Of a stretch of 64,000 nt of DNA, positions 1 to 64,000 are shown piece after piece. The stretch's first letter is position 1. Each line of letters begins with the position of its first letter. The stretch comes from Pseudobutyrivibrio ruminis AD2017. GTDB lineage: Bacteria > Bacillota > Clostridia > Lachnospirales > Lachnospiraceae. A program made the position numbers and the translations under genes. Location of the stretch: assembly GCF_000424305.1 (NCBI RefSeq), contig NZ_AUJQ01000004.1, positions 1 to 64,000 on the forward strand, written 5' to 3'. Below the pieces are notes generated by a model. It was not told the origin of the DNA. It saw only the letters and a list, made by a program, of their open reading frames with translations, and did no database searches.

Positions 1-172
<172 letters not shown>

Positions 173-351
173 AAAGTTTAATTCCGAATCAGTATAAAAC
201 TGACTTGTTTACTAATAAAGGTTTCGTTTCATTAAGAAACTTAAATGAATTTCAAGGATACATGTTTTAAAAACTTGTATTAATTCAAGGTTTGTTTCAC
301 TGTTCAGTTATCAATCTTCTCTTTGTTGTTGCCCTCAGCAGCAACTCGTTT

Positions 352-380
352 ATATTATCACGATTGAAGCTTTTTGTCAA
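352..380 (-). promoter_or_regulatory. rRNA promoter, proximal (third of three)
   Basis: On the minus strand there is a perfect -35 TTGACA (375-380), a 17-nt spacer and a -10 TAATAT (352-357). It lies about 180 nt upstream of the 16S 5' end. It has the same layout as the two promoters further upstream, which is typical of tandem rRNA promoters. Confidence 0.85.
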
Positions 381-452
381 CAACTTTTTTATTTATTTTT
401 CTTGAATTTCTCAGAAAACTCAAGTGCTGAGCTCTTGTGAGTCAGCTTGTAA

Positions 453-481
453 ATAGTAACATCTGGATGACTGTTTGTCAA
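453..481 (-). promoter_or_regulatory. rRNA promoter, middle (second of three)
   Basis: The minus strand shows -35 TTGACA (476-481), a 17-nt spacer and -10 TACTAT (453-458). It is about 100 bp upstream of the proximal promoter and in the same orientation, toward the 16S gene. Confidence 0.82.
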
Positions 482-566
482 GCACTTTTTACTATTTTTG
501 TTGTCGCTTTTTGGTCATATTCACAGTCTTGTTGACCGCTTGCTATGCCCTTACGACAGCTTGTTT

Positions 567-595
567 ATAATATCAAACGGACCATAACCTGTCAA
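567..595 (-). promoter_or_regulatory. rRNA promoter, distal (first of three)
   Basis: The minus strand shows -35 TTGACA (590-595), a 17-nt spacer and -10 TATTAT (567-572). The A/T-rich sequence immediately upstream (596-615) could act as an UP element. It begins only 16 nt after the stop codon of the aldolase gene, and I see no terminator between them. Confidence 0.83.
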
Positions 596-611
596 CATCT
601 TTTTGCAATTT

Positions 612-1634
612 TTACAAGATTTTTTTCAGAGCTTCAACAGCGTCATTTTGAGTGGCCCAACTAGTTGCAATTCTGATGACTGTATGAGTGTCATCATACT
701 TCTCCCAGAAGCCATAAGCCACCTCTTTACCAAAGGCTTTTAACTTCGAATTATCCATTACAACAAAGATTTGGTTAGTAGGGTTTGGTACATATAGTTG
801 ATAGCCTTTTTCAACCAATGCTTTTCTAATAGAAGAAGCACATTCTACAGCATGCTTTCCCATCTTCATGTATAAGTCATCTGTAAACAAAGCTGCAAAC
901 TGTATTCCAAGCAATCTGCCCTTAGCAAGCAGTGCACCGTGCTGTTTTATTTGAGTGATCATATGCTTAGGTGTATTTCCTTTTGTGAAAACTACCGCTT
1001 CTCCAAAAAGAGCTCCAACCTTTGTGCCTCCAATGTAAAACACGTCAGACAAAGCTGCTATATCTTTCATGGTTATATCATCAGCTGCTGCAAGCCCATA
1101 GGCGAGTCTGGCTCCATCTATGAATAATGGTATTTCATATTCTCTACATATAGAAGAAATATCCTCAAGCTCTTGTTTAGAATATAAAGTACCGTATTCT
1201 GTTGGGTATGATATGTATACCATTCCAGGATTAACCATGTGCTCTGCGCTCTCGTCAGCATAATGATCTATAAGCATCTGCTTTAATTCTAATGGAGCTA
1301 TTTTGCCATCGTGGCCTGGTATAGTAATAACCTTATGCCCGCTATATTCGATTGCACCTGCTTCATGGACTGCAACATGACCTGTAGCAGCTGCAACTAC
1401 ACCATCACAGTTTGATAGTATAGAATCAATTACAGTTTGGTTAGTTTGGGTTCCTCCTACCAAAAAGTAAATATCTGCATTAGGGCAATTGATATATTGT
1501 CTTATCTTTTCTTTCGCTCTATCACAATAATCGTCCTCGCCATAGCCAGGTGTGGATTCCATGTTAGTTAATGTAAGCGCTTCTAGCACCTTAGGGTGGC
1601 AGCCTTCTGCATAATCACACGAAAAATACAACAT
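612..1634 (-). CDS. Threonine aldolase / beta-eliminating lyase family protein
   Basis: A 340-residue PLP-dependent fold-type I enzyme of the low-specificity threonine aldolase family, which cleaves L-threonine or L-allo-threonine to glycine and acetaldehyde in the cytoplasm. Supporting motifs are an FIDGARLAYGL segment near residue 172 (the Asp that contacts PLP) and GGTKVGALFGEA near residue 205, where Lys is the expected Schiff-base residue. Length fits the family. A GAGGAGG ribosome-binding site precedes the ATG. It stands alone between tRNA-Ser with its terminator and the rRNA promoters. The exact substrate (threonine versus another beta-hydroxy amino acid) cannot be told from sequence. 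Confidence 0.85.
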   Translation of the reverse strand: MLYFSCDYAEGCHPKVLEALTLTNMESTPGYGEDDYCDRAKEKIRQYINCPNADIYFLVGGTQTNQTVIDSILSNCDGVVAAATGHVAVHEAGAIEYSGHKVITIPGHDGKIAPLELKQMLIDHYADESAEHMVNPGMVYISYPTEYGTLYSKQELEDISSICREYEIPLFIDGARLAYGLAAADDITMKDIAALSDVFYIGGTKVGALFGEAVVFTKGNTPKHMITQIKQHGALLAKGRLLGIQFAALFTDDLYMKMGKHAVECASSIRKALVEKGYQLYVPNPTNQIFVVMDNSKLKAFGKEVAYGFWEKYDDTHTVIRIATSWATQNDAVEALKKIL

Positions 1635-1660
1635 AACAAAACCTCCTCAAATATACATAT

Positions 1661-1694
1661 ATACAAAAATAGGCAACCGCTTTCGCGATTGCCT
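1661..1694 (-). terminator. Rho-independent terminator of tRNA-Ser
   Basis: On the minus strand, AGGCAA and TTGCCT arms (1689-1694 and 1671-1676) close a hairpin followed by ATTTTTG. It sits 8 nt beyond the tRNA 3' end and before the aldolase start. Confidence 0.8.
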
Positions 1695-1701
1695 TATGTA
1701 A

Positions 1702-1787
1702 CGCAGAGGGTGGGATTCGAACCCACGCGCCCTTGCGGACAAACGGTTTTCAAGACCGCCTCGTTATGACCACTTCGATACCTCTGC
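1702..1787 (-). tRNA. tRNA-Ser (anticodon UGA)
   Basis: An 86-nt type II tRNA with acceptor GCAGAGG paired to CCTCTGC and discriminator G. The anticodon loop reads CTTGAAA (anticodon TGA). It has an extended variable arm, and a T-arm with GGTTCGAATCC. The 3' CCA is not encoded. It decodes UCA serine codons. Confidence 0.96.
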
Positions 1788-1879
1788 ATGTGTATCTCTC
1801 GAACACGAATAGTATAATATCATCCCACACCTTGGATGTCAATAAAAAACGGGAAGTTTTTTCGAAAAAATATATATTC

Positions 1880-1920
1880 AGAAAATTGCGACAACACTAG
1901 GGTTTTACTAGCGTTATCGC
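1880..1920 (-). terminator. Putative terminator after ispD
   Basis: On the minus strand, 13-nt arms (GCGATAACGCTAG at 1908-1920 and CTAGTGTTGTCGC at 1888-1900, two wobble pairs) form a hairpin with a 7-nt loop followed by a short AATTTTC tail. It lies 9 nt after the ispD stop codon. The U-tract is weak, so efficiency is uncertain. Confidence 0.6.
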
Positions 1921-1928
1921 TTCTTCAT

Positions 1929-2618
1929 TTATCGTTTGTTACGAAGTATTGCCTCACCAAAAGCAACATCCTCTGGAGTAGTGACTTTTATGTTAAGATA
2001 AGAGCCTTCAATCATGTGTACATCATGGTTAGTAGCCTTTTCTACAACCATTGCATCATCAGTAATTGAAGTATCTGCATCAGCAATAACTTTATCGTAT
2101 GCACCACGAATAAGATTATATTCAAAGCACTGTGGAGTTTGAACAATCCACACGTTGCTTCTATCAGGTGTATCTAATACCTTTCTGTGGCTATCAGTTA
2201 TCTTAACTGTATCCTTCGATGGCATACCAACAACACAAGATTCATAAAGTGCTACAGCAGACATGCATCTATGGATGATGTCTATAGATACAAAAGCTCT
2301 TGCACAATCATGAATCAAAACATAACCGTCATTTATAGCCTGTAGGCCTGCGTATACTGAGTTGTAACGTTCTTCTCCGCCCTCAACTATGGCTATACAT
2401 TTATCTATGTGATAGCGCTCAATGATTTCCTTTCGACATTTTTCTACATCTCCAGGGGCAACAACTAACACTATCTGAGTAACCTTACTTTCCTGAAAGG
2501 TTCTTAGACAATGCACCATCAGAGGAGCCCCTCCCATATTCATGTATTGTTTTGGAATATCCTGTTCCATACGCTTGCCACTACCGGCTGCTAAAACTAT
2601 TGCTGTGAATTTGTTCAT
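1929..2618 (-). CDS. ispD: 2-C-methyl-D-erythritol 4-phosphate cytidylyltransferase
   Basis: IspD transfers CMP from CTP to methylerythritol 4-phosphate, the third step of the MEP isoprenoid pathway. The 229-residue length is typical. The N-terminal nucleotide-binding loop is VLAAGSGKRMEQDIPKQYM (residues about 9-27), the HDCARAF motif near residue 104 supplies the metal/CTP-binding Asp, and a C-terminal substrate-binding TTPED segment is present. The gene follows tsaD by a single base, so the two are probably translated from one mRNA. The organism therefore appears to use the MEP route. The call is firm at family level. Confidence 0.95.
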   Translation of the reverse strand: MNKFTAIVLAAGSGKRMEQDIPKQYMNMGGAPLMVHCLRTFQESKVTQIVLVVAPGDVEKCRKEIIERYHIDKCIAIVEGGEERYNSVYAGLQAINDGYVLIHDCARAFVSIDIIHRCMSAVALYESCVVGMPSKDTVKITDSHRKVLDTPDRSNVWIVQTPQCFEYNLIRGAYDKVIADADTSITDDAMVVEKATNHDVHMIEGSYLNIKVTTPEDVAFGEAILRNKR

Positions 2619-2619
2619 T

Positions 2620-3645
2620 TTATCTTTCGCCTAATTTTAAATTTGGTATTGCGTTTAGATCCCAGCCATCACGTTTGCCAGCTAAAAATTCATAGTATGC
2701 TGCTGCACCAATCATAGCTGCATTATCTGTACATAGTATTGGAGATGGGTGGTAGAATTTAACGCCCTTTTCTTCACACATCTTTTCCATTGCCTGACGT
2801 AAAGTTTGGTTAGATGCAACGCCACCTGCAATGGCAAATTTGTCCATGCCAAACTCATCAATAGCTAAAGCTGCATGGTCACATAATGTATCGATTACAG
2901 TCTGCTGGAATGAAGCTGCAATATCTTTATCGTTTATTGTTTCGCCCTTCATTTGAGCGCCGTTGATGTAGTTGAGTACCTGTGATTTAAGTCCACTAAA
3001 TGAAAAATCATAGACTCCATCTGATACCTTAGGTCTTGTGAAGGTGATAGCCTGTGGATTGCCTTCGTGGGCAGCCTTTTCAATCTTTGGACCACCTGGA
3101 TATCCCAAGCCTATTGCACGTGCCACCTTATCAAAAGCCTCACCTGCTGCATCGTCTCTTGTACGTCCTAAGATTTCGTATTTACCATAATCTACTACTC
3201 TTACAAGATGAGTATGACCACCTGATACTACAAGACATAAGAAAGGTGGCTCTAAATCTTTGTTTTCGATATAGTTAGCACTAATGTGTCCTTCGATATG
3301 ATGTACACCAATAAGTGGTAATCCCTGTGCAAAAGCAATAGCCTTCGCTTCAGCTACACCTACTAAGAGTGCACCAACCAAACCAGGGCCATAGGTAACA
3401 GCTATAGCATCCATGTCTTCTAAGCCCATGTCTGCATCTTCAAGAGCCTGTTCTATAACCTGATTAATTCTTTCTATATGCTTTCTTGATGCGATTTCTG
3501 GAACAACTCCACCGTATAGAGTGTGGAGCGGTATCTGAGTAGATATGACGTTACTTCTAACATCTCTTCCGTTAACAACAACTGCTGCTGCGGTTTCATC
3601 GCAGGAGCTTTCTATTGCAAGTATTTTTATTTCTTTAGTATCCAT
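2620..3645 (-). CDS. tsaD: tRNA N6-threonylcarbamoyladenosine synthase subunit TsaD
   Basis: TsaD (Kae1/YgjD/Gcp family) transfers the threonylcarbamoyl group to A37 of ANN-decoding tRNAs, working with TsaB and TsaE. The 341 residues carry the ASKHA-fold start [15 protein letters not shown] (residues 9-23), the metal-binding HHIEGH motif near residue 116, the SGGHTH loop near 141 and the AGGVASN motif near 274. Its partners tsaB and tsaE lie about 2-4 kb upstream on the same strand, separated by rnz, a hypothetical gene and a palindromic repeat. A GAGG site precedes the ATG, and the first codons overlap the end of the upstream gene. Confidence 0.97.
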
Positions 3646-4219
3646 TTACTTCGTCCTCTGTAGACAGCCTCCATGTAAGGATTTTCCAATTACCGTTGGA
3701 ATCCTTTCTAAGGCAAAAATCTTCGTAGGTTCTATCGTAAGTGCTGCCTTCCCTGATGAAATAGTAAGTAGAAAGGAAAGCGCAGTCGTATCCATTAACC
3801 TTTTTGTATTGAACCTCGTTTGAATCACTTACTGTGCTAGAAACGATGACTCTGTTACGATTTTTATAATCCTCTATCTCAAGAGAAAGTGATGCGAGAT
3901 AAGTATCCTTTGGATTGTATTTAAGGAGCTCATCATCCATAAGCATTCTAGCCTGTTCGGCCATTTTTTCAAGTTCCTCTTGAGTATAATCCTCTGCATA
4001 ATAGGCTGAAATTATTCGGTTGTACCATTTTACCACTGCCCTTGGTGTGGCAGGATATTCCTTAGTAAAATTCTTTGATGTAATAGCTTGAACTTCTGAA
4101 AGTTCAACGTTTGATTCTGATGAAGCAGAATCGTTTCGGCGTGACAAATACGCATAGTACCCCACAATAAGTGTCACCATACAGATTATTGCAATTCCTA
4201 TTCGTATCGCCTTTTTCAT
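3635..4219 (-). CDS. Hypothetical membrane-anchored protein (resembles DUF6715)
   Basis: A 194-residue protein with one N-terminal transmembrane helix (residues about 5-22, charged MKKAIR start) followed by a soluble, probably extracytoplasmic domain rich in Asp/Glu and Tyr. The ATG at 4219 is chosen over an in-frame upstream start because GGAGGAG sits directly before it, inside the 3' end of rnz. The C-terminal part ([18 protein letters not shown]) looks like an NTF2/SnoaL-type lipoprotein fold. I associate it from memory with the lachnospiral DUF6715 family, which has no known function. It overlaps tsaD by 11 nt, so the three genes are translationally coupled. Confidence 0.7.
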
Positions 4220-4220
4220 A

Positions 4221-5132
4221 TTACTCCTCCGCAAAATCAAGTTCTAAGAACTTGCCGTCTTCCCCCAAATAAGCCTGTGGAAAAATATCACAGACTGCTT
4301 TCATGTATCTTTTATGCCCCGTCATTGATGGCGAAAAATGTGTAAGCCAAAGCTCTTTTACATCTGCATCCTTTGCAACTTTAGCTGCCTCGTAGAAAGT
4401 CATGTGCTTGTTCTGACGAGCCTTTGCAAGCTTATCTTCTTCGGCATACATGCCTTCGCAGATAAATAAATCCGATTTCTTAGCTGCTTCCACCAGCGAT
4501 TTAGTTGGTCTGGTGTCTGTGCAATATGTAACCTTAAGGCCCTTTCTGGCGCTGCCCATAACCATATCCGGTGTATAGGTTTTGCCTTCAAACTCAACTG
4601 TGTTTCCTTTTTGAAGTGGATTCCAGAGAGTTACTGGAAGGCCAAGGTCTCTAGCTGTTTCTACATCGAATCTTCCCTTTCTAGGAATATCGACTGAATA
4701 ACCATAACATAAAACATTATGGTTAACCTTAAATGCATGAATATGATAGCCTAGGATTTCGAAATATTCTTCATCCTGCTGCAATTCATGAAACTTTATC
4801 TCAAAGGGTAGCTCTGGGGCAATCACTCTTAAGGAGTTGACTACTCGCTCTAGCCCTTTTGGACCGACAATTGTTACCGGCTCTGTTCTATCGGAGTTAC
4901 CCATAGAAAGTAAAAAGCCTGGTAAGCCGCTGACGTGGTCTGCATGATAATGGGTGAGACAAATCAACGAGATTGGATTTGGGGAGAAGCCTGCTTCTCG
5001 CAGTGCTACCTGTGTTCCCTCGCCACAATCTATAAGTAAGCCTTCGCCATTAAATCTTAATAAGCATGAGGTCAGCCATCTATTAGGAAGAGGCATCATG
5101 CCTGCTGTTCCCAACAAACAAACATCTAACAT
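4221..5132 (-). CDS. rnz: Ribonuclease Z
   Basis: RNase Z is the metallo-beta-lactamase-fold endonuclease that trims the 3' ends of tRNA precursors. The 303-residue length fits the short bacterial form. The zinc motif HYHADHVSGLPG (residues about 62-73) is complete, further metal His/Asp residues are in the CTDTRP region (near 207) and the LTHFSPS region (near 265). Because the two tRNA genes in this window do not encode CCA, a 3' endonuclease of this kind is needed for their maturation. A palindromic repeat fills the space before its start codon. Confidence 0.95.
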   Translation of the reverse strand: MLDVCLLGTAGMMPLPNRWLTSCLLRFNGEGLLIDCGEGTQVALREAGFSPNPISLICLTHYHADHVSGLPGFLLSMGNSDRTEPVTIVGPKGLERVVNSLRVIAPELPFEIKFHELQQDEEYFEILGYHIHAFKVNHNVLCYGYSVDIPRKGRFDVETARDLGLPVTLWNPLQKGNTVEFEGKTYTPDMVMGSARKGLKVTYCTDTRPTKSLVEAAKKSDLFICEGMYAEEDKLAKARQNKHMTFYEAAKVAKDADVKELWLTHFSPSMTGHKRYMKAVCDIFPQAYLGEDGKFLELDFAEE

Positions 5133-5164
5133 CTATAAATCCTTTCAAGTTACTCAAATAATTA

Positions 5165-5372
5165 GTCTTTCTCTCGCTTGTTACGCTCACAATATTATAT
5201 ACTCTTTCAGTCGCTAAGATGCTCCTTACAGAGTATATAATATTGTGAACTACAAGCTATTTTTACTCTTCTAATGTAGGCAGAATTTAATATACGCTCA
5301 GTCGCTAAGATGCTCCTTGCAGAGTATATTACATTGTTAGCTACAAGCTACTTTTACACTTCTTATGCAGGC
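5165..5372. repeat. Nested palindromic repeat, copy A
   Basis: Between rimI and rnz lies an imperfect dyad. A perfect 18-bp inverted repeat (5188-5205 with 5230-5247) encloses a 24-nt loop containing CAGTCGCTAAGATGCTCCTT. A second, shorter hairpin with the same loop and arms AATATAC/GTATATT follows at about 5290-5330. The flanks (AGTCTTT..CTCGC..GTTACGCTC on the left, CTACAAGCTAttttTAC on the right) match the arms of the larger repeat at 21359-21600. No coding potential is evident. This is a dispersed, non-coding repeat of unknown role. Confidence 0.8.
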
Positions 5373-5390
5373 ACAAATTTTGTTTACGCT

Positions 5391-5837
5391 TTATTCCTCC
5401 ATACGGTATGACATGCAGATTGCATCCTCGATGGGGTTGGAATAGAAGTATTTGCGTTTGCCGATTTCTTCGAAGCCTAGACTATCGTATAGGGTGCGGG
5501 CTGGGGTGTTGGAAACTCGGACTTCTAAAAATACTGTGTCTACTTTTTGGGATTGTAGTTGGTCAAAGGCGTAGTGCAAGAGAGCTTTAGCTATTCCCCT
5601 TTTGCGATAGGCTTCGGCCACTACAATATCTGGAAGTTCCGATTCTGGTGGTGTTAGGTAAAACACTGCAAAGCCTGCTATAGCATCATCCTCAGAGGCC
5701 ACGACTACAAATGCGTGGTCTGAGTGAATCGCTTCTAAGTAATTATCCTTGTGCCATGGGTTTGACATGGCTGATTCTTCTATAGCAACGATTGCATCTA
5801 CATCGGAATCGGTAGCGTATCTATATGTAAGAGCCAT
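5391..5837 (-). CDS. rimI: Ribosomal protein S18 alanine N-acetyltransferase
   Basis: A 148-residue GNAT acetyltransferase of the RimI family, which acetylates the N-terminal alanine of ribosomal protein S18 using acetyl-CoA. The acetyl-CoA-binding loop is VAEAYRKRGIAKALL (residues about 73-87, Q/RxxGxG/A form) and the SNTPARTLYDSLGFEEIGKRKYY-like C-terminal motif (near residue 109-129) is characteristic of RimI. It overlaps tsaB by one base (stop/start), and tsaB-rimI linkage is common in bacteria. Other GNAT substrates cannot be excluded, but the context strongly favours RimI. Confidence 0.88.
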   Translation of the reverse strand: MALTYRYATDSDVDAIVAIEESAMSNPWHKDNYLEAIHSDHAFVVVASEDDAIAGFAVFYLTPPESELPDIVVAEAYRKRGIAKALLHYAFDQLQSQKVDTVFLEVRVSNTPARTLYDSLGFEEIGKRKYFYSNPIEDAICMSYRMEE

Positions 5838-6547
5838 TAGGCTTTTCCTTCCTTTTCAAGACGCTCTCTTTCTGCCTGAGATAATCTAAGGTATTCAGGG
5901 CGGTGTTCAGCTGCTGTATCGCATTCGCCGTTCTTGTAATAAATCATACCAAGTGAAGCAACTGATGAAGCGTGCTGTCTGTTAAGATGTGCTGGTGCAA
6001 ATCTGTATGGAACAGTAATTAATTCTGCGATGAGATCCTTGAATACAGGAACTCCATCGCCAAGAAAAGTAACCGCCTTACCTCTTTCGTTAATATCTGC
6101 AGCTATTTCATGGAAATCTACTGCACACTGAGGGCGCTCAACCTTAAAGCTTCCATCCTCTGCAAAGGAATATAAGCCTGTGTAGACCTGGCCCCTTCTG
6201 GCATCCATGATAGGGCAGATTATTCCACTGTTTCCCCACATGTTAAATGCTATGGCATCAACTGTTGGAACGGAAACGATAGGAAGTCCTAAGGATAATC
6301 CTATTCCCTTTGCAGTAGCTGATGCTATACGAAGTCCTGTGAATGAACCAGGGCCTGCTGCAACTGCTATTGCATCTATCTGGTTTAAGTCTAATTCAAT
6401 CATTTTAGAAAGCTCATCTAGCATTGGAAGCAATGTCTGAGAATGAGTCTTTTTGTAGCCAGTAGTGTATTCTCCTACTAAATTATCATCCTCTACAACT
6501 GCAACTGATGCAACTAAGCCTGAACCGTCTATTCCTAATATCTTCAT
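5837..6547 (-). CDS. tsaB: tRNA threonylcarbamoyladenosine biosynthesis protein TsaB
   Basis: TsaB is the non-catalytic ASKHA-fold partner of TsaD in t6A synthesis. The 236-residue protein begins ILGIDGSGLVASVAVV and carries the signature AAGPGSFTGLRIASATAKG (residues about 64-82). The gene sits between tsaE (2 bp apart) and rimI (1-bp overlap), so tsaE-tsaB-rimI are clearly one transcription unit. The typical DTS start motif is IDGS here, a small variation. The t6A pathway also needs TsaC/YwlC, which is not in this window. Confidence 0.95.
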   Translation of the reverse strand: MKILGIDGSGLVASVAVVEDDNLVGEYTTGYKKTHSQTLLPMLDELSKMIELDLNQIDAIAVAAGPGSFTGLRIASATAKGIGLSLGLPIVSVPTVDAIAFNMWGNSGIICPIMDARRGQVYTGLYSFAEDGSFKVERPQCAVDFHEIAADINERGKAVTFLGDGVPVFKDLIAELITVPYRFAPAHLNRQHASSVASLGMIYYKNGECDTAAEHRPEYLRLSQAERERLEKEGKA

Positions 6548-6548
6548 T

Positions 6549-6980
6549 TTAAATGCTCTCTATCGTAATCTTGCGATAGTCAAATCCTTTTTCTAAATTT
6601 TTCTCTATGGTAACACGTGTATAGCTTTCTGGCAAAATATCTTCAATGAGGTTAGCCCATTCGATAAGAGATACGCCGTCACCATAGATGTAATCCTCAT
6701 ATCCGATTTCATCCATCTCTTCGATATCGCCTATACGATATACGTCGAAATGATAAAATGGCAATCTGCCTGTGTCATACACCTGAACTATTGTAAATGT
6801 AGGGCTGCAGATTGGTTCGTCAATCTGAAGACCTTTAGCAAAGCCCTGGGTGAAGACTGTTTTGCCAACGCCTAAATCTCCTATGAGAGTGAACACCTGA
6901 CCAGGTACTGACTGTTCAGCAAGCTTAATGCCAAGTGCTTCTGTTTCTTCTGGTGAATTGGTTTCGATTATTTTAGTCAT
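6549..6980 (-). CDS. tsaE: tRNA threonylcarbamoyladenosine biosynthesis ATPase TsaE
   Basis: TsaE is the small P-loop ATPase that resets the TsaB-TsaD complex during t6A synthesis. The 143 residues contain the Walker A motif GDLGVGKT (about 34-41), the SPTFTIVQVYD segment (near 58-68) and the FYHFDVYRI motif (near 74-82) with the conserved Asp. Its start overlaps the end of ycxB by 4 nt, and it is followed after 1 nt by tsaB. Confidence 0.95.
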   Translation of the reverse strand: MTKIIETNSPEETEALGIKLAEQSVPGQVFTLIGDLGVGKTVFTQGFAKGLQIDEPICSPTFTIVQVYDTGRLPFYHFDVYRIGDIEEMDEIGYEDYIYGDGVSLIEWANLIEDILPESYTRVTIEKNLEKGFDYRKITIESI

Positions 6981-7483
6981 TTTATTTGTAATTTATAATC
7001 CTCTACATGTGATTTGATAAAGTTAACTGTTTCATCGTATTGAGACTGGATGTCTGTTATAGGGATGATGTATGCATTAACTCTGTTACTGTAAATTAAG
7101 AGATATCCCTTCCAGGTGGAAATCTTGTAAACATATTCCCATGGCAGAACCGCTGGTTCGTCAGCCGATGGAGAAGAAATGTAGATTCCATCATCTTTGA
7201 GTTCGTATGTAATAGGATATGAAAAGACCTCCTGCTGCATCTGAGCCTTTACTCGAAGCTTTAAAGAAAGAGGTATATACATCAAAAAGATGATAGCTAA
7301 AAGAGGATAAAACACCTTATATAATGGTGATAAAACTGAAAATCTAAGTATCCAAACTACAATCAGCAGAACGAATAAAACTACTGATAGGATTCCCTGC
7401 GAACCGCTGTAGGAATGGTGTAGATTGAACCTATATAAGTCTTCCTCTTTTATTTTTACACTGAATTTAATATTCTGTCCCAT
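6977..7483 (-). CDS. YcxB-like membrane protein
   Basis: A 168-residue protein with two adjacent hydrophobic segments (residues about 31-48 and 54-73) and a C-terminal cytoplasmic domain containing the pattern seen in the YcxB-like family: VLPWEYVYKISTWKGYLLIY near residue 115, then IIPITDI. Function is unknown. It is the first gene of the ycxB-tsaE-tsaB-rimI run and overlaps tsaE by 4 nt. A terminator and a consensus promoter lie upstream (7530-7656), so it may be governed by an attenuated leader. Confidence 0.75.
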   Translation of the reverse strand: MGQNIKFSVKIKEEDLYRFNLHHSYSGSQGILSVVLFVLLIVVWILRFSVLSPLYKVFYPLLAIIFLMYIPLSLKLRVKAQMQQEVFSYPITYELKDDGIYISSPSADEPAVLPWEYVYKISTWKGYLLIYSNRVNAYIIPITDIQSQYDETVNFIKSHVEDYKLQIK

Positions 7484-7529
7484 ATTCCATTAATCTCCCA
7501 ATTATTTTTTATTTTATCATATTTTTGAA

Positions 7530-7621
7530 GAAAATAAAAATAGAGCGAGTCGAAACCCCTAACGACTCGCTCTTATCCCATTTCTCCTAAAAAGCACATT
7601 GGCTGTAACTTTCTCTAACTG
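7530..7621 (-). ncRNA. Short terminated transcript: small RNA or attenuated leader
   Basis: A minus-strand unit of about 90 nt runs from the expected start of a consensus promoter (7628-7656) to a strong intrinsic terminator. The terminator has perfect 11-bp arms (AGAGCGAGTCG at 7563-7573 on the minus strand, pairing with CGACTCGCTCT at 7542-7552) with a 10-nt loop followed by ATTTTTATTTT. The middle contains AGGAGAAATGGGATAA, an SD-like motif followed by a two-codon reading frame, which is probably fortuitous. It ends 47 nt before ycxB, so it is either a free small RNA or a leader whose terminator controls ycxB-tsaE-tsaB-rimI. No known family was recognised. Confidence 0.6.
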
Positions 7622-7627
7622 ATATAC

Positions 7628-7656
7628 AGTATAGGAGTATTGGTGATAATTGTCAA
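7628..7656 (-). promoter_or_regulatory. Consensus sigma-A promoter of the 7.6-kb transcript
   Basis: The minus strand has a perfect -35 TTGACA (7651-7656), a 17-nt spacer and -10 TATACT (7628-7633). About 35 bp upstream is the palindrome AATTGTTACAATT (about 7690-7702) inside a longer imperfect TTGAA..TTCAA dyad, a possible operator. Confidence 0.78.
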
Positions 7657-7741
7657 TCAAAAAGACTGTTTGCATACACATTTTGTTGAATTGTAACAAT
7701 TTCAACATATTATTTATGTATATGATTACAATAAGGATACA

Positions 7742-7787
7742 CCCTCATCCGTCTGCTGCGCAGACACCTTCTCCCAGAGGGAGAAGG
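7742..7787. repeat. Two-hairpin repeat, copy 1
   Basis: Read on the plus strand: CCCTCATCC, hairpin GTCTGC-tgc-GCAGAC (7751-7765), short linker, hairpin CCTTCTCCC-aga-GGGAGAAGG (7767-7787), then CTATTTTTTA. The tex stop codon (7788-7790) abuts the base of the second hairpin. Related copies occur at 11084-11134 and 15191-15238 with different stem sequences but the same architecture. The T-run is on the plus strand, where there is no gene to terminate. Confidence 0.85.
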
Positions 7788-9938
7788 CTATTTTTTATTA
7801 AGCTTCATAGTGAGGGCGATGCGACCCTTCTTTTCATCTACAGAAATAACCTCTACATCTACGATATCTCCAACGGATACAACCTCAAGTGGATGCTTGA
7901 TGTAACGGTCTGTCATCTGTGAGATGTGTACAAGTCCATCCTGGTGAACGCCTATATCTACGAAGGCACCAAAATCGATTACATTTCTAACTGTTCCCTT
8001 AAGCTGCATGCCAGGCTTAAGGTCCTTCATTTCAAGAACATCACTCTTTAAGATTGGACGTGGCATATCTTCACGTGGATCACGTCCTGGCTTTTCTAAT
8101 TCTTTGATGATATCCTCCAAAGTCATCTCACCAATGCCAAGTTCTGTTGATAACGCCTTGATATTTTGGATGCTCTTGTGGATATCCTTTAATGTGCCTG
8201 CTGCAATATCCTTTGTATCAAATCCAAGCTTTTCAAGAAGTGCTTTTGCAGCATCGTAGCTTTCTGGATGAACTGCAGTTGCATCAAGAGGATTTCTTCC
8301 GCCTGTGATACGCATGAAACCAGCGCACTGCTCGAAAGCTTTTGGTCCAAGCTTAGGAACCTTCTTAAGCTCTGCTCTGGAATTGAAGCGTCCGTTTGTT
8401 TCACGGTATTCAACAATGTTCTTTGCAAGTGTTTTGTTGATTCCTGAAACGTATTCTAATAGAGATGCTGATGCTGTATTTAAATCTACACCTACAGCGT
8501 TAACGCATGTTTCTACTACTCCTGCTAATGTTTCATCAAGCTTCTTTTGATTCATATCGTGCTGGTACTGACCAACACCAACAGACTTAGGGTCAATCTT
8601 TACAAGCTCAGCAAGTGGATCCTGAAGTCGACGAGCCATTGAAGTAGCTGAACGCTGTCCTACATCAAAGTTAGGGAACTCCTCTGTAGCAAGCTTGCTG
8701 GCAGAATAAACTGATGCACCTGCTTCGTTAACGATAACGTATTCTACCTTCTCTGGAATCTCCTTTAGCATATCAACGATGATTTGCTCTGATTCACGGC
8801 TGGCTGTACCGTTACCAAGTGAAATGAGCGAAACGTTGTACTTTTTAATAAGCGCCTTGATTACCTTTTTAGTTTCCTCGACCTTATTCTGTGGAGCTGT
8901 TGGGTAAACTACTGTTGTATCAAGTACCTTTCCTGTTGCATCTACAACAGCAATCTTACAGCCTGTTCTGAAAGCTGGATCCCAGCCAAGTACATTACGG
9001 CCAGCGATTGGAGGCTGCATAAGTAACTGAGTTAGGTTCTTTCCGAATACCTTGATTGCGCCATCCTCTGCCATCTCTGTAAGATTGTTACGGATTTCGT
9101 TTTCAATAGATGGTGCGATAAGTCTTGTATATGCATCTTCGATTGTTGCTGTTAATGCCTGATTCGTATTTACGTTATCACGGCTGATAACCTTCTTTTC
9201 AAGATAGCGTAAGATATCATCTACTGGTGCTTCGATAGAGACCTTAAGAATCTTTTCCTTTTCGCCACGGCTAAGGGCAAGGATACGATGGCCTGGAAGC
9301 TTAGCAATGGCTTCATCATAATCGTAGTAATTTTCGTAAACTGATTCAGCTTCTGCATCCTTTGCCTTAGATACGATTCGGCCGTTTTTGAAAGTCTTTT
9401 CTCTAATCCATGTACGATAATCCGCATCATCAGAAATAGCTTCTGCGATGATATCGCAGGCTCCGGCTATAGCATCTTCTGGAGTATTAACATCCTTTTC
9501 AGGATTGATGAAAGCCTTAGCCTCTTCTTCAAGAGACTTGTCTGTCATCTGTAACATAATTATATTTGCAAGAGGCTCTAACCCCTTTTCCTTTGCGATG
9601 GTTGCACGGGTACGTCTCTTTGGACGATATGGACGATATAAATCGTCTACTGCAACCTGTGTTGTTGCCTCTAAAATAGCCTTCTTTAATTCTTCTGTTA
9701 AAAGTCCCTGTTCCTCGATTGAAGCAAGACATGTAGCCTTCTTCTCTTCGAGATTACGTAAATACGATAATCTTTCTGAAAGAGTACGAAGCTGTTCGTC
9801 ATTAAGACCTCCTGTAGCTTCCTTTCTGTATCGAGAAATAAATGGAACTGTGTTTCCCTCATCAAGCAATTTAATCGCAGCATCAACCTGCGCAACTCGA
9901 ACCTGAAGTTCTGATGCAATCTGTTTAGTAATATCCAT
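7788..9938 (-). CDS. tex: Tex-type S1 RNA-binding protein
   Basis: Tex is a conserved cytoplasmic nucleic-acid-binding protein implicated in transcription and RNA metabolism. The 716-residue length is typical. Seen in order are the N-terminal helical Tex domain with PFISRYRKEATGGLNDEQL (residues about 33-51), a YqgF-like RNase H fold (near 325-450, WDPAFRTGCKIAVVD), helix-hairpin-helix motifs (VDLNTASASLLEYVSGIN, near 489) and a C-terminal S1 domain (LKGTVRNVIDFGAFVDIG, near 643). It is flanked by its own spacer and a two-hairpin repeat at its stop codon, so it may be monocistronic. Its precise role in Clostridia is not established. Confidence 0.95.
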   Translation of the reverse strand: MDITKQIASELQVRVAQVDAAIKLLDEGNTVPFISRYRKEATGGLNDEQLRTLSERLSYLRNLEEKKATCLASIEEQGLLTEELKKAILEATTQVAVDDLYRPYRPKRRTRATIAKEKGLEPLANIIMLQMTDKSLEEEAKAFINPEKDVNTPEDAIAGACDIIAEAISDDADYRTWIREKTFKNGRIVSKAKDAEAESVYENYYDYDEAIAKLPGHRILALSRGEKEKILKVSIEAPVDDILRYLEKKVISRDNVNTNQALTATIEDAYTRLIAPSIENEIRNNLTEMAEDGAIKVFGKNLTQLLMQPPIAGRNVLGWDPAFRTGCKIAVVDATGKVLDTTVVYPTAPQNKVEETKKVIKALIKKYNVSLISLGNGTASRESEQIIVDMLKEIPEKVEYVIVNEAGASVYSASKLATEEFPNFDVGQRSATSMARRLQDPLAELVKIDPKSVGVGQYQHDMNQKKLDETLAGVVETCVNAVGVDLNTASASLLEYVSGINKTLAKNIVEYRETNGRFNSRAELKKVPKLGPKAFEQCAGFMRITGGRNPLDATAVHPESYDAAKALLEKLGFDTKDIAAGTLKDIHKSIQNIKALSTELGIGEMTLEDIIKELEKPGRDPREDMPRPILKSDVLEMKDLKPGMQLKGTVRNVIDFGAFVDIGVHQDGLVHISQMTDRYIKHPLEVVSVGDIVDVEVISVDEKKGRIALTMKLNKK

Positions 9939-9955
9939 GTTGTAACTCCTGTATT

Positions 9956-11014
9956 TTATTTATTAAACAAAAAAGCTTTTGTTTTATTTGATATAAATCT
10001 AGCTGCTAAAGATGCAAGCCATGTGATAATGACACAGGCAATAAACAATGCAGCAATATCTCTATGATTATATTCGCTTACATCTAATTGTGAGTAGAAC
10101 AAAATCATGATTCTGTGATGAGTAAGTATTACATACCAGCTGATACCAGACAGATATGTAACGGCATTATAAAATCTACTGCCCTCTTTAAGATTTACAT
10201 CTTTTAGTGCAATAAACATAACTACGCTCCACAGAAAATATATAACTTCCATTGGTGCTTCCGCTACTCTGATGAATGCCAATGATTCAACATAGCCGTA
10301 TAGGCAATGATAGACAAACACCAATACAGAAAGTATTGCGCATACTATTCTTACTGGTTTTGATATCGCTTTATCTTTTAGTTCTTCATGAAGAAGCATG
10401 CCCACATAAAAATACACAATGATCAAAAGAGGATTCATCAACTGTGTATATGCAAATGGATTGTAGAAGAACATAAAAATGATGTACCAAATAGTTAATA
10501 CAGCCAATGTGATATATCTAAATTTCTTAAGTAGCCATGCTAAAACAGGGAATAGTAAATAGCAAATTACTATACATGACATAAACCATTCACCGATAAG
10601 GTAAAAGTTTGGCATAATTAGCTGCTTTATTCCATCCATACCAAGTAAGGTCCATATGAACAGCTTAAGTGGTGTATGTCTTCCAATGACTTCATTGTTA
10701 ACTAAGAAATGTGCAACAAACATTAAGGTATAGGTTACATAAAATGGAATAAACAAGCTCTTAAATCTTCTGATATAGTATTTTTTAACGGGAATTTCGT
10801 CCTCTTTGTTATACATAAGAGCATAACCAGAAATGATAAATAAAAACAAGCTGGCTGGACGAGCCAAAATATTAAAGAAAAAATTATAGCCCAAAATAGC
10901 ACCGTCAGTGCCTTGAGCAGTTACAATATACTCTACAAAAAAGTGGTATATAAAAATAAATACCACTCCTATATCTCTTAAAATATCTAATCCGATGATT
11001 CGTTTTTTCATCAT
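9956..11014 (-). CDS. Acyltransferase 3 family membrane protein
   Basis: A 352-residue polytopic protein with about ten hydrophobic segments. Its start, RIIGLDILRDIGVVFIFIYHFFVEY, matches the acyltransferase family 3 (OafA/WecH-like) signature with the catalytic-type His in helix 1 and a following RPASLFLFIISGYALMY segment. Such enzymes O-acetylate sugars or other cell-envelope components using cytoplasmic acyl donors; the substrate is unknown here. It stands alone between tex (17 bp away) and the glp cluster. The SD sequence (AGGAG) is partly inside an 18-bp palindrome, which may affect translation or regulation. Confidence 0.82.
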   Translation of the reverse strand: MMKKRIIGLDILRDIGVVFIFIYHFFVEYIVTAQGTDGAILGYNFFFNILARPASLFLFIISGYALMYNKEDEIPVKKYYIRRFKSLFIPFYVTYTLMFVAHFLVNNEVIGRHTPLKLFIWTLLGMDGIKQLIMPNFYLIGEWFMSCIVICYLLFPVLAWLLKKFRYITLAVLTIWYIIFMFFYNPFAYTQLMNPLLIIVYFYVGMLLHEELKDKAISKPVRIVCAILSVLVFVYHCLYGYVESLAFIRVAEAPMEVIYFLWSVVMFIALKDVNLKEGSRFYNAVTYLSGISWYVILTHHRIMILFYSQLDVSEYNHRDIAALFIACVIITWLASLAARFISNKTKAFLFNK

Positions 11015-11021
11015 TACACTC

Positions 11022-11039
11022 CTAGAATAATTATTCTAG
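11022..11039. promoter_or_regulatory. 18-bp perfect palindrome at the acyltransferase start
   Basis: CTAGAATAATTATTCTAG is a perfect palindrome 7 nt upstream of the acyltransferase start codon. Its downstream arm on the minus strand runs into the SD sequence (CTAGGAG). As DNA it could be an operator. As RNA it would have little loop and could only partly mask the SD. No regulator is assigned. Confidence 0.5.
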
Positions 11040-11083
11040 ATAAGTATATATAAAATTTAATTTGTTAGCAACTTTGTAAAGAC

Positions 11084-11134
11084 ACCTCATCCGCCCCTGC
11101 GGGGCACCTTCCCCTCAAGGGGAAGGCTTTTTTT
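11084..11134. repeat. Two-hairpin repeat, copy 2
   Basis: Plus strand: CCTCATCC, hairpin GCCCC-tgc-GGGGC (11093-11105), linker A, hairpin CCTTCCCC-tcaa-GGGGAAGG (11107-11126), then CTTTTTTTG. It ends 3 nt before the stop codon of the DUF1667 gene on the minus strand. Stem sequences differ from copies 1 and 3 on both arms at once, so the fold rather than the primary sequence is conserved. Confidence 0.85.
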
Positions 11135-11136
11135 GT

Positions 11137-11502
11137 TTATACTGCTTCTACGTTTCGAGTTGCTACTACGTCTACGCCAGTGCCGCAGACATCTTTTACT
11201 ACTACATCACCGATGTGGATTGGTGCATGCATTACTGCTGCATCGATTTCTTTCATTACTGCATCGATTTTATCCTTTGGGATATTGCTTGCAGTTTTTA
11301 CTGATACACGTGGTTTATCTCCACCAAGTATAATTGCTGTTGAAGTAACTGTTCGCTCTGGATGAGTTACCTCGTTCCTTGCGTATTTGTCACCAATACC
11401 ACAAGTGTTTCCTGTTACAGAAACTACCTCACCGTTTTCTAATTCTACTGTTATCTGACATCCCATTGGGCAGCCGATACAGGTTAACTCTCTCTTTTCC
11501 AT
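11137..11502 (-). CDS. DUF1667 iron-sulfur-type protein of the glycerol cluster
   Basis: A 121-residue cytoplasmic protein of the DUF1667 family. Cys8, Cys11, Cys15 and Cys34 (CIGCPMGC and NTCGIG) look like an iron-sulfur ligand set. The ATG at 11502 is preferred because AAAGGAGG lies 8 nt upstream; a longer frame has no such site. The gene is the last of a three-gene run with two flavoproteins downstream of glpF, so I infer it is an electron-transfer or maturation partner of the glycerol-3-phosphate oxidising enzyme, in place of a classical GlpC. DUF1667 has no proven biochemical role that I know of. Confidence 0.82.
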   Translation of the reverse strand: MEKRELTCIGCPMGCQITVELENGEVVSVTGNTCGIGDKYARNEVTHPERTVTSTAIILGGDKPRVSVKTASNIPKDKIDAVMKEIDAAVMHAPIHIGDVVVKDVCGTGVDVVATRNVEAV

Positions 11503-11518
11503 TATCTTCGCCCTCCTT

Positions 11519-12784
11519 TTACTCGTTCTCAATCTTTACTGTGATTTTCTTTAATCCTGGCTTTTCGGCAAGCTTGTCCTTAAGAAGGATTACCTGCTCC
11601 ATTTCGCCTGGTGCCATGATTCGTTTTTTGTTATGCATTACTCTTTCATCGTCAAAGTAAACACTTACATAAGAATCCTTGAAGACTGCCCCTACTCTGA
11701 ATCTTACTGTGAGCTTGTCGTCCATTCTATCTACATCGATTGTAGATGGAACTGTGTAGCGGGCACCTTCTGTTGCAACGATTTCGATTTCATTTGAAGA
11801 GCCTTCTGAAAGCTCACCCTTGATAAATTTGGCAGCATTCTTGCCTGCTCTGTCTGCTTCCTCTGAAACGTAATCAACAAGGTCATGTACGTGAAGTACG
11901 TTGCCGCAGGCAAACACGCCTGGAATATTAGTTTCAAGGGATTCGTTTACAACTGGGCCGCTTGTGATTGGGCTCATCTCTACCCCTGCATTTCTTGAAA
12001 GCTCGTTTTCTGGAATGAGTCCGCAAGAAAGAAGTAAAGTATCACAGGTGTATCTTTCTTCTGTTCCCGAAATTGGCTTTCCGTGATTATCAACCTCTGC
12101 AATAGTTACAGCGGTAAGGTGCTCCTTGCCCTCAATATCTACAACAGTGTGGCTAAGCTTAAGTGGAATACCAAAGTCATCCAGGCACTGTACGATATTT
12201 CTCTTTAACCCACCTGAGTATGGCATAAGCTCGGCAACAACCTTTACCTTTGCCCCCTCAAGTGTCATACGACGAGCCATGATAAGTCCGATATCACCAG
12301 AACCCAGAATAACTACCTCACGGCCTGGCATATAGCCTTCGATATTAACAAGGCGCTGTGCTGTACCTGCGGAGAAGATTCCTGCTGGTCTGTAGCCTGG
12401 AATGTTTAAAGCTCCTCTTGGACGCTCTCTGCATCCCATTGCAAGGATTACTGCACCAGCCTTAATCTGATACATTCCATCTTCACGGCTCATGGCTGTG
12501 ACAACTCTATCCTCAGAGATGTCCATTACCATTGTGTTTAATTTATATTCGATTTTTGCATCAAGTACTTTTTCAATGAAACGATATGCATATTCTGGAC
12601 CTGTAAGCTCCTCCTTGAAGGTATGAAGACCAAATCCGTTATGAATGCACTGATTTAGGATTCCTCCTAATTCCTTATCTCTTTCTAAAATAAGAATCTT
12701 TTCAACACCAGCATTTCTTGCTGATATTGCGGCTGCGAGACCTGCTGGGCCACCGCCTACGATTACGATATCATAATTAGTCAT
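11519..12784 (-). CDS. FAD/NAD(P)-dependent oxidoreductase of the glycerol cluster
   Basis: A 421-residue flavoprotein of the pyridine-nucleotide-disulfide-oxidoreductase superfamily. The N-terminal FAD-binding GGGPAGLAAAISARNAG (residues about 9-25), the ATG-like ILAMGCRERPRGAL motif (near 113) and a second Rossmann motif VILGSGDIGLIMARRM for NAD(P) (near 157) are clear. The IPGVFACGN motif (near 285) closes the FAD domain. It overlaps the preceding GlpA-like gene by one base and precedes DUF1667. The likely role is passing electrons from glycerol-3-phosphate oxidation to NAD or another acceptor, which is inference from context. Confidence 0.85.
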   Translation of the reverse strand: MTNYDIVIVGGGPAGLAAAISARNAGVEKILILERDKELGGILNQCIHNGFGLHTFKEELTGPEYAYRFIEKVLDAKIEYKLNTMVMDISEDRVVTAMSREDGMYQIKAGAVILAMGCRERPRGALNIPGYRPAGIFSAGTAQRLVNIEGYMPGREVVILGSGDIGLIMARRMTLEGAKVKVVAELMPYSGGLKRNIVQCLDDFGIPLKLSHTVVDIEGKEHLTAVTIAEVDNHGKPISGTEERYTCDTLLLSCGLIPENELSRNAGVEMSPITSGPVVNESLETNIPGVFACGNVLHVHDLVDYVSEEADRAGKNAAKFIKGELSEGSSNEIEIVATEGARYTVPSTIDVDRMDDKLTVRFRVGAVFKDSYVSVYFDDERVMHNKKRIMAPGEMEQVILLKDKLAEKPGLKKITVKIENE

Positions 12785-14244
12785 TAGTTGTTGCCTCCCT
12801 TCTGATTCTTGGTGCGTTCCATTACGATATTTGAACGTCCACCACTCTTTGTAATCTCCTCATAAGGAAGACCTAATTCTCTGTGGAGAATTTCCATTGT
12901 CTTTGGTGAGCAGAAGCCTGCCTGACATCTTCCCATACCAGCACGTGTTCTTCTCTTAACACCATCTAGAGAACGAGCGCCAAGTGGTCTGTGGATGGCG
13001 TCTAAAATTTCTCCCTCTGAAATTGATTCACATCTACAAATAATATTTCCATAAGCTGGATTTTTCTTTATTAGTTCATTTCTTTCTTCAATTGATAAAT
13101 CTGCTGGATTTAATATATCCTTTCTAGTGCTAATCCAATTAGCCTTCTTTGAAAGCCCCATCATATCCTTTAACATATTTCCTACCATCTCACCGATTGC
13201 TGGAGAAGATGTTAGGCCTGGAGATTCGATAGCTGCGCAGTCGATAAAGTGTGGTGCACCATCAACCTCGCCAATGATGAATTCGTGTCTTGCCTCGTGA
13301 GCACGAAGTCCTGCAAATGATGTGATAACCTTTCTCATAGGAAGATTCTTTACGTGATCATTTGCCTTTGCAATTAAATCTCCAATACCCTCTGCTGTTG
13401 TATTTGTTCCTTCTTTGTCATCAATATCAATAGCAGTTGGTCCAACAATAAGGTTGCCATGAACAGTAGGTGATACAAGTACGCCCTTACCAAGATTTGT
13501 TGGCTGTGGGAAGATTGTGTGGGATACATGATTGCCGACCTCTTTATCAAGTAAGCAGTAATCACCTCGTCTTGGAATGATTTCGATTTTGTCATCATCC
13601 TTGCTTACCATATTGTGGATTACGCCTGAATAAACACCTGCTGCATTAACAACATATCTTGTCACATACTCGCCATTGTTGGTGCGAATATGCCATAAAC
13701 CTTCTTCATCTTTTTTAACGTCTTCGACCTTAGTATTAAATCTGAAATCAACACCGTTCACGTTAGCATTCTCAGCCATTGCAATGTTTAGCTTGAATGG
13801 GCAGATTATGCCACCTGTCGGTGCAAGTAAAGCTCCTTCAACATTATCAGAAAGGTTTGGCTCAAGCTCCAAAGCCTCCTCGCGAGTTAGGATTTTCATA
13901 TCCTTAACGCCGTTTTTGATTCCTCTGTCGTAAAGGTCCTGAAGTCCTGATAATGCTTCCTTGTGAATGCATACAACCATGGAACCATTTCTTTTGAACG
14001 GGATGTCCAAATCACGGCAGAGGTCATCCATCATTTCGTTTCCACGTACATTTAATTTTGCCATCAAAGATCCTGCAGCTGCGTCAAAGCCTGCATGTAC
14101 AATTGCTGAATTAGCCTTTGATGTTCCTTCGCAAACATCCTCACATTTTTCTAGAACACAGACGTTTGCTTCATATCTAGAAAGCTCTCTTGCAATTGCG
14201 CTGCCAGAAACGCCTGCGCCTATGATTATGACATCATACAACAT
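12784..14244 (-). CDS. GlpA-like glycerol-3-phosphate dehydrogenase with BFD-type domain
   Basis: A 486-residue FAD-dependent oxidoreductase of the GlpA/GlpD (DAO) superfamily, expected to oxidise glycerol-3-phosphate to dihydroxyacetone phosphate. The FAD loop IIGAGVSGSAIARELSRYE is at the N-terminus (residues 6-24). The C-terminus carries four cysteines in IICRCESISEGEI (near 400) and GRCQAGFCSP (near 443), the pattern of a BFD-like [2Fe-2S] domain found in anaerobic GlpA. It lies downstream of glpP-glpK-glpF and is followed without gap by a second flavoprotein and DUF1667. A terminator in its leader suggests antitermination control. Confidence 0.88.
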   Translation of the reverse strand: MLYDVIIIGAGVSGSAIARELSRYEANVCVLEKCEDVCEGTSKANSAIVHAGFDAAAGSLMAKLNVRGNEMMDDLCRDLDIPFKRNGSMVVCIHKEALSGLQDLYDRGIKNGVKDMKILTREEALELEPNLSDNVEGALLAPTGGIICPFKLNIAMAENANVNGVDFRFNTKVEDVKKDEEGLWHIRTNNGEYVTRYVVNAAGVYSGVIHNMVSKDDDKIEIIPRRGDYCLLDKEVGNHVSHTIFPQPTNLGKGVLVSPTVHGNLIVGPTAIDIDDKEGTNTTAEGIGDLIAKANDHVKNLPMRKVITSFAGLRAHEARHEFIIGEVDGAPHFIDCAAIESPGLTSSPAIGEMVGNMLKDMMGLSKKANWISTRKDILNPADLSIEERNELIKKNPAYGNIICRCESISEGEILDAIHRPLGARSLDGVKRRTRAGMGRCQAGFCSPKTMEILHRELGLPYEEITKSGGRSNIVMERTKNQKGGNN

Positions 14245-14272
14245 AATTTAATCTCCTAACTTTAAAAATTTT

Positions 14273-14328
14273 ATAAAAAAAGGAGTCGGCAATTAGACGC
14301 ATCTCATCATGCGTTCAATACCGACTCC
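14273..14328 (-). terminator. Terminator or attenuator between glpF and the GlpA-like gene
   Basis: On the minus strand GGAGTCGG (14321-14328) pairs with CCGACTCC (14282-14289), enclosing an inner ACGCAT/ATGCGT hairpin, followed by TTTTTTTT. It is only about 30 nt upstream of the GlpA-like start codon, so it may end glpF transcription or act as a GlpP-controlled attenuator. The inner loop reads GATGAG, a motif also seen in the glpP leader hairpin. Confidence 0.85.
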
Positions 14329-14368
14329 AATCCTCAGTGTATACAATAGTTTAGTTTTAAAATGGTTC

Positions 14369-14383
14369 CAGTATTGAATACTG
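14369..14383. promoter_or_regulatory. Palindrome CAGTATT-g-AATACTG upstream of the GlpA-like gene
   Basis: A perfect 7+7-bp dyad with a one-base centre, about 125 bp upstream of the GlpA-like start and 36 bp after glpF. No T-run follows on either strand, so it is not a terminator; it may be an operator. No cognate regulator is recognised. Confidence 0.4.
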
Positions 14384-14419
14384 AAAAACAAACATGGTTA
14401 AATTGATTAAGCTAATCTC

Positions 14420-15154
14420 TTAGCCAAACATCTGAGCTGCTGCAAGTGCATTGTAAAGAAGTGATGCAACAACACCGCCGCAGATAGGTGCTACTAGTGG
14501 AATCCAACCATATCCCCAGTTAGCGTTCTTCTTACCAAAGTTTGGAGCAAGAAGCTGATATGCTAAACGTGGAGCAGAATCTCTTGCTGCGTTCATTGCG
14601 TATCCTGTAAGGCCACCAAATGAAGCACCACAAGCTACGATTACGCCATATACAAGTATCCAAGATACGTTAGACTCGCCAGCTGCTCCTGGAATAAGAG
14701 CAAGTGTAAATACAAGTACAAATGTAGCTACAAACTCTGAAAGGAAGTTAAGTGTTGGGTTTGGAATTGAAGGTGCTGTACAGAAGCATCCTCTAACTGT
14801 ATCATCGTTGCCTGTAGCATTGATGTGGTCATGATAGAGAAGGATAAGAATAGCTGCTCCAACAAAACCGCCAAGAAGCTGTGCAACAATCTGTCCTGGA
14901 ACTGTACTCCAGTCACCTGTTCTAAGTGCGATTCCAATTGTAACTGCTGGGTTGAATGCTGAAGGGCATCCTGTGAATCTGCTCATTGCAAATGCAGGAA
15001 CCATAACTGCCATTCCCCAACCGATAAGGATATGGACTGCTCCGCCGCCCTTAAAGCCTGACTTCTCCAAATTCACATTACAGCAAACGCCATCACCAAG
15101 TAATACTAGAATAATTGTACCAATAAATTCTCCCAAATATACTGACATATACAT
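14420..15154 (-). CDS. glpF: Glycerol facilitator (aquaglyceroporin)
   Basis: A 244-residue MIP-family channel that lets glycerol diffuse across the cytoplasmic membrane. Six hydrophobic helices and two half-helices are visible. The first pore motif is FNPAVTIG (residues about 67-74). The second is MNAARDSAP (near 187), where NPA is replaced by NAA but the Arg of the selectivity filter and the glyceroporin Asp are kept (ARD). Position between glpK and the GlpA-like dehydrogenase supports glycerol as substrate. The NAA variant is a substitution at a usually conserved proline, worth noting but not disabling. Confidence 0.93.
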   Translation of the reverse strand: MYMSVYLGEFIGTIILVLLGDGVCCNVNLEKSGFKGGGAVHILIGWGMAVMVPAFAMSRFTGCPSAFNPAVTIGIALRTGDWSTVPGQIVAQLLGGFVGAAILILLYHDHINATGNDDTVRGCFCTAPSIPNPTLNFLSEFVATFVLVFTLALIPGAAGESNVSWILVYGVIVACGASFGGLTGYAMNAARDSAPRLAYQLLAPNFGKKNANWGYGWIPLVAPICGGVVASLLYNALAAAQMFG

Positions 15155-15190
15155 TTACCCCCTAATATTTAGTTTTTTATTAACTACGCG

Positions 15191-15238
15191 CCCTCATCAG
15201 TCACCTTCGGTGACAGCTTCCCCCGAAGGGGGAAGCCT
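15191..15238. repeat. Two-hairpin repeat, copy 3
   Basis: Plus strand: CCCTCATCA, hairpin GTCACC-ttc-GGTGAC (15200-15214), then hairpin GCTTCCCCC-gaa-GGGGGAAGC (15216-15236) and CTATTATT. It directly precedes the glpK stop codon (15240-15242, minus strand). It shares the CCCTCATC lead and hairpin order with copies 1 and 2 but has its own stem bases. Confidence 0.85.
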
Positions 15239-15239
15239 A

Positions 15240-16778
<1,539 letters not shown>

Positions 16779-16800
16779 TTATAGGAGTTACGAATTGCAT

Positions 16801-17379
16801 CTAAAGCTGCCATACTGCCTCGTTAGTGGTTGATACGGCAAGCACCCCATTATTTAGTGCATTCATAACATCATCACGGTCGCTTACAAGCCCTCCAGCA
16901 AGAACTGGAACTCGGCTGGCTGCATTTACCTTCTTTATTACCTTTGGAAGAAGAATTCCAGGTAGTATTTCGATGACGTCCGGCTGTGTAACACCATGCT
17001 TATCCTGCTTTTCGATATTAACTAGCGCCATGCTGTCAATAACAAAGTATCTAAGCACTGTGTATAAGCCTAACTCCTTTGCCCTTCCGATGAGATTCCC
17101 CTTGGTGGTGATAATACCATCCGCCTTGGTATTATTTTTTATGAAATCGACTGAAATTTCCTTGGAATTATTAAGGCCTGTTATAAGGTCTATGTGAACC
17201 ATTGCGATTTTTCCTGAATCCTTTATACGTTTTACGATTCCCTCTATCGTACAAACGTCCCCATATAATATAAAGATTATTTCACAATCTGTTTCAATGG
17301 CTTTTTCTAATCCCTTGTCGTCCTTTATGGCTGCAATAACTGGATTAGCTTCCAGTTTTTCGATGAAAGCTCTATGCAT
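16801..17379 (-). CDS. glpP: Glycerol-3-phosphate responsive antiterminator GlpP
   Basis: A 192-residue GlpP-family RNA-binding antiterminator. In Bacillus, GlpP binds glycerol-3-phosphate and prevents termination in glp mRNA leaders. The TIM-barrel-like sequence shows IAAIKDDKGLEKAIE (residues about 15-29), GKIAMVHIDLITGL (near 56) and VPVLAGGLVSDRDDV (near 157), all typical of the family. It is the first gene of the glp cluster, just upstream of glpK. Its own leader holds a terminator hairpin (17424-17479), which suggests that GlpP also controls its own expression. Confidence 0.93.
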   Translation of the reverse strand: MHRAFIEKLEANPVIAAIKDDKGLEKAIETDCEIIFILYGDVCTIEGIVKRIKDSGKIAMVHIDLITGLNNSKEISVDFIKNNTKADGIITTKGNLIGRAKELGLYTVLRYFVIDSMALVNIEKQDKHGVTQPDVIEILPGILLPKVIKKVNAASRVPVLAGGLVSDRDDVMNALNNGVLAVSTTNEAVWQL

Positions 17380-17423
17380 TATTTATACTCCTTTGGATAC
17401 CCCTATCTCCTGCCTTAAGGCAC

Positions 17424-17479
17424 AAAAAAAGAACATGCCTATAGACCAAAGAGCTCATCTCTTTTTCACAGCCACATTC
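17424..17479 (-). terminator. Attenuator-like terminator in the glpP leader
   Basis: On the minus strand GAATGTG (17473-17479) pairs with CATGTTC (17431-17437, two wobble pairs), with an inner AAGAG/CTCTT hairpin, followed by TTTTTTTG. It lies between the glpP promoter (17517-17545) and the glpP start. GAGATGAG occurs twice on the 5' side. GlpP-mediated antitermination here is inferred. Confidence 0.62.
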
Positions 17480-17516
17480 TCATCTCTCACGGGCATTTAT
17501 TAACTTTTGTAAATAA

Positions 17517-17545
17517 ATAATAACGCACATGTAGGTGAATTTCAA
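17517..17545 (-). promoter_or_regulatory. Promoter of the glp cluster
   Basis: Minus strand -35 TTGAAA (17540-17545), 17-nt spacer, -10 TATTAT (17517-17522). The predicted start near 17510 leaves a leader of about 130 nt before glpP containing the attenuator hairpin. Confidence 0.7.
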
Positions 17546-17637
17546 CATATATTTTTCACAAATTGCACATTTTCTGTACATATTTACCATTTTTGTCACT
17601 TTCAATAATTCCGGAGTCAAGATTAAATGCACAATGC

Positions 17638-17677
17638 ACAAAAAAGCTCTGACATGGTATATACCACATCAGAGCTT
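17638..17677 (-). terminator. Terminator after thrH
   Basis: Minus-strand arms AAGCTCTGA (17669-17677) and TCAGAGCTT (17644-17652), plus an inner GGTATATACC dyad, are followed by TTTTTTG. It lies 12 nt after the thrH stop. Confidence 0.88.
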
Positions 17678-17689
17678 CTATTTTAATCA

Positions 17690-18292
17690 TTATTTCTGTG
17701 CTGAAATTATAGTGTCATAAAGATCTGTGTATTCTTCAAAAGCCTGTAGATTTGGATATTTTGCTTTAATTTCATCTGTTGTTCTAAACAAAAATCCTGC
17801 CTTTGAATTTTCAATCATTCCCAAATCGTTATAGCTATCGCCGCTGGCAATAGTCTGGAATCCGCATGACTGAAGTGCCTTTACGGTTGTAAGCTTTGTT
17901 TTATCACAACGCATTTTATAGCCTGTGATTTTGTCATCATCTGAAACTGTAAGCTCGTTGCAGAATATGGTTGGGTAGCCAAGCTTCTTCATAAGAGGCA
18001 TAGCAAACTGTGAAAATGTATCACTAATAATTATGACCTGACCATTTGCTCTAAGCTTGTCTAAGAAATCCTTTGCACCAGGCAATGGGTCAATCTTTTC
18101 GATTGTTTCCTGAATTTCCTTTAAGCCTAGGCCATGCTCATTCAAAATATCTATACGATACTTCATAAGCTTATCGTAATCAGGCTCATCTCTTGTAGTC
18201 TTCTTAAGCTCTGGAATGCCTGCGGCATCCGCAAATTCAATCCAGATTTCTGGAACTAAAACTCCCTCTAAATCCAAACAAGTAATATACAT
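17690..18292 (-). CDS. thrH: ThrH-type phosphoserine phosphatase / homoserine phosphotransferase
   Basis: A 200-residue HAD-superfamily hydrolase. The N-terminal motif is CLDLEGVLVPEIW (residues 4-16; the ThrH form has Glu where most HAD enzymes have the second Asp), with the VIIISDTFSQF motif II near residue 90 and SGDSYNDLGMI motif IV near 155. ThrH removes phosphate from phosphoserine and can pass it to homoserine, giving phosphohomoserine for threonine synthesis. The gene next door (hom) makes homoserine, so this activity is plausible here. A GC-rich foldable element lies directly upstream. Confidence 0.9.
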   Translation of the reverse strand: MYITCLDLEGVLVPEIWIEFADAAGIPELKKTTRDEPDYDKLMKYRIDILNEHGLGLKEIQETIEKIDPLPGAKDFLDKLRANGQVIIISDTFSQFAMPLMKKLGYPTIFCNELTVSDDDKITGYKMRCDKTKLTTVKALQSCGFQTIASGDSYNDLGMIENSKAGFLFRTTDEIKAKYPNLQAFEEYTDLYDTIISAQK

Positions 18293-18314
18293 AACATCTC
18301 CTTATATATTATAC

Positions 18315-18432
18315 GGCGCACATAAGTACTACATGCTCCCGGAGGCCACCTTCCACACTTTCGTTCCGGTCCAGTAGGTCCTCACTCGGTATGGAGCCTT
18401 CCTCCTCGCGCTTGCCAATACTATGTTGCGCC
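18315..18432 (-). ncRNA. Unassigned GC-rich structured element upstream of thrH
   Basis: A 118-nt segment between hom and thrH, far more GC-rich than the surrounding AT-rich gap. On the minus strand the ends GGCGCA-a-CATA-GTA and TAC-t-TATG-TGCGCC pair to a 13-14-bp closing stem. Inside, GCTCC can pair with GGAGC, GAGG with CCTC and ACC with GGT, arranged in nested order around a purine-rich centre (CCGGAACGAAAGTG). It ends about 20 nt before the thrH start codon, so it could be a cis-acting leader (riboswitch-like) or an independent small RNA. It does not match SRP RNA, 6S, RNase P or any riboswitch I know. Confidence 0.6.
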
Positions 18433-18483
18433 TTACATATCAAAAATGCTCATTTAAATTTTACAGTTACAAAAATATACTTC

Positions 18484-19680
18484 CTAGAAGAAACGGATAA
18501 CGCTTTTGACGCCGCCAAGGGCTGCCTTACGTTCGTTGAATTCAGATTCAGTCATTTCTTCAGTAACGAATGCTGTTTCGTCATCTAAATCTAAATCTGT
18601 ATAATGTACGTTTTCAAATTCGTTTTCGATATTAGACTGAAGAGCTGATGTACGAACGAAATATTTAAAGCGCTGTTCGTTTGGATTTGCTAATTCAAGA
18701 TGTTCATTAGCCCATCCAATTCGTACATGCTTGTCTGTATTTCTTGCTAAGAATACAAGATCGCCTACTACTGCTGATGCTGTAGGGAGCGCCCCTGCTC
18801 CAGCACCATAATAAAGAGATTCGCCAAGCATATTACCGATTACAGCAACTGCATTCATAACCCCTGATACATGATAAAGCATCTGCTCTGGCTTAACCAA
18901 AAACGGTGCTACTCTACAAGAATAGGTGTCACCCTTTTTGACTGAACGCGCCACAAGCTTGATGCTGTAGCCCATAGATTTAGCATATTTAAAATCAGTA
19001 GCGGAAATCTTACTGATCCCCTCTGTAGGAATTTCTTTATAATCAACATTTTTGCTAGCAATTATAGATGTAAGAATCGCAAGCTTACGGCAGCTGTCGT
19101 GTCCCTCAACATCGGCTGTAGGGTCCTTTTCAGCATAGCCTAATGACTGAGCTTCAGAAAGGATTTCATCATAGTCACTGCCAAACTGCTCCATGTTTGT
19201 AAGCATGTAGTTAGTTGTTCCGTTGCATATAGCTGCGATTTCTTCGATTACGTCGCCTGTAAGACATGCTGTAAGTGTACGAATTATTGGGATTCCACCG
19301 CCTACAGCTGCTTCGAACACGAAGTTGGTGCCATGGTCTTTGGCAATTTTCATAAGCTCAGCGCCTTTATCAGCTACAAGCGCTTTGTTAGAAGTGGTTA
19401 CTGATTTGCCGGATTCTAACATCGCCTTAACAAATGAAAATGCTGGCTCAACGCCGCCCATAGTTTCAACAACAAGCTTTACTTCTTTGTCCTTAACAAT
19501 ATCCTTGTAGTCCTTCACAAAACAATCTGCGTGTGGGTCATCAGGGAAATCTCTTAAATCCAGGATATATTTTAAATCCAATGATTCTCCTAGTCGTTCC
19601 TTGATGATGTCTCTGTTAGTGTCTAAAACTTTCGCTACACCAGAACCGATTGTTCCATATCCCATAATTGCTACTTTCAT
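18484..19680 (-). CDS. hom: Homoserine dehydrogenase
   Basis: Hom reduces aspartate semialdehyde to homoserine with NAD(P)H in the aspartate-family pathway to threonine and methionine. The 398 residues show the Rossmann loop GYGTIGSGVAKVL (7-19), TSNKALVA (near 96), the GGGIPIIRTL motif (near 127), the NGTTNYML signature (near 152) and the catalytic DVEGHDSCRKLAIL segment (near 189). It is 4 nt downstream of a regulatory ACT-domain protein gene and followed by thrH, forming a small homoserine/threonine unit. No aspartate kinase, thrB or thrC is present in the window. Confidence 0.95.
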   Translation of the reverse strand: MKVAIMGYGTIGSGVAKVLDTNRDIIKERLGESLDLKYILDLRDFPDDPHADCFVKDYKDIVKDKEVKLVVETMGGVEPAFSFVKAMLESGKSVTTSNKALVADKGAELMKIAKDHGTNFVFEAAVGGGIPIIRTLTACLTGDVIEEIAAICNGTTNYMLTNMEQFGSDYDEILSEAQSLGYAEKDPTADVEGHDSCRKLAILTSIIASKNVDYKEIPTEGISKISATDFKYAKSMGYSIKLVARSVKKGDTYSCRVAPFLVKPEQMLYHVSGVMNAVAVIGNMLGESLYYGAGAGALPTASAVVGDLVFLARNTDKHVRIGWANEHLELANPNEQRFKYFVRTSALQSNIENEFENVHYTDLDLDDETAFVTEEMTESEFNERKAALGGVKSVIRFF

Positions 19681-19684
19681 GCTG

Positions 19685-20125
19685 TCACTCCCTTGCTAAA
19701 ATTTTTACATAATGAACACCTTCAACATTTTCAATGGCACTTACCAAATCTGCATAGTCCACTCCTGTTTCAGGAATCTTTACAGATAATGTAAGTGATG
19801 CTGAACCGCCAACAGGTACACTTTGATGTATGGTGAGTATATTAACTTTAAACTCTGCGATCTCGTCCAAAACTCTAGACAGGATACCCGGTTCATCAGT
19901 TAATTGAATAACAACATTGACCGTCTTTCCTTTTGTATCTTCATGGAAAGGGGTAATATCGTCCTTATACTTATAGAAGGAGCTACGACTAATTCCTACT
20001 AATTCAGTAGCTTCCTGAACAGAACATTTCTTTTCTTCTATAAGTTTTTTTGCTGCAACCACTCTAAGCAATACATCGGGTACAGCCTTCTCTTTCAAAA
20101 CATAATAGGTTGTTTTGTCTGCCAT
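19685..20125 (-). CDS. ACT domain-containing protein (UPF0735, PheB-like)
   Basis: A 147-residue protein of the UPF0735/PheB type. The N-terminal half has a helix-turn-helix-like segment, CSVQEATELVGISRSSFYKYKDDI (near residues 34-57), and the C-terminal half is an ACT domain (NVVIQLTDEPGILSRVLDEIA, near 70-90) of the kind that binds amino acids. The ATG at 20125 is chosen because GGAGGG precedes it; the longer frame lacks a site. Being immediately upstream of hom suggests an amino-acid-sensing role in this pathway, which is inference. Confidence 0.85.
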   Translation of the reverse strand: MADKTTYYVLKEKAVPDVLLRVVAAKKLIEEKKCSVQEATELVGISRSSFYKYKDDITPFHEDTKGKTVNVVIQLTDEPGILSRVLDEIAEFKVNILTIHQSVPVGGSASLTLSVKIPETGVDYADLVSAIENVEGVHYVKILARE

Positions 20126-20205
20126 AATCCCTCCGGTGTGTCTGTCTGACAAGCACATTTGTCCTTGTTCAGAAGATAATAACATTTATCAATATATAAA
20201 GCAAG

Positions 20206-21343
20206 TTAATCTGTATCCATTGTTCCTCTATCTGGACAACCCAAAGAGAGCCACTTTAGATACGCATTCATGAACGGTGTGAGCTTTCCATCAAGAACTG
20301 CATCGGCATTTCCTGATTCCTCACCTGTTCGCAAATCCTTAACCATTTTATATGGTTGTAGTACATAAGATCTAATTTGATTTCCCCAGCCTATTTCCGA
20401 TACTTCGCCTCGGATTCCACTGGCAATCTGAGCGTTTTCCTCCTGCTTCAAAAGAAGGAGCTTAGTTTTCAACATCTGCATAGCTTTATCTTTATTCTGA
20501 TGTTGACTTCGTTCATTCTGGCAAGTAACAACAATTCCTGTAGGGAAATGTGTAATACGGATAGCCGAGCTGGTCTTGTTGATATGCTGACCACCTGCAC
20601 CTGATGAACGATATGTATCAATTCGGATATCGTCATCCTTTATTTCTACATCTACATCCTCCTCAATATCTGGCATTACATCGCATGACGCAAAGGATGT
20701 TTGACGTTTGCCCTGAGCATTGAATGGCGAAATACGAACCAATCGGTGGATACCCTTTTCAGATTTCAAAAATCCGTAGGCATTTTCACCATTTACCTGG
20801 AAGGTAACGGATTTTATTCCAGCTTCATCACCTTCAAGATAATCTAATTCTTCTACCTCGAAGCCTTCGTCAGCGGCCCATCTTGAATACATTCTATAAA
20901 GCATCTGTACCCAATCGCAGGCCTCTACGCCACCGGCACCTGAATGCAGTGTTACGATAGCGTTATCTCCATCATATTCACCAGAAAGTAATGTCTTCAT
21001 GCGTAGCTTATCAAGGGAATCTTCGAATTCCTCAATTAATACTGCTACTGTATCTACTATTTCCTGGTCTTCTTCTTCATTTCCTAATTCAATATAATCT
21101 TCTACTTCCTGATACAGCTCTTCTATCTTATCCATTACAGATACATCATCCTTCATGGACTTTAGTTCTTTCATCTTAGTTGTAGATACTGCTGCATCTA
21201 GCCAAAAGTCAGGAGCTTCCATTTCTCGCTCCAGTTCCTCTATACGAGCTTTTTTGGCTGCGACGTCAAAGTGAATCCCTCACTTCCGTCATAGAATTTT
21301 TTTGCGACAATAGTCGCTGTTTGAACTGATCTAGTTCTATCAC
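20206..21343 (-). CDS. prfB: Peptide chain release factor 2, with programmed +1 frameshift
   Basis: RF2 releases peptides at UGA and UAA codons. The first 25 codons begin at GTG (21343, preceded by AGAGGTG) and read V-I-E-L-D-Q-F-K-Q-R up to CTT followed by in-frame TGA (21266-21268). A +1 slip at CTT-TGA-C continues in the next frame (GAC at 21265-21267) to 20206, giving about 378 residues. An AGGGA SD-like stretch lies just upstream of the slip site. The SPF-type codon-recognition motif (RISPFNAQGKRQTSF) and the GGQ loop (SGAGGQHINKT) are intact. This is the classic autoregulated RF2 arrangement. Confidence 0.97.
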
Positions 21344-21358
21344 GAAATCACCTCTTTT

Positions 21359-21600
21359 CTCGCCTGTTATGCTCTCAAGCAACCCTAGTCTTTGGCTCGC
21401 CCGTTACGTTCTCAAGCAGCCCCAGTCTTTGGCTCGCCCGTTACGCTCTCAAGCCTTAGTATTACACGCTCGACTAGATGTCTCGCTTAGTAATACTAAT
21501 GCTTGATAGCTACGGGCTACTTATAATACTTAGATGCTTGATAGCTACAGGCTATTTATACATGTTTAGATGCTTGATAGCTACAGGCTACCTTACATAT
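21359..21600. repeat. Nested inverted-tandem repeat, copy B
   Basis: Between prfB and the S41 protease gene, three left-arm units (about 37-nt period; core CTCGCCCGTTACGCTCTCAAGC) are followed by a central hairpin with perfect 10-bp arms TTAGTATTAC/GTAATACTAA and a loop containing CTAGATGTCTCGCTTA. Three right-arm units follow (about 36-nt period; core ATGCTTGATAGCTACAGGCTA). The right core is approximately the reverse complement of the left core, so the whole segment is one long nested dyad. Copy A at 5165-5372 shares flanks and loop. No open reading frame fits it. Confidence 0.85.
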
Positions 21601-21612
21601 TTGCCGTGCGAC

Positions 21613-22899
21613 TTACTTTGACAATACCTCTAATGCCTTTTGGATTTGGTTGTCGAGGGTTACGTCGTATTTGTCGTCTGGGGTGCCCTGGAATTCGTAT
21701 TCTAATTCGATGTCTGGGGCGATGCCTTTGCCGTGGATGCTATCTCCACTTGGAGTGTAATAGGTTTGTGTTGTAAGCTTTACAGCCGAACCATCACTGA
21801 GTGGAATTGTTGATTGAACAATTCCCTTTCCAAATGTATTAGTGCCAATGACTGTACCGTAGTTAAAATCACGGATAGCACCAGTAAAGATTTCTGCAGC
21901 TGAGGCTGTGTTACCATTTACCAACACAACTACAGGAATGTTCTTTTGACTCTTGTCGTCAGATGTGTAATCTTCTCTGTTTCCTGCTTTATCCATTGTA
22001 TATACTACAGTGCCCTCTGGAAGAATGTAGTCTAACATATCTACTACTGAATCTACAAGACCACCGCCGTTATTTCGCATATCATAAATAACAGATGTCA
22101 TACCCTGCTTTTCCAAATCCTCGTATGCTGCTACGAAATCATCATAGGTATGTTCTGTGAACTGCGATACTGCAATATATCCAACATTGCTATCTAACAT
22201 TTGATGCTCAACAGTAGGTGTTGAAATAGATGCTCTTGTACAGGTTACATCCTTTTCTTCTCCATCTCTGTTGATTACAAGCTTAACGTCTGTACCTTCT
22301 TCGCCTCGGATGTGCTGTACAAACACATCTAAATCCAAATCAACTGCCATTTTCCCATCTGCAGAAACGATTAAATCCCCTTCCTTAAGGCCGGCCTTTT
22401 CTGCTGGAGTATTAGCATATACCTTTGTAATGGTAACCTCTCCGGTCTTTATATCCTTTTGAAGAAGAGCACCGATACCAGCGTAATTACCAGTAAGAGT
22501 CTGCATTAAATCCTCGTATTCTTCTGCTGTATAATATGCAGAATATGGATCATCCAAGCCCTCTAAAAGGCCTTTGTAAACACCATTTACAAGATCTTCA
22601 TTATTAATATCTTTATAGTAATAGTTTTGAAGAATGTAGATAAGCGTCTCAAGCTTTGTTGCTGAACCATTCTGAAGAGCCCCTGATGCTTCAGTGAGCT
22701 TATCATTGTTGATTTTTTCAATAACATCTGTTGATGATTCATTAATTGTTGAGGTTCTTGATGAAACAATGCACAACAATCCTACAAATGCTAAAGCAGC
22801 GCCAAGCATTACGCCAATAATAAGACTTACAACTACTGGCCACTTCTTTGGCTTCTGCTGAACTTCTGGTATGATTTCTGAGTCGAATTCTGTATTCAT
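21613..22899 (-). CDS. S41 family C-terminal processing peptidase
   Basis: A 428-residue membrane-anchored serine protease of the CtpA/CtpB family. One transmembrane helix (residues about 20-47) follows a short cytoplasmic tail. A PDZ domain (near 135-215, with the YAGIGALLQKD binding loop) precedes the S41 catalytic domain. The Ser is in NGNTASAAEIF (near 330) and the general-base Lys in NTFGKGIVQ (near 355). The protease acts outside the cell. It directly follows ftsX on the same strand, a neighbourhood that suggests processing of cell-wall enzymes. Confidence 0.92.
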   Translation of the reverse strand: MNTEFDSEIIPEVQQKPKKWPVVVSLIIGVMLGAALAFVGLLCIVSSRTSTINESSTDVIEKINNDKLTEASGALQNGSATKLETLIYILQNYYYKDINNEDLVNGVYKGLLEGLDDPYSAYYTAEEYEDLMQTLTGNYAGIGALLQKDIKTGEVTITKVYANTPAEKAGLKEGDLIVSADGKMAVDLDLDVFVQHIRGEEGTDVKLVINRDGEEKDVTCTRASISTPTVEHQMLDSNVGYIAVSQFTEHTYDDFVAAYEDLEKQGMTSVIYDMRNNGGGLVDSVVDMLDYILPEGTVVYTMDKAGNREDYTSDDKSQKNIPVVVLVNGNTASAAEIFTGAIRDFNYGTVIGTNTFGKGIVQSTIPLSDGSAVKLTTQTYYTPSGDSIHGKGIAPDIELEYEFQGTPDDKYDVTLDNQIQKALEVLSK

Positions 22900-22930
22900 C
22901 TTAATGCCTTTCTTATCTCATAATATTGAC

Positions 22931-22960
22931 AAAGTGCCAAAGCATACGCCAAGGCACTTT
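22931..22960 (-). terminator. Hairpin between ftsX and the S41 gene
   Basis: AAAGTGCC and GGCACTTT arms form an 8-bp stem 18 nt after the ftsX stop. The following bases (GTCAATATT) are not a clear U-tract, so it may be a weak terminator or a processing/stability hairpin. Confidence 0.45.
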
Positions 22961-22977
22961 AAATCATAAACAGTATA

Positions 22978-23886
22978 CTAAACTCTAAGGTGCTTATGCA
23001 ATGTCACCCTTGAACCAATCCAGCCGATTCCTATACCAAGTAAAAGTGATATTGGTACCAATGTTTTGAATATAGTTTCAACTGGAATGAATGTAACCAT
23101 GTTGCTAAGGAAATTGAATTCAGAGGCTGCATATTTAATTACTCTTCCATATATAAAATATAGAAGAATAAGTGGTATAGCAGAACCAATCAATCCAATG
23201 AAAATACCTTCGACAACGAATGGTTGTCTAACGAAGGCATCCTTTGCTCCAATCAGTTTCATAATTGCGATTTCTTCTCTTCGAACGGAAATACCTACCA
23301 TAACTGTGTTGCTAATCAAGAATACTGATACAGCAAGAAGTATGATAACTATAGCCATCGAAACTATTGTAATAGCTTTATTTATATCAGTAAGTGTCTT
23401 TGCAGCCACTTCAGATTTATTAACCTGTCTAACTCCGTCTAATCCTTCCAAATAAGAAACAAGTGTAGATTGCATTGCTACATCTGAAAGGTAGATTTCG
23501 TAGTTTGCTGAGTTTGCTAATGGATTATCATCAGTAAAACCAGCTGCAAGCTGTGGATTATCTCCGAAATATTCTTCCTGATAATCAGCCCAAGCCTGTT
23601 CAGCAGATATGAAGTCGTAACGTGCTACCTCAGGTCTTTTGGAAATTTCCTTTCCAATTTCTTCAATACGTGCCTGAGATGTTCCTTCTTTAAAGAAAAC
23701 AGTAACTGCAACACCCTCTTCAGCTGTCTTAACCATAGCCTGGAAATTAGTTCCCAAAGAATAGAAGATACCAAATAAGAAAATACAGGCTGTCATAGTT
23801 GCTATAGAAGCAAGGGAGAACATTTTATTACGCCAAACATTCTTTAGGCCTTGACCTACATTATAAATATGAGTACTAATCTTCAT
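22978..23886 (-). CDS. ftsX: Cell division protein FtsX
   Basis: FtsX is the permease-like half of the FtsEX complex, which uses ATP hydrolysis to activate peptidoglycan hydrolases outside the membrane. The 302-residue form starts at [20 protein letters not shown] (ATG at 23886, GGAGGTG 8 nt upstream) and has four transmembrane helices with a large extracellular loop between the first and second (residues about 45-165). The start overlaps the end of ftsE by 11 nt. The M23-type hydrolase activator often found next to ftsEX is not present; the S41 protease gene follows directly. Confidence 0.93.
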   Translation of the reverse strand: MKISTHIYNVGQGLKNVWRNKMFSLASIATMTACIFLFGIFYSLGTNFQAMVKTAEEGVAVTVFFKEGTSQARIEEIGKEISKRPEVARYDFISAEQAWADYQEEYFGDNPQLAAGFTDDNPLANSANYEIYLSDVAMQSTLVSYLEGLDGVRQVNKSEVAAKTLTDINKAITIVSMAIVIILLAVSVFLISNTVMVGISVRREEIAIMKLIGAKDAFVRQPFVVEGIFIGLIGSAIPLILLYFIYGRVIKYAASEFNFLSNMVTFIPVETIFKTLVPISLLLGIGIGWIGSRVTLHKHLRV

Positions 23887-24556
23887 AGTCATCACCTCCA
23901 ACGTCGCTGACTACCACGCCCTTTTTGATGGTGATAACCCTTTTATTCATTGTTCTTACGATTTCCATATTGTGAGTAACAACAAGAACCGTTGTACCCC
24001 TTTGATTGATTTCCTCAAGGAGCTTCATAATTTCCCATGTGTTGTCACTGTCAAGGTTTCCTGTAGGCTCGTCTGCCAAAATGATTTTGGGCTCGTTTAC
24101 GAGAGCGCGGGCAATAGCTACACGCTGCTGTTCTCCACCAGATAACTGGCTAGGACGAGATCTGTATTTAGCTGCCAAGCCAACCATTGAAAGAATATTA
24201 GGAACCTTCTTTTTAATATCTCTGTTGGATGACTCAACTACCTTCATTGCAAATGCAACATTTTCATAAACATTACGGTCTGGAAGAAGTCTAAAGTTCT
24301 GGAACACAACTCCAACGTTTCTTCTGTACATTGGAATCTTTTTATGAGTTACCTTCTTTAAATCCTGTCCATTTATATAAATCTTACCTTTAGTAGGTTC
24401 TAATTCTTTAAGGAGCAATCTGATAAGGGTAGATTTGCCCGAACCACTATCTCCTACTATAAAAACAAATTCGCCGGGATCAATATGAATAGTCACATCT
24501 TCTAGGGCTGGCTTGCCAACCTCATATGACTTACTAACGTGATCTAATCGTATCAT
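23876..24556 (-). CDS. ftsE: Cell division ATP-binding protein FtsE
   Basis: A 226-residue ABC ATPase that drives FtsX. The Walker A motif [17 protein letters not shown] (35-51), Q-loop [17 protein letters not shown] (near 84-100), ABC signature [15 protein letters not shown] (near 138-152) and Walker [14 protein letters not shown] (near 157) are all intact. The start codon overlaps the stop of the upstream PucR-type regulator (TAATG), so FtsE synthesis is coupled to that regulator. Confidence 0.96.
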
Positions 24557-25644
24557 TAAAACTTCTCATCCTCCATATACTTCATGTACTTAACTACCAT
24601 AAGAGCAATCTTGAATGTGATAGCATCTTCAAATACTCTTAAATCAAGGCCTGTACTCTTCTCTAACTTATCAAGACGATATACTAAAGTATTACGATGT
24701 ATGTATAGCTGTCTTGATGTCTCAGAAACGTTAAGACTGTTTTCGAAGAATTTGGCAATAGTAGTAAGTGTCTCCTCATCGAAATCATCTGGAGACTTGT
24801 TATCAAATATCTCTGAAATAAACATTTTGCAAAGTGGTATAGGAAGCTGATAAATAAGACGGCCAATTCCAAGTGCTGAATATGCAATGATACGCTTATC
24901 ACTAAAGAATATCTTTCCGACATCCATTGCCATATTAGCTTCTTTGTATGAACGAGATACTTCCTTTATTTCACCAACAACTGTACCATATGAAACACGA
25001 ATATTCTTAGAGTCCTTATCGTGGAATGCATCAATAATAACTGCTGCAATCTTTTCTACATCTTCGTAAGTATCGTTTTCCCCAAGTTCCTTTACTACGA
25101 TTATATTGTGCTCATCAACAGCAGTAACAAAATCCTTTGTTTTGCCACCGAAGACAGAACGTACTCTATCTAATTCATCCCCGTCCTTGTCAGGACCTAC
25201 TTCTACAATCATAACAACTCTTCGTGCGTTAATATCCACATGAAGCTTCTTAGAACGATTGTAAATATCAACAAGAAGCAGATTGTCTAAAAGAAGATTC
25301 TTAATAAAGTTATCCTTATCGAATCTTTCCTTGTAAGCAATCATTAATTCCTGGACATGGAATGCTGCTATCTTACCAACAGTAGATGCCTCCTCACTAT
25401 CCCCATGTGCAAGAATTACAAATTCAAGCTGAGTATCATCAAATACTTTGAAAAAATGATAGCCTAATGCTACCTGACTATCAGCTTCAGATGCCGCAAA
25501 TACAGCAACTGCATCTGACAACTGCGCCGTGTCATTAAATGTGGATGCACATACAACTCCATCTGCATCAGTAACCGCCAAATCTATTTTTGTAAGCTGA
25601 TGTAAGCCTTCGATTGTATTTTGCATGATTTGATTAGAAATCAT
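24556..25644 (-). CDS. PucR/CdaR-type helix-turn-helix regulator
   Basis: A 362-residue regulator. The N-terminal part (residues about 1-120) resembles a sugar-diacid-recognition or GAF-like sensor domain, the middle has a GGDEF-like CdaR fold, and the C-terminus has the PucR HTH: LNVSETSRQLYIHRNTLVYRLDKLEKSTG (near 302-330). The ligand is unknown. It begins ATG at 25644 behind GGGAGG and is translationally coupled to ftsE, an unusual partner for a metabolic-type regulator. Whether it controls ftsEX or merely shares its mRNA cannot be seen from sequence. Confidence 0.8.
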   Translation of the reverse strand: MISNQIMQNTIEGLHQLTKIDLAVTDADGVVCASTFNDTAQLSDAVAVFAASEADSQVALGYHFFKVFDDTQLEFVILAHGDSEEASTVGKIAAFHVQELMIAYKERFDKDNFIKNLLLDNLLLVDIYNRSKKLHVDINARRVVMIVEVGPDKDGDELDRVRSVFGGKTKDFVTAVDEHNIIVVKELGENDTYEDVEKIAAVIIDAFHDKDSKNIRVSYGTVVGEIKEVSRSYKEANMAMDVGKIFFSDKRIIAYSALGIGRLIYQLPIPLCKMFISEIFDNKSPDDFDEETLTTIAKFFENSLNVSETSRQLYIHRNTLVYRLDKLEKSTGLDLRVFEDAITFKIALMVVKYMKYMEDEKF

Positions 25645-26248
25645 ATGGATTACCTCCCGATTATATATGCAATATTAACAATGCCAAAACTGTTTTTTGC
25701 ATACAAATTCACATAACCTATGCCCATTTTAATATAAATAACCAAAAAAGGGAATAGCAAACTGAGATTTATTTATGCAAATTCACAAGTCTCAATATAT
25801 TTACATATCCGTGAAGCTTTTGTGAAAAGATATTTAAATCAGATTATTGTCTGATAATAGACACTATTTTCTGATAGGTGTATCGCGCTTTTAAAGTCAA
25901 GCTTTTTTAGCAATTTGCTCAGTTTTGTCGATTTAGTCCAAAACATACGTTTCTATAAATTGTGGATAACTTTTCCTAATTTTTCACATTTTCTGTGGAT
26001 AAAGTGGATAAAAGGTTTACAAGTCCGTTTTTTCGCATTATTTTTATAAACTATTGTTGAAAAATAATTACATTTCCACACTTTTATAAATTATATCTCT
26101 TTTTAACTTGTAACTTTTTTGTGCACTTTTTAAAGAAATGCTATTAAACTATTTTATATTATTTTCAGACAATTGTTCATACTTTATATCAGATATTATT
26201 ATAATACGTATTTGCTACAACTTAAAGGTTTTCGTAACTTTATTATGT
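25645..26248. other. Gene-free AT-rich gap between the PucR-type regulator and the NlpC/P60 gene
   Basis: About 600 bp with no credible open reading frame. It contains three DnaA-box-like sites (25961-26011), a distant inverted pair ATTGTCTGA (about 25845) and TCAGACAAT (about 26165), and many A/T runs. The right end is the terminator of the NlpC/P60 gene and the left end is the leader of the regulator. No tRNA or known riboswitch was recognised. Confidence 0.6.
25961..26011 (-). promoter_or_regulatory. Cluster of three DnaA boxes
   Basis: Minus-strand TTATCCACA occurs perfectly at 25961-25969 and 25994-26002, and TTATCCACT (one mismatch) at 26003-26011, directly abutting the second box. All three share one orientation within AT-rich DNA. 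No dnaA, dnaN, rpmH or parAB genes are near, so this is not an obvious origin; a DnaA-titration or regulatory cluster is more likely. Confidence 0.65.
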
Positions 26249-26277
26249 TAAAAAAAGGCGCCGCTTCTGCGACGCCT
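26249..26277 (-). terminator. Terminator after the NlpC/P60 gene
   Basis: Minus-strand arms AGGCGTCGC and GCGGCGCCT with an AGAA tetraloop form a 9-bp GC-rich stem (one G-U pair) followed by TTTTTTT, 13 nt after the stop codon. Confidence 0.93.
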
Positions 26278-26290
26278 AATAATTCGTTTA

Positions 26291-27496
26291 TTAGAAGATT
26301 CTTCTGATTGCAAGAATCTGCTTGTAGTTAACATTTGAGTATGTGATACCAGTTCTTGCATTTGAAGCATGAAGTAATGTTCCGTTACCAGCATAGATAC
26401 CAACGTGACCTGAGTAACATACGATATCACCTGGCTGCATCTGATCATAAGATACACCATAACCTACGCTACGCATTGCGCTAGATGAATGAGGAAGACC
26501 AACACCGAATGCTGAGTAAACGCTCATTACGAAACCAGAACAATCTGTACCACCTGTAAGTGAAGAGCCACCGTAAACATATGGGTTACCAACGAACTGT
26601 GCACCATAATTAACAACTGAGCTTCCGTTTGAACCAGATGGAGCTGAATAATGCTTTCCTTCTGATGATGAAGACTTAGAAGACTTTGCTGCAGATGCTG
26701 TAGCCTTTTCTGCTGCTTCCTTAGCTGCCTTCTTATCAGCCTCTTCCTTAGCAAGACGAGCTTCCTCGTGTGCCTTAGACTCAGCTACTGTAAATTCTGT
26801 TGAAATATCAACATAATCTGTACTGATGTAACCATCACCTGCATCACAGGAAACCTTAACCCAGCCTGAATCTTCCATTGACTCATCGATGATTGTAAGA
26901 TCATCACCTAATGGAAGTAAATCTATAACGGCTGAATCTGTGCTAGCCTGCTCTCTAACATATAATGTCTGAGTATTAACTGTAGCAACTCTTCGTGACA
27001 TTTCCTTAGCAAGTTCTTCGTTACCCTGTACTACGAATTCGCTCTTAACATATCCTGTTACATCACCAGATGTGATGCAAACCCAAGTACCATCTTCAGC
27101 TTCAACTGTTTCTGAAACTGTACCTGCAGATTTGTTATAAAGCTTTCCGACATATTCGCTATCAGCTGAAGCGCTTTCACGAATATATACATAATTATCA
27201 ACCTGAGCGATTGCTATGTTAGCGTATGGATTTTCTGCTGTGGCAACCCACTCTGACTCATTCTCAGCAAGCTGAGTTTCGGTAGAGATATTAGTTGCGT
27301 TAGCAAGCATATCATTAACTGAAAGCTGTGCGCCAGCAAATGCTGTGAAGTTGGTGGTCTCAAGAACACCAGTAGCACTTGAAAGAGCGCTGACACCTGA
27401 TGTAGCGCTAGCAGCATCAGAGCAAAGTGAAATGCTTGATGCGACAACACATGCAGCAAGTGCATAGCTTACAGACTTTGTAATCTTAGAATTCAT
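26291..27496 (-). CDS. Secreted SH3-NlpC/P60 peptidoglycan endopeptidase
   Basis: A 401-residue secreted wall hydrolase. The signal peptide spans residues about 1-32, with two bacterial SH3 domains at about 95-158 and 167-231, an Ala/Lys/Glu-rich linker (235-265), a Ser-rich segment and a C-terminal NlpC/P60 domain (about 292-401). The catalytic residues are Cys319 (GGTDCSGF), His364 (SGHVGIY) and His376 (LLHASN). Such enzymes cut gamma-D-Glu-diamino acid bonds in stem peptides. It has its own perfect promoter, a WalR-type box at +4 to +20 and a strong terminator. FtsEX is encoded 2.4 kb away, and FtsEX activates NlpC/P60 enzymes in Bacillus, so a functional link is possible. Confidence 0.93.
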   Translation of the reverse strand: MNSKITKSVSYALAACVVASSISLCSDAASATSGVSALSSATGVLETTNFTAFAGAQLSVNDMLANATNISTETQLAENESEWVATAENPYANIAIAQVDNYVYIRESASADSEYVGKLYNKSAGTVSETVEAEDGTWVCITSGDVTGYVKSEFVVQGNEELAKEMSRRVATVNTQTLYVREQASTDSAVIDLLPLGDDLTIIDESMEDSGWVKVSCDAGDGYISTDYVDISTEFTVAESKAHEEARLAKEEADKKAAKEAAEKATASAAKSSKSSSSEGKHYSAPSGSNGSSVVNYGAQFVGNPYVYGGSSLTGGTDCSGFVMSVYSAFGVGLPHSSSAMRSVGYGVSYDQMQPGDIVCYSGHVGIYAGNGTLLHASNARTGITYSNVNYKQILAIRRIF

Positions 27497-27518
27497 TTTG
27501 TAAAAAACCTCCGAATTT

Positions 27519-27535
27519 GTTACAAACTTATTACA
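27519..27535 (-). promoter_or_regulatory. Candidate WalR (YycF) box of the NlpC/P60 gene
   Basis: Minus strand TGTAAT-AAGTT-TGTAAC matches the WalR consensus TGTWAH-N5-TGTWAH exactly. It lies between the -10 element (27546-27551) and the SD, covering about +4 to +20, a position expected for repression rather than activation. The gene type (wall hydrolase) fits the WalR regulon. Confidence 0.65.
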
Positions 27536-27545
27536 ACTGTTTTAA

Positions 27546-27574
27546 ATTATATAGGTTAAATGTATATATGTCAA
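27546..27574 (-). promoter_or_regulatory. Perfect sigma-A promoter of the NlpC/P60 gene
   Basis: Minus strand -35 TTGACA (27569-27574), 17-nt spacer and -10 TATAAT (27546-27551), with no mismatch to consensus. The predicted start is near 27539, about 42 nt before the start codon. Confidence 0.9.
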
Positions 27575-27638
27575 GTTTTACTTTACCTAGACTTTATATA
27601 TAAAAACAGCTTATTAAGATTTGTAATAATTTGGTAAA

Positions 27639-28553
27639 CTAATTATTTTGAAAAAAGTTTTGAATAGATGTAATAGCATTAGCTCCATCTGCAGTGGCTG
27701 TAATAACCTGTCTAAGCTGTTTTGTTCTCACATCACCAGCGACATATATACCTTCCTTAGATGTTTTACAGGTTTCATCAGCGACTATATATCCCTTAGA
27801 ATCCATGTCTACTAAATCAGATAGGAAGCCTGTATTTGGAACAGTTCCAACAGCTATAAATATTCCATCGACTTCAAGCTTACTGTTTTCTTCAGTCTTT
27901 TTATTATGAAGATTAATTGCAGAAACAGCGGTTGCTCCCTCTATAGATTCAACTACAGTATCATATATTATTTCTATATTATTTATAGAATTAACTTTGT
28001 CCTGTAGAACCTTAGCACCTCTGAATTCATCTCTTCTATGAATAAGGTATACCTTGGTACAGAATCTTGATAGATAAATGGCATCTTCTAAAGCAACATC
28101 GCCGCCACCTACAACAGCTACTGTCTTATCCTTGAAGAATGCCCCGTCACAAGTAGCACAATAAGAAACGCCCATTCCAGAAAACTCTTCTTCTCCTGGA
28201 CAGCCCAGCTTCTTATTTGAAGCTCCTGTTGCAATTATTATTGTTTTCGCTTCGAAAGTCTGCTTCTTAGTGATAAGCTCTTTTGTTTCACCCTTATCTA
28301 CAATAGAAGTAACTTTTCCTCTTGCGAACTCTACCCCAAGCTTTTCACAGTGATTTTTCATGGCGTCAGCAAGCTCTGTTCCTGATGCTCCTGGAAAACC
28401 TGGATAATTATCGATTTCGTAAGTATTAAGAATCTGTCCACCGCTGATTGAGCTGGTATCAAGAACTAATATATCAAACCCCGCTCTTTTCCCATAAATA
28501 CCAGCAGCAAGCCCTGCTGGGCCTGCCCCTATAACTATCACATCATAAATCAT
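27639..28553 (-). CDS. trxB: Thioredoxin reductase
   Basis: A 304-residue flavoprotein that reduces thioredoxin with NADPH. The FAD loop GAGPAGLAAGIYGKRAG is at residues 9-25, the redox-active CATC at 132-135, the NADPH-binding VVGGGDVALEDAIYLS near 147 and the C-terminal GIYVAGDVRTKQLRQV FAD motif near 269. It is the last gene of a run with ridA and cvfB. Its stop lies about 65 bp before the NlpC/P60 promoter. Confidence 0.94.
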   Translation of the reverse strand: MIYDVIVIGAGPAGLAAGIYGKRAGFDILVLDTSSISGGQILNTYEIDNYPGFPGASGTELADAMKNHCEKLGVEFARGKVTSIVDKGETKELITKKQTFEAKTIIIATGASNKKLGCPGEEEFSGMGVSYCATCDGAFFKDKTVAVVGGGDVALEDAIYLSRFCTKVYLIHRRDEFRGAKVLQDKVNSINNIEIIYDTVVESIEGATAVSAINLHNKKTEENSKLEVDGIFIAVGTVPNTGFLSDLVDMDSKGYIVADETCKTSKEGIYVAGDVRTKQLRQVITATADGANAITSIQNFFQNN

Positions 28554-28571
28554 TATTCTTCTCCGATTTTA

Positions 28572-28946
28572 TTACTTTATTGCTATAGCTTCTGCCTCTA
28601 GCAAAACGTCCTTTGGAATACGTGCAACTTCGATGCAAGAACGTGCAGGAAATGGCTCTGGAAAATATTTTGCATATACTTCGTTAATAGCTGCAAAATC
28701 ATTCATGTTTTTGATGAAAACTGTAGTCTTAACTACGTTTGACATAGATGTGCCAGCTGCCTCAAGAAGTGCGCTCATGCTCTTGAATACTCTGTCTGCC
28801 TGTGCTGCTGCACCTTCAGGTATTTCTCCTGTGGCTGGATCAACTGGAATAATTCCTGATGTATAAACCATTCCATTTACCTCAATAGCCTGTGAGTATG
28901 GGCCGATTGCTGCTGGTGCTGATGTTGTAGAAATCACATTTTTCAT
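28572..28946 (-). CDS. ridA: RidA family enamine/imine deaminase
   Basis: A 124-residue Rid protein that hydrolyses reactive enamine and imine intermediates such as 2-aminoacrylate made by PLP enzymes. It shows AIGPYSQAIEVNGMVYTSGIIPVDP (near 13-37) and the C-terminal PARSCIEVARIPKDVLLEAEAIA, including the catalytic-type Arg. The ATG at 28946 is chosen because AGGAGG is just upstream and the length matches the family; a longer frame overlaps cvfB. It sits between cvfB and trxB. Confidence 0.92.
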   Translation of the reverse strand: MKNVISTTSAPAAIGPYSQAIEVNGMVYTSGIIPVDPATGEIPEGAAAQADRVFKSMSALLEAAGTSMSNVVKTTVFIKNMNDFAAINEVYAKYFPEPFPARSCIEVARIPKDVLLEAEAIAIK

Positions 28947-28974
28947 TACATTTTCCTCCTGCTTTACGCCAAAT

Positions 28975-29805
28975 CTAATTGTCTGCTTTACGTATTTTAC
29001 CACCCTCTAAAGTGATTTTACGTTCCTTATAGAGTCTTCCTATTGCACGCTTGAAAGCAGCCTTTGAAAGACCTGTTTCTCTTTTTATAACCTCTGGAGA
29101 AGCCTTTTCTGTAAATGGCAATACTCCAGCATAGCTATCAATTAAATCTAAAAGGGCATCTGCATCATCTTCCATCTGAATATATGCCTTATCGCGAATA
29201 GTAACATCGCACTTACCATCTTCTTTAATGCCAGTGATTCTGACCATGATTACATCGCCGATTCTGTATTTGCTAACATCCTCGTGACGTGGAATCATAG
29301 CTGAATATTTATCCTCTAAGGCTACGAAGGTTCCAAAATCATGACCGAACTCATAGATTCTTGCTTCTACCTCATCTCCAACCTGATATGGTGGCTTCTT
29401 AGAAAGCATTTCGTATAAGCCCTTCATGCTTGCGCATAATCTTTCGCTTTTATCGATGTAAACTCTGACTAAGATTTCATCGCCCTCTGATGGCTGTCTG
29501 GTCATTTCCTTGAATGGAAGGAATAAGTCCTTTTCCAATCCCCAGTCTAAGAAGGCGCCTACCTTATTAAGTTGGCTGACAGTAAGCACCCCCATCTGCC
29601 CCAATGTAAGCTTTGGTGTAGATGTTGTAGCTATGAGTCTGTCCTTTGAATCCTTGTAGACAAATACCTGGATTTCATCTCCAATAGAAAAGTTCTCTGG
29701 TACCTGCTTTTTTGGAAGCAGTACTCTCTCCTCTCCATCAGATAGATATACTCCGAATTCTACCTTCTTTTGTATTTTAAGTTTTTGAATTTCACCTAAT
29801 TTCAT
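28975..29805 (-). CDS. CvfB-like S1 RNA-binding protein
   Basis: A 276-residue protein of the CvfB/YitL family, which has several S1-type domains and a C-terminal winged helix. The three S1-like blocks run about 1-62, 68-132 and 140-205 (for example VGAFLDWGLEKDLFLPFKEM and FGTFVALEDKYSAMIPRHE), and the winged helix is ETGLSKAAFKRAIGRLYKERKI (near 245). In Staphylococcus CvfB binds RNA and affects virulence gene expression; its role in Clostridia is unknown. The start codon overlaps the thioesterase stop. Confidence 0.88.
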   Translation of the reverse strand: MKLGEIQKLKIQKKVEFGVYLSDGEERVLLPKKQVPENFSIGDEIQVFVYKDSKDRLIATTSTPKLTLGQMGVLTVSQLNKVGAFLDWGLEKDLFLPFKEMTRQPSEGDEILVRVYIDKSERLCASMKGLYEMLSKKPPYQVGDEVEARIYEFGHDFGTFVALEDKYSAMIPRHEDVSKYRIGDVIMVRITGIKEDGKCDVTIRDKAYIQMEDDADALLDLIDSYAGVLPFTEKASPEVIKRETGLSKAAFKRAIGRLYKERKITLEGGKIRKADN

Positions 29806-30503
29806 TATTTGTACTCCACAATTGTAAATACTTCGTCATCCTTTTTAAGAACGACTTGATAACCTGTTTCTAATTTTACCAAATATACATCTAGTTCATC
29901 AAATAATAATGCAGCTTTTTTATAGCTGATATTGATATTAGAAAATTCCTGGCTTGGAAGGAATCTTCTGGTGACATCTATATAGAAGGAGTTATTCATA
30001 TGGCCGTTAGTATCAATGTGTGTTTCCCCTACAGTAAATGTACCGACCTTTTCGCCTTCATTGTTATAGTGAAGCTTAGGTCTCTTGAAATCAAATTGAG
30101 GTCTATCTGGATCCTCCGGATAAGCTGCTGCAATTTGTTCGTTTATTCTGGCAGGTCTAAGATTTTTGATATCCATCAATACCCAGAGGGAATCAGCGTA
30201 TATTAATACTTCTCCTGCTTCATCACATATAGTGTAAATACGGCGAGCCATCATTCCCCTAACCTGATATGGGTATGTAGCAATGGTAATCTTTTCTAAA
30301 TACTTAGGCAACCTATTGATATGAATTTCGTAACTGGTAACAAACCAGCCTCTATCTAAAGGTGCAAGATAATTAACACCAACGCCTACATCGTCAGAAT
30401 GAAAGCAACTACAATCCTGCATATAATTAACAAGACTGAAATATGTAAGGTTAAGATTTGAATCCACTTCACTATAGCTAACTCTGTCTCTGTATTTATA
30501 CAT
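29805..30503 (-). CDS. Acyl-ACP thioesterase
   Basis: A 232-residue double-hotdog thioesterase of the FatA/acyl-ACP thioesterase family, releasing free fatty acids from acyl carrier protein. The first hotdog has LDRGWFVTSYEIHINRLPKYLEKITIATYPY-type sequence (near 60-90), the second has the catalytic THIDTNGHMNNSFYID region (near 160). The ATG at 30503 is chosen because AAAGGAG precedes it; the longer frame would run into the tRNA-Gln terminator and gene. It heads the thioesterase-cvfB-ridA-trxB run. Chain-length preference is not deducible. Confidence 0.88.
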   Translation of the reverse strand: MYKYRDRVSYSEVDSNLNLTYFSLVNYMQDCSCFHSDDVGVGVNYLAPLDRGWFVTSYEIHINRLPKYLEKITIATYPYQVRGMMARRIYTICDEAGEVLIYADSLWVLMDIKNLRPARINEQIAAAYPEDPDRPQFDFKRPKLHYNNEGEKVGTFTVGETHIDTNGHMNNSFYIDVTRRFLPSQEFSNINISYKKAALLFDELDVYLVKLETGYQVVLKKDDEVFTIVEYK

Positions 30504-30534
30504 ATGTGCTCCTTTATCATCTAATGAAAAATTG

Positions 30535-30570
30535 TAAAAAAAAGACCTAAGCAAATAGCTGCTTAGGTCT
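30535..30570 (-). terminator. Terminator of tRNA-Gln
   Basis: Minus-strand arms AGACCTAAGCA (30560-30570) and TGCTTAGGTCT (30543-30553) form a perfect 11-bp stem followed by TTTTTTTT. It begins 3 nt after the tRNA. Confidence 0.95.
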
Positions 30571-30572
30571 AG

Positions 30573-30644
30573 CTGGCCCACAAGGATTCGAACCTTGAAA
30601 TGACGGAGTCAGAGTCCGTTGCCTTACCATTTGGCGATGGGCCA
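30573..30644 (-). tRNA. tRNA-Gln (anticodon CUG)
   Basis: A 72-nt tRNA with acceptor TGGCCCA paired with TGGGCCA and discriminator G. The anticodon stem ACGGA/TCCGT carries loop CTCTGAC (anticodon CTG), and the T-arm has GGTTCGAATCC. CCA is not encoded. It reads CAG. It is a single tRNA followed at once by its own terminator. Confidence 0.95.
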
Positions 30645-30744
30645 ATGTCTTTTGTTTTTTTGCCGCTTTGCCGCGTCAACGAATGTTATTATAAGGCCTA
30701 CTTTTGAAAAACGCAAGCATTTTTTTCATATTTTTTTCACTTTT

Positions 30745-31398
30745 TTAAAATTTTATTAGCGAGCCCTCTAAAATCGCGTATTTTACGGCATTTTCCCATT
30801 CGATTTTTGCTGCTCCAGCAGTCTTGTCTGCGATCTTTTTTTCAATTTCTTCAATTTTTTCTGTTGGAACCACCGAAAAAATTTTTACGTCAGCACCAAA
30901 ATCTGTATTCAAAATCGGAAGATCTCCTTCGCGAAGAACATATTCTATTTTTCCGTAGCCATTATAGTCGGTAGAAATTGTACATGGCTTACCATCCTGA
31001 GGCTCAAGAATCTGGCACGCCTTAAGTCCTTCCTGCACTGCACCCTGATATGCTCTTACAAGTCCGCCTGTACCAAGAAGAACGCCACCAAAATATCTGG
31101 TGACGACCACAACGCAATTATGAATGTTCTCTCTAAGTAAAACGTCTAACATTGGTCTTCCAGCAGTCTGCGCTGGTTCCCCATCATCATTACATCTGGT
31201 TATTTCATTATTAGGACCAATCACAAAGGCAGAGCAATTGTGTCTTGCATCCCAAAATTCCTTTTTCTTAGCTGCGATAAAATCTGTAGCTTCCTGTTCT
31301 GTTTTAACTGGACAGATGTGAGCAATGAATCTGGACTTCTTTTCCTCTATCTCTCCCACTCCGCCTTCATATATTATTTTATAGCTCTTATTTTCCAT
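30745..31398 (-). CDS. YigZ/IMPACT family protein
   Basis: A 217-residue member of the YigZ/IMPACT family, of unclear function (linked to translation regulation in eukaryotes). The N-terminal domain carries EEKKSRFIAHICPVKTEQEA (near 16-35), the HNCSAFVIGP motif (near 53) and DDGEPAQTAGRPML (near 70), then GGVLLGTGGLVRAY. The C-terminal DUF1949-like domain follows. The ATG at 31398 lies only 6 nt after a TATAAT element and lacks an SD, so its mRNA may be leaderless. It is divergent from the penicillin-binding protein gene. Confidence 0.88.
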   Translation of the reverse strand: MENKSYKIIYEGGVGEIEEKKSRFIAHICPVKTEQEATDFIAAKKKEFWDARHNCSAFVIGPNNEITRCNDDGEPAQTAGRPMLDVLLRENIHNCVVVVTRYFGGVLLGTGGLVRAYQGAVQEGLKACQILEPQDGKPCTISTDYNGYGKIEYVLREGDLPILNTDFGADVKIFSVVPTEKIEEIEKKIADKTAGAAKIEWENAVKYAILEGSLIKF

Positions 31399-31404
31399 AG
31401 GTTT

Positions 31405-31410
31405 ATTATA
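31405..31410 (-). promoter_or_regulatory. -10 element giving a probable leaderless yigZ mRNA
   Basis: Minus strand TATAAT at 31405-31410 is followed after 6 nt by the yigZ ATG, placing the expected transcription start on or beside the start codon. The -35 region is weak. No SD-like sequence is present before the ATG. Confidence 0.5.
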
Positions 31411-31424
31411 ATTGATAATTTTGG

Positions 31425-31440
31425 TATAATGAAGTCTAAA
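31425..31440 (+). promoter_or_regulatory. Extended -10 promoter of the penicillin-binding protein gene
   Basis: Plus strand TGGTATAAT (31432-31440) is an extended -10 motif, 12 nt before the ATG at 31453, with GGAGG at 31443-31447. The short distance leaves almost no untranslated leader beyond the SD, so the true start may be slightly different. Confidence 0.5.
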
Positions 31441-31452
31441 TTGGAGGTTATT

Positions 31453-34020
31453 ATGAATTACGGAAAAGAAAATGCAGCTAAGCAAACCGCCAAACTTACA
31501 GGACGTAAGAAACGTAAGCGACATAGTGCAGGTCTTGCCATTATTCGCTTATCACTTATATGCATCGTTTCTGTTGTTTTAGCTGGTGGTATTTTTGCTT
31601 ACCTCTATGCAAAAGATTTAATAGACCAGTTACCAGACGTATCTACTATAGATATATCCCCTACTGGTTACATGAGTACAGTTTTTGATTCAGATGGAAA
31701 TGAGATTGAAACACTGGCTTCTACAGGTGCAAATAGAACCTATGTAACTTTAGACGAAATACCTATTGATTTGCAGCATGCTTTTGTTGCTATCGAGGAT
31801 TCACGTTTTTATGAACATAACGGTATCGATCCACAGGGTATTATAAGAGCAGCCGTTGATGGCGTTTTAAATGGTTTTCATTTTTCACAGGGTGCTAGTA
31901 CTCTTACTCAGCAGTTATTGAAAAATAACTATTTCACCACATGGACTTCTGAACGTACTAAGCTTGACAGTATCAATAGAAAGATACAGGAACAATACTT
32001 AGCCGTTCAGCTTGAAAAAATCACTAAGAAATCAGTGATTTTGGAAAACTATCTAAACAGTATTAACTTAGGTCAGAATACACTTGGTGTTGAGGCTGCA
32101 GCTGAAAGATATTTTAATAAATCTGTTTCAGATTTAACTCTTTCGGAAAGTGCAGTAATCGCTGGTATTACTCAAAACCCATCAAAGTATAATCCTATTA
32201 CTCATCCAGAGGAAAACGCAAAGCGTCGCAAGAAGGTTTTAGGCGATATGCTTAAGCAAAACTACATCACTCAAAGCCAATATGAAGAAGCTTTGGCAGA
32301 TGATGTATACGACAGAATTCAAGTGTTGAATACTGAGAACGCAACAACATCTACTTCTTATTTTGTTGATGCACTTACAGATGAAATCGTAAATGATTTG
32401 CAGGAAAGATTAGGCTACAGCGAATCTGAAGCTTATTCATTATTGTATTCAGGCGGATTGTCTATTTATTCTACACAGGACACTGCCATCCAGAACATTG
32501 TTCAGGAAGAAATAAACAACACAGCAAACTACAAAAACATTGAGAAGGTTTCCTTCTCTTACAGATTGACCATTAACAAGGCCGATGGCACTACTGCCAA
32601 CTATTCAGATATCACAATGCTGAACTACATCAAGGCAAGCAGTTCAAGAAGCAATCTTGAATATGATTCTGAAGAAGAAGCCGCTGCTGCAATTGAAGAA
32701 TACAAAGCAGCTGTTATGGAAGAAGGCGACGAGGTTGCCGGCGAATCTGTCACCTACACACTTCAGCCTCAGGCTGCAATGACTATCATGGATCAGTCTA
32801 CAGGCCATGTGGTAGCAATGATAGGTGGACGTGGCGATAAGACAGCCGCTAAGACACTTAACCGTGCAACAGGTATTACCAGACAGCCTGGTTCTACATT
32901 TAAGATTATTGCTTGTTATGCCGCTGCTCTTGATGCTGGCGGAATGACACTTGCTTCAGTTGAAAACGATATGCCAACTACATACGCAGATGGTACATCA
33001 CTTAAGAACTACAACAACAAATATCTTGGCTGGACTAACATAAGAACAGCCATTACTAATTCTATTAACGTTGTTACAGTAGAGGTTATTCAAGATATCG
33101 GTACAGGTCTTGGTTATCAGTACGCTAAAGATTTAGGAATCACTACATTATCTGATAAAGATAACAATGCAGCCCTTGCTCTTGGTGGTATCACAAAGGG
33201 TGTTACTAATCTTGATTTGACTGCCGCATACGCTACCATAGCAAACGGCGGTGAATACAACACTCCAGTGTTCTATACAACCGTTGTAGACCATCAGGGT
33301 AACATTATCCTGGATAACAGAGAGAACGCCTCTAGACGCGTTTTAAAGCCTACTACAGCATGGCTTCTTACAAGTGCCATGAAGGATGTTATGACATCTG
33401 GAACTGGTACAGCTGCTAATTTTGAAGGAATGACTGTTGCCGGAAAATCTGGTACAACAACAAAGAACAAAGATACTGTATTTGCTGGCTTCACACCATA
33501 CTATACAGGCGTCATTTGGGGTGGATATGACGATAATACACCTCAAAGCTATACAACATACTCTAAGGTTATTTGGAAGGCCGTAATGAGCCGAATTCAC
33601 CAAGGCTTGGCCAACAAGGATTTCACAATGCCAAACGACATTGTAGCAGTTCAGGTTTGTAGAAAATCTGGAAAGCTTGCGATTCCTGGAGTATGTGACC
33701 ATGACCCACGTGGTTCAATGGTTTACACTGAATACTTCGAGCGTGGCACTGAACCTACAGTAACTTGCGATAAGCATTATTTAGGATATGTATGTACACA
33801 ATCACACATGTTTGCAAATTCTACCTGTCCTAACTATGGCGGCGTATTTATTGTTGATGGCGCCCCTGGTTCAGAGGACGAACCATTTGCAGTTAATGCA
33901 GCAACCTTCGGACAGTATTGTCCTCTACATCCAGGTGAACCACTTCCTAACTCAGGACAGCTTGGAGGCGGCGAATCCGTTGAAGGCGAAGGCAAGATTG
34001 AAGTTGTTGGTGGTGAATAG
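31453..34020 (+). CDS. Class A penicillin-binding protein (transglycosylase/transpeptidase)
   Basis: An 855-residue bifunctional peptidoglycan synthase of the PBP1A type, the only plus-strand gene in the window. A Lys/Arg-rich cytoplasmic tail and one transmembrane helix (about 28-52) precede a GT51 glycosyltransferase domain with AIEDSRFYEHNGID (catalytic Glu near 115) and GASTLTQQLLKN. The transpeptidase domain has the SxxK motif in QPGSTFKI (near 478), SIN (near 537) and KSGT (near 665). The C-terminal 130 residues hold about seven cysteines, possibly disulfide-bonded outside. The ATG at 31453 follows GGAGG at 5 nt. Confidence 0.95.
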   Translation: MNYGKENAAKQTAKLTGRKKRKRHSAGLAIIRLSLICIVSVVLAGGIFAYLYAKDLIDQLPDVSTIDISPTGYMSTVFDSDGNEIETLASTGANRTYVTLDEIPIDLQHAFVAIEDSRFYEHNGIDPQGIIRAAVDGVLNGFHFSQGASTLTQQLLKNNYFTTWTSERTKLDSINRKIQEQYLAVQLEKITKKSVILENYLNSINLGQNTLGVEAAAERYFNKSVSDLTLSESAVIAGITQNPSKYNPITHPEENAKRRKKVLGDMLKQNYITQSQYEEALADDVYDRIQVLNTENATTSTSYFVDALTDEIVNDLQERLGYSESEAYSLLYSGGLSIYSTQDTAIQNIVQEEINNTANYKNIEKVSFSYRLTINKADGTTANYSDITMLNYIKASSSRSNLEYDSEEEAAAAIEEYKAAVMEEGDEVAGESVTYTLQPQAAMTIMDQSTGHVVAMIGGRGDKTAAKTLNRATGITRQPGSTFKIIACYAAALDAGGMTLASVENDMPTTYADGTSLKNYNNKYLGWTNIRTAITNSINVVTVEVIQDIGTGLGYQYAKDLGITTLSDKDNNAALALGGITKGVTNLDLTAAYATIANGGEYNTPVFYTTVVDHQGNIILDNRENASRRVLKPTTAWLLTSAMKDVMTSGTGTAANFEGMTVAGKSGTTTKNKDTVFAGFTPYYTGVIWGGYDDNTPQSYTTYSKVIWKAVMSRIHQGLANKDFTMPNDIVAVQVCRKSGKLAIPGVCDHDPRGSMVYTEYFERGTEPTVTCDKHYLGYVCTQSHMFANSTCPNYGGVFIVDGAPGSEDEPFAVNAATFGQYCPLHPGEPLPNSGQLGGGESVEGEGKIEVVGGE

Positions 34021-34030
34021 AATTAAATAT

Positions 34031-34132
34031 AAAAAAACACCCCGTAGGTAACAAGCTATAATAAAACCCTGCTTCACATATTAGTGATGCAGGGTTTTAA
34101 TTATGCTTGTGACCGTAACGGGGTGTTTTTTT
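34031..34132. terminator. Long bidirectional terminator between the PBP gene and glnN
   Basis: A nested hairpin of about 100 nt. Outer arms ACACCCCGT/ACGGGGTGT, middle ACAAGC/GCTTGT and inner AAAACCCTGC/GCAGGGTTTT close on a 16-nt loop. A-run (34031-34037) and T-run (34126-34132) flank it, so it can end transcription from both convergent genes. Confidence 0.92.
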
Positions 34133-34138
34133 ATTTCA

Positions 34139-36259
34139 TTATACCTCGAAAATCATATCGCCGTAGCTTGGCATTGGCCAAGATTCCTTGTCTACAATCA
34201 TCTCTAAGGCATCTACAGGAGCACGAAGCTCATCCATAGCCTTTACAACCTCATCATGATAATAGTTAGCCTTTTCACAGCTAGAAGTCTTCATAGCATA
34301 TGCCTTCTCGTTCACCTGCTTGAGATTTACGAGAGCTTCTTTTGCTTCCCTAAGGTAATTAGATACCTTGATTAAAAGCTCCTTCTGAGTGCTTACATCG
34401 GCCTCAGGGCAAGCATCTGATATTGTTCCAATTGAAAGTCCAAGCTCTGTAGCATAGCTGATTACAGCTGGAATAATCTGCTTAGAAGCCATATCTATCA
34501 TTGTACGAGCTTCGATATTAATTGACTTAATATACTGCTCATATTCGATTTCTGCACGAGATTCAAGCTCTACCTTTGAGAATACCTTAAACTTCTCAAA
34601 CATAGAAACTGTAGCATCTGTTGTAAGAGCAGGAATGGCATCAACAAATGAATTAATGCTTGGTAAGCCTCTTCTCTTAGCTTCTTCAATCCATTCATCT
34701 CCGTAGCCGTTTCCATTGAATACGATACGCTGATGGTCTGTAGCAAGCTTCTTAATCATATCGTGAACTGCGCCATCAAAATCCTTAGCTTTCTCAAGCT
34801 CATCACAAGCATCGCAAAGTGCCTCTGCCATGATTGTGTTAAGAACTACATTTGGCTCACCAACAGAATCCTGTGAACCAACCATTCTGAATTCGAATTT
34901 GTTTCCAGTGAAAGCGAATGGTGATGTACGGTTTCTATCTGTAGCATCCTTTCTGAAATCAGGAAGTGTTCTAACACCTGTTTCAAGCTTTTCACCCTTT
35001 TTAGATTTAGTAGCTGTACCAGTAGAAATGAGCTGTGTTAAAACGTCCTGAAGCTGCTCTCCAAGATATACTGAAATAATAACTGGAGGTGCTTCATTTC
35101 CGCCTAATCTTTGGTCGTTACCAACATCTGATGCTGATTCTCTAAGAAGGTCAGCATGTAAATCTACTGCCTTAAGTACAAGGCAAAGGATTAATAAGAA
35201 CTGAATATTTTCGTGTGGTGATTTACCTGGCTCAAAAAGATTGATACCATCATCTGTTACAAGAGACCAGTTATCATGCTTTCCAGAGCCGTTAACACCA
35301 TTAAATGGCTTCTCATGGAGAAGACACTGTAGACCATGACGGTTAGCTACCTTTCTGAGAGTCTCCATAATGATTTGGTTATGGTCAACTGCCACGTTAC
35401 ACTGTGCATAGATAGGTGCGAGCTCGTGCTGAGCTGGTGCTACCTCGTTATGCTGTGTCTTTGATGATACACCAAGCTTCCAAAGCTCAATGTTTACGTC
35501 ACGCATATAGGCCTCAATACGCTCTGGAATAGCACCGAAGTAATGGTCGTCCATCTCCTGTCCCTTAGGAGGCATAGCGCCAAATAAGGTGCGTCCTGTG
35601 TACATCAAATCTTTTCTGGCAAGATACATTTCGCGGTCAATAAGGAAGTATTCCTGTTCTGCACCAACTGAAGGTGTTACACGCTGCGATGTGGTGTTTC
35701 CAAATAATCTAAGTAAACGAATAGCCTGCTCAGATAAAACCTCCATAGAACGAAGTAATGGTGTTTTCTGGTCAAGTGCTTCGCCAGTGTATGAACAGAA
35801 GGCTGTTGGTATGCAAAGTGTGGCACCTGCAGCATCCTGTCTAACAAAGGCAGGGGATGTTGGGTCCCATGCTGTATAGCCTCTAGCCTCAAATGTGGCT
35901 CTAAGACCTCCTGAAGGGAATGAAGAAGCATCTGGTTCACCCTTGATAAGCTCCTTACCAGAAAAGCTCATAAGAACCTTTCCGCTAGGAAGTGGTGCCG
36001 AAATAAATGAATCATGCTTTTCAGCAGTGATTCCTGTAAGTGGCTGGAACCAGTGTGTATAGTGGGTTGCTCCCTTTTCAATAGCCCACTCCTTCATCTC
36101 ATGTGCGATAACATCAGCAGTTTCCAAATCTAACTCTTCTCCCGCAAGAATAGTCTGCTTTAACTTCTGATAAGTCTTCTTTGGGAGACGTTCCTGCATA
36201 ACACTGTCGTTAAAAACATTCTCACCAAAGATGTCTGCCACATTAAAATATTCTTCCAT
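34139..36259 (-). CDS. glnN: Glutamine synthetase type III
   Basis: GlnN makes glutamine from glutamate, ammonia and ATP. The 706-residue form starting at [18 protein letters not shown] matches the long GSIII family rather than GlnA (about 450). Active-site blocks include [10 protein letters not shown] (near 203), [17 protein letters not shown] (near 280) and [11 protein letters not shown] (near 335). The ATG at 36259 is preferred because AAAGGA lies upstream and homologues begin here; an in-frame ATG 21 nt earlier exists. It has its own promoter with an unusual dyad over the -10 element. Confidence 0.95.
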
Positions 36260-36292
36260 GTATAAAGTATCCTTTCCCATAACATATATAAA

Positions 36293-36337
36293 GAAAGACA
36301 ATCAGCACAATATACCGATTGTCTTTCCATAGTTCAA
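36293..36337 (-). promoter_or_regulatory. glnN promoter with an 11-bp inverted repeat around the -10
   Basis: Minus strand -35 TTGAAC (36332-36337), 17-nt spacer, -10 TATATT (36309-36314). Perfect arms GAAAGACAATC (36317-36327 on the minus strand) and GATTGTCTTTC (36293-36303) flank the -10. The same arms followed by TTTAT could also fold as the fba terminator. Operator and terminator readings are both possible. Confidence 0.6.
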
Positions 36338-36361
36338 CTAAAAGCTAAACCGGTAAAAGGT

Positions 36362-37225
36362 TTAAGCCTTTCCAACTGAACCAAAAAGTTCCATCTTTTC
36401 TTTAACTGTAGCCTTGATAGCTTCTGTACCAGGAGCAAGAAGCTTACGTGGATCAAATCCCTTACCTTCAAGATCCTTACCTGCTTCGATGTACTTACGT
36501 GTTGCATCAGCAAATGAAAGCTGGCACTCTGTATTAACGTTGATCTTAGAAACACCAAGCTCGATAGCTTTCTTGATCATATCAGCTGGGATACCTGTAC
36601 CACCGTGAAGTACGAGTGGCATAGCACCTGTCTTCTGCTGGATAGCATCAAGTGTCTCAAATGAAAGTCCCTGCCAGTTTGCTGGATACTTTCCGTGGAT
36701 GTTACCGATACCAGCTGCAAGCATATCAACACCAAGATCAGCGATTGTCTTGCACTCGTTAGGATCAGCACATTCGCCCATACCTACAACGCCATCTTCT
36801 TCACCACCGATTGAACCAACTTCGCACTCGATTGAAAGGCCAAGTCCGTGAGCTACGTTAACAAGCTCTGTAGACTTTGCAAGGTTCTCCTCGAATGGAT
36901 AGTGTGAACCATCAAACATGATAGATGTGAAACCAGCCTTAATGCACTTGTAGCATCCTTCGTATGTACCATGATCAAGGTGAAGTGCTACAGGAACTGT
37001 AATTCCGAGCTCCTCGTCCATAGCGCGAACCATAGCTGCAACTGTACCGAAGCCTGTCATGTACTTACCAGCACCCTCAGATACACCAAGGATTACAGGT
37101 GAGTTAAGCTCCTGAGCTGTAAGAAGAATGGCCTTTGTCCACTCAAGGTTGTTAATGTTAAACTGGCCTACTGCATAGTGGCCTGCTTTTGCTTTATCAA
37201 GCATTTCTTTTGCAGAAACTAACAT
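36362..37225 (-). CDS. fba: Class II fructose-bisphosphate aldolase
   Basis: A 287-residue zinc-dependent aldolase of glycolysis and gluconeogenesis. Zinc and substrate residues are in LHLDHGTYEGCYKCIKAG (near 82-99), MFDGSHYPFEEN (near 104), LHGGTGIP (near 208) and SKINVNTE (near 228). It is preceded by a promoter overlapping the dagK stop codon and followed by a hairpin shared with the glnN promoter. The codon choice is noticeably more selective than its neighbours, as expected for an abundant protein. Confidence 0.96.
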   Translation of the reverse strand: MLVSAKEMLDKAKAGHYAVGQFNINNLEWTKAILLTAQELNSPVILGVSEGAGKYMTGFGTVAAMVRAMDEELGITVPVALHLDHGTYEGCYKCIKAGFTSIMFDGSHYPFEENLAKSTELVNVAHGLGLSIECEVGSIGGEEDGVVGMGECADPNECKTIADLGVDMLAAGIGNIHGKYPANWQGLSFETLDAIQQKTGAMPLVLHGGTGIPADMIKKAIELGVSKINVNTECQLSFADATRKYIEAGKDLEGKGFDPRKLLAPGTEAIKATVKEKMELFGSVGKA

Positions 37226-37283
37226 AAATTATTCCTCCATATATGCGTTTTTGGATTCTTAAATAGAACCCTATCTAACGGAA

Positions 37284-37312
37284 ATTTTAACATAATGGAA
37301 ATTTCTATTCAA
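37284..37312 (-). promoter_or_regulatory. Promoter of fba
   Basis: Minus strand -35 TTGAAT (37307-37312), 17-nt spacer, -10 TAAAAT (37284-37289). The -35 overlaps the stop codon of the upstream lipid kinase gene. The leader to fba is about 50 nt. Confidence 0.68.
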
Positions 37313-38198
37313 TAGCTATTTCCAATGCACCTTTTTCATCTACGACGGAAACCACCTTATGATTTCCTCCAAATTCACCATCTAAAGTCCATGGAACCTC
37401 TTCACTACATGTGAAACGAATTGATGAGGTTTGGAAAGAATATACCATATCTGAATCTGGGATAATTCCTGTCATGAAACCTATTATTTCATTAAGCTCC
37501 ATTGGGTTACGTGGCATTTTGATAAGAGTAGCTTCAAATACTCCATCATTTAAGCCTATATCACCTCTTATGATTCCCTGGAAACCGCCAACTGATTTAG
37601 AGTTAGTAATCATTCCATAGATGAATTCATCGTATACAACATTTCCATCATATTCCACCTGCATTCTAAATGATGGAATATCTCTAAGCTGTTTAGCGCC
37701 TTCGATAATGTACGCTGCGTGTCCTAGAACATTTTTCATATCCTGCGGTGTGGCATATGAAACTTCTGTAAAAATACCAAATGCAGCTACATAAACAAAT
37801 GAATCCGAATTAAAGTTACCTATGTCACATGGGAATAGATTATCGGATACACTGATACGCGCTGCATTCAACATATTCTTATCTATGCCAAGAGAATTTC
37901 CGAAATCGTTTGTAGAGCCTGCTGGAATGTAGCCAATAGGCTTTCTTTCAGCTACTGGTAGCTGCATCATTCCTGTGACAACCTCATCCAAGGTGCCATC
38001 TCCTCCAGAGCAAACGATTCTATCAAATTCCTTAGCTCTTTCAATTGTCTGTTTGGTGGCATCTGAACCAGCCTGTGTAATATGCACACTAACCTGGTAG
38101 CCAGCCTTAATCATAATGTCTAGGATGTCAGCAAGATGCTCCTTTATTTGCCCCTTACCAGAACGGGGATTTACTATAAATAATAATCTCTTTGACAT
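37305..38198 (-). CDS. Diacylglycerol kinase family lipid kinase
   Basis: A 297-residue member of the YegS/DgkB/LCB5 lipid kinase family. The nucleotide loop FIVNPRSGKGQIKE (7-20) and catalytic SGGDGTLDEVVTGMM (near 63-77) are intact, with GYIPAGSTNDFGNSLGI near 89. DgkB-type enzymes recycle diacylglycerol produced during lipoteichoic acid synthesis; the lipid used here is not known. It ends the ftsH-to-crh run, 17 nt after the HPr-like gene. Confidence 0.9.
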   Translation of the reverse strand: MSKRLLFIVNPRSGKGQIKEHLADILDIMIKAGYQVSVHITQAGSDATKQTIERAKEFDRIVCSGGDGTLDEVVTGMMQLPVAERKPIGYIPAGSTNDFGNSLGIDKNMLNAARISVSDNLFPCDIGNFNSDSFVYVAAFGIFTEVSYATPQDMKNVLGHAAYIIEGAKQLRDIPSFRMQVEYDGNVVYDEFIYGMITNSKSVGGFQGIIRGDIGLNDGVFEATLIKMPRNPMELNEIIGFMTGIIPDSDMVYSFQTSSIRFTCSEEVPWTLDGEFGGNHKVVSVVDEKGALEIAIE

Positions 38199-38214
38199 AT
38201 AATCCTCTTTAAAT

Positions 38215-38463
38215 TTATTTTGTAAGGAAATCAGAAAGTTCAGCTACTGCCTTTTCTTCATCATCACCACTTGCATCTATAACTACTGTCTGTCCTGAAG
38301 CTAGTACCAAACTCATCATTCCCATAATACTCTTAGCATTTACCTTCTTTTCATCCATCTCAAAATAGATTGAACTTGCAAACTGGTTTGCCAACTGTAC
38401 TAGATGAGCAATAGGTGTGGCTTCCATTGAATTTGACATCTGAATTGTAACTTCTTTTTGCAT
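38215..38463 (-). CDS. Crh-like HPr protein lacking the phosphocarrier histidine
   Basis: An 82-residue HPr-fold protein. HPr normally has GLHxRP with His15 as the PTS phosphorylation site; here the aligned segment is SMEATP, so His is replaced by Glu14 and the following Arg by Thr16. The regulatory serine is kept as Ser45 in AKSIMGMM. It therefore cannot act as a PTS carrier but could be phosphorylated by HprK, like Bacillus Crh (Gln15). Location after whiA matches the Bacillus crh locus, and hprK is in the same run. Glu could mimic phospho-His, which is speculation. Confidence 0.87.
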   Translation of the reverse strand: MQKEVTIQMSNSMEATPIAHLVQLANQFASSIYFEMDEKKVNAKSIMGMMSLVLASGQTVVIDASGDDEEKAVAELSDFLTK

Positions 38464-38498
38464 GACGTCCTCCTGAAAAACTAAAAACCTTAGCTGAC

Positions 38499-39344
38499 TT
38501 ATCTGTATTCTTCTGCTATTTTAGCCAGCTTTTTCAATCGATGATTTACTCCCGATTTACCAATAGGTGGATCCAAATACTGTCCTAATGAACCTAGCGG
38601 TGTATCTGGATATTCTAATCTGACTGCTGCAATTTCCTGAAGCTGAACAGGTAGATTCTCAAGGCCTAATCTTTGGTCTATAAGATTAATATCTTCTATC
38701 TGTCTGACAGCTGTACTAACAGTCTTACCTATATTGGCAGTCTCGCAATTTACTTTGCGATTTATTGTGCCTCGCACTTCCTTAACTACACGAATGTTTT
38801 CAAGCTCCATAACTGAATGAGCTGCTTCCATCACTCTAAGGATTTCTACGATTTGAGCGCCTTCTTTAATGTATACAACGTATTTGCCGTTTCGTTCGAC
38901 ATGTTTCGCATCTACATCAAAAGCGTTCATCGCATAAACCAACTGAATGGCCTGTGATTCTTCTGAGCAAACGATTTCGAAATGATATCCCTTGTTAGGG
39001 TCAGATATCGAACCTGCTGCTAAGAATGCGCCTCTAATAAATGAACGTTTACAGCATGGCTGCTGAATTATTAAATCGTTCACTTTAGAGCTGTCTTCAT
39101 CTAGCTTAATCATTTTTATAGTCTCTAAATAAACAGCTTCAGTAAGTGCTGTGACATCTTTTCCTATATTACGTGTTTTATTTAATAAAGTAAAGACTTT
39201 TCTTTGTAATGCATCATCCGAAATACTTTTGTGTATATTTACGCCATGCATTAGAAAAATCCCAGCAAGCTCAGCAATAATGCAATGTCTGCTCTTTGGG
39301 ATTATCGAAAAAAGCTCTTCTTTTACGTCTTTTGAAAACGACAA
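38499..39344 (-). CDS. whiA: DNA-binding protein WhiA
   Basis: A 281-residue WhiA protein, combining an N-terminal LAGLIDADG-like fold (RSFIRGAFLAAGSISDPNKGYHFEI near 98-122) with a C-terminal helix-turn-helix (RLEYPDTPLGSLGQYL-type segment near 242-260, GVNHRLKKLAKIA). WhiA is tied to cell division and chromosome organisation in Gram-positive bacteria. It starts directly after the rapZ stop (adjacent bases), leaving no room for the yvcK gene usually found between them. Confidence 0.94.
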   Translation of the reverse strand: MSFSKDVKEELFSIIPKSRHCIIAELAGIFLMHGVNIHKSISDDALQRKVFTLLNKTRNIGKDVTALTEAVYLETIKMIKLDEDSSKVNDLIIQQPCCKRSFIRGAFLAAGSISDPNKGYHFEIVCSEESQAIQLVYAMNAFDVDAKHVERNGKYVVYIKEGAQIVEILRVMEAAHSVMELENIRVVKEVRGTINRKVNCETANIGKTVSTAVRQIEDINLIDQRLGLENLPVQLQEIAAVRLEYPDTPLGSLGQYLDPPIGKSGVNHRLKKLAKIAEEYR

Positions 39345-40217
39345 TTACTTTCCTCTCAAGGCATCTTTTCCTATATCACGATGCTCTATTTTAAGTCCAT
39401 AGGACTCGTCACCATTAAGTGCATTAAATATTTCATCAGCTAAGCAAACACTTCTGTGTTTACCGCCAGTGCATCCCACTGCAATGACAAGCTGATTCTT
39501 TCCTTCTTTTATATAATTAGGAATCAAAAACTTGATTAAATCTGTAGTCTTTTCAAGGAAGGTCTGGGCCTCGTCGTATTTTAATACGAAATCCTTGATA
39601 GGCTGATCATTTCCTGTAAAAGGTCTAAGGTCTGTATCATAGTATGGATTTGGAAGGAATCTTACATCAAATACAAGATCCGCATCCTCTGGAATTCCAT
39701 ATTTGAAACCAAAGGAAATGATTGTAATAAATAAGCTTTTATAGTCTACATCATCAACAAATATTTTTTCAAGCTCAGCCTTAAGCTCTCTTGTTAGAAG
39801 ATGTGTTGTGTCAATAACGTAATCTGCTTCATCACGCAAGAAGCCGATTGATTCTCTTTCTTTTACAATACCTGCAGCAATTCTTTCTCTTCCTGAAAGA
39901 GGGTGATTTCGTCTTGTTTCTTTGTATCGTTTTATAAGAACATCATCCTCAGCATCAAGGAAAAGTATAGAAAATAGCTTCTTATCGTTATCTAGCTCCT
40001 GCAGAATGTCCGGCAACAGCTTCATAGCCCTGCCGTTACGAACATCAATACCAACTACAATTTTCTCGTCAAATGCGCCGTTTTCTGCCAATTCCACTAC
40101 GCTCTTAAGTAATTGTATAGGCAAATTATCCACACAGTAATATCCCATATCTTCAAGCATTTTAAACGCAGTATTTTTTCCTGCTCCTGACATTCCTGTG
40201 AGAATTAGTAACTTCAA
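39345..40217 (-). CDS. rapZ: RNase adapter / nucleotide-binding protein RapZ
   Basis: A 290-residue RapZ (YvcJ) P-loop protein. The Walker A is GMSGAGKNTAFKML (8-21), with Asn where Ser is more usual. The C-terminal domain carries VAVGCTGGKHRSVCLADEIF (near 251), the conserved GCTGGxHRSV motif. In E. coli RapZ steers RNase E cleavage of a small RNA; in Bacillus YvcJ affects competence. It overlaps murB by 4 nt and abuts whiA. Confidence 0.94.
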   Translation of the reverse strand: MKLLILTGMSGAGKNTAFKMLEDMGYYCVDNLPIQLLKSVVELAENGAFDEKIVVGIDVRNGRAMKLLPDILQELDNDKKLFSILFLDAEDDVLIKRYKETRRNHPLSGRERIAAGIVKERESIGFLRDEADYVIDTTHLLTRELKAELEKIFVDDVDYKSLFITIISFGFKYGIPEDADLVFDVRFLPNPYYDTDLRPFTGNDQPIKDFVLKYDEAQTFLEKTTDLIKFLIPNYIKEGKNQLVIAVGCTGGKHRSVCLADEIFNALNGDESYGLKIEHRDIGKDALRGK

Positions 40218-41140
40218 TTGATGTCCCTCCCTATAATTCTGACTTCCGGAGTAAGATGAACTCCAAACATTTCAAAAACAATATCGTCTACGTCGTGCAT
40301 GAGCTTAAGCACATCTGCCGCTGTTGCTTTGTCCTTGTTAATAACAAATCCGCAATGCTTTTCAGATACTTGTGCTCCGCCTACACTATAGCCTCTAAGG
40401 CCCGCATCGTCAATAAGCTTTCCGGCAAAATATCCCTCTGGTCTTTTGAATGTAGAACCAGCGCTAGGATAATTAAGTGGCTGCTTTGCAGTACGCTGTG
40501 CTCTGATGTCGTCAATCTTTGCCTTGATTTCGGATTTATCTCCTGGCTGAAGCTTGATTACCGCTGAAAGCACATAGCCGCCTTTTTCCATAAGTGAAGA
40601 ATGACGATAAGAAAGCTCAAGCTCCTCAGGTGTCATTGTCTTCTGTTCAAAATTCTCTGTTAAAACTAAAACAGATTCTAATACATCCTTCATTTCCCCG
40701 CCATAGGCGCCTGCATTCATATAGACTGCTCCGCCTATAGTACCTGGGATTCCAGACGCAAATTCAAGGCCTGTAAGCCCGTTATCAGCTGCTGTATTTG
40801 CAACAGTTGACAACATAGCTCCAGCCTCAACAATCATTTTTTCACCATCTATAGTAATACCTGCTGATTTCTTTCCAAGAGATATTACTACACCTTCTAT
40901 TCCCTTATCAGATACTAACAGGTTGCTACCATTACCAATCATAGTAAAAGGCACATCCTGTTCTTTAAGGAACTGAATAAGCGAAATGATAGAAGGATAA
41001 TCAGGTTCAACATAAATATCCGCAGGGCCACCTATTCTAAAAGTGGTGTGGCCCTTCATTGGTTCCTCTGTAAGAATTAACGCATCCTTAAATTGCTCAT
41101 TTAAAGCTTCTGCAAGCTTTTGATATTTATCATTAAGCAT
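40214..41140 (-). CDS. murB: UDP-N-acetylenolpyruvoylglucosamine reductase
   Basis: MurB reduces UDP-GlcNAc-enolpyruvate to UDP-MurNAc with NADPH and FAD. The 308 residues are of the type IIb form. FAD-binding TTFRIGGPADIYVEP (29-43) and GNGSNLLVSD (near 67) are present, followed by FASGIPGTIGGAVYMNAGAYGGEM (near 126) and the catalytic Ser in PSAGSTFKRPEG (near 226) and Glu in the C-terminal TPEVRIIG. It overlaps M18 peptidase (8 nt) and rapZ (4 nt). Confidence 0.96.
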   Translation of the reverse strand: MLNDKYQKLAEALNEQFKDALILTEEPMKGHTTFRIGGPADIYVEPDYPSIISLIQFLKEQDVPFTMIGNGSNLLVSDKGIEGVVISLGKKSAGITIDGEKMIVEAGAMLSTVANTAADNGLTGLEFASGIPGTIGGAVYMNAGAYGGEMKDVLESVLVLTENFEQKTMTPEELELSYRHSSLMEKGGYVLSAVIKLQPGDKSEIKAKIDDIRAQRTAKQPLNYPSAGSTFKRPEGYFAGKLIDDAGLRGYSVGGAQVSEKHCGFVINKDKATAADVLKLMHDVDDIVFEMFGVHLTPEVRIIGRDIN

Positions 41141-42530
41141 ACTTAATAAACGCCTCGTATCCTAATAGTGCTTCGTATAAATCAACCTTTGAAATGATTT
41201 CACATGGTGCATGCATTGAAAGAACTGCTACACCTGAGTCAATAACCTGCATGTTATAGTTACCCATGATGTAAGCGATTGTTCCGCCGCCACCCTGGTC
41301 TACCTTACCAAGTTCTGCTGTCTGCCAGCAAACGCTATCCTTATCCATGATAGCACGAACCTCTCCAACGTACTCTGCTGAAGCATCGTTAGAACCGCTC
41401 TTTCCTCTAGCGCCTGTGTATTTGTTAAATACAAGACCACGTCCAAGATAAGCTGCATTGTTCTTTTCAAATGCTGAAGCATAGTTTGGATCAAGTGCTG
41501 CAGAAACATCTGATGAAAGAACCTTTGAGTTTGTAAGAGCACGGCGAACCTTAAGCTCTGAATAATCTCCTACACAATTGTAAAGTTCAGCTAAAGTGTT
41601 CTCGAAGAACTTGGACTGCATACCTGTTGCACCAACTGAGCCGATTTCTTCCTTATCTACAAGAAGAGCACATGCTGTTCTTGTAAGTGTCTTTGTTGTG
41701 TTAACAAGTGCCATGAATGAAGGGTATGCACATACTCTATCGTCATGACCATAGCCTAAAATCATAGAACGGTCAAAACCAAAGTCACGAGCAGGACCTG
41801 CTGGAACTACTTCGATTTCTGCTGAAATGAAATCCTCTTCCTCGATATCGTACTTATCCTTGAGGAGCTTAAGAATGTTCTTCTTAACAGATTCCTTTTC
41901 CTTCTCGCCCTTTTTATCGAAGCCTGGGATGCTTCCTACGATTACGTTAAGGTCTTCACCTTCAACAACCTTAGCACCCTTTTTATCCATCTGGTCAGCT
42001 GCAAGGTGGATAAGAAGATCTGAAATACCAAATACTGGATCTGACTCGTCTTCACCAACGTTTACCTTTACAACTTCACCTGTTTTCTTTACAAGAACAC
42101 CATGGAGTGCAAGTGGAATAGTAACCCACTGATACTTCTTAATTCCACCATAGTAATGTGTATCAAGAAGTGCCATATCTGTATCTTCATAGAGTGGATT
42201 CTGCTTTAAGTCCATTCTTGGGCTATCGATATGTGCACCAAGGATGTTTAAACCGTTTTCAAGTGGCTCAGAACCAATGTTGAACATAGCAAGCATCTTG
42301 CCCTTATTAGCAGCGAATACTTTATCACCAGCCTTAAGCTTTGTGCCGTTAGCGATTACATCGTTTAAATCTAAATAACCAGCCTTCTTAGCCTTTTCAA
42401 CGAAGAAATCAACACATTCTCTTTCAGTCTTACACTGAGAAAGGAACTGTCTGTATTCCTCACCAAATTTCATAACCTTTTTTACATCTTTTTCAGATGT
42501 ATACTTACTCCATGCGTTTTTGCGTTCCAT
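41133..42530 (-). CDS. M18 family aminopeptidase
   Basis: A 465-residue cytoplasmic zinc aminopeptidase of family M18. Metal-binding and catalytic blocks are ILGAHIDSPRMDL (near 93, first His/Asp), VDKEEIGSVGATGMQ (near 292, Glu pair), and LSMHAPCEIIS (near 437, final His). M18 enzymes remove N-terminal acidic or hydrophobic residues from peptides. The gene sits between hprK and murB with an 8-nt overlap into murB. This position inside a regulatory and cell-wall run does not suggest a special role. Confidence 0.92.
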   Translation of the reverse strand: MERKNAWSKYTSEKDVKKVMKFGEEYRQFLSQCKTERECVDFFVEKAKKAGYLDLNDVIANGTKLKAGDKVFAANKGKMLAMFNIGSEPLENGLNILGAHIDSPRMDLKQNPLYEDTDMALLDTHYYGGIKKYQWVTIPLALHGVLVKKTGEVVKVNVGEDESDPVFGISDLLIHLAADQMDKKGAKVVEGEDLNVIVGSIPGFDKKGEKEKESVKKNILKLLKDKYDIEEEDFISAEIEVVPAGPARDFGFDRSMILGYGHDDRVCAYPSFMALVNTTKTLTRTACALLVDKEEIGSVGATGMQSKFFENTLAELYNCVGDYSELKVRRALTNSKVLSSDVSAALDPNYASAFEKNNAAYLGRGLVFNKYTGARGKSGSNDASAEYVGEVRAIMDKDSVCWQTAELGKVDQGGGGTIAYIMGNYNMQVIDSGVAVLSMHAPCEIISKVDLYEALLGYEAFIKYA

Positions 42531-42548
42531 AAATCTAAAACTCTCCTG

Positions 42549-43478
42549 TTAACCATTAATATTATTTTGAACTCGTCTATATAGCTCCTCTGCGGCGTTA
42601 TATCCCATCTTCTTTTGACGATGGTTAACTGCTGCAGCCTCACAAATAATAGCGAGATTTCTACCTGGTCTGATTGGAAGTGAGTGACATGTAACATCAA
42701 TTCCTAAGATATTCATGTATTCATCTGTCATTCCAAGACGGTCGTATTCCTTTTCCTTTGACCAATCCTCAAGCTTGATAACTAAATCGATACGCTGCTC
42801 ATCCTTAACAGCCTCAACACCATAAAGAGATTTAACATCGATGATACCGATTCCTCTAAGCTCAATTAAGTACTGAGTGATTGAAGGTGCGCGTCCGTAT
42901 AATCTTTCGTTATTAGGACGACGGATTTCAACTACATCATCAGATACAAGTCTGTGTCCTCTTCTAATAAGTTCAAGTGCTGCCTCTGACTTACCAATTC
43001 CTGATTCACCTGTAATAAGAAGACCTTCACCATAAACATCAACAAGTACACCGTGGATTGTAGTGTATGGTGCAAAATCCATGTTAAGTGAATAGATAAG
43101 TGCTGACATGAATTCTGATGTAGCACGATCTGTACCAAGTACAGGAATCTTTGCCTTATTGGCCTCCTCCAAAATTACATCCTCTGGCTTTTCATCTCTA
43201 CAATAAATAACACAAGGGATGTCATATGAAAAAAGCTTTGCGAAGCTTTCTGCCTTTTCTTTATCACTCTTCTTTGCTAAATATGCTGTTTCTACGTTTC
43301 CGATTACCTGGATACGACTTGGCTCGAAATGCTCGTAAAAACCGTGAAGCTGAAGAGCTGGTCTGTTGACATCAGCGACTGTGACCTGTGAATCCTCAAG
43401 ATTTAAATCTGGTGTATAGTTTTTAAGATTAAATCTTTCCTTAACTGTAGCTACAGTAACAAATTTGTTAGTTGCCAT
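42549..43478 (-). CDS. hprK: HPr kinase/phosphorylase
   Basis: A 309-residue bifunctional enzyme that phosphorylates and dephosphorylates HPr and Crh on the regulatory serine in response to glycolytic intermediates. The Walker A is GESGIGKSEAALELI (near 153-167), and the family signature LIELRGIGIIDVKSLYG (near 201-217) is present. The SDDVVEI segment follows. A Crh-like protein that still has this serine is encoded 4 kb downstream in the same gene run. Confidence 0.96.
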   Translation of the reverse strand: MATNKFVTVATVKERFNLKNYTPDLNLEDSQVTVADVNRPALQLHGFYEHFEPSRIQVIGNVETAYLAKKSDKEKAESFAKLFSYDIPCVIYCRDEKPEDVILEEANKAKIPVLGTDRATSEFMSALIYSLNMDFAPYTTIHGVLVDVYGEGLLITGESGIGKSEAALELIRRGHRLVSDDVVEIRRPNNERLYGRAPSITQYLIELRGIGIIDVKSLYGVEAVKDEQRIDLVIKLEDWSKEKEYDRLGMTDEYMNILGIDVTCHSLPIRPGRNLAIICEAAAVNHRQKKMGYNAAEELYRRVQNNING

Positions 43479-43509
43479 AAAAACCTCCGATCAGTATTGA
43501 AATCTTTAA

Positions 43510-45381
43510 CTATTGTAGCGTATTTTCTTCTGAATTAACAGTGTGAAAGTAATTGTATACATTTTCTGCCGCCTCTTTTGACATGGATTCTGTGTCCATT
43601 AAATCTTCTAGGGAAGCGGCCGCCATTTTTTCGGCAGAAATGTATTTTTTCATAAGGGCTTTTCTTCGTTTTGGCCCTATTCCTGCAATGTCATCCAAGA
43701 AGCTGTGAACCTGCCCCTTGCTACGCAAGCTTCTATGATATTCAATAGCAAATCTATGTGCCTCGTCCTGAAGTCTGGTGATAAGTTGGAAGCCCTCAGA
43801 ATGAGTATCTATAGGCAGCTCCATATCCTTATAATAAAGGCCTCTTGTTCTATGATGGTCATCCTTTACCATGCCTGCGATTGGTATGTGAAGTCCTAAT
43901 TCGGCCATGACCTGTTCTGCTATATGGACCTGACCTTTACCACCATCCATCATGATTACATCTGGAAATTTGGTGAAGCTATCTTCTATTACACCACCAT
44001 TTTCCTCTAATTCCTCAATACCGTGTGAAAAACGTCTTGTAAGGACCTCATGCATTGATGCGTAATCATTTGGACCTTCAACTGTTTTAATCTTGAATTT
44101 GCGGTAATCTGAGCGTTTAGGCTTACCTTTTTCAAATACAACCATTGAGCCTACTGACTGGAAGCCAGAAATATTTGATATATCATAAGCCTCCATTCTG
44201 CTTGCCCCTGGAAGATTAAGAAGGTCGGCGATTTCTTTCATGGCGCCGATAGTTCTGCCCTCTTCCTTTTTAATTTTTTCTCTATCCTGATCAAGGACCA
44301 TCTGAGCATTCTTAGCCGCAAGCTCAACAAGCTTGTGCTTAGTGCCTGCCTTTGGAGCCTTAAGATATACTCTTGCGCCCTTTTTGTTTGTAAGCCAAGT
44401 TTCTATTAGATTGGCCTCTTGCATATCAAACTGAACGAATACCTCCCTTGGAATGAAAGGTGTTCCAGTGTAATAATCCTTTAAGAAATATTCCAGTAAA
44501 TCCTCATCTGTGTCATCTACTCTAACATTAATGAAGAAATGCTCGCGTCCTATCATCTTGCCACCACGGATAAAGAATACCTGTACTACGGCATCCTCCT
44601 TGCCCTTAGCCATGGCGATAATATCTCTGTCCTCGCCATCCAGCTGAGTAGCCTTCTGTCGGCCTGCACAAGCCTTTACAGATTCTATCAAATCTCTGTA
44701 GATGGCTGCTTTTTCAAAATCCATGTCCTCAGATGCCTTTTGCATCTTTGCCTTAAGGTCTTTGATGGTATCGAAGTAATCTCCATTCAAAAAGTCGATT
44801 ACCTTATCTACGTTTTTACGATATTCCTCTTGTGGAACATTTCCCTGACAAGGGCCAAGGCACTGGTCTATATGATAATTAAGACATGGTCTTGTCTTTC
44901 CAAAATTCTCTGGAAGCTTTTGATTACATGTGCGGATTTTATAAAGTTTTCGTACTAAATCGATGGTATCGTGAACAGCTCCTGCCGATGTGAATGGTCC
45001 GAAGAATTTGCTGCCGTTCTTTTTCATCCTTCTAGAAAACAATACCCTAGGATAGGCTTCTGTGACTGTGACCTCAATGTAAGGATAGGTCTTATCATCG
45101 CGAAGCATGGTGTTGTACTTTGGACGATATTCTTTAATTAAATTGCATTCTAAAATAAGAGCCTCAAGCTCAGAATCTGTGACAATGAATTCGAAGTAAT
45201 CGATATTTGCCACCATCTGTTTTTTCTTGAGCCCCTCATCATGGCTTGGCTGGAAATACTGTCGCACTCTGTGTTTCAGAGACAGTGCTTTTCCAACATA
45301 TATAATTTCGTCGTTTTTCCCGTGCATTAGATAAACTCCCGGTTGGTCCGGGAGTTTACTAAGGTCTTCTTCAGTTACCAT
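43510..45381 (-). CDS. uvrC: Excinuclease ABC subunit C
   Basis: UvrC makes both incisions in nucleotide excision repair. The 623 residues contain the GIY-YIG domain ([19 protein letters not shown], 14-32), a Cys-rich [13 protein letters not shown] block (near 166), the UVR domain that contacts UvrB (near 198-233), the RNase H-like endonuclease ([16 protein letters not shown] and [11 protein letters not shown]) and C-terminal helix-hairpin-helices ([16 protein letters not shown], near 565). It lies 3 nt downstream of ftsH. Confidence 0.97.
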
Positions 45382-45384
45382 AAA

Positions 45385-47385
45385 TTACTCATCAAAAATG
45401 TTGTCTGTTACCACATTCATTGGATCATTATCTGTATCAAAGAATGTGCTTGTTGATTCCTTCTTTTCTTCAGGCTCAGGGATTCCCTTAATCTCTCTAA
45501 AGATTTTCATGAATTCCTTACCTGTAATTGTTTCGTGTTCAAACAGATAATCGGAAATCTTATCTAAGCATTCCATGTTATCTGTAAGGAGTTCCTTTGC
45601 CTTTGCATATGCATCGGTTATCATCTGAAGGACTTCGTCATCTATCTGGGCTGCTGTATTTTCGCCGCAGATAAGTGAAGCTCTGCCGTCCAAATACTGG
45701 CTTTCAACAGTAGCAAGTCCCATCATTCCAAATTTATCTGACATACCAAAGCGAGTTACCATTGCCCTGGCAATCTTCGTTGCCTGTTCAATATCGTTTG
45801 CAGCACCTGATGTGTATGTGCCGAATTTGATATCCTCAGCAGCACGTCCACCCATGTAAGTAACAATCTTGGCAATAAGCTCGTCCTTTGTTTCAAGGAA
45901 CTTCTCCTCCTCAGGAGTCTGAAGTGTGTAACCAAGGGCACCCATAGTACGTGGAACGATTGTAATCTTCTGAACTGGCTCAGCATCCTTCTGAAGCGCT
46001 GATACAAGAGCGTGACCAACCTCGTGATAAGAAACGATTTTGCGTTCCTTCTCGCTCATGGCTCTGTCCTTCTTTTCCTTGCCACCTACGGCAACAAGCT
46101 CGAAGGCTTCGAATAAATCCTTCTGTGTAACGTATTTTCTCTTTGCCTTAACTGCAAGGATGGCTGCTTCGTTAATAATATTAGCAAGGTCTGAACCTAC
46201 AAGACCAACTGATGCAAGTGCAAGTGCATCCAAATCAACAGATTCATCCATCTTAACATCCTTAGAATGAACCTTAAGGATTTCAAGACGTCCCTTCTGA
46301 TCTGGCTTATCAACGATGATACGTCTATCGAAACGACCTGGTCTAAGAAGCGCCTTATCAAGTACCTCTGGTCTGTTTGTGGCTGCAAGAATAAGAAGAC
46401 CCTTGTTAGAATCAAATCCGTCCATCTCTGAAAGGAGCTGGTTAAGTGTCTGCTCACGCTCGTCGTTTCCACCGCCGTAATGAGCGTCTCGGCTCTTACC
46501 GATGGCATCAATCTCATCGATGAATACGATACATGGTGCTACCTTCTGTGCCTCCTTGAAAAGGTCACGTACACGAGATGCACCAACACCAACGAACATT
46601 TCTACGAAGTCAGAACCTGCAAGTGAGAAGAATGGAACTCCTGCCTCACCAGCAACTGCCTTTGCAAGAAGTGTTTTACCTGTTCCTGGAGGGCCTACTA
46701 AAAGTGCGCCCTTAGGAAGCTTAGCACCGATATCTGTATATTTCTTAGGATTGTGAAGGAAATCAACCATTTCCTGAACTGATTCCTTAGCCTCATCCTG
46801 TCCAGCTACATCCTTAAATGTAATGCCTGTAGCGCGCTCCATGTTGTAAAGCTTGGCATTTGATTTGCCAACGCCCATTGGACCGCCGCCCATCTTCTTC
46901 ATAAAGAAGCCTAAAAGCACCCATAAAAGAACTAATGGCAATACAAATGAAAGAATATTGTAGACGATAGCAGCTGTTGAATCAGCTATTGTTCCATCAA
47001 TATCTATATTGTGCTTTTTAAGGAGAGGTAGTAATTCATCATCTCTGATATAAGCAGTATAAAGCTTTGTCTGCTGTGGCTGTCCAGCGCTTTCATAGAG
47101 CTGATTAAGCTTTTCTGCCTTCTCCTCGGAAAGGCCGTAGGTTTCACCTTCTTTAAGAGTGATGTTAATAACATCATCCTTAAACTTAACCTCTTCAACC
47201 TTGTCCTCTTCAACCAAATTCAAGAATTCAGTGTAAGTGATTTCCTGATTTGGAGAAGTGTTGGCGCCCTTATACATCATACTAGTAAAGAACAACGCTA
47301 CAAGTATTAATATTCCTAATGTATAAAAAGGCTGACGATTATTCTTCTTGTCTCCACCATTTTGGTTATTATTATTTTCGTTCAC
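45385..47385 (-). CDS. ftsH: ATP-dependent zinc metalloprotease FtsH
   Basis: A membrane-anchored AAA protease that degrades membrane and regulatory proteins. Two transmembrane helices flank an extracytoplasmic loop in the N-terminal 170 residues. Then come Walker [15 protein letters not shown], Walker [13 protein letters not shown], the second region of homology with [18 protein letters not shown], and the zinc site HEVGHAL. I place the start at GTG 47385 (666 residues) because GGAGG sits 5 nt upstream; the in-frame ATG at 47397 has no SD. It begins the ftsH-uvrC-hprK-pepM18-murB-rapZ-whiA-crh run. Confidence 0.95.
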
Positions 47386-47476
47386 ATCTGCCTCCATTTA
47401 TCTAAATTTACATATTCTAATTTATCATAAATGAAAAAAAAAGTAATGGTTTTAATAAAATTTTAATACATATAAA

Positions 47477-47515
47477 TAAAAAAGCCATCTGGATGATTTT
47501 AATACTCCAGATGGC
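47477..47515 (-). terminator. Terminator after the ABC transporter operon
   Basis: Minus-strand arms GCCATCTGGA (47506-47515) and TCCAGATGGC (47484-47493) form a 10-bp stem followed by TTTTTTAT. It is 6 nt after the ATPase stop codon. Confidence 0.93.
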
Positions 47516-47521
47516 CTGTTA

Positions 47522-48319
47522 TTATTTAGATAAAATTTCTGTATCGTTTGTGAATTCTGTTCCTGAAACCTCTTCAAACTTATGTAAGAGATCCTCGATA
47601 GAAAGATTTTTCTTTTCTTCTCCGCTGATATTAAGAATTACTCGACCTTCGTTCATCATGATAAGTCTGTTACCGTAGGTGATTGCATCACGCATGTTGT
47701 GAGTAACCATCATAGCTGTAAGATTATGCTCCTTAATCAGCATATCTGTTATTTCAAGAACCTTAGCGGCTGTCTTTGGATCAAGGGCTGCTGTGTGCTC
47801 ATCTAAAAGCAACAGCTTTGGCTTTTGGATAGTTGCCATAAGAAGTGTCAAGGCCTGTCTCTGTCCGCCAGAAAGCAATCCTACCTTCGCTGTAAGTCTA
47901 TCCTCCAAGCCAAGGTCCAGCTCCTTTAACATTTCATGATATCTATCTCTTTCCTTTTTGGTTACACCCCAGCTAAGTCCTCTTAGCTTTCCACGTCTTG
48001 CAGCCAAAGCCATGTTTTCGTCTATCTGCATGTTTGCGGCTGTTCCTGTCATAGGATCCTGGAAAACTCTTCCTAAATATTTTGCACGCTTGTGCTCAGG
48101 AAGACCTGTTACATCGATTCCATCGATTTCTATTTTCCCACCATCTACTGGCCAAACTCCTGCAACAGCGTTAAGGAATGTGGATTTACCTGCACCATTA
48201 CCACCGATGACAGTGCAAAACTCTCCTTCTTCAAGGTGAAGAGTTGCGCCATTAAGTGCTACCTTTTCGTTGATTGTACCTGGGTTGAAGGTCTTTTGTA
48301 GGTTAAAAGCATTAAGCAT
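47522..48319 (-). CDS. ABC transporter ATP-binding protein (Trp/Tyr-type uptake system)
   Basis: A 265-residue ABC ATPase. Walker A GGNGAGKSTFLNAVAG (near 37-52), signature LLSGGQRQALTLLMA (near 147), Walker B KLLLLDEHTAALDP (near 169) and the H-loop MVTHNMRD are intact. With the neighbouring membrane protein and lipoprotein it makes a complete importer related to the TrpXYZ/PF04392 class thought to carry aromatic amino acids. It overlaps the permease gene by 8 nt. The substrate assignment is family-based only. Confidence 0.9.
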   Translation of the reverse strand: MLNAFNLQKTFNPGTINEKVALNGATLHLEEGEFCTVIGGNGAGKSTFLNAVAGVWPVDGGKIEIDGIDVTGLPEHKRAKYLGRVFQDPMTGTAANMQIDENMALAARRGKLRGLSWGVTKKERDRYHEMLKELDLGLEDRLTAKVGLLSGGQRQALTLLMATIQKPKLLLLDEHTAALDPKTAAKVLEITDMLIKEHNLTAMMVTHNMRDAITYGNRLIMMNEGRVILNISGEEKKNLSIEDLLHKFEEVSGTEFTNDTEILSK

Positions 48320-49241
48320 TGTGCTGACCTCCTCTCTTTGCAGCCTTTGAAAATGAACTGTTTGCTTTATTCTTTAGATAAGGAACTGCAAGGAATATAG
48401 CTACTATAATAGCTGTAAATAGCTTCATATCGTTTGCTGGCATCTTTAACCAAAGAACTATAGCAATGAAAATGTAATAAAGAATACCGCCTATAACTAC
48501 GAAGCTAAGTGATAATGCAAAGTTCGATTTCTTTTTGAATAATGCCTGGCAAAGCACATCTCCTATGATGATGGATGCAAGTCCGATTACGATTGCACCT
48601 CTTCCCATATTCACATCCGCATTACCATTAAACTGTGCAAATAATGCGCCTGCAAAAGCCACAATGGCATTTGAAATAACAAGACCAAAGGCCTTCATTA
48701 CATTGACGCTGATTCCCTGTGCCTTAGCCATGGCTGGATTTGTTCCAGTGGCACGAAGAGCAGAACCCATTTCTGTTCCGAAATACCAATACATGATTGC
48801 AATAATGATAGCTGCAAATACAAGAACTGTAATAAGAGCATCATTCTTATATCTAAGTGATATTGCAAGATTATATTTATCAACTGAAATTGGTGTATTT
48901 GGCTGATTATTTGCAATTCGAAGATTTATAGAATACAGTGCAAGCTGAGTAAGAATTCCCGCTAAAATATCAGGGATTCCAAACACAGTGTGTAAAACAC
49001 CTGTGATAAGTCCGGCCAATGCGCCTGCTATAAAGGCAAGCACTAAAGCCAAGCCCCAAGAATGGCCTGATATAATCACCATCGCGGCTACAGCTCCACC
49101 TGTCGCAAATGAGCCATCTACTGACAGATCTGCAAAATTAAGTAATTTAAATGTAATGTAAATGCCAAGAGCCATTATTCCGTATATTATGCCTTGTGCT
49201 ACAGTACCTGGCATTCCTGCAATTAATGTTTCAATTCCCAT
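48312..49241 (-). CDS. ABC transporter permease (branched-chain/BPD_transp_2 type)
   Basis: A 309-residue integral membrane protein with eight to nine hydrophobic helices, of the BPD_transp_2 family. The segment LRATGTNPAMAKAQGISVNVMKAFGLVISNAIVA (near 181-214), with the EAA-like coupling helix, identifies it as a permease. It lies between the binding-protein gene, separated by a strong hairpin, and the ATPase gene. Confidence 0.9.
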   Translation of the reverse strand: MGIETLIAGMPGTVAQGIIYGIMALGIYITFKLLNFADLSVDGSFATGGAVAAMVIISGHSWGLALVLAFIAGALAGLITGVLHTVFGIPDILAGILTQLALYSINLRIANNQPNTPISVDKYNLAISLRYKNDALITVLVFAAIIIAIMYWYFGTEMGSALRATGTNPAMAKAQGISVNVMKAFGLVISNAIVAFAGALFAQFNGNADVNMGRGAIVIGLASIIIGDVLCQALFKKKSNFALSLSFVVIGGILYYIFIAIVLWLKMPANDMKLFTAIIVAIFLAVPYLKNKANSSFSKAAKRGGQHNA

Positions 49242-49254
49242 ACTTAAACTCCAA

Positions 49255-49280
49255 AGAGCAAGGCGTAGGTGCCTTGCTCT
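49255..49280 (-). other. Hairpin between binding-protein and permease genes
   Basis: Minus-strand arms AGAGCAAGGC (49271-49280) and GCCTTGCTCT (49255-49264) form a perfect 10-bp stem with a 6-nt loop. The following TTTGGAG is not a full U-tract. Such hairpins often protect binding-protein mRNA or reduce read-through, which would raise binding protein relative to permease. Confidence 0.7.
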
Positions 49281-49298
49281 ACTTTATTTTTCTTATTT

Positions 49299-50312
49299 TT
49301 AATCCATTTCTATTGCTACATAGTCATCAGGTAATGTAATTCCTAATGCTTCAGCAATCTTTGGATTGTATTCCTTTGTGAATTCTGTTGCATATTCGAT
49401 TTCGTAGGTAGCTGGGTCTTTTCCGTTTGCAAGGATTTCATAAGCCATAAGACCTGCATTATATCCTATATCGTAATATGAAATTGAAAGTGTTGCGATT
49501 CCACAACCTTTGCAGATTCCCTCTTCACCTGCAATAATTGGCACCTTAGCAGTAAGAGCAATGTTGTTGATTGTTTCAGCTGCGTTAGCGGCTACATTAT
49601 CTGTTGGCACATAGATAACATCGCTTGCTCCGCATGCTGACTGAACTACTGTACCTACATCTGCGGAATCAGCAAAAGTGTAATCCGTTACATTGTATCC
49701 GTAATCTTCAAGATACTTTGTCATTTCCTTAGCCTGATATAAAGAGTTTTTCTCGCCTGAGCAGTAGATTAAACCAACCTCTTTTGCATCAGGGAAAAGT
49801 GAATGAAGCATTTCAGCCTGGCCATCAAGTGGTGCTAAATCAGAAGTACCTGTTACGTTGACGCCTGTTGCTCCGCTCCAATCCTCAATATCAAGTGCTG
49901 ATGCGTAATCTGTGATAGATGTGGCAACGATTGGAATAGTGCTTGTTGCTGTTTCGCATGCCTGAAGTGCTGGTGTGGCATTTGCCATAATCAAATCAAC
50001 GTTATCTGAAACGAATGTATTGGCAATTGTTGCACAAGTAGCATTATCGCCTGATGCATTTTCTACTGTGATATTCACATTATCCCCAAGCTTTTCCTTA
50101 AGAGCATCTGTAAATCCCTGAGTTGCTGTATCAAGGGCTGGATGCTGAACAAGCTGGATAACCCCAACATTATATGTTTTTGAATCATCAGTTGTTGCTG
50201 TTTCTTCTGTCTTAGTTGTTGCAGCTTCCTTCTCTTTTGCGGCATCTGTTCCACATGCCACCAAAGACATTGCAAGTGACAGCGCTATTAATGAACTAAC
50301 TATTTTTTTCAT
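49299..50312 (-). CDS. ABC transporter substrate-binding lipoprotein (PF04392 type)
   Basis: A 337-residue lipoprotein. The signal peptide ends in the lipobox LVAC (Cys20) followed by a Lys/Glu/Thr-rich linker to residue 45. The mature part, starting YNVGVIQLVQHPALDTATQGF, is typical of the ABC_sub_bind (PF04392) family. Homologues (TrpX) are linked to tryptophan or tyrosine uptake in Gram-positive bacteria. It heads the operon and has a promoter overlapped by a perfect inverted repeat. Confidence 0.9.
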   Translation of the reverse strand: MKKIVSSLIALSLAMSLVACGTDAAKEKEAATTKTEETATTDDSKTYNVGVIQLVQHPALDTATQGFTDALKEKLGDNVNITVENASGDNATCATIANTFVSDNVDLIMANATPALQACETATSTIPIVATSITDYASALDIEDWSGATGVNVTGTSDLAPLDGQAEMLHSLFPDAKEVGLIYCSGEKNSLYQAKEMTKYLEDYGYNVTDYTFADSADVGTVVQSACGASDVIYVPTDNVAANAAETINNIALTAKVPIIAGEEGICKGCGIATLSISYYDIGYNAGLMAYEILANGKDPATYEIEYATEFTKEYNPKIAEALGITLPDDYVAIEMD

Positions 50313-50347
50313 AGCTGCCTCCTCCTTGTTGAATATTTAATGAGTTC

Positions 50348-50376
50348 ACTTTAGCACTTTTATCTGCTAAAGTCAA
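50348..50376 (-). promoter_or_regulatory. Promoter and operator of the ABC transporter operon
   Basis: Minus strand -35 TTGACT (50371-50376), 17-nt spacer, -10 TAAAGT (50348-50353). A perfect inverted repeat ACTTTAGCA-N8-TGCTAAAGT (50348-50373) covers both hexamers, so a dimeric repressor bound here would block polymerase. The regulator is not identified. Confidence 0.72.
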
Positions 50377-50386
50377 TTGATATTAT

Positions 50387-50410
50387 AAAAGGAGTCTTTC
50401 GACTCCTTTT
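50387..50410 (-). terminator. Terminator after the MATE gene
   Basis: Minus-strand AAAAGGAGTC, GAAA tetraloop, GACTCCTTTT, then ATAAT. It starts 3 nt after the MATE stop codon. The U-tract is provided by the descending arm. Confidence 0.78.
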
Positions 50411-50412
50411 AC

Positions 50413-51777
50413 TTATAGATGATGGATATATTCCCCATTAAATTGTTTGTCTAACTTTCTACAGCAATAATACAATCCTGGTACTAAGAAGATTACTGCA
50501 AACAGCCATGCTACTGGGCTAGCCCAAATCGCTCCTGAAAAGCCTATCATTGGAACAAATGTAAAGGCCACTAAGATTCTTGCAATCATTTCCATTACAC
50601 CTGAATAGATTGCGAAGGTCGAAAAGCCCATGCCTTGGATTGCAAATCTAAAGATATTTACAGCAGCAAGTAATGTGTAAGTTACACCATTTGCCAGTAA
50701 AAACATCATAGCTTGTTCTATTACGATATCTGTAGCTGTGAATAGACGTAAAATATATCTTCCCGCAAAAATCAGCACTATGAAAATGAAGACTGCATAT
50801 ATAGTTCCAATTAGCTGGGCCGTCCATACACCCTTTTTAACTCTTGGAATATTCTTTGCTCCTACATTTTGACCTGCGTATGTTGCCATTGTGCCACCTA
50901 ACGCATCAAAAGGACATACTACAAACATAGAAACCTTTGAACCTGCAGTCATGGATGCTACGGCTATTGTTCCAAGTCCATTAACGGCTGTCTGTAATAT
51001 AACAGAGCCAATGGCTGTAATGGAATACTGTAATCCAAATGGTATACCCATGGATATAAGGACCTGGCTATGATGTTTGCCTAACTTTAAATCTCCCTTA
51101 CTTAATTTAAGAATAGGAAATTTCTTTTTCATATATATTAGACAGCTAATTCCAGCAATAAACTGTGACATTACAGTTGCAAGAGCTGGGCCATCAACAC
51201 TCATTCCAAGAACTATGATGAAAACTATATCGAGTACCACATTTATGCCTGCGGCCATTATCAGGAAGTAGGTAGGTGTTTTACTATCCCCTAATGAACG
51301 CATAATACCTGCCGTTAGGTTATATAAAAATGTTACAGGAATTCCAAAAAAGATGATGGAAATATATGAATATGCTAAATCGATAATATCATCAGGAGTT
51401 TGCATAATTACAAGAATCTGGTAACAGAAAATACTTACAAGTGTTGTGATTACCACTGCAAATATACCAGACATTATTATCGAATTACCCACAAATTTAC
51501 GCATGGAATCATAAGATTCTGCACCGAATCTCTGAGCTACTGGTATTGCAAATCCTGAGCATATTCCCATGCAAAATCCGTTTATAAGAAAGTTTATAGA
51601 GCCAGTAGAACCTACAGCCGCTAAAGCACTATCGCCTAACGTTTGGCCTACAATTATTGTATCAACCAGATTATACATCTGCTGAAACAATAAACCTGCA
51701 AGCATTGGGATAGAAAATCCTAGAATTAAACCTAGAGGGTTTCCCTCAGTCATTTTCTTTGTTGTATCAGCTGCCAT
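50413..51777 (-). CDS. MATE family efflux transporter
   Basis: A 454-residue polytopic membrane protein with about twelve helices in two similar halves, as in MATE Na+/H+-coupled multidrug exporters. The start PLGLILGFSIPMLAGLLFQQMYNLVDTIIVGQ (near 14-45) is the family signature, with a second-half repeat GIPFGLQYSITAIGSVILQ near 243. Substrates are unknown. It is a single gene with its own short terminator hairpin. The long upstream gap (51778-51896) is very A/T-rich and holds no clear consensus promoter. Confidence 0.93.
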   Translation of the reverse strand: MAADTTKKMTEGNPLGLILGFSIPMLAGLLFQQMYNLVDTIIVGQTLGDSALAAVGSTGSINFLINGFCMGICSGFAIPVAQRFGAESYDSMRKFVGNSIIMSGIFAVVITTLVSIFCYQILVIMQTPDDIIDLAYSYISIIFFGIPVTFLYNLTAGIMRSLGDSKTPTYFLIMAAGINVVLDIVFIIVLGMSVDGPALATVMSQFIAGISCLIYMKKKFPILKLSKGDLKLGKHHSQVLISMGIPFGLQYSITAIGSVILQTAVNGLGTIAVASMTAGSKVSMFVVCPFDALGGTMATYAGQNVGAKNIPRVKKGVWTAQLIGTIYAVFIFIVLIFAGRYILRLFTATDIVIEQAMMFLLANGVTYTLLAAVNIFRFAIQGMGFSTFAIYSGVMEMIARILVAFTFVPMIGFSGAIWASPVAWLFAVIFLVPGLYYCCRKLDKQFNGEYIHHL

Positions 51778-51896
51778 ATTATATCCTCATTTTCTTTTAA
51801 CTCTTACCCTAATATTACATCAGTTTTTATCATAAAGATAGTATTATATTTTTAGATTACTATAAAATATTTTAGGATAATATGTGAAATGTGTAT

Positions 51897-51928
51897 AAAA
51901 AAAGAGCTAAGACATACGTCTTAGCTCT
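51897..51928 (-). terminator. Terminator of the ribosomal protein operon
   Basis: Minus-strand arms AGAGCTAAGAC (51918-51928) and GTCTTAGCTCT (51903-51913) form a perfect 11-bp stem with a 4-nt loop followed by TTTTTTT, 12 nt after rplQ. Confidence 0.96.
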
Positions 51929-51940
51929 AATTAGTTCTGA

Positions 51941-52465
51941 TTAAACTAACTCAAGAACAACTTCCATAGCTGCATCGCCCTTACGTGGTCCGATCTTAAC
52001 GATACGTGTGTAACCACCCTTGCGATCAACATACTTTGGAGCGATCTCATCGAATACGAAGTTAGCCATGTCAACCTTGTGAGTCTCAGACTTCTTTGTA
52101 CCCTTTGCTGTAGGTGTGTAAAGAACCTGCATCATCTGACGACGAGCGTGAAGTCTTGAAGGAGCATCCTTCTTGATCTTCTTGTCTACTGTATCATAAA
52201 CAGTAACCTTCTTACCATCTACAACTTCCTTAACTCTCTTACCATCTTTATCCTTACGAGCTACCTTAGCCTGAACTGTAACTTCTTCGAAGTTATCCTT
52301 TTCCTTAACGCCAAGAGTAATGATGTGCTCAGCAAGCTTTCTTACTTCCTTAGCCTTAGCTTCAGTTGTAACGATCTTGCCATGATAAAGAAGCTCAGTT
52401 ACCTGGTTTCTTAAAAGAGCTTTTCTCTGTGATGATGTTCTGCTTAATTTTCTGTACTTTGCCAT
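51941..52465 (-). CDS. rplQ: 50S ribosomal protein L17, long form
   Basis: L17 binds 23S rRNA near the exit-tunnel side of the large subunit. The N-terminus (MAKYRKLSRTSSQRKALLRN) and the C-terminus (GGYTRIVKIGPRKGDAAMEVVLELV) are standard. At 174 residues it is about 45-55 longer than usual; the extra part is a Lys-rich insertion around residues 65-120 (VARKDKDGKRVKEVVDGKKV and following). Similar long forms occur in related Clostridia as far as I recall. It closes the operon. Confidence 0.96.
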   Translation of the reverse strand: MAKYRKLSRTSSQRKALLRNQVTELLYHGKIVTTEAKAKEVRKLAEHIITLGVKEKDNFEEVTVQAKVARKDKDGKRVKEVVDGKKVTVYDTVDKKIKKDAPSRLHARRQMMQVLYTPTAKGTKKSETHKVDMANFVFDEIAPKYVDRKGGYTRIVKIGPRKGDAAMEVVLELV

Positions 52466-52494
52466 TTTGCTTTCCTCCTTAAAACGTGCCGCAG

Positions 52495-52561
52495 GTGCTC
52501 ATCGGTCTTACCCCGCAACTTTGGTGATGGAAAGTATACACGGATGTGCTCATCGGTCTTA
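52495..52561 (-). repeat. Pair of 16-nt direct repeats between rpoA and rplQ
   Basis: GTGCTCATCGGTCTTA (plus strand) occurs identically at 52495-52510 and 52546-52561, 51 nt apart, in the 132-nt spacer between rpoA and rplQ. The second copy lies inside a possible GGAA..TTCC stem. On the mRNA the repeats read TAAGACCGATGAGCAC. Role unknown; possibly a duplicated regulatory or protein-binding site. Confidence 0.65.
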
Positions 52562-52597
52562 TCTTCCATGCATTATTTCCTGGTTATAACTTAAAAA

Positions 52598-53557
52598 CTA
52601 GTCTTCAAGCATTCTGAGTGAAAGACCAAGTTCACTAAGTTTCTGTTCTACTTCTTCCATAGACTTGCGACCAAGGTTACGAACCTTCATCATGTCCTCA
52701 GGGGACTTGTCGCAAAGTTCTGCTACTGTATTGATACCAGCTCTCTTTAAGCAGTTGTATGAACGAACTGAAAGCTCAAGTTCATCAATGCTCATTTCAA
52801 GAGTCTTACCTGTTGTATCATCAGGCTTGTCAGCGATAACGCTAAGATCCTGTGCAGCATCTGAAAGATTTACAAAAAGATTTAAATGCTCGCTGAGTAC
52901 CTTTGCAGCCATAGAAACAGCTTCATCAGGACCCATTGTGCCGTTTGTATATACATCAAGTGTAAGCTTATCGTAATCAGTTACCTGACCCACACGAGTA
53001 TCTTCTACTGTCATGTTTACACGCTCTACTGGTGTGTAGATTGAATCTACAGCAATCTTTCCGATTGGTGTATCAGGTGTCTTGTTCTTATCAGCAGAAA
53101 TATATCCACGATTCTTTGTGATTGTAAGCTCCATGTAAAGCTTGCAGTCATTACCACCATTAAGATGAGCGATAACGAGATCTGGATTGATGATTTCAAT
53201 ATCAGAATCAACCTGGATATCAGCTGCTGTAACAACGCCTTCACCCTCGAACTCAATATAGGCTGTCTTAGGCTCATCAGAACTGCTGTTATTTCTGATG
53301 GCTAATTCCTTAATGTTCATAACGATTTCAGTAACGTCTTCCTTTACTCCAGGAATAGCACTGAACTCATGAAGGACGCCTTCAATCTTTATCTGGCTAA
53401 CTGCAGCACCTGGCAGAGACGAAAGCATAATTCTACGAAGTGAATTACCAAGTGTTATACCGTATCCTCTCTCAAGAGGTTCAACAACGAATCTGCCGTA
53501 TTTTTTGTCCTCAGAAATCTCTGCGATTTCAATATTTGGGTTTTCAAAATTTAACAC
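52598..53557 (-). CDS. rpoA: DNA-directed RNA polymerase alpha subunit
   Basis: The 319-residue alpha subunit that nucleates RNA polymerase assembly. The N-terminal domain shows [28 protein letters not shown] (near 23-50), and the C-terminal domain, which contacts UP elements and activators, has [41 protein letters not shown]. It follows rpsD after a 157-nt spacer with two hairpins, more than is usual inside this operon. Confidence 0.98.
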
Positions 53558-53590
53558 TACATTGCCTCCTTAAAATATTTACTAGACTCT

Positions 53591-53618
53591 AAAAAACAGA
53601 ATATTAAATAATATTCTG
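53591..53618 (-). terminator. Weak attenuator-like hairpin before rpoA
   Basis: Minus-strand CAGAATATT-attt-AATATTCTG followed by TTTTTT, 34 nt upstream of rpoA. The stem is A/T-rich, so termination would be partial. It could lower read-through from the ribosomal genes into rpoA. Confidence 0.5.
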
Positions 53619-53658
53619 CATCTTTGCTTACTGCCGCATAGTAAAATTGTAACAAATC

Positions 53659-53688
53659 GCACTTATACAAGCAAGCTTGTATAAGTGC
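53659..53688 (-). other. 12-bp perfect hairpin after rpsD
   Basis: GCACTTATACAA and TTGTATAAGTGC enclose a 6-nt loop, starting 27 nt after the rpsD stop. On the minus strand GATTTGTTAC follows, not a proper U-tract, so a processing or stability role is as likely as termination. Confidence 0.6.
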
Positions 53689-53714
53689 TTTTTGTAAACA
53701 TTCACTAAAAATTA

Positions 53715-54308
53715 TTATTTTGAATATAACTCGACGATAAGCATCTCGTCTACAGGAACATCGATCTGCTCTCTGTTAGGAAGCTCTTTAACTGTACCCT
53801 TAAGGCTCTCAGCATCAACATCAACCCACTCTGGAGTTGTTCTACCAGCTGTAACCTCTGTGATATCCTTAAATCTCTGAAGGCTCTTAGACTTCTCGCG
53901 AACTTCGATAACGTCTCCAGCCTTTACAAGATATGAAGGAACGTTTACTGGCTTACCATTTACAAGGAACATCTTGTGATCAACTACCTGACGAGCTTCT
54001 CTTCTTGTACGAGCGAATCCCATACGGAATACTACGTTATCAAGACGGCTCTCAAGCATTGTCATAAGGTTTTCACCTGTCATGCCCTTCATACGGTCTG
54101 CCTTCTCATAATAATTACGGAAAGGCTTCTCAAGTACGCCATAGATAAACTTAGCCTTCTGCTTCTCCTGAAGCTGAAGTGCGTACTCTGACTTCTTTCC
54201 TCTTCCTCTATTTTTTTGTCTGTGTGACTTCTTATCATATCCTAAAAATGTAGGATCTAAATCAAGAGATCTACATCTTTTAAGAACTGGTGTCTTATTA
54301 ACTGCCAT
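53715..54308 (-). CDS. rpsD: 30S ribosomal protein S4
   Basis: A 197-residue S4, a primary 16S rRNA binder and, in many bacteria, a translational repressor of its own operon. The S4 RNA-binding domain has [34 protein letters not shown] (near 86-119). The N-terminal Cys cluster seen in some S4 proteins is reduced to one Cys (CRSLDLD). It is in the alpha operon, the E. coli arrangement, rather than alone as in Bacillus. Confidence 0.97.
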
Positions 54309-54324
54309 TAGATTTCCCTCCTAA

Positions 54325-54717
54325 TTAGACTCTTCTACGCTTTGGTGGACGACATCCGTTATGTGGAACTGGAGTAACATCCTTGATTGTAAGAACCTGA
54401 ACGCCGTTTGCATCGATTGCTCTGATTGCAGCTTCACGTCCTGAACCTGGTCCCTTTACGAATACATCTACACTCTTTAAACCGTGAACTAATGCAGCCT
54501 TAACTGCTGTCTCTGCTGCCATCTGTGCAGCGTATGGAGTAGATTTTCTTGAACCTCTAAATCCTAGACCACCAGCACTTGCCCATGAAAGAGCATTACC
54601 CTGAGCATCAGTAATTGTAACGATAGTGTTATTGAAAGATGCCTGAACATGTACCTGTCCGTGTTCAACGTTTTTCTTTACACGCTTTTTTGTTGTCTTC
54701 TTTGCAACTTTAGCCAT
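54325..54717 (-). CDS. rpsK: 30S ribosomal protein S11
   Basis: A 130-residue S11 of the platform of the small subunit. Typical segments are [44 protein letters not shown] and the C-terminal [18 protein letters not shown]. Length is standard. It lies between rpsM and rpsD with a 16-nt gap to rpsD. Confidence 0.98.
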
Positions 54718-54752
54718 AATTAAACTAACCTACTTTCTTTCTATAAAATGAT

Positions 54753-55121
54753 TTACTTCTTCTTATTTGCTACTGTACGCTTTGGACCCTTACGAGTACG
54801 AGCGTTTGTCTTAGTCTTCTGTCCACGAACAGGAAGACCCTTTCTATGACGGATTCCTCTATAGCATCCGATTTCCTGAAGTCTCTTGATATCAAGGGCA
54901 ACTTCTCTTCTAAGATCACCTTCTACAGTCATTGTCTCATCGATAACTGTGCTGATTTTCTTTACTTCATCATCAGTTAAATCCTTAACACGTGTGCTAG
55001 GATCAACGCCAGCTGCCTCAAGAATCTTGTTTGAGCTTACTCTACCAATTCCGTATATGTAAGTTAAACCAATTTCAATTCTCTTGTCTCTTGGTAAATC
55101 TACACCTGCAATACGAGCCAT
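54753..55121 (-). CDS. rpsM: 30S ribosomal protein S13
   Basis: A 122-residue S13 of the small-subunit head, contacting the P-site tRNA. It begins [25 protein letters not shown] and ends in a basic tail ([22 protein letters not shown]). A 200-nt spacer with folding potential precedes it, longer than other gaps in this operon. Confidence 0.98.
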
Positions 55122-55134
55122 GTGTGTTTACACC

Positions 55135-55310
55135 TCCATAAAAATTCTACTTTAATTAACATTATTGATATAAGTGATACAGCTCCGAAAAATCGGCCTG
55201 AAATGTGTGTATCCCCATATCTGGAACGTTGGCCTCGGTATGATAGGCCTATTTATTATGAACAGCCTAAATTAGATACACTTTAGACTGCAGCCGCACA
55301 TAATAAAATG
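55135..55310 (-). promoter_or_regulatory. Possible structured leader upstream of rpsM
   Basis: The rpmJ-rpsM spacer can fold on the minus strand: GTGTATC pairs with GATACAC across about 70 nt, enclosing GGCCT/AGGCC, and CAG-CCG..CGG-CTG forms a second hairpin nearer rpsM. In E. coli S4 binds a pseudoknot just before rpsM to repress this operon; a similar role is inferred here without sequence match. Confidence 0.4.
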
Positions 55311-55328
55311 CATCATAAACTAGTCAGA

Positions 55329-55442
55329 TTAACCCTGACGCTGCTTATGCTTAGGGTTTTCGCAGATAATACGAATGCTACCCTTTCTTTTGATGACCTT
55401 GCACTTCTCGCACATAGGCTTTACAGAAGATCTTACTTTCAC
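55329..55442 (-). CDS. rpmJ: 50S ribosomal protein L36
   Basis: A 37-residue zinc-binding L36, too short for most ORF calls. It begins with GTG at 55442 (GGAGGAACATC upstream) and reads [20 protein letters not shown] then [17 protein letters not shown]. Zinc ligands Cys11, Cys14, Cys27 and His32 are all present, so this is the zinc-containing form. It is between infA and rpsM, its usual place, and is preceded by a strong internal promoter. Confidence 0.96.
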
Positions 55443-55523
55443 GATGTTCCTCCTTTCCATGCCCTTTTATTCAAAGGTTGTGGTCAATCTATAATTTGAA
55501 CATTCTAAAAACGTCCGCTTAAT

Positions 55524-55552
55524 AGTATAGCGACCGTTTAATAGTATGTCAA
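55524..55552 (-). promoter_or_regulatory. Internal operon promoter upstream of rpmJ
   Basis: Minus strand -35 TTGACA (55547-55552), 17-nt spacer, -10 TATACT (55524-55529), only 9 nt after the infA stop. It would let rpmJ-rpsM-rpsK-rpsD-rpoA-rplQ be transcribed apart from the upstream ribosomal genes. Confidence 0.82.
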
Positions 55553-55560
55553 TAACTTTT

Positions 55561-55779
55561 TTACTTATCTCTCCAAATAATTCTTCCCTTAGAAAGATCA
55601 TATGGACTCATCTCGATTGTTACCTTATCACCAGGTAAGATTCGGATGTAGTTCTGTCTTAACTTTCCACTGATGTGAGCAAGAATCTGATGACCATTTT
55701 CAAGCTCTACCTTAAACATAGCGTTAGGAAGTTTTTCAACAACTACTCCTTCAACTTCAATAACATCTGCTTTAGACAT
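55561..55779 (-). CDS. infA: Translation initiation factor IF-1
   Basis: A 72-residue OB-fold factor that binds the ribosomal A site during initiation. The sequence [50 protein letters not shown] is textbook IF-1. It overlaps the preceding KOW-protein gene by 8 nt. Confidence 0.98.
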
Positions 55780-56038
55780 CTTCGTTCCTCCTATTATAAC
55801 TTTTAAGAATTCTTTTAATTTTCACATCATCTAAAGTCTCAACATCATTTATGTCTTCAAAAACATTAGATGGAATATTTTTAATAAGCTGTAAATGAAT
55901 TTTCTTTTTCTTCTTAGGCTTTGACATAAGCTTTGTAGTTCCATTTGCAAGATAAAAATAATTTTCATCTTCGTTAACTACAACGTAAACCTGTTTCTTG
56001 TCATGTCCAGCTTTTGAAGTAGCAAGCATTAAATCCAT
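55772..56038 (-). CDS. KOW domain RNA-binding protein (L14e-like)
   Basis: An 88-residue basic protein found between map and infA in many Firmicutes and annotated as a KOW/ribosomal L14e-like RNA-binding protein. It has a KOW-like beta segment ([26 protein letters not shown], 8-33) followed by a run of five lysines (residues 41-45). Its start ATG at 56038 uses a GGAGG site lying in the end of map, overlapping it by 10 nt. Function is not established; a ribosome-associated role is inferred from place and charge. Confidence 0.78.
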
Positions 56039-56829
56039 TTATTTCCCTCCGGATTTGCAAGTTCTGTAGGTGTGAGTGTCAGGATTTCAGGAGCACCATT
56101 AGTAATCACAATTGTGTTTTCATAATGTGCTGATAATGATTCATCCATTGTAACAACAGTCCATTCATCATCCATCCACGCCACATCTGGGCTACCAGCA
56201 TTTATCATAGGCTCTACGGCCAATGTCATACCTGCCATAAGCTTTGGACCTTTTCTAAAAGGTCTTTTGAAATTTGGAATTTCTGGAGCTTCGTGAAGGC
56301 TAGTACCAATTCCATGACCAACCAAATCTCTAACCACTCCATAACCAAAGCTTTCAGCATAATTTCCTATGGCACCGGATATATCATACAAATGATTTCC
56401 TGCCTTCGCATATTTCATACCTTGGAAAAATGATTGACGAGTTCTTTCTATAAGAAGTCTCGCTTCTTCACTGATTTCTCCAACAGGTACTGTTCTGGCA
56501 GCATCTGAATGATACCCCTTATATAGAACGCCTGTATCTAAGCTTACGATATCGCCATTAACCAAAATTCTATCATCTGTAGGTATACCGTGAACGACTT
56601 CATCATTAACAGAAACACATACACTTGCTGGATATCCGTATAACCCTTTGAAATTTGGTTCACAACCATAACTTCTGATGACTTCTTCACCAAGCTTATC
56701 TACATCTAATGTAGACATTCCTTCGTGAATCTCTTTAGCTAATGTTTCGTGAACCTGGGCAAGTATTTTACCAGCTTCTCTCATTAATTGAATTTCTTCT
56801 TCAGTTTTAATAGTTATAGGCTCACTCAT
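56029..56829 (-). CDS. map: Methionine aminopeptidase, type I
   Basis: Map removes the initiator methionine from nascent proteins. Its 266 residues include metal ligands in SLDTGVLYKGYHSDAARTVPVG (near 97-118), the GHGIGTSLHEAPEIPNF motif (near 166) and EPMINAG (near 202). It is slightly longer than the 250-residue norm and lacks the N-terminal Cys-rich extension. Located between adk and the KOW gene, the typical Firmicutes order. Confidence 0.96.
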   Translation of the reverse strand: MSEPITIKTEEEIQLMREAGKILAQVHETLAKEIHEGMSTLDVDKLGEEVIRSYGCEPNFKGLYGYPASVCVSVNDEVVHGIPTDDRILVNGDIVSLDTGVLYKGYHSDAARTVPVGEISEEARLLIERTRQSFFQGMKYAKAGNHLYDISGAIGNYAESFGYGVVRDLVGHGIGTSLHEAPEIPNFKRPFRKGPKLMAGMTLAVEPMINAGSPDVAWMDDEWTVVTMDESLSAHYENTIVITNGAPEILTLTPTELANPEGNKWI

Positions 56830-56830
56830 C

Positions 56831-57475
56831 TTAAGCTCCTAATATAGAAGTGATATCCTCAAATACTTTTTCCATTGGCTGTGTACCATCTACAGATTTA
56901 AGGATGCCTTTACCCTGATAATACTCAATTAATGGTTGAGTCTGGTCATGGTAAACATCAAGTCTCTTCTTAACTGTTTCTGGCTTATCATCATCTCTGA
57001 GAACAAGCTGACTACCACATGTATCACATACACCTTCTTTTTTAGGTGGAATAGATACGATGTGATATGTTGCGCCACAATTTAAACATGCTCTACGACC
57101 TGACATTCTGTTGATGATATTCTCATCTGGAACATCAACATCGATAGCATAGTCCATAGCCTGGCCAATCTTTGTAAGAGCAGCATCAAGTGCTTCAGCC
57201 TGTGGAATTGTTCTTGGGAATCCATCTAATACAAATCCATTTTTAGCATCATCCTGTGCAATGCGGTCCATTACAAGATCACATGTAAGTTCATCTGGAA
57301 CAAGCAAACCTTGATCCATGTATTCCTTTGCTTTCTTGCCAAGATCTGTACCATTTTTAATGTTAGCGCGGAATATATCACCTGTCGAAATGTGAGGGAT
57401 AGAATACTTTGAGGCAATCTGCTTTGCCTGTGTACCTTTGCCTGCACCAGGTGCACCTAACATAATAATCTTCAT
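56831..57475 (-). CDS. adk: Adenylate kinase
   Basis: A 214-residue enzyme that interconverts AMP, ADP and ATP. It has P-loop [10 protein letters not shown] (7-16), the AMP-binding STGDIFR (30-36), [10 protein letters not shown] (near 80) and a LID domain with a zinc site formed by Cys130, Cys133, Cys150 and Cys153, typical of Gram-positive Adk. The ATG at 57475 with AGGAGG 8 nt upstream is preferred over a TTG two codons earlier. Confidence 0.97.
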
Positions 57476-57505
57476 AATCAAACCCTCCTGCGTGTTTGTC
57501 TATTT

Positions 57506-57549
57506 AACACATTAAGAGATACGCAATATGCGTATCTCTCTAAAGTGTT
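57506..57549 (-). other. Strong hairpin between secY and adk
   Basis: Perfect arms AGAGATACGCA/TGCGTATCTCT (57515-57525 and 57529-57539) with a 3-nt loop, extended by outer AACAC/GTGTT. No U-tract follows on the minus strand, so it is probably an mRNA processing or stability element in the operon. Confidence 0.7.
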
Positions 57550-57557
57550 AATGATTA

Positions 57558-58877
57558 TTAATCATTTAAAAAGCCTTTGTAATTACGAACCATCATCTGT
57601 GATTCTACCTGCTTAAGTGTCTCAACGATAACACCAACAATAATGATGATTGATGTACCACCAAATGAAACACTAGCACCAAGTAAACCATTAAAGATGA
57701 TTGGAAGTAAAGCCACTATTGAAAGACCTATTGCTCCAATAAATATTACATGTCTTAATATAGCTGTAAGATAATCGGATGTAGGCTTTCCAGGCCTAAT
57801 ACCTGGAATAAATCCTCCGGAACGCTTTAAGTTCTCTGCAATCTCCAAAGGATTAAATGTAATCTCTGTATAGAAATATGCGAATCCAATGATTAGCAAT
57901 ACGTATACAAGAGCGCCGATTGTATAAATCCAGTTGGATGGGCTGAACCAGTTAGACTGATTCATACCGTTAAGTACTTTACCCCAGAATCCCTGAACAC
58001 CATTCTTTGCAAATAACTGCACAAGCATGATAGGTGTCTGTAAAAGAGACTGAGCAAAAATAACTGGAATAACACCAGCTGTATTTACCTTCATAGGAAT
58101 AACTGATGAATTTCCACCCACCTGTCTTCTTCCCTGAATCTTATTTGAATACTGAACTGGAATACGTCTTTCTGCGCTTTGAAGAATAACTACAAATACA
58201 ACTAGTGCAACGATAATTGCTGCAATAATAATTGCTGCAAGTGTTGCCTTTGGAATTGTCTTTCCAGCCATATACTGCTCATAGAGCTTTGTCAAATCAG
58301 ATGGGATACGGCTAATAATATTAATAGTAAGTACTATAGATATACCATTCCCAATACCCTTCTCAGTGATTCTCTCACCAATCCACATTAATACTGCTGA
58401 ACCGGCAGTGAGAGCTGCTACTACAAGCACATAATTAATGTATGGAATAGAATAAGATACTAAGTATCCGCTTCTTCCAAATCCAATTGCCATTGCAATT
58501 GATTCACCTAACGCTAACGCTATTGTAAGATAACGAGTAATCTGCGTCATCTTTTTTCTGCCTTGCTCACCATCACGCTGCATCTCTTCCAACTTAGGAA
58601 ATGCAATTGTAAGCAACTGCATGATAATAGAAGATGTAATGTATGGTGTGATATTAAGCGCAAATACAGACATATTTGAGAATGAACCACCAGTGATTGA
58701 ATCGAAGAAATTCAATGCATTGTCAGAATTCTCGAATAAGCTAGAAAATGCACTACCATTGATGCCAGGCACAGGAAGCAAGCTTCCTAGCCTAACAACA
58801 ATAAGCATTAAAAAAGTAAAACCAATTCGTCTTCTTAAATCTTTTATTTTGAAAGCATCGCGTAGTGTCTGAAACAT
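57558..58877 (-). CDS. secY: Preprotein translocase subunit SecY
   Basis: The 439-residue channel subunit of the Sec translocon with ten transmembrane helices. Signatures are LGSLLPVPGINGSAF (near 32), the NDEG-like GGSFSNMSVFALNITPYITSSIIMQLL (plug and helix 2, near 64-90) and the C-terminal MVRNYKGFLND. It starts one base inside the end of rplO and is followed by adk after an 80-nt gap holding a hairpin. Confidence 0.98.
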   Translation of the reverse strand: MFQTLRDAFKIKDLRRRIGFTFLMLIVVRLGSLLPVPGINGSAFSSLFENSDNALNFFDSITGGSFSNMSVFALNITPYITSSIIMQLLTIAFPKLEEMQRDGEQGRKKMTQITRYLTIALALGESIAMAIGFGRSGYLVSYSIPYINYVLVVAALTAGSAVLMWIGERITEKGIGNGISIVLTINIISRIPSDLTKLYEQYMAGKTIPKATLAAIIIAAIIVALVVFVVILQSAERRIPVQYSNKIQGRRQVGGNSSVIPMKVNTAGVIPVIFAQSLLQTPIMLVQLFAKNGVQGFWGKVLNGMNQSNWFSPSNWIYTIGALVYVLLIIGFAYFYTEITFNPLEIAENLKRSGGFIPGIRPGKPTSDYLTAILRHVIFIGAIGLSIVALLPIIFNGLLGASVSFGGTSIIIIVGVIVETLKQVESQMMVRNYKGFLND

Positions 58878-59320
58878 TAGATCACCTCTACTGTTCCGCC
58901 TAGAGCCTCGATCTTTTCCTTTGCACTAGCACTAAAAGCGTTTGCCTGAACATTGAGCTTCTTTGTAAGCTCGCCACCGCCAAGAATCTTAACGCCATCG
59001 CGAGGGTTCTTGATGATACCGCTCTCAACGAGTGTATCAACTGTTACAGTAGCACCATTATCAAATCTCTCTAAATAAGAAACATTGATACCAACGATTT
59101 CCTTTGTATTTCTATTCTTGAAACCACGTTTAGGAAGACGTCTGTATAAAGGCATCTGTCCACCTTCGAATCCAAGTCTAATGCTTCCGCCTGAACGAGC
59201 CTTCTGTCCCTTATGACCCTTACCAGCAGTCTTGCCATTACCTGAACCGTGTCCACGGCCTCTTCTGAAATTATCACTATGCTTTGAGCCTTCAGCTGGC
59301 TGTAAGTTAGATAAATCCAT
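58877..59320 (-). CDS. rplO: 50S ribosomal protein L15
   Basis: A 147-residue L15, an early 23S rRNA binder. The Gly/Arg-rich N-terminus ([32 protein letters not shown]) and the central [18 protein letters not shown] are standard. It overlaps secY by one base. Confidence 0.98.
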
Positions 59321-59337
59321 TATGGCACCTCCTTCTA

Positions 59338-59523
59338 TTAAATTTCTTCAACTTTTACTAAGTGATTGACCATTCTAAGCATTCCGCGAACGCTGTCGTT
59401 GTCAGGAAGCTCAACAGTCTTATTGACCTTTCTAAGGCCAAGTGCTTCTACAGTCTTCTTGTTCTTAGGAACAGCACCGATTGTAGACTTTACGAGTGTT
59501 ACTCTTAACTTCTTCTCTGCCAT
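59338..59523 (-). CDS. rpmD: 50S ribosomal protein L30
   Basis: A 61-residue L30 with the usual [30 protein letters not shown] start. Located between rpsE and rplO with an AAAGGAGG site in the intergenic space. Confidence 0.98.
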
Positions 59524-59536
59524 TTATCTTTCCTCC

Positions 59537-60046
59537 TTAAGCAAGAATGTCTTCAACCTTCTTGCCACGAGCCTTTGCTACCTCTTCAGGTGACTTAAGA
59601 AGCTTAAGTCCTTCGATTGTAGCAAGTACAACGTTCTGCTTATTTGATGATCCAAGTGACTTTGTACGGATGTTTCCGATACCTGCAAGCTCACATACGG
59701 CACGTGCTGGACCACCAGCGATGATACCAGTACCTTCTGGAGCCTTCTTAAGAAGTACAGAAGCACCTGTGTGCTTTCCTTGAATATCGTGTGTAATACT
59801 GTGGTTGTCATCAAGCTTAACTGTGATGAGCTTCTTCATAGCATCTTCCTTACCCTTGCGGATAGCTTCAGGAATTTCAGCTGCCTTGCCAAGTCCAGCG
59901 CCAACGTGTCCGTTCTTATCGCCTACTACTACAAGAGCTGTGAAACGCATGTTACGTCCACCCTTAACAACCTTAGTTACACGCTTAATTTCTACAACCT
60001 GCTCAGTTAATTCTAACTGGCTAGCGTCAATGATTTCACGTTTCAT
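59537..60046 (-). CDS. rpsE: 30S ribosomal protein S5
   Basis: A 169-residue S5, which helps keep decoding accurate. The double-stranded-RNA-binding-like N-terminal domain has [33 protein letters not shown] (near 17-49), the C-terminal domain has [21 protein letters not shown] (near 103). Length and order are standard. Confidence 0.98.
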
Positions 60047-60057
60047 GTGTTCTCCTC

Positions 60058-60426
60058 CTAGAATTCTAATCCAGCTTCTCTAGCTGCATCTGCTAAAGCT
60101 GCAACCTTGCCGGCATAAATGTAACCACCTCTGTCGAATACGACTTCCTTGATTCCCTTTTCCTGTGCCTTCTTAGCAATAACTGTACCAAGCTTTGAAG
60201 CAGCTTCTACGTTATTTGTCTTTGCAAGATCTGCTTTAACGTCAGCGTCAAGAGTAGATGCTGAAACGAGTGTATTTCCACATGTATCATCAATAACCTG
60301 AACATACATGTGATTGTTGCTTCTGAACACTGCAAGACGTGGTCTTTCTGCTGTACCGGCTAGAGTGTTACGAAGTCTTCTATGCTTTGTCTGGCGAATT
60401 ACTGATCTAGATTTCTTACTTACCAT
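60058..60426 (-). CDS. rplR: 50S ribosomal protein L18
   Basis: A 122-residue L18, the 5S rRNA binder. Features include the basic N-terminus ([29 protein letters not shown]) and [28 protein letters not shown] at the C-terminus. Confidence 0.98.
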
Positions 60427-60444
60427 TTTACATTCACTCCTTTA

Positions 60445-60984
60445 CTATTTCTTACCGGTCTTACCGACTTTACGTCTAATAACTTCATCAGAGTACTTAA
60501 TACCCTTACCCTTGTATGGTTCAGGTCTTCTCTTATCTCTGATGTTGGCAGCGTACTGACCAACCTTTTCCTTGTCGATACCCTTGATGATAATTTTATT
60601 TCCGTCAACTGTTGACTCGATACCCTCTGGATCTTCCATCTCAACTGGGTGAGAGTAACCAAGGTTAAGAGTAAGCTTCTTACCAGCCTTTGATGCTCTG
60701 TAACCTACACCGTTAACTTCAAGAGTCTTCTCATAGCCTGTTGTAACACCAACAACCATGTTGTTGATAAGTGTTCTAGTAAGACCGTGTAAAGACTTCA
60801 TTTTCTTTAAATCATTAGGTCTTGTAACAACAACTTCTGCACCCTCGAGCTTAATATCCATCTCAGATGGAAGAGTTCTCTCAAGAGTACCCTTAGGACC
60901 TTTTACAGTCACATGATTATTTTCTGCAATTTCAACTGTAACACCAGCTGGAACTGCGATTGGCATTCTTCCTATACGTGACAT
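60445..60984 (-). CDS. rplF: 50S ribosomal protein L6
   Basis: A 179-residue L6 with two similar domains near the factor-binding site. Starts [31 protein letters not shown] and ends with [28 protein letters not shown], both diagnostic. It is separated from rpsH by an 87-nt gap, the longest in this part of the operon. Confidence 0.98.
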
Positions 60985-61071
60985 GCCCGTACCTCCTTAA
61001 AAATATGATGTATGTCCGGCTTCTATAACCGGGTTATACTTTTAGGTAATTAGTTACTTGTTTGGATATGA

Positions 61072-61473
61072 TTACCAAACGTATGCAAGAACTTCGCCAC
61101 CAACCTGAAGCTTACGAGCTTCCTTATCTGTGATGATGCCCTTGTTTGTTGAAAGGATAGCGATACCAAGTCCACCTAAAACGTATGGGATATCGTCCTT
61201 ACCAGCATAAATACGAAGACCTGGCTTAGAAATTCTCTTAATACCAGAAATAATCTTCTCGTTCTTGTTTGCACCGTACTTTAATGTAACACGGATATCC
61301 TTGAAGTTACCATTATCAACGATGTCATACTTTGTGATAAATCCTTCATCTACAAGAATGTCTGCAATTGCAACCTTCATCTTAGATGCAGGAACATCTA
61401 CTGTATCATGTTTTGCAGTATTTGCATTACGGATTCTTGTAAGCATATCTGCTATTGGATCACTCATTGTCAT
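61072..61473 (-). CDS. rpsH: 30S ribosomal protein S8
   Basis: A 133-residue S8, a central 16S rRNA binder and the translational repressor of the spc operon in E. coli. The N-terminal [24 protein letters not shown] and the C-terminal [33 protein letters not shown] are standard. Confidence 0.98.
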
Positions 61474-61514
61474 GATGCAATTTCCTCCTAATTTTCAATC
61501 TGTGCTCGCTTAAA

Positions 61515-61700
61515 TTACCATGAAGCTTTCTTAACGCCAGGAATCTGACCCTTGTAAGCTAACTCACGGAAACATACTCTACAAATACCATACTTTCTAA
61601 GGTATGCATGTGGACGACCGCAGATTTTGCAACGACTGTACTCTTGTGTAGAGAACTTTGCTTTGCGCTGCTGCTTAACTTTCATTGACTTCTTTGCCAT
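61515..61700 (-). CDS. rpsN: 30S ribosomal protein S14 type Z
   Basis: A 61-residue zinc-binding S14. The ligands are Cys24, Cys27, Cys40 and Cys43 (CKIC and CRVC). The ATG at 61700 (AGGAGG upstream) starts [11 protein letters not shown]; a longer frame runs into rplE and is not real. The presence of the zinc form matches zinc-type L36. Confidence 0.97.
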
Positions 61701-61710
61701 AACTTTCCTC

Positions 61711-62256
61711 CTATGCTTCCTTAGCGAAAGGCATGTTGAATAAACGAAGTAATTCTCTAGCCTCTTCATCTGTCTTAGCTGTAGTTACAAAGATGATATC
61801 CATACCACGAGTCTTGTCGATCTTATCGTACTCGATCTCAGGGAAGATAATCTGCTCCTTGATACCAAGTGCATAGTTACCTCTACCATCGAAGGAATTA
61901 GGATTTACACCTCTAAAGTCACGTACACGAGGGAGTGCAAGATTGATGAGACGATCTGCGAACTCATACATCTTTTCTCCACGAAGTGTAGTCTTGCAAC
62001 CAATTGCCATACCTTCACGAATCTTGAAGTTAGCAACTGAGTTCTTAGCCTTTGTTGTAACTGCCTTCTGGCCTGTAATCATTTCCATATCCTTGACTGC
62101 AGACTCAAGAAGCTTTGCATTGTCCTTTGCTTCGCCAACACCCATGTTGACAACGATCTTGTCGATCTTAGGAACTTCCATAATATTCTTGTATCCGAAC
62201 TTCTCTACCATTGCTGGTACGATCTCATTAAGATACTGATCTTTTAATCTACTCAA
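61711..62256 (-). CDS. rplE: 50S ribosomal protein L5
   Basis: A 181-residue L5, which binds 5S rRNA and contacts P-site tRNA. The [33 protein letters not shown]-type start and [32 protein letters not shown] (near 110-140) are characteristic. Confidence 0.98.
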
Positions 62257-62278
62257 CGAACTGTTCTCCTTTCTTCAA

Positions 62279-62590
62279 TTAGTCAATCACTTCGCCAGTC
62301 TTCTTAGCGAAACGGACTTTCTTATCTCCGTCCATCTTGAAGCCAACGCGTGTAGGCTGACCGTTATGAAGTAACATAACATTTGAAGCATCGATAGGAG
62401 CTTCCTGCTCGATGATACCGCCTGCCTGGTTAGCCATGCTAGGCTTAACATGACGCTTAACCATGTTAACACCTTCAACTGTAACGGTGTTATTCTTCTT
62501 ATCTACTGCGATAACCTTACCTTCGTTGTTAACATCGCCACCAGCAATGACACGAACTGTATCGCCCTTTTTAATTTTCATAGTTGCCAT
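62279..62590 (-). CDS. rplX: 50S ribosomal protein L24
   Basis: A 103-residue L24, an assembly initiator protein of the large subunit with a KOW motif (KIKKGDTVRVIAGGDVNNEGKVIAVD). The ATG at 62590 (MATMKIKK, AGGAGG upstream) is used; upstream in-frame sequence overlaps rplN. Confidence 0.97.
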   Translation of the reverse strand: MATMKIKKGDTVRVIAGGDVNNEGKVIAVDKKNNTVTVEGVNMVKRHVKPSMANQAGGIIEQEAPIDASNVMLLHNGQPTRVGFKMDGDKKVRFAKKTGEVID

Positions 62591-62603
62591 TCTACTCTTC
62601 CTC

Positions 62604-62972
62604 CTACAATACTTCTGGAGCGAGAGAAACAATCTTCATGAACTGCTTCTCACGAAGCTCTCTAGCTACAGGTCCAAAAATACGAGTTCCTCTTGGAGTC
62701 TTGTCATCTTTGATGATGACTGCAGCATTTTCATCAAACTTGATATAAGAACCATCTTTACGACGGGCACCTTTAACTGAACGAACAACTACTGCCTTAA
62801 CAACGTCACCCTTCTTTACAACGCCACCTGGTGTTGCATCTTTAACGGTAGCAGTAATTACGTCGCCGATATTGGCATATCTTCTTGTAGATCCACCCAT
62901 AACACGGATAACAAGGATTTCCTTTGCTCCTGTATTATCGGCTACCTTTAATCTACTTTCCTGTTGTACCAT
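62604..62972 (-). CDS. rplN: 50S ribosomal protein L14
   Basis: A 122-residue L14, contacting h14 of 16S rRNA at the subunit interface. The sequence [27 protein letters not shown] and [31 protein letters not shown] are diagnostic. Confidence 0.98.
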
Positions 62973-62990
62973 TATAGTAGCCTCCTTTAA

Positions 62991-63245
62991 TTATTTTGCT
63001 CTTTCGATTACTTCTACAAGTCTCCATCTCTTATCCTTAGAGAGTGGTCTTGTCTCCATAACCTTTACAGTATCTCCGATGTGAGCATCGCCGTTCTCAT
63101 CGTGAGCCTTAAGCTTATATGTCTTCTTAACGATCTTGTTGTAAAGTGGATGCTTTACATTGTCACGGATTGCAACAACGATTGTCTTATCCATCTTGTC
63201 GCTTACAACAACACCTGTACGTGTTTTTCTTAAGTTTCTTTCCAC
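62991..63245 (-). CDS. rpsQ: 30S ribosomal protein S17
   Basis: An 84-residue OB-fold S17: [51 protein letters not shown]. Standard length and order after rpmC. Confidence 0.98.
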
Positions 63246-63285
63246 GTCTTTGTTCTCCTTTCAAATAGTTAAGATCCAAAACTAA

Positions 63286-63492
63286 TTATGCGTTCTTCTC
63301 AGCTTCTGTGATAACAGTCTGAATACGAGCGATGTTACGACGAACCTCACGGATTCTTGCTGTATTGTCTAACTGATTTGTAGCATTCTGGAATCTTAAG
63401 TTGAAAAGTTCTTTCTTAGCTTCTACGAGCTGAGCGTTAAGCTCTGCTACTGAAGTGTTCTTTAAATCTTCTACGTACTTTGTATTCTTCAT
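63286..63492 (-). CDS. rpmC: 50S ribosomal protein L29
   Basis: A 68-residue two-helix L29 that lies at the peptide exit, a docking site for SRP and trigger factor. [40 protein letters not shown] is the characteristic block. Its start overlaps the rplP stop by one base. Confidence 0.98.
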
Positions 63493-63920
63493 TATGCTTC
63501 ACCGCCTTCTAAATCCTCACGGGAAACTATCTTGCACTTGCAAGGAAGTTTATGTGTAGCGAGACGAAGTGCTTCTCTAGCAACTTCCTCAGATACTCCT
63601 GAGATCTCGAATAATACACGGCCCGGCTTAACAACAGCTACCCAATATTCAAGTGTACCCTTACCTGAACCCATTCGAGTTTCAGCAGGTTTTGCAGTAA
63701 CTGGCTTGTCTGGGAAAATCTTGATCCAAACTTTACCACCACGCTTAATGTAACGTGTCATAGCGATACGAGCTGCTTCGATTTGGTTTGACTTAATCCA
63801 AGCTGGCTCCATTGCAACGATACCATACTCACCGTATGAAATCTTATTTCCTCTTGAAGCTTTACCAGCCATGTTTCCACGGAACTGTTTTCTATGCTTC
63901 GCTCTCTTTGGCATTAACAT
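63492..63920 (-). CDS. rplP: 50S ribosomal protein L16
   Basis: A 142-residue L16, which shapes the A site. The start [21 protein letters not shown] at 63920 follows GGAGGAG located in the end of rpsC; the longer frame overlaps rpsC and is unlikely. [27 protein letters not shown] is diagnostic. Confidence 0.97.
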
Positions 63921-63921
63921 A

Positions 63922-64000
63922 TTATTCGGCTCCTCCTTCCACATTCTTCTTCTTTGGAAGTACTTCACCCTTATAGATCCATACCTTTACGCCAACCTTA
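63922..64000 (-). CDS. rpsC: 30S ribosomal protein S3, C-terminal end (partial)
   Basis: The minus strand from the window edge reads [18 protein letters not shown] then NVEGGAE and TAA (63922-63924). [11 protein letters not shown] is the conserved end of S3. The rest of the gene is beyond the right edge. The stop lies one base before the rplP start codon. Confidence 0.95.

Follow-up and report, generated by a model that had tools for sequence, protein, structure and literature searches.

A dispersed structured repeat between hom and thrH of Pseudobutyrivibrio ruminis, with copy-specific paired stems and differing inner modules

The presence of a compact, G+C-rich block in the gap between hom and thrH of Pseudobutyrivibrio ruminis AD2017 raises the question of whether it is a regulatory RNA of this locus or a local instance of something more widespread. 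The block occupies positions 18315-18432 of the window, i.e., the whole stretch of 64,000 nucleotides that was analysed. The initial annotation had placed it correctly and had rightly described it as richer in G+C than its AT-rich surroundings: it has 57.6% G+C, whereas the rest of the gap has 22.7% on one side and 19.6% on the other and the window as a whole 39.8%, and among all 118-nt segments of the 64 kb 0.02% match its G+C level. The predicted fold of the minus strand has an energy of -50.9 kcal/mol; dinucleotide shuffles give -34.3 +/- 3.3, and none of 200 was as stable (z -5.0), whereas the plus strand gives a z of -2.1 (5 of 200 shuffles as stable). Hence, the minus strand is the better-folding one, and it is the strand of hom and thrH. 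The closing stem, previously given as 13-14 bp with two bulges, consists of 13 pairs, each arm carrying a single bulged base (GGCGCA/CATA/GTA with TGCGCC/TATG/TAC). On the minus strand, its 5' arm (sense GGCGCAACATAGTA) lies at 18419-18432 and its 3' arm (sense TACTTATGTGCGCC) at 18315-18328, and arm pairing of this sort is specific to each copy of the element described below.

Because both genes are encoded on the minus strand, the block is sense between them. The upstream gene is hom (homoserine dehydrogenase, 18484-19680) and the downstream one thrH (phosphoserine phosphatase/homoserine phosphotransferase, 17690-18292); both names were confirmed. From the end of the block to the start codon of thrH (18292) there are 22 nt, close to the 20 nt noted earlier, so that the block has the position and the strand expected of a cis-regulatory RNA. 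Between them, a probable thrH ribosome-binding site (sense AAGGAG, minus strand, 18298-18303) was read by eye. An ACT-domain gene (19685-20185) lies 4 nt upstream of hom, an arrangement that suggests a single operon of the ACT-domain gene, hom, and thrH. On the strand of the block, neither a promoter-like nor a terminator-like site turned up in a crude scan. A tRNA identity was rejected. The earlier statement that the block fits no known RNA family was borne out by Rfam 15, which gave no gathering-level match for it and none up to E 10 in 18200-18550.

Searching the genome of AD2017 (2.91 Mb in 21 contigs) with the DNA of the block resulted in 12 places, and a 16-base core pattern with up to three mismatches resulted in 38, against 2 for a reversed control pattern. 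Thirty of these 38 places were examined as loci, and both ends of the core were readable in 25 of them. We built a covariance model (R1) from 21 of the 25 copies, excluding L014, L020, L025, and L038, which are divergent, enlarged, or odd. R1 identifies 27 copies in this genome (E 5e-32 to 9e-6), and occurrence as a scattered repeat is a result that the initial annotation had named as counting against its own reading. Their cores are about 105-166 nt long and are sited between called genes. The core of the hom-thrH copy, GGCAAGCGCGAG-N-AGG ... CCT-N'-CGGGAGCAYG with its inner helices, lies at 18322-18426 on the minus strand (84.2 bits, E 1.2e-23 in the window). This structured repeat, which we call type 1, is apparently undescribed: a literature search, with most subscription papers outside its reach, turned up no account of repeats of this sort from Pseudobutyrivibrio or Butyrivibrio.

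Type 1 is widespread in the genus. R1 has matches in 27 of the 29 Pseudobutyrivibrio genomes, ranging from 0 (G014 and G018) to 54 copies (G010). A survey of the family (299 genomes from 298 genera), run with stricter filters under which weak matches are lost, identified R1 only in two genomes of the same genus and in one weak locus of another genus (G062, E 5.5e-4). This type-1-like locus keeps the core motif and the fold, and its sequence is identical at two contig ends (L098 and L534), so it is probably a single copy. It is an isolated, distant relative of the type-1 core that has similar internal loops and a GAAA-capped inner stem, and its neighbour gene looks by eye like uvrA. R1 had no match in 7 other genomes of the G062 genus. 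From the G062 sequence, the type-1 motif may be older than the genus. Five of the matches listed by a loose pattern scan were compared with R1, which matched L195 and L216 and did not match L157, L179, and L206. One copy (L028, 171 bases) had no match among 72,556 plasmid records or among 50,697 phage records, and R1 was absent from the 80 viral loci that were among the matches listed for a 14-base pattern. As far as these searches go, spread by phages or plasmids is not supported.

Read in the sense direction and from the outside in, a type-1 copy consists of the ends TTTAGATGAGC ... GCGGACTAA (read by eye, and partly absent in many copies), a copy-specific outer stem, NCAACCTA-GGCAAGCGCGAG, a helix, and inner helices of several types, with CGGGAGCAYG opposite. 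At hom-thrH, a likely remnant of the conserved 5' end (sense TTTAAATGAGC, minus strand, 18448-18458) was read by eye, the same end being present in other copies and in a 93% identical relative (G024), and its 3' partner GCGGACTAA was not recognisable there by eye. One copy of AD2017 (L037) has lost the 3' half of the core and keeps a perfect 19-bp outer stem and both ends. Compensatory changes, which the initial annotation had expected of a genuine structure, are present. RNAalifold on the type-1 alignment (A1) gives 22 pairs, 10 of them with a double change, and one helix pair reads C-G in 13, G-C in 6, A-U in 1, and U-A in 1 of the 21 copies. To study the outer stems, we compared the duplex energy of each copy's own arms with that of arms swapped between copies. 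For 24 copies of AD2017 the mean energies are -17.42 and -7.73 kcal/mol, respectively, and for a set of 109 copies, some of them orthologous to each other and one (L103) with a wrong 3' edge, -17.45 and -7.96 kcal/mol. The larger set derives from 119 pattern matches after exclusion of ten false starts, mostly nested in other matches. Control stretches further out show little of this (-8.02 versus -7.07 for the 24 copies and -7.64 versus -6.92 for the 109). Own arms are far stabler than swapped ones, hence each copy has its own self-complementary stem.

The genus carries a second, related hairpin family with ends common to type 1 and a similar distribution. These type-2 repeats are ordered as an outer stem, GTAG-NNANCAAGC, a variable stem, an apical hairpin, GCTTG-NNN-CGTAAC, and the outer stem again. 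The corresponding model (R2) was built from 20 of 22 sequences, with two nested long ones excluded; 19 of the 28 pairs in its alignment have a double change. R2 is present in 28 of the 29 genomes, with 62 copies in AD2017 and a maximum of 133; G014 has neither type. The survey with stricter filters found no R2 match in the other 297 sampled genera, and Rfam 15 gave for one type-2 region two matches only, far below the gathering score. The window contains three type-2 copies (five R2 rows, of which two are weaker opposite-strand matches at the same places). The first lies at 21428-21525 (minus strand, 89 bits), that at 34032-34131 (plus strand, 79 bits) forms the stem of a terminator-like hairpin between convergent genes, with an A tract before and a T tract after it, and that at 5168-5265 (minus strand, 51.6 bits) has a partial second copy alongside, to about 5345. 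In the regions 21380-21570 and 5120-5400, type-2 copies have partial copies of one arm in tandem beside them, which looks as though arms had been duplicated independently of the rest. At the L023 site, AD2017 has an ordinary terminator, and G005 (L342) and G024 (L340) have type-2-like sequence in a terminator-like stem. Enlarged type-1 copies lie beside a type-2 copy in the opposite orientation in G010 (L357, which contains a further module) and G013 (L358), and inverted pairs of such copies also occur in several gaps of AD2017 (L019, L025, and L031/L037).

The sites of individual copies can be followed between species. The flanks of 14 copies of AD2017 were searched in five relatives and were both found on one strand for 55 of the 70 site-genome pairs, with two pairs of the L032 site excluded for mismatched strands. 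The comparison used 49 of these 55, after exclusion of three L026 rows (mapping) and three L027 rows (no visible type-1 core). A script found a type-1 core in 32 of the 49 pairs and none in 17, one of the latter being the enlarged copy L357, which it had missed. Some of the 17 have no hairpin at all, e.g., the L014 site in G024 and G005 and the L028 site in G005 and G023. Others have other sequence, and at the L022 site of G005 a type-2 repeat stands in place of type 1, with the unusual end GCGGGCT kept. The three L013 sites without a core retain GCGGACTA, with which the repeat ends on its 3' side; some of the empty sites may therefore have lost a copy by deletion instead of never having had one. 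Alignments of filled and empty sites with MAFFT were mostly poor; they gave a clean left edge only at the L028 site, and no clear target-site duplication or exact insertion boundary was readable in them.

Where the element is retained, its stem may diverge and still pair. At the L034 site, different species have TGACAC/GTGTCA, TAGCAC/GTGCTA, and TTGTAC/GTACAA, and at the L013 site GCCAAATGTT/AACATTTGGC and GCTGAATGCA/TGCATTCAGC, with 4 of 10 positions changed at once. Position by position, 211 of the 310 compared cells are unchanged; in 24 both partners have changed and pair, and 12 are G-U, 8 A-C, and 55 unpaired. The A-C and unpaired cells arise in part because the arms were compared without gaps, and the unpaired ones include stems replaced or shifted whole and a row (L350) for which the script took a neighbouring copy. 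Conversely, at the L030 site the inner core differs in G024, G023, and G010 and the stem is unchanged. The hom-thrH site itself, read by eye in 28 of the 29 genomes (the one not resolved being L134), carries type 1 in 2 of them, a type-2-like hairpin in 9, and inverted repeats of other kinds in 2; the remaining 15 show no hairpin from either family.

Most copies share the direction of both neighbouring genes. Among the 24 of the 27 AD2017 copies that were classed, 18 are sense to both neighbours, 5 are antisense to both, and 1 is undetermined. A wider set, consisting mostly of high-scoring loci with genes called by a simple open-frame rule, shows the same bias once copies with shared flanks are removed. 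The 67 type-1 copies include 42 sense to both neighbours and 11 antisense to both (p 2.2e-5), 8 in convergent gaps, 1 in a divergent gap, and 5 undetermined; for the 47 type-2 copies the numbers are 29 and 7 (p 3.1e-4), 8, 1, and 2. Many copies lie in close intercistronic gaps. When the 3' end of the element is within 60 nt of a start codon, type 1 is sense in 33 cases and antisense in 5, and type 2 in 24 and 0. In AD2017, the start of a sense downstream gene is usually 30-65 nt past the core. The downstream gene was located for 20 of the 25 copies, and 18 genes besides thrH were searched with NCBIfam. They encode functions as diverse as isocitrate dehydrogenase, ValS (valS), two glycogen phosphorylases (one cut off by the end of the locus and scoring below the cut-off), a nucleotide sugar dehydrogenase, an ACT-domain protein, AsnA (asnA), and PurM (purM). 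Below the curated cut-offs there were scpA-like, dihydrofolate reductase-like, 3-hydroxybutyryl-CoA dehydrogenase-like, dltB-like, anaerobic reductase-like, and motA-like genes, and four of the 18 had no match at the cut-offs used.

The kind of mismatch tolerated in a helix provides additional information on the molecule in which the fold is maintained. Our scoring treats G-T and A-C alike, and the counts are not independent where copies are related. In the inner helices of 64 type-2 copies, there are 14 G-T and 0 A-C (p 1.2e-4), the pattern that selection on the sense-strand RNA would produce. The alignments give G-T to A-C counts of 38:1 for A1, largely from a few fixed positions, and of 17:6 for A2, a weaker contrast for type 2. 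The outer stems show no such excess (16:11 in type 1 and 4:3 in type 2), and selection on RNA is therefore not required to explain why they still pair; they are almost purely Watson-Crick (1,078 Watson-Crick, 16 GT/TG, 11 AC/CA, and 92 other). The contrast between inner and pooled outer helices is significant (Fisher p 0.004). So the core behaves like RNA, and the outer stems may be renewed at the DNA level. Template switching during replication is a published route by which RNA hairpins can be made and repaired, as proposed in PMC8794818.

Several families of small bacterial repeats invite comparison. In PMC2229807, ERIC (or IRU) of enterobacteria is described as a dispersed 127-bp element with a long stem-loop, 7-bp terminal repeats, target-site duplications, and open reading frames; in Yersinia it is reported to be co-transcribed with its neighbours and to have an orientation-dependent effect on the stability of the upstream transcript. 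The same source gives the Correia elements (NEMIS) of Neisseria as about 107 or 155 bp long, the longer form with an internal insert, with 24-bp terminal repeats and with transcripts whose hairpins are proposed substrates of RNase III (PMC2229807). Type 1 is likewise small, dispersed, and built as a long stem-loop, but differs from ERIC in that its outer stems vary from copy to copy and its inner modules vary at one site between species, and in that no target-site duplication was made out. An internal insert, as in NEMIS, is present in two copies of AD2017, but here only the short ends TTTAGATGAGC / GCGGACTAA, read by eye, are common to the copies. Of the features of elements resembling miniature inverted-repeat elements (ERIC, NEMIS, and RUP), type 1 has the size of about 100-200 bp, the dispersed intergenic copies, the predicted stable fold, and the presence or absence at given sites; as candidates for terminal inverted repeats, only the short common ends were seen by eye. 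Its conserved loops with covarying stems recall Rfam 15 families, none of which it matches up to E 10.

REP sequences are palindromic intergenic repeats with RAYT (Y1) transposases, and attC is a DNA hairpin site. Type 1 is also palindromic and intergenic, and GTAG in type 2 is reminiscent of the tetranucleotide found in REP. However, PF01797, the Y1 transposase family and the only transposase family searched for, is absent from AD2017; it is also absent from G005, G010, and G023, which carry 20, 54, and 29 type-1 copies, and we rejected a REP/RAYT identity on these grounds. The family is present in 10 of the 29 genomes of the genus, including G013 (40 copies), and no mobiliser was found. This absence also bears on the idea that the element works as DNA, its hairpin being extruded as a single strand or cruciform and bound by a recombinase or a nucleoid protein in the manner of REP or attC. 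Conserved ends around variable, nearly perfect stems and polymorphic presence are what such a site would show, but its fold and G-T pairs are strand-asymmetric and its orientation is biased to sense, so that we hold this to be unlikely.

The two readings first proposed for the block fare worse. The initial annotation was sound in seeing a structured element, which does lie outside Rfam and does show paired changes; its suggestion of a homoserine/threonine leader, which would sense threonine, homoserine, or phosphoserine ahead of thrH, is favoured by the sense strand and the 22-nt distance and is contradicted by copies that precede unrelated genes elsewhere and by the lack of type 1 at hom-thrH in 26 of 28 species. 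We give it almost no credence. Its other suggestion, an independent small RNA from the hom-thrH gap, agrees with the compact, stable fold and is nonetheless very improbable, given the lack of a promoter-like or terminator-like site in the crude scan and the many copies in short intercistronic gaps. A more serious competitor is a purely selfish repeat without host function, in which orientation reflects insertion site or tolerance and the stems are made and repaired by DNA template switching in replication. The nearly pure Watson-Crick outer stems without G-T excess, the several paired positions that differ at once between orthologs (L013 and L034 sites), the published proposal for such repair (PMC8794818), and a copy number of 0-54 all suit it. 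Yet the conserved internal loops have not been repaired into perfect stems, the inner helices of type 2 have G-T without A-C (even if 17:6 on the alignment), and both types are biased to sense. A selfish origin of this kind is therefore possible, if on balance unlikely.

We lean, with modest confidence, towards a reading in which the block belongs to a dispersed structured repeat that is mobile in the manner of ERIC and acts, if at all, in cis on polycistronic mRNA. Many copies, presence and absence at given sites, a fold kept through paired changes, inner modules that differ between species at one site, and a sense bias were observed; the position and orientation of the copies fit an ERIC-like role. 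The element would be transcribed within the polycistronic mRNA and, by analogy with ERIC, its effect in cis would most likely be on processing or stability, so that the amounts of the upstream and downstream cistrons would be uncoupled, as reported for ERIC in Yersinia. Its mobility would be non-autonomous and depend on a factor supplied in trans. Several results speak against this reading: the five of 24 AD2017 copies antisense to both neighbours, the outer stems without a G-T excess and the weaker type-2 contrast on the alignment, the failure to read a target-site duplication or an insertion boundary, the L013 sites that may be deletions, the search that found no mobiliser, and the unpaired and A-C cells among the orthologous stems. 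More speculatively, and with considerable doubt, the genus could have a mobile system of RNA-folding elements in which the core is a cargo module exchanged at fixed chromosomal hairpin sites, each event writing a fresh, nearly perfect self-complementary stem at the DNA level, with interchangeable RNA modules at some 90 sites of this genome read by one factor.

The repeat belongs to an already known kind, that of structured mobile intergenic elements, and is unusual in its copy-specific paired stems, in modules that differ between species at fixed sites, and in its two architectures with common ends. For RNA discovery it is a warning that structure and covariation at one locus can belong to a dispersed repeat. 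The two families, both outside Rfam and absent from the literature searched, amount to 89 structured sites in the genome of AD2017 (27 and 62), many of them intercistronic. Because the stems vary between species without loss of pairing, and their sites can be matched gene by gene, they form a natural data set that bears on whether compensatory changes in hairpins arise from selection on RNA or from DNA template switching, and on how intercistronic repeats shape operon expression.
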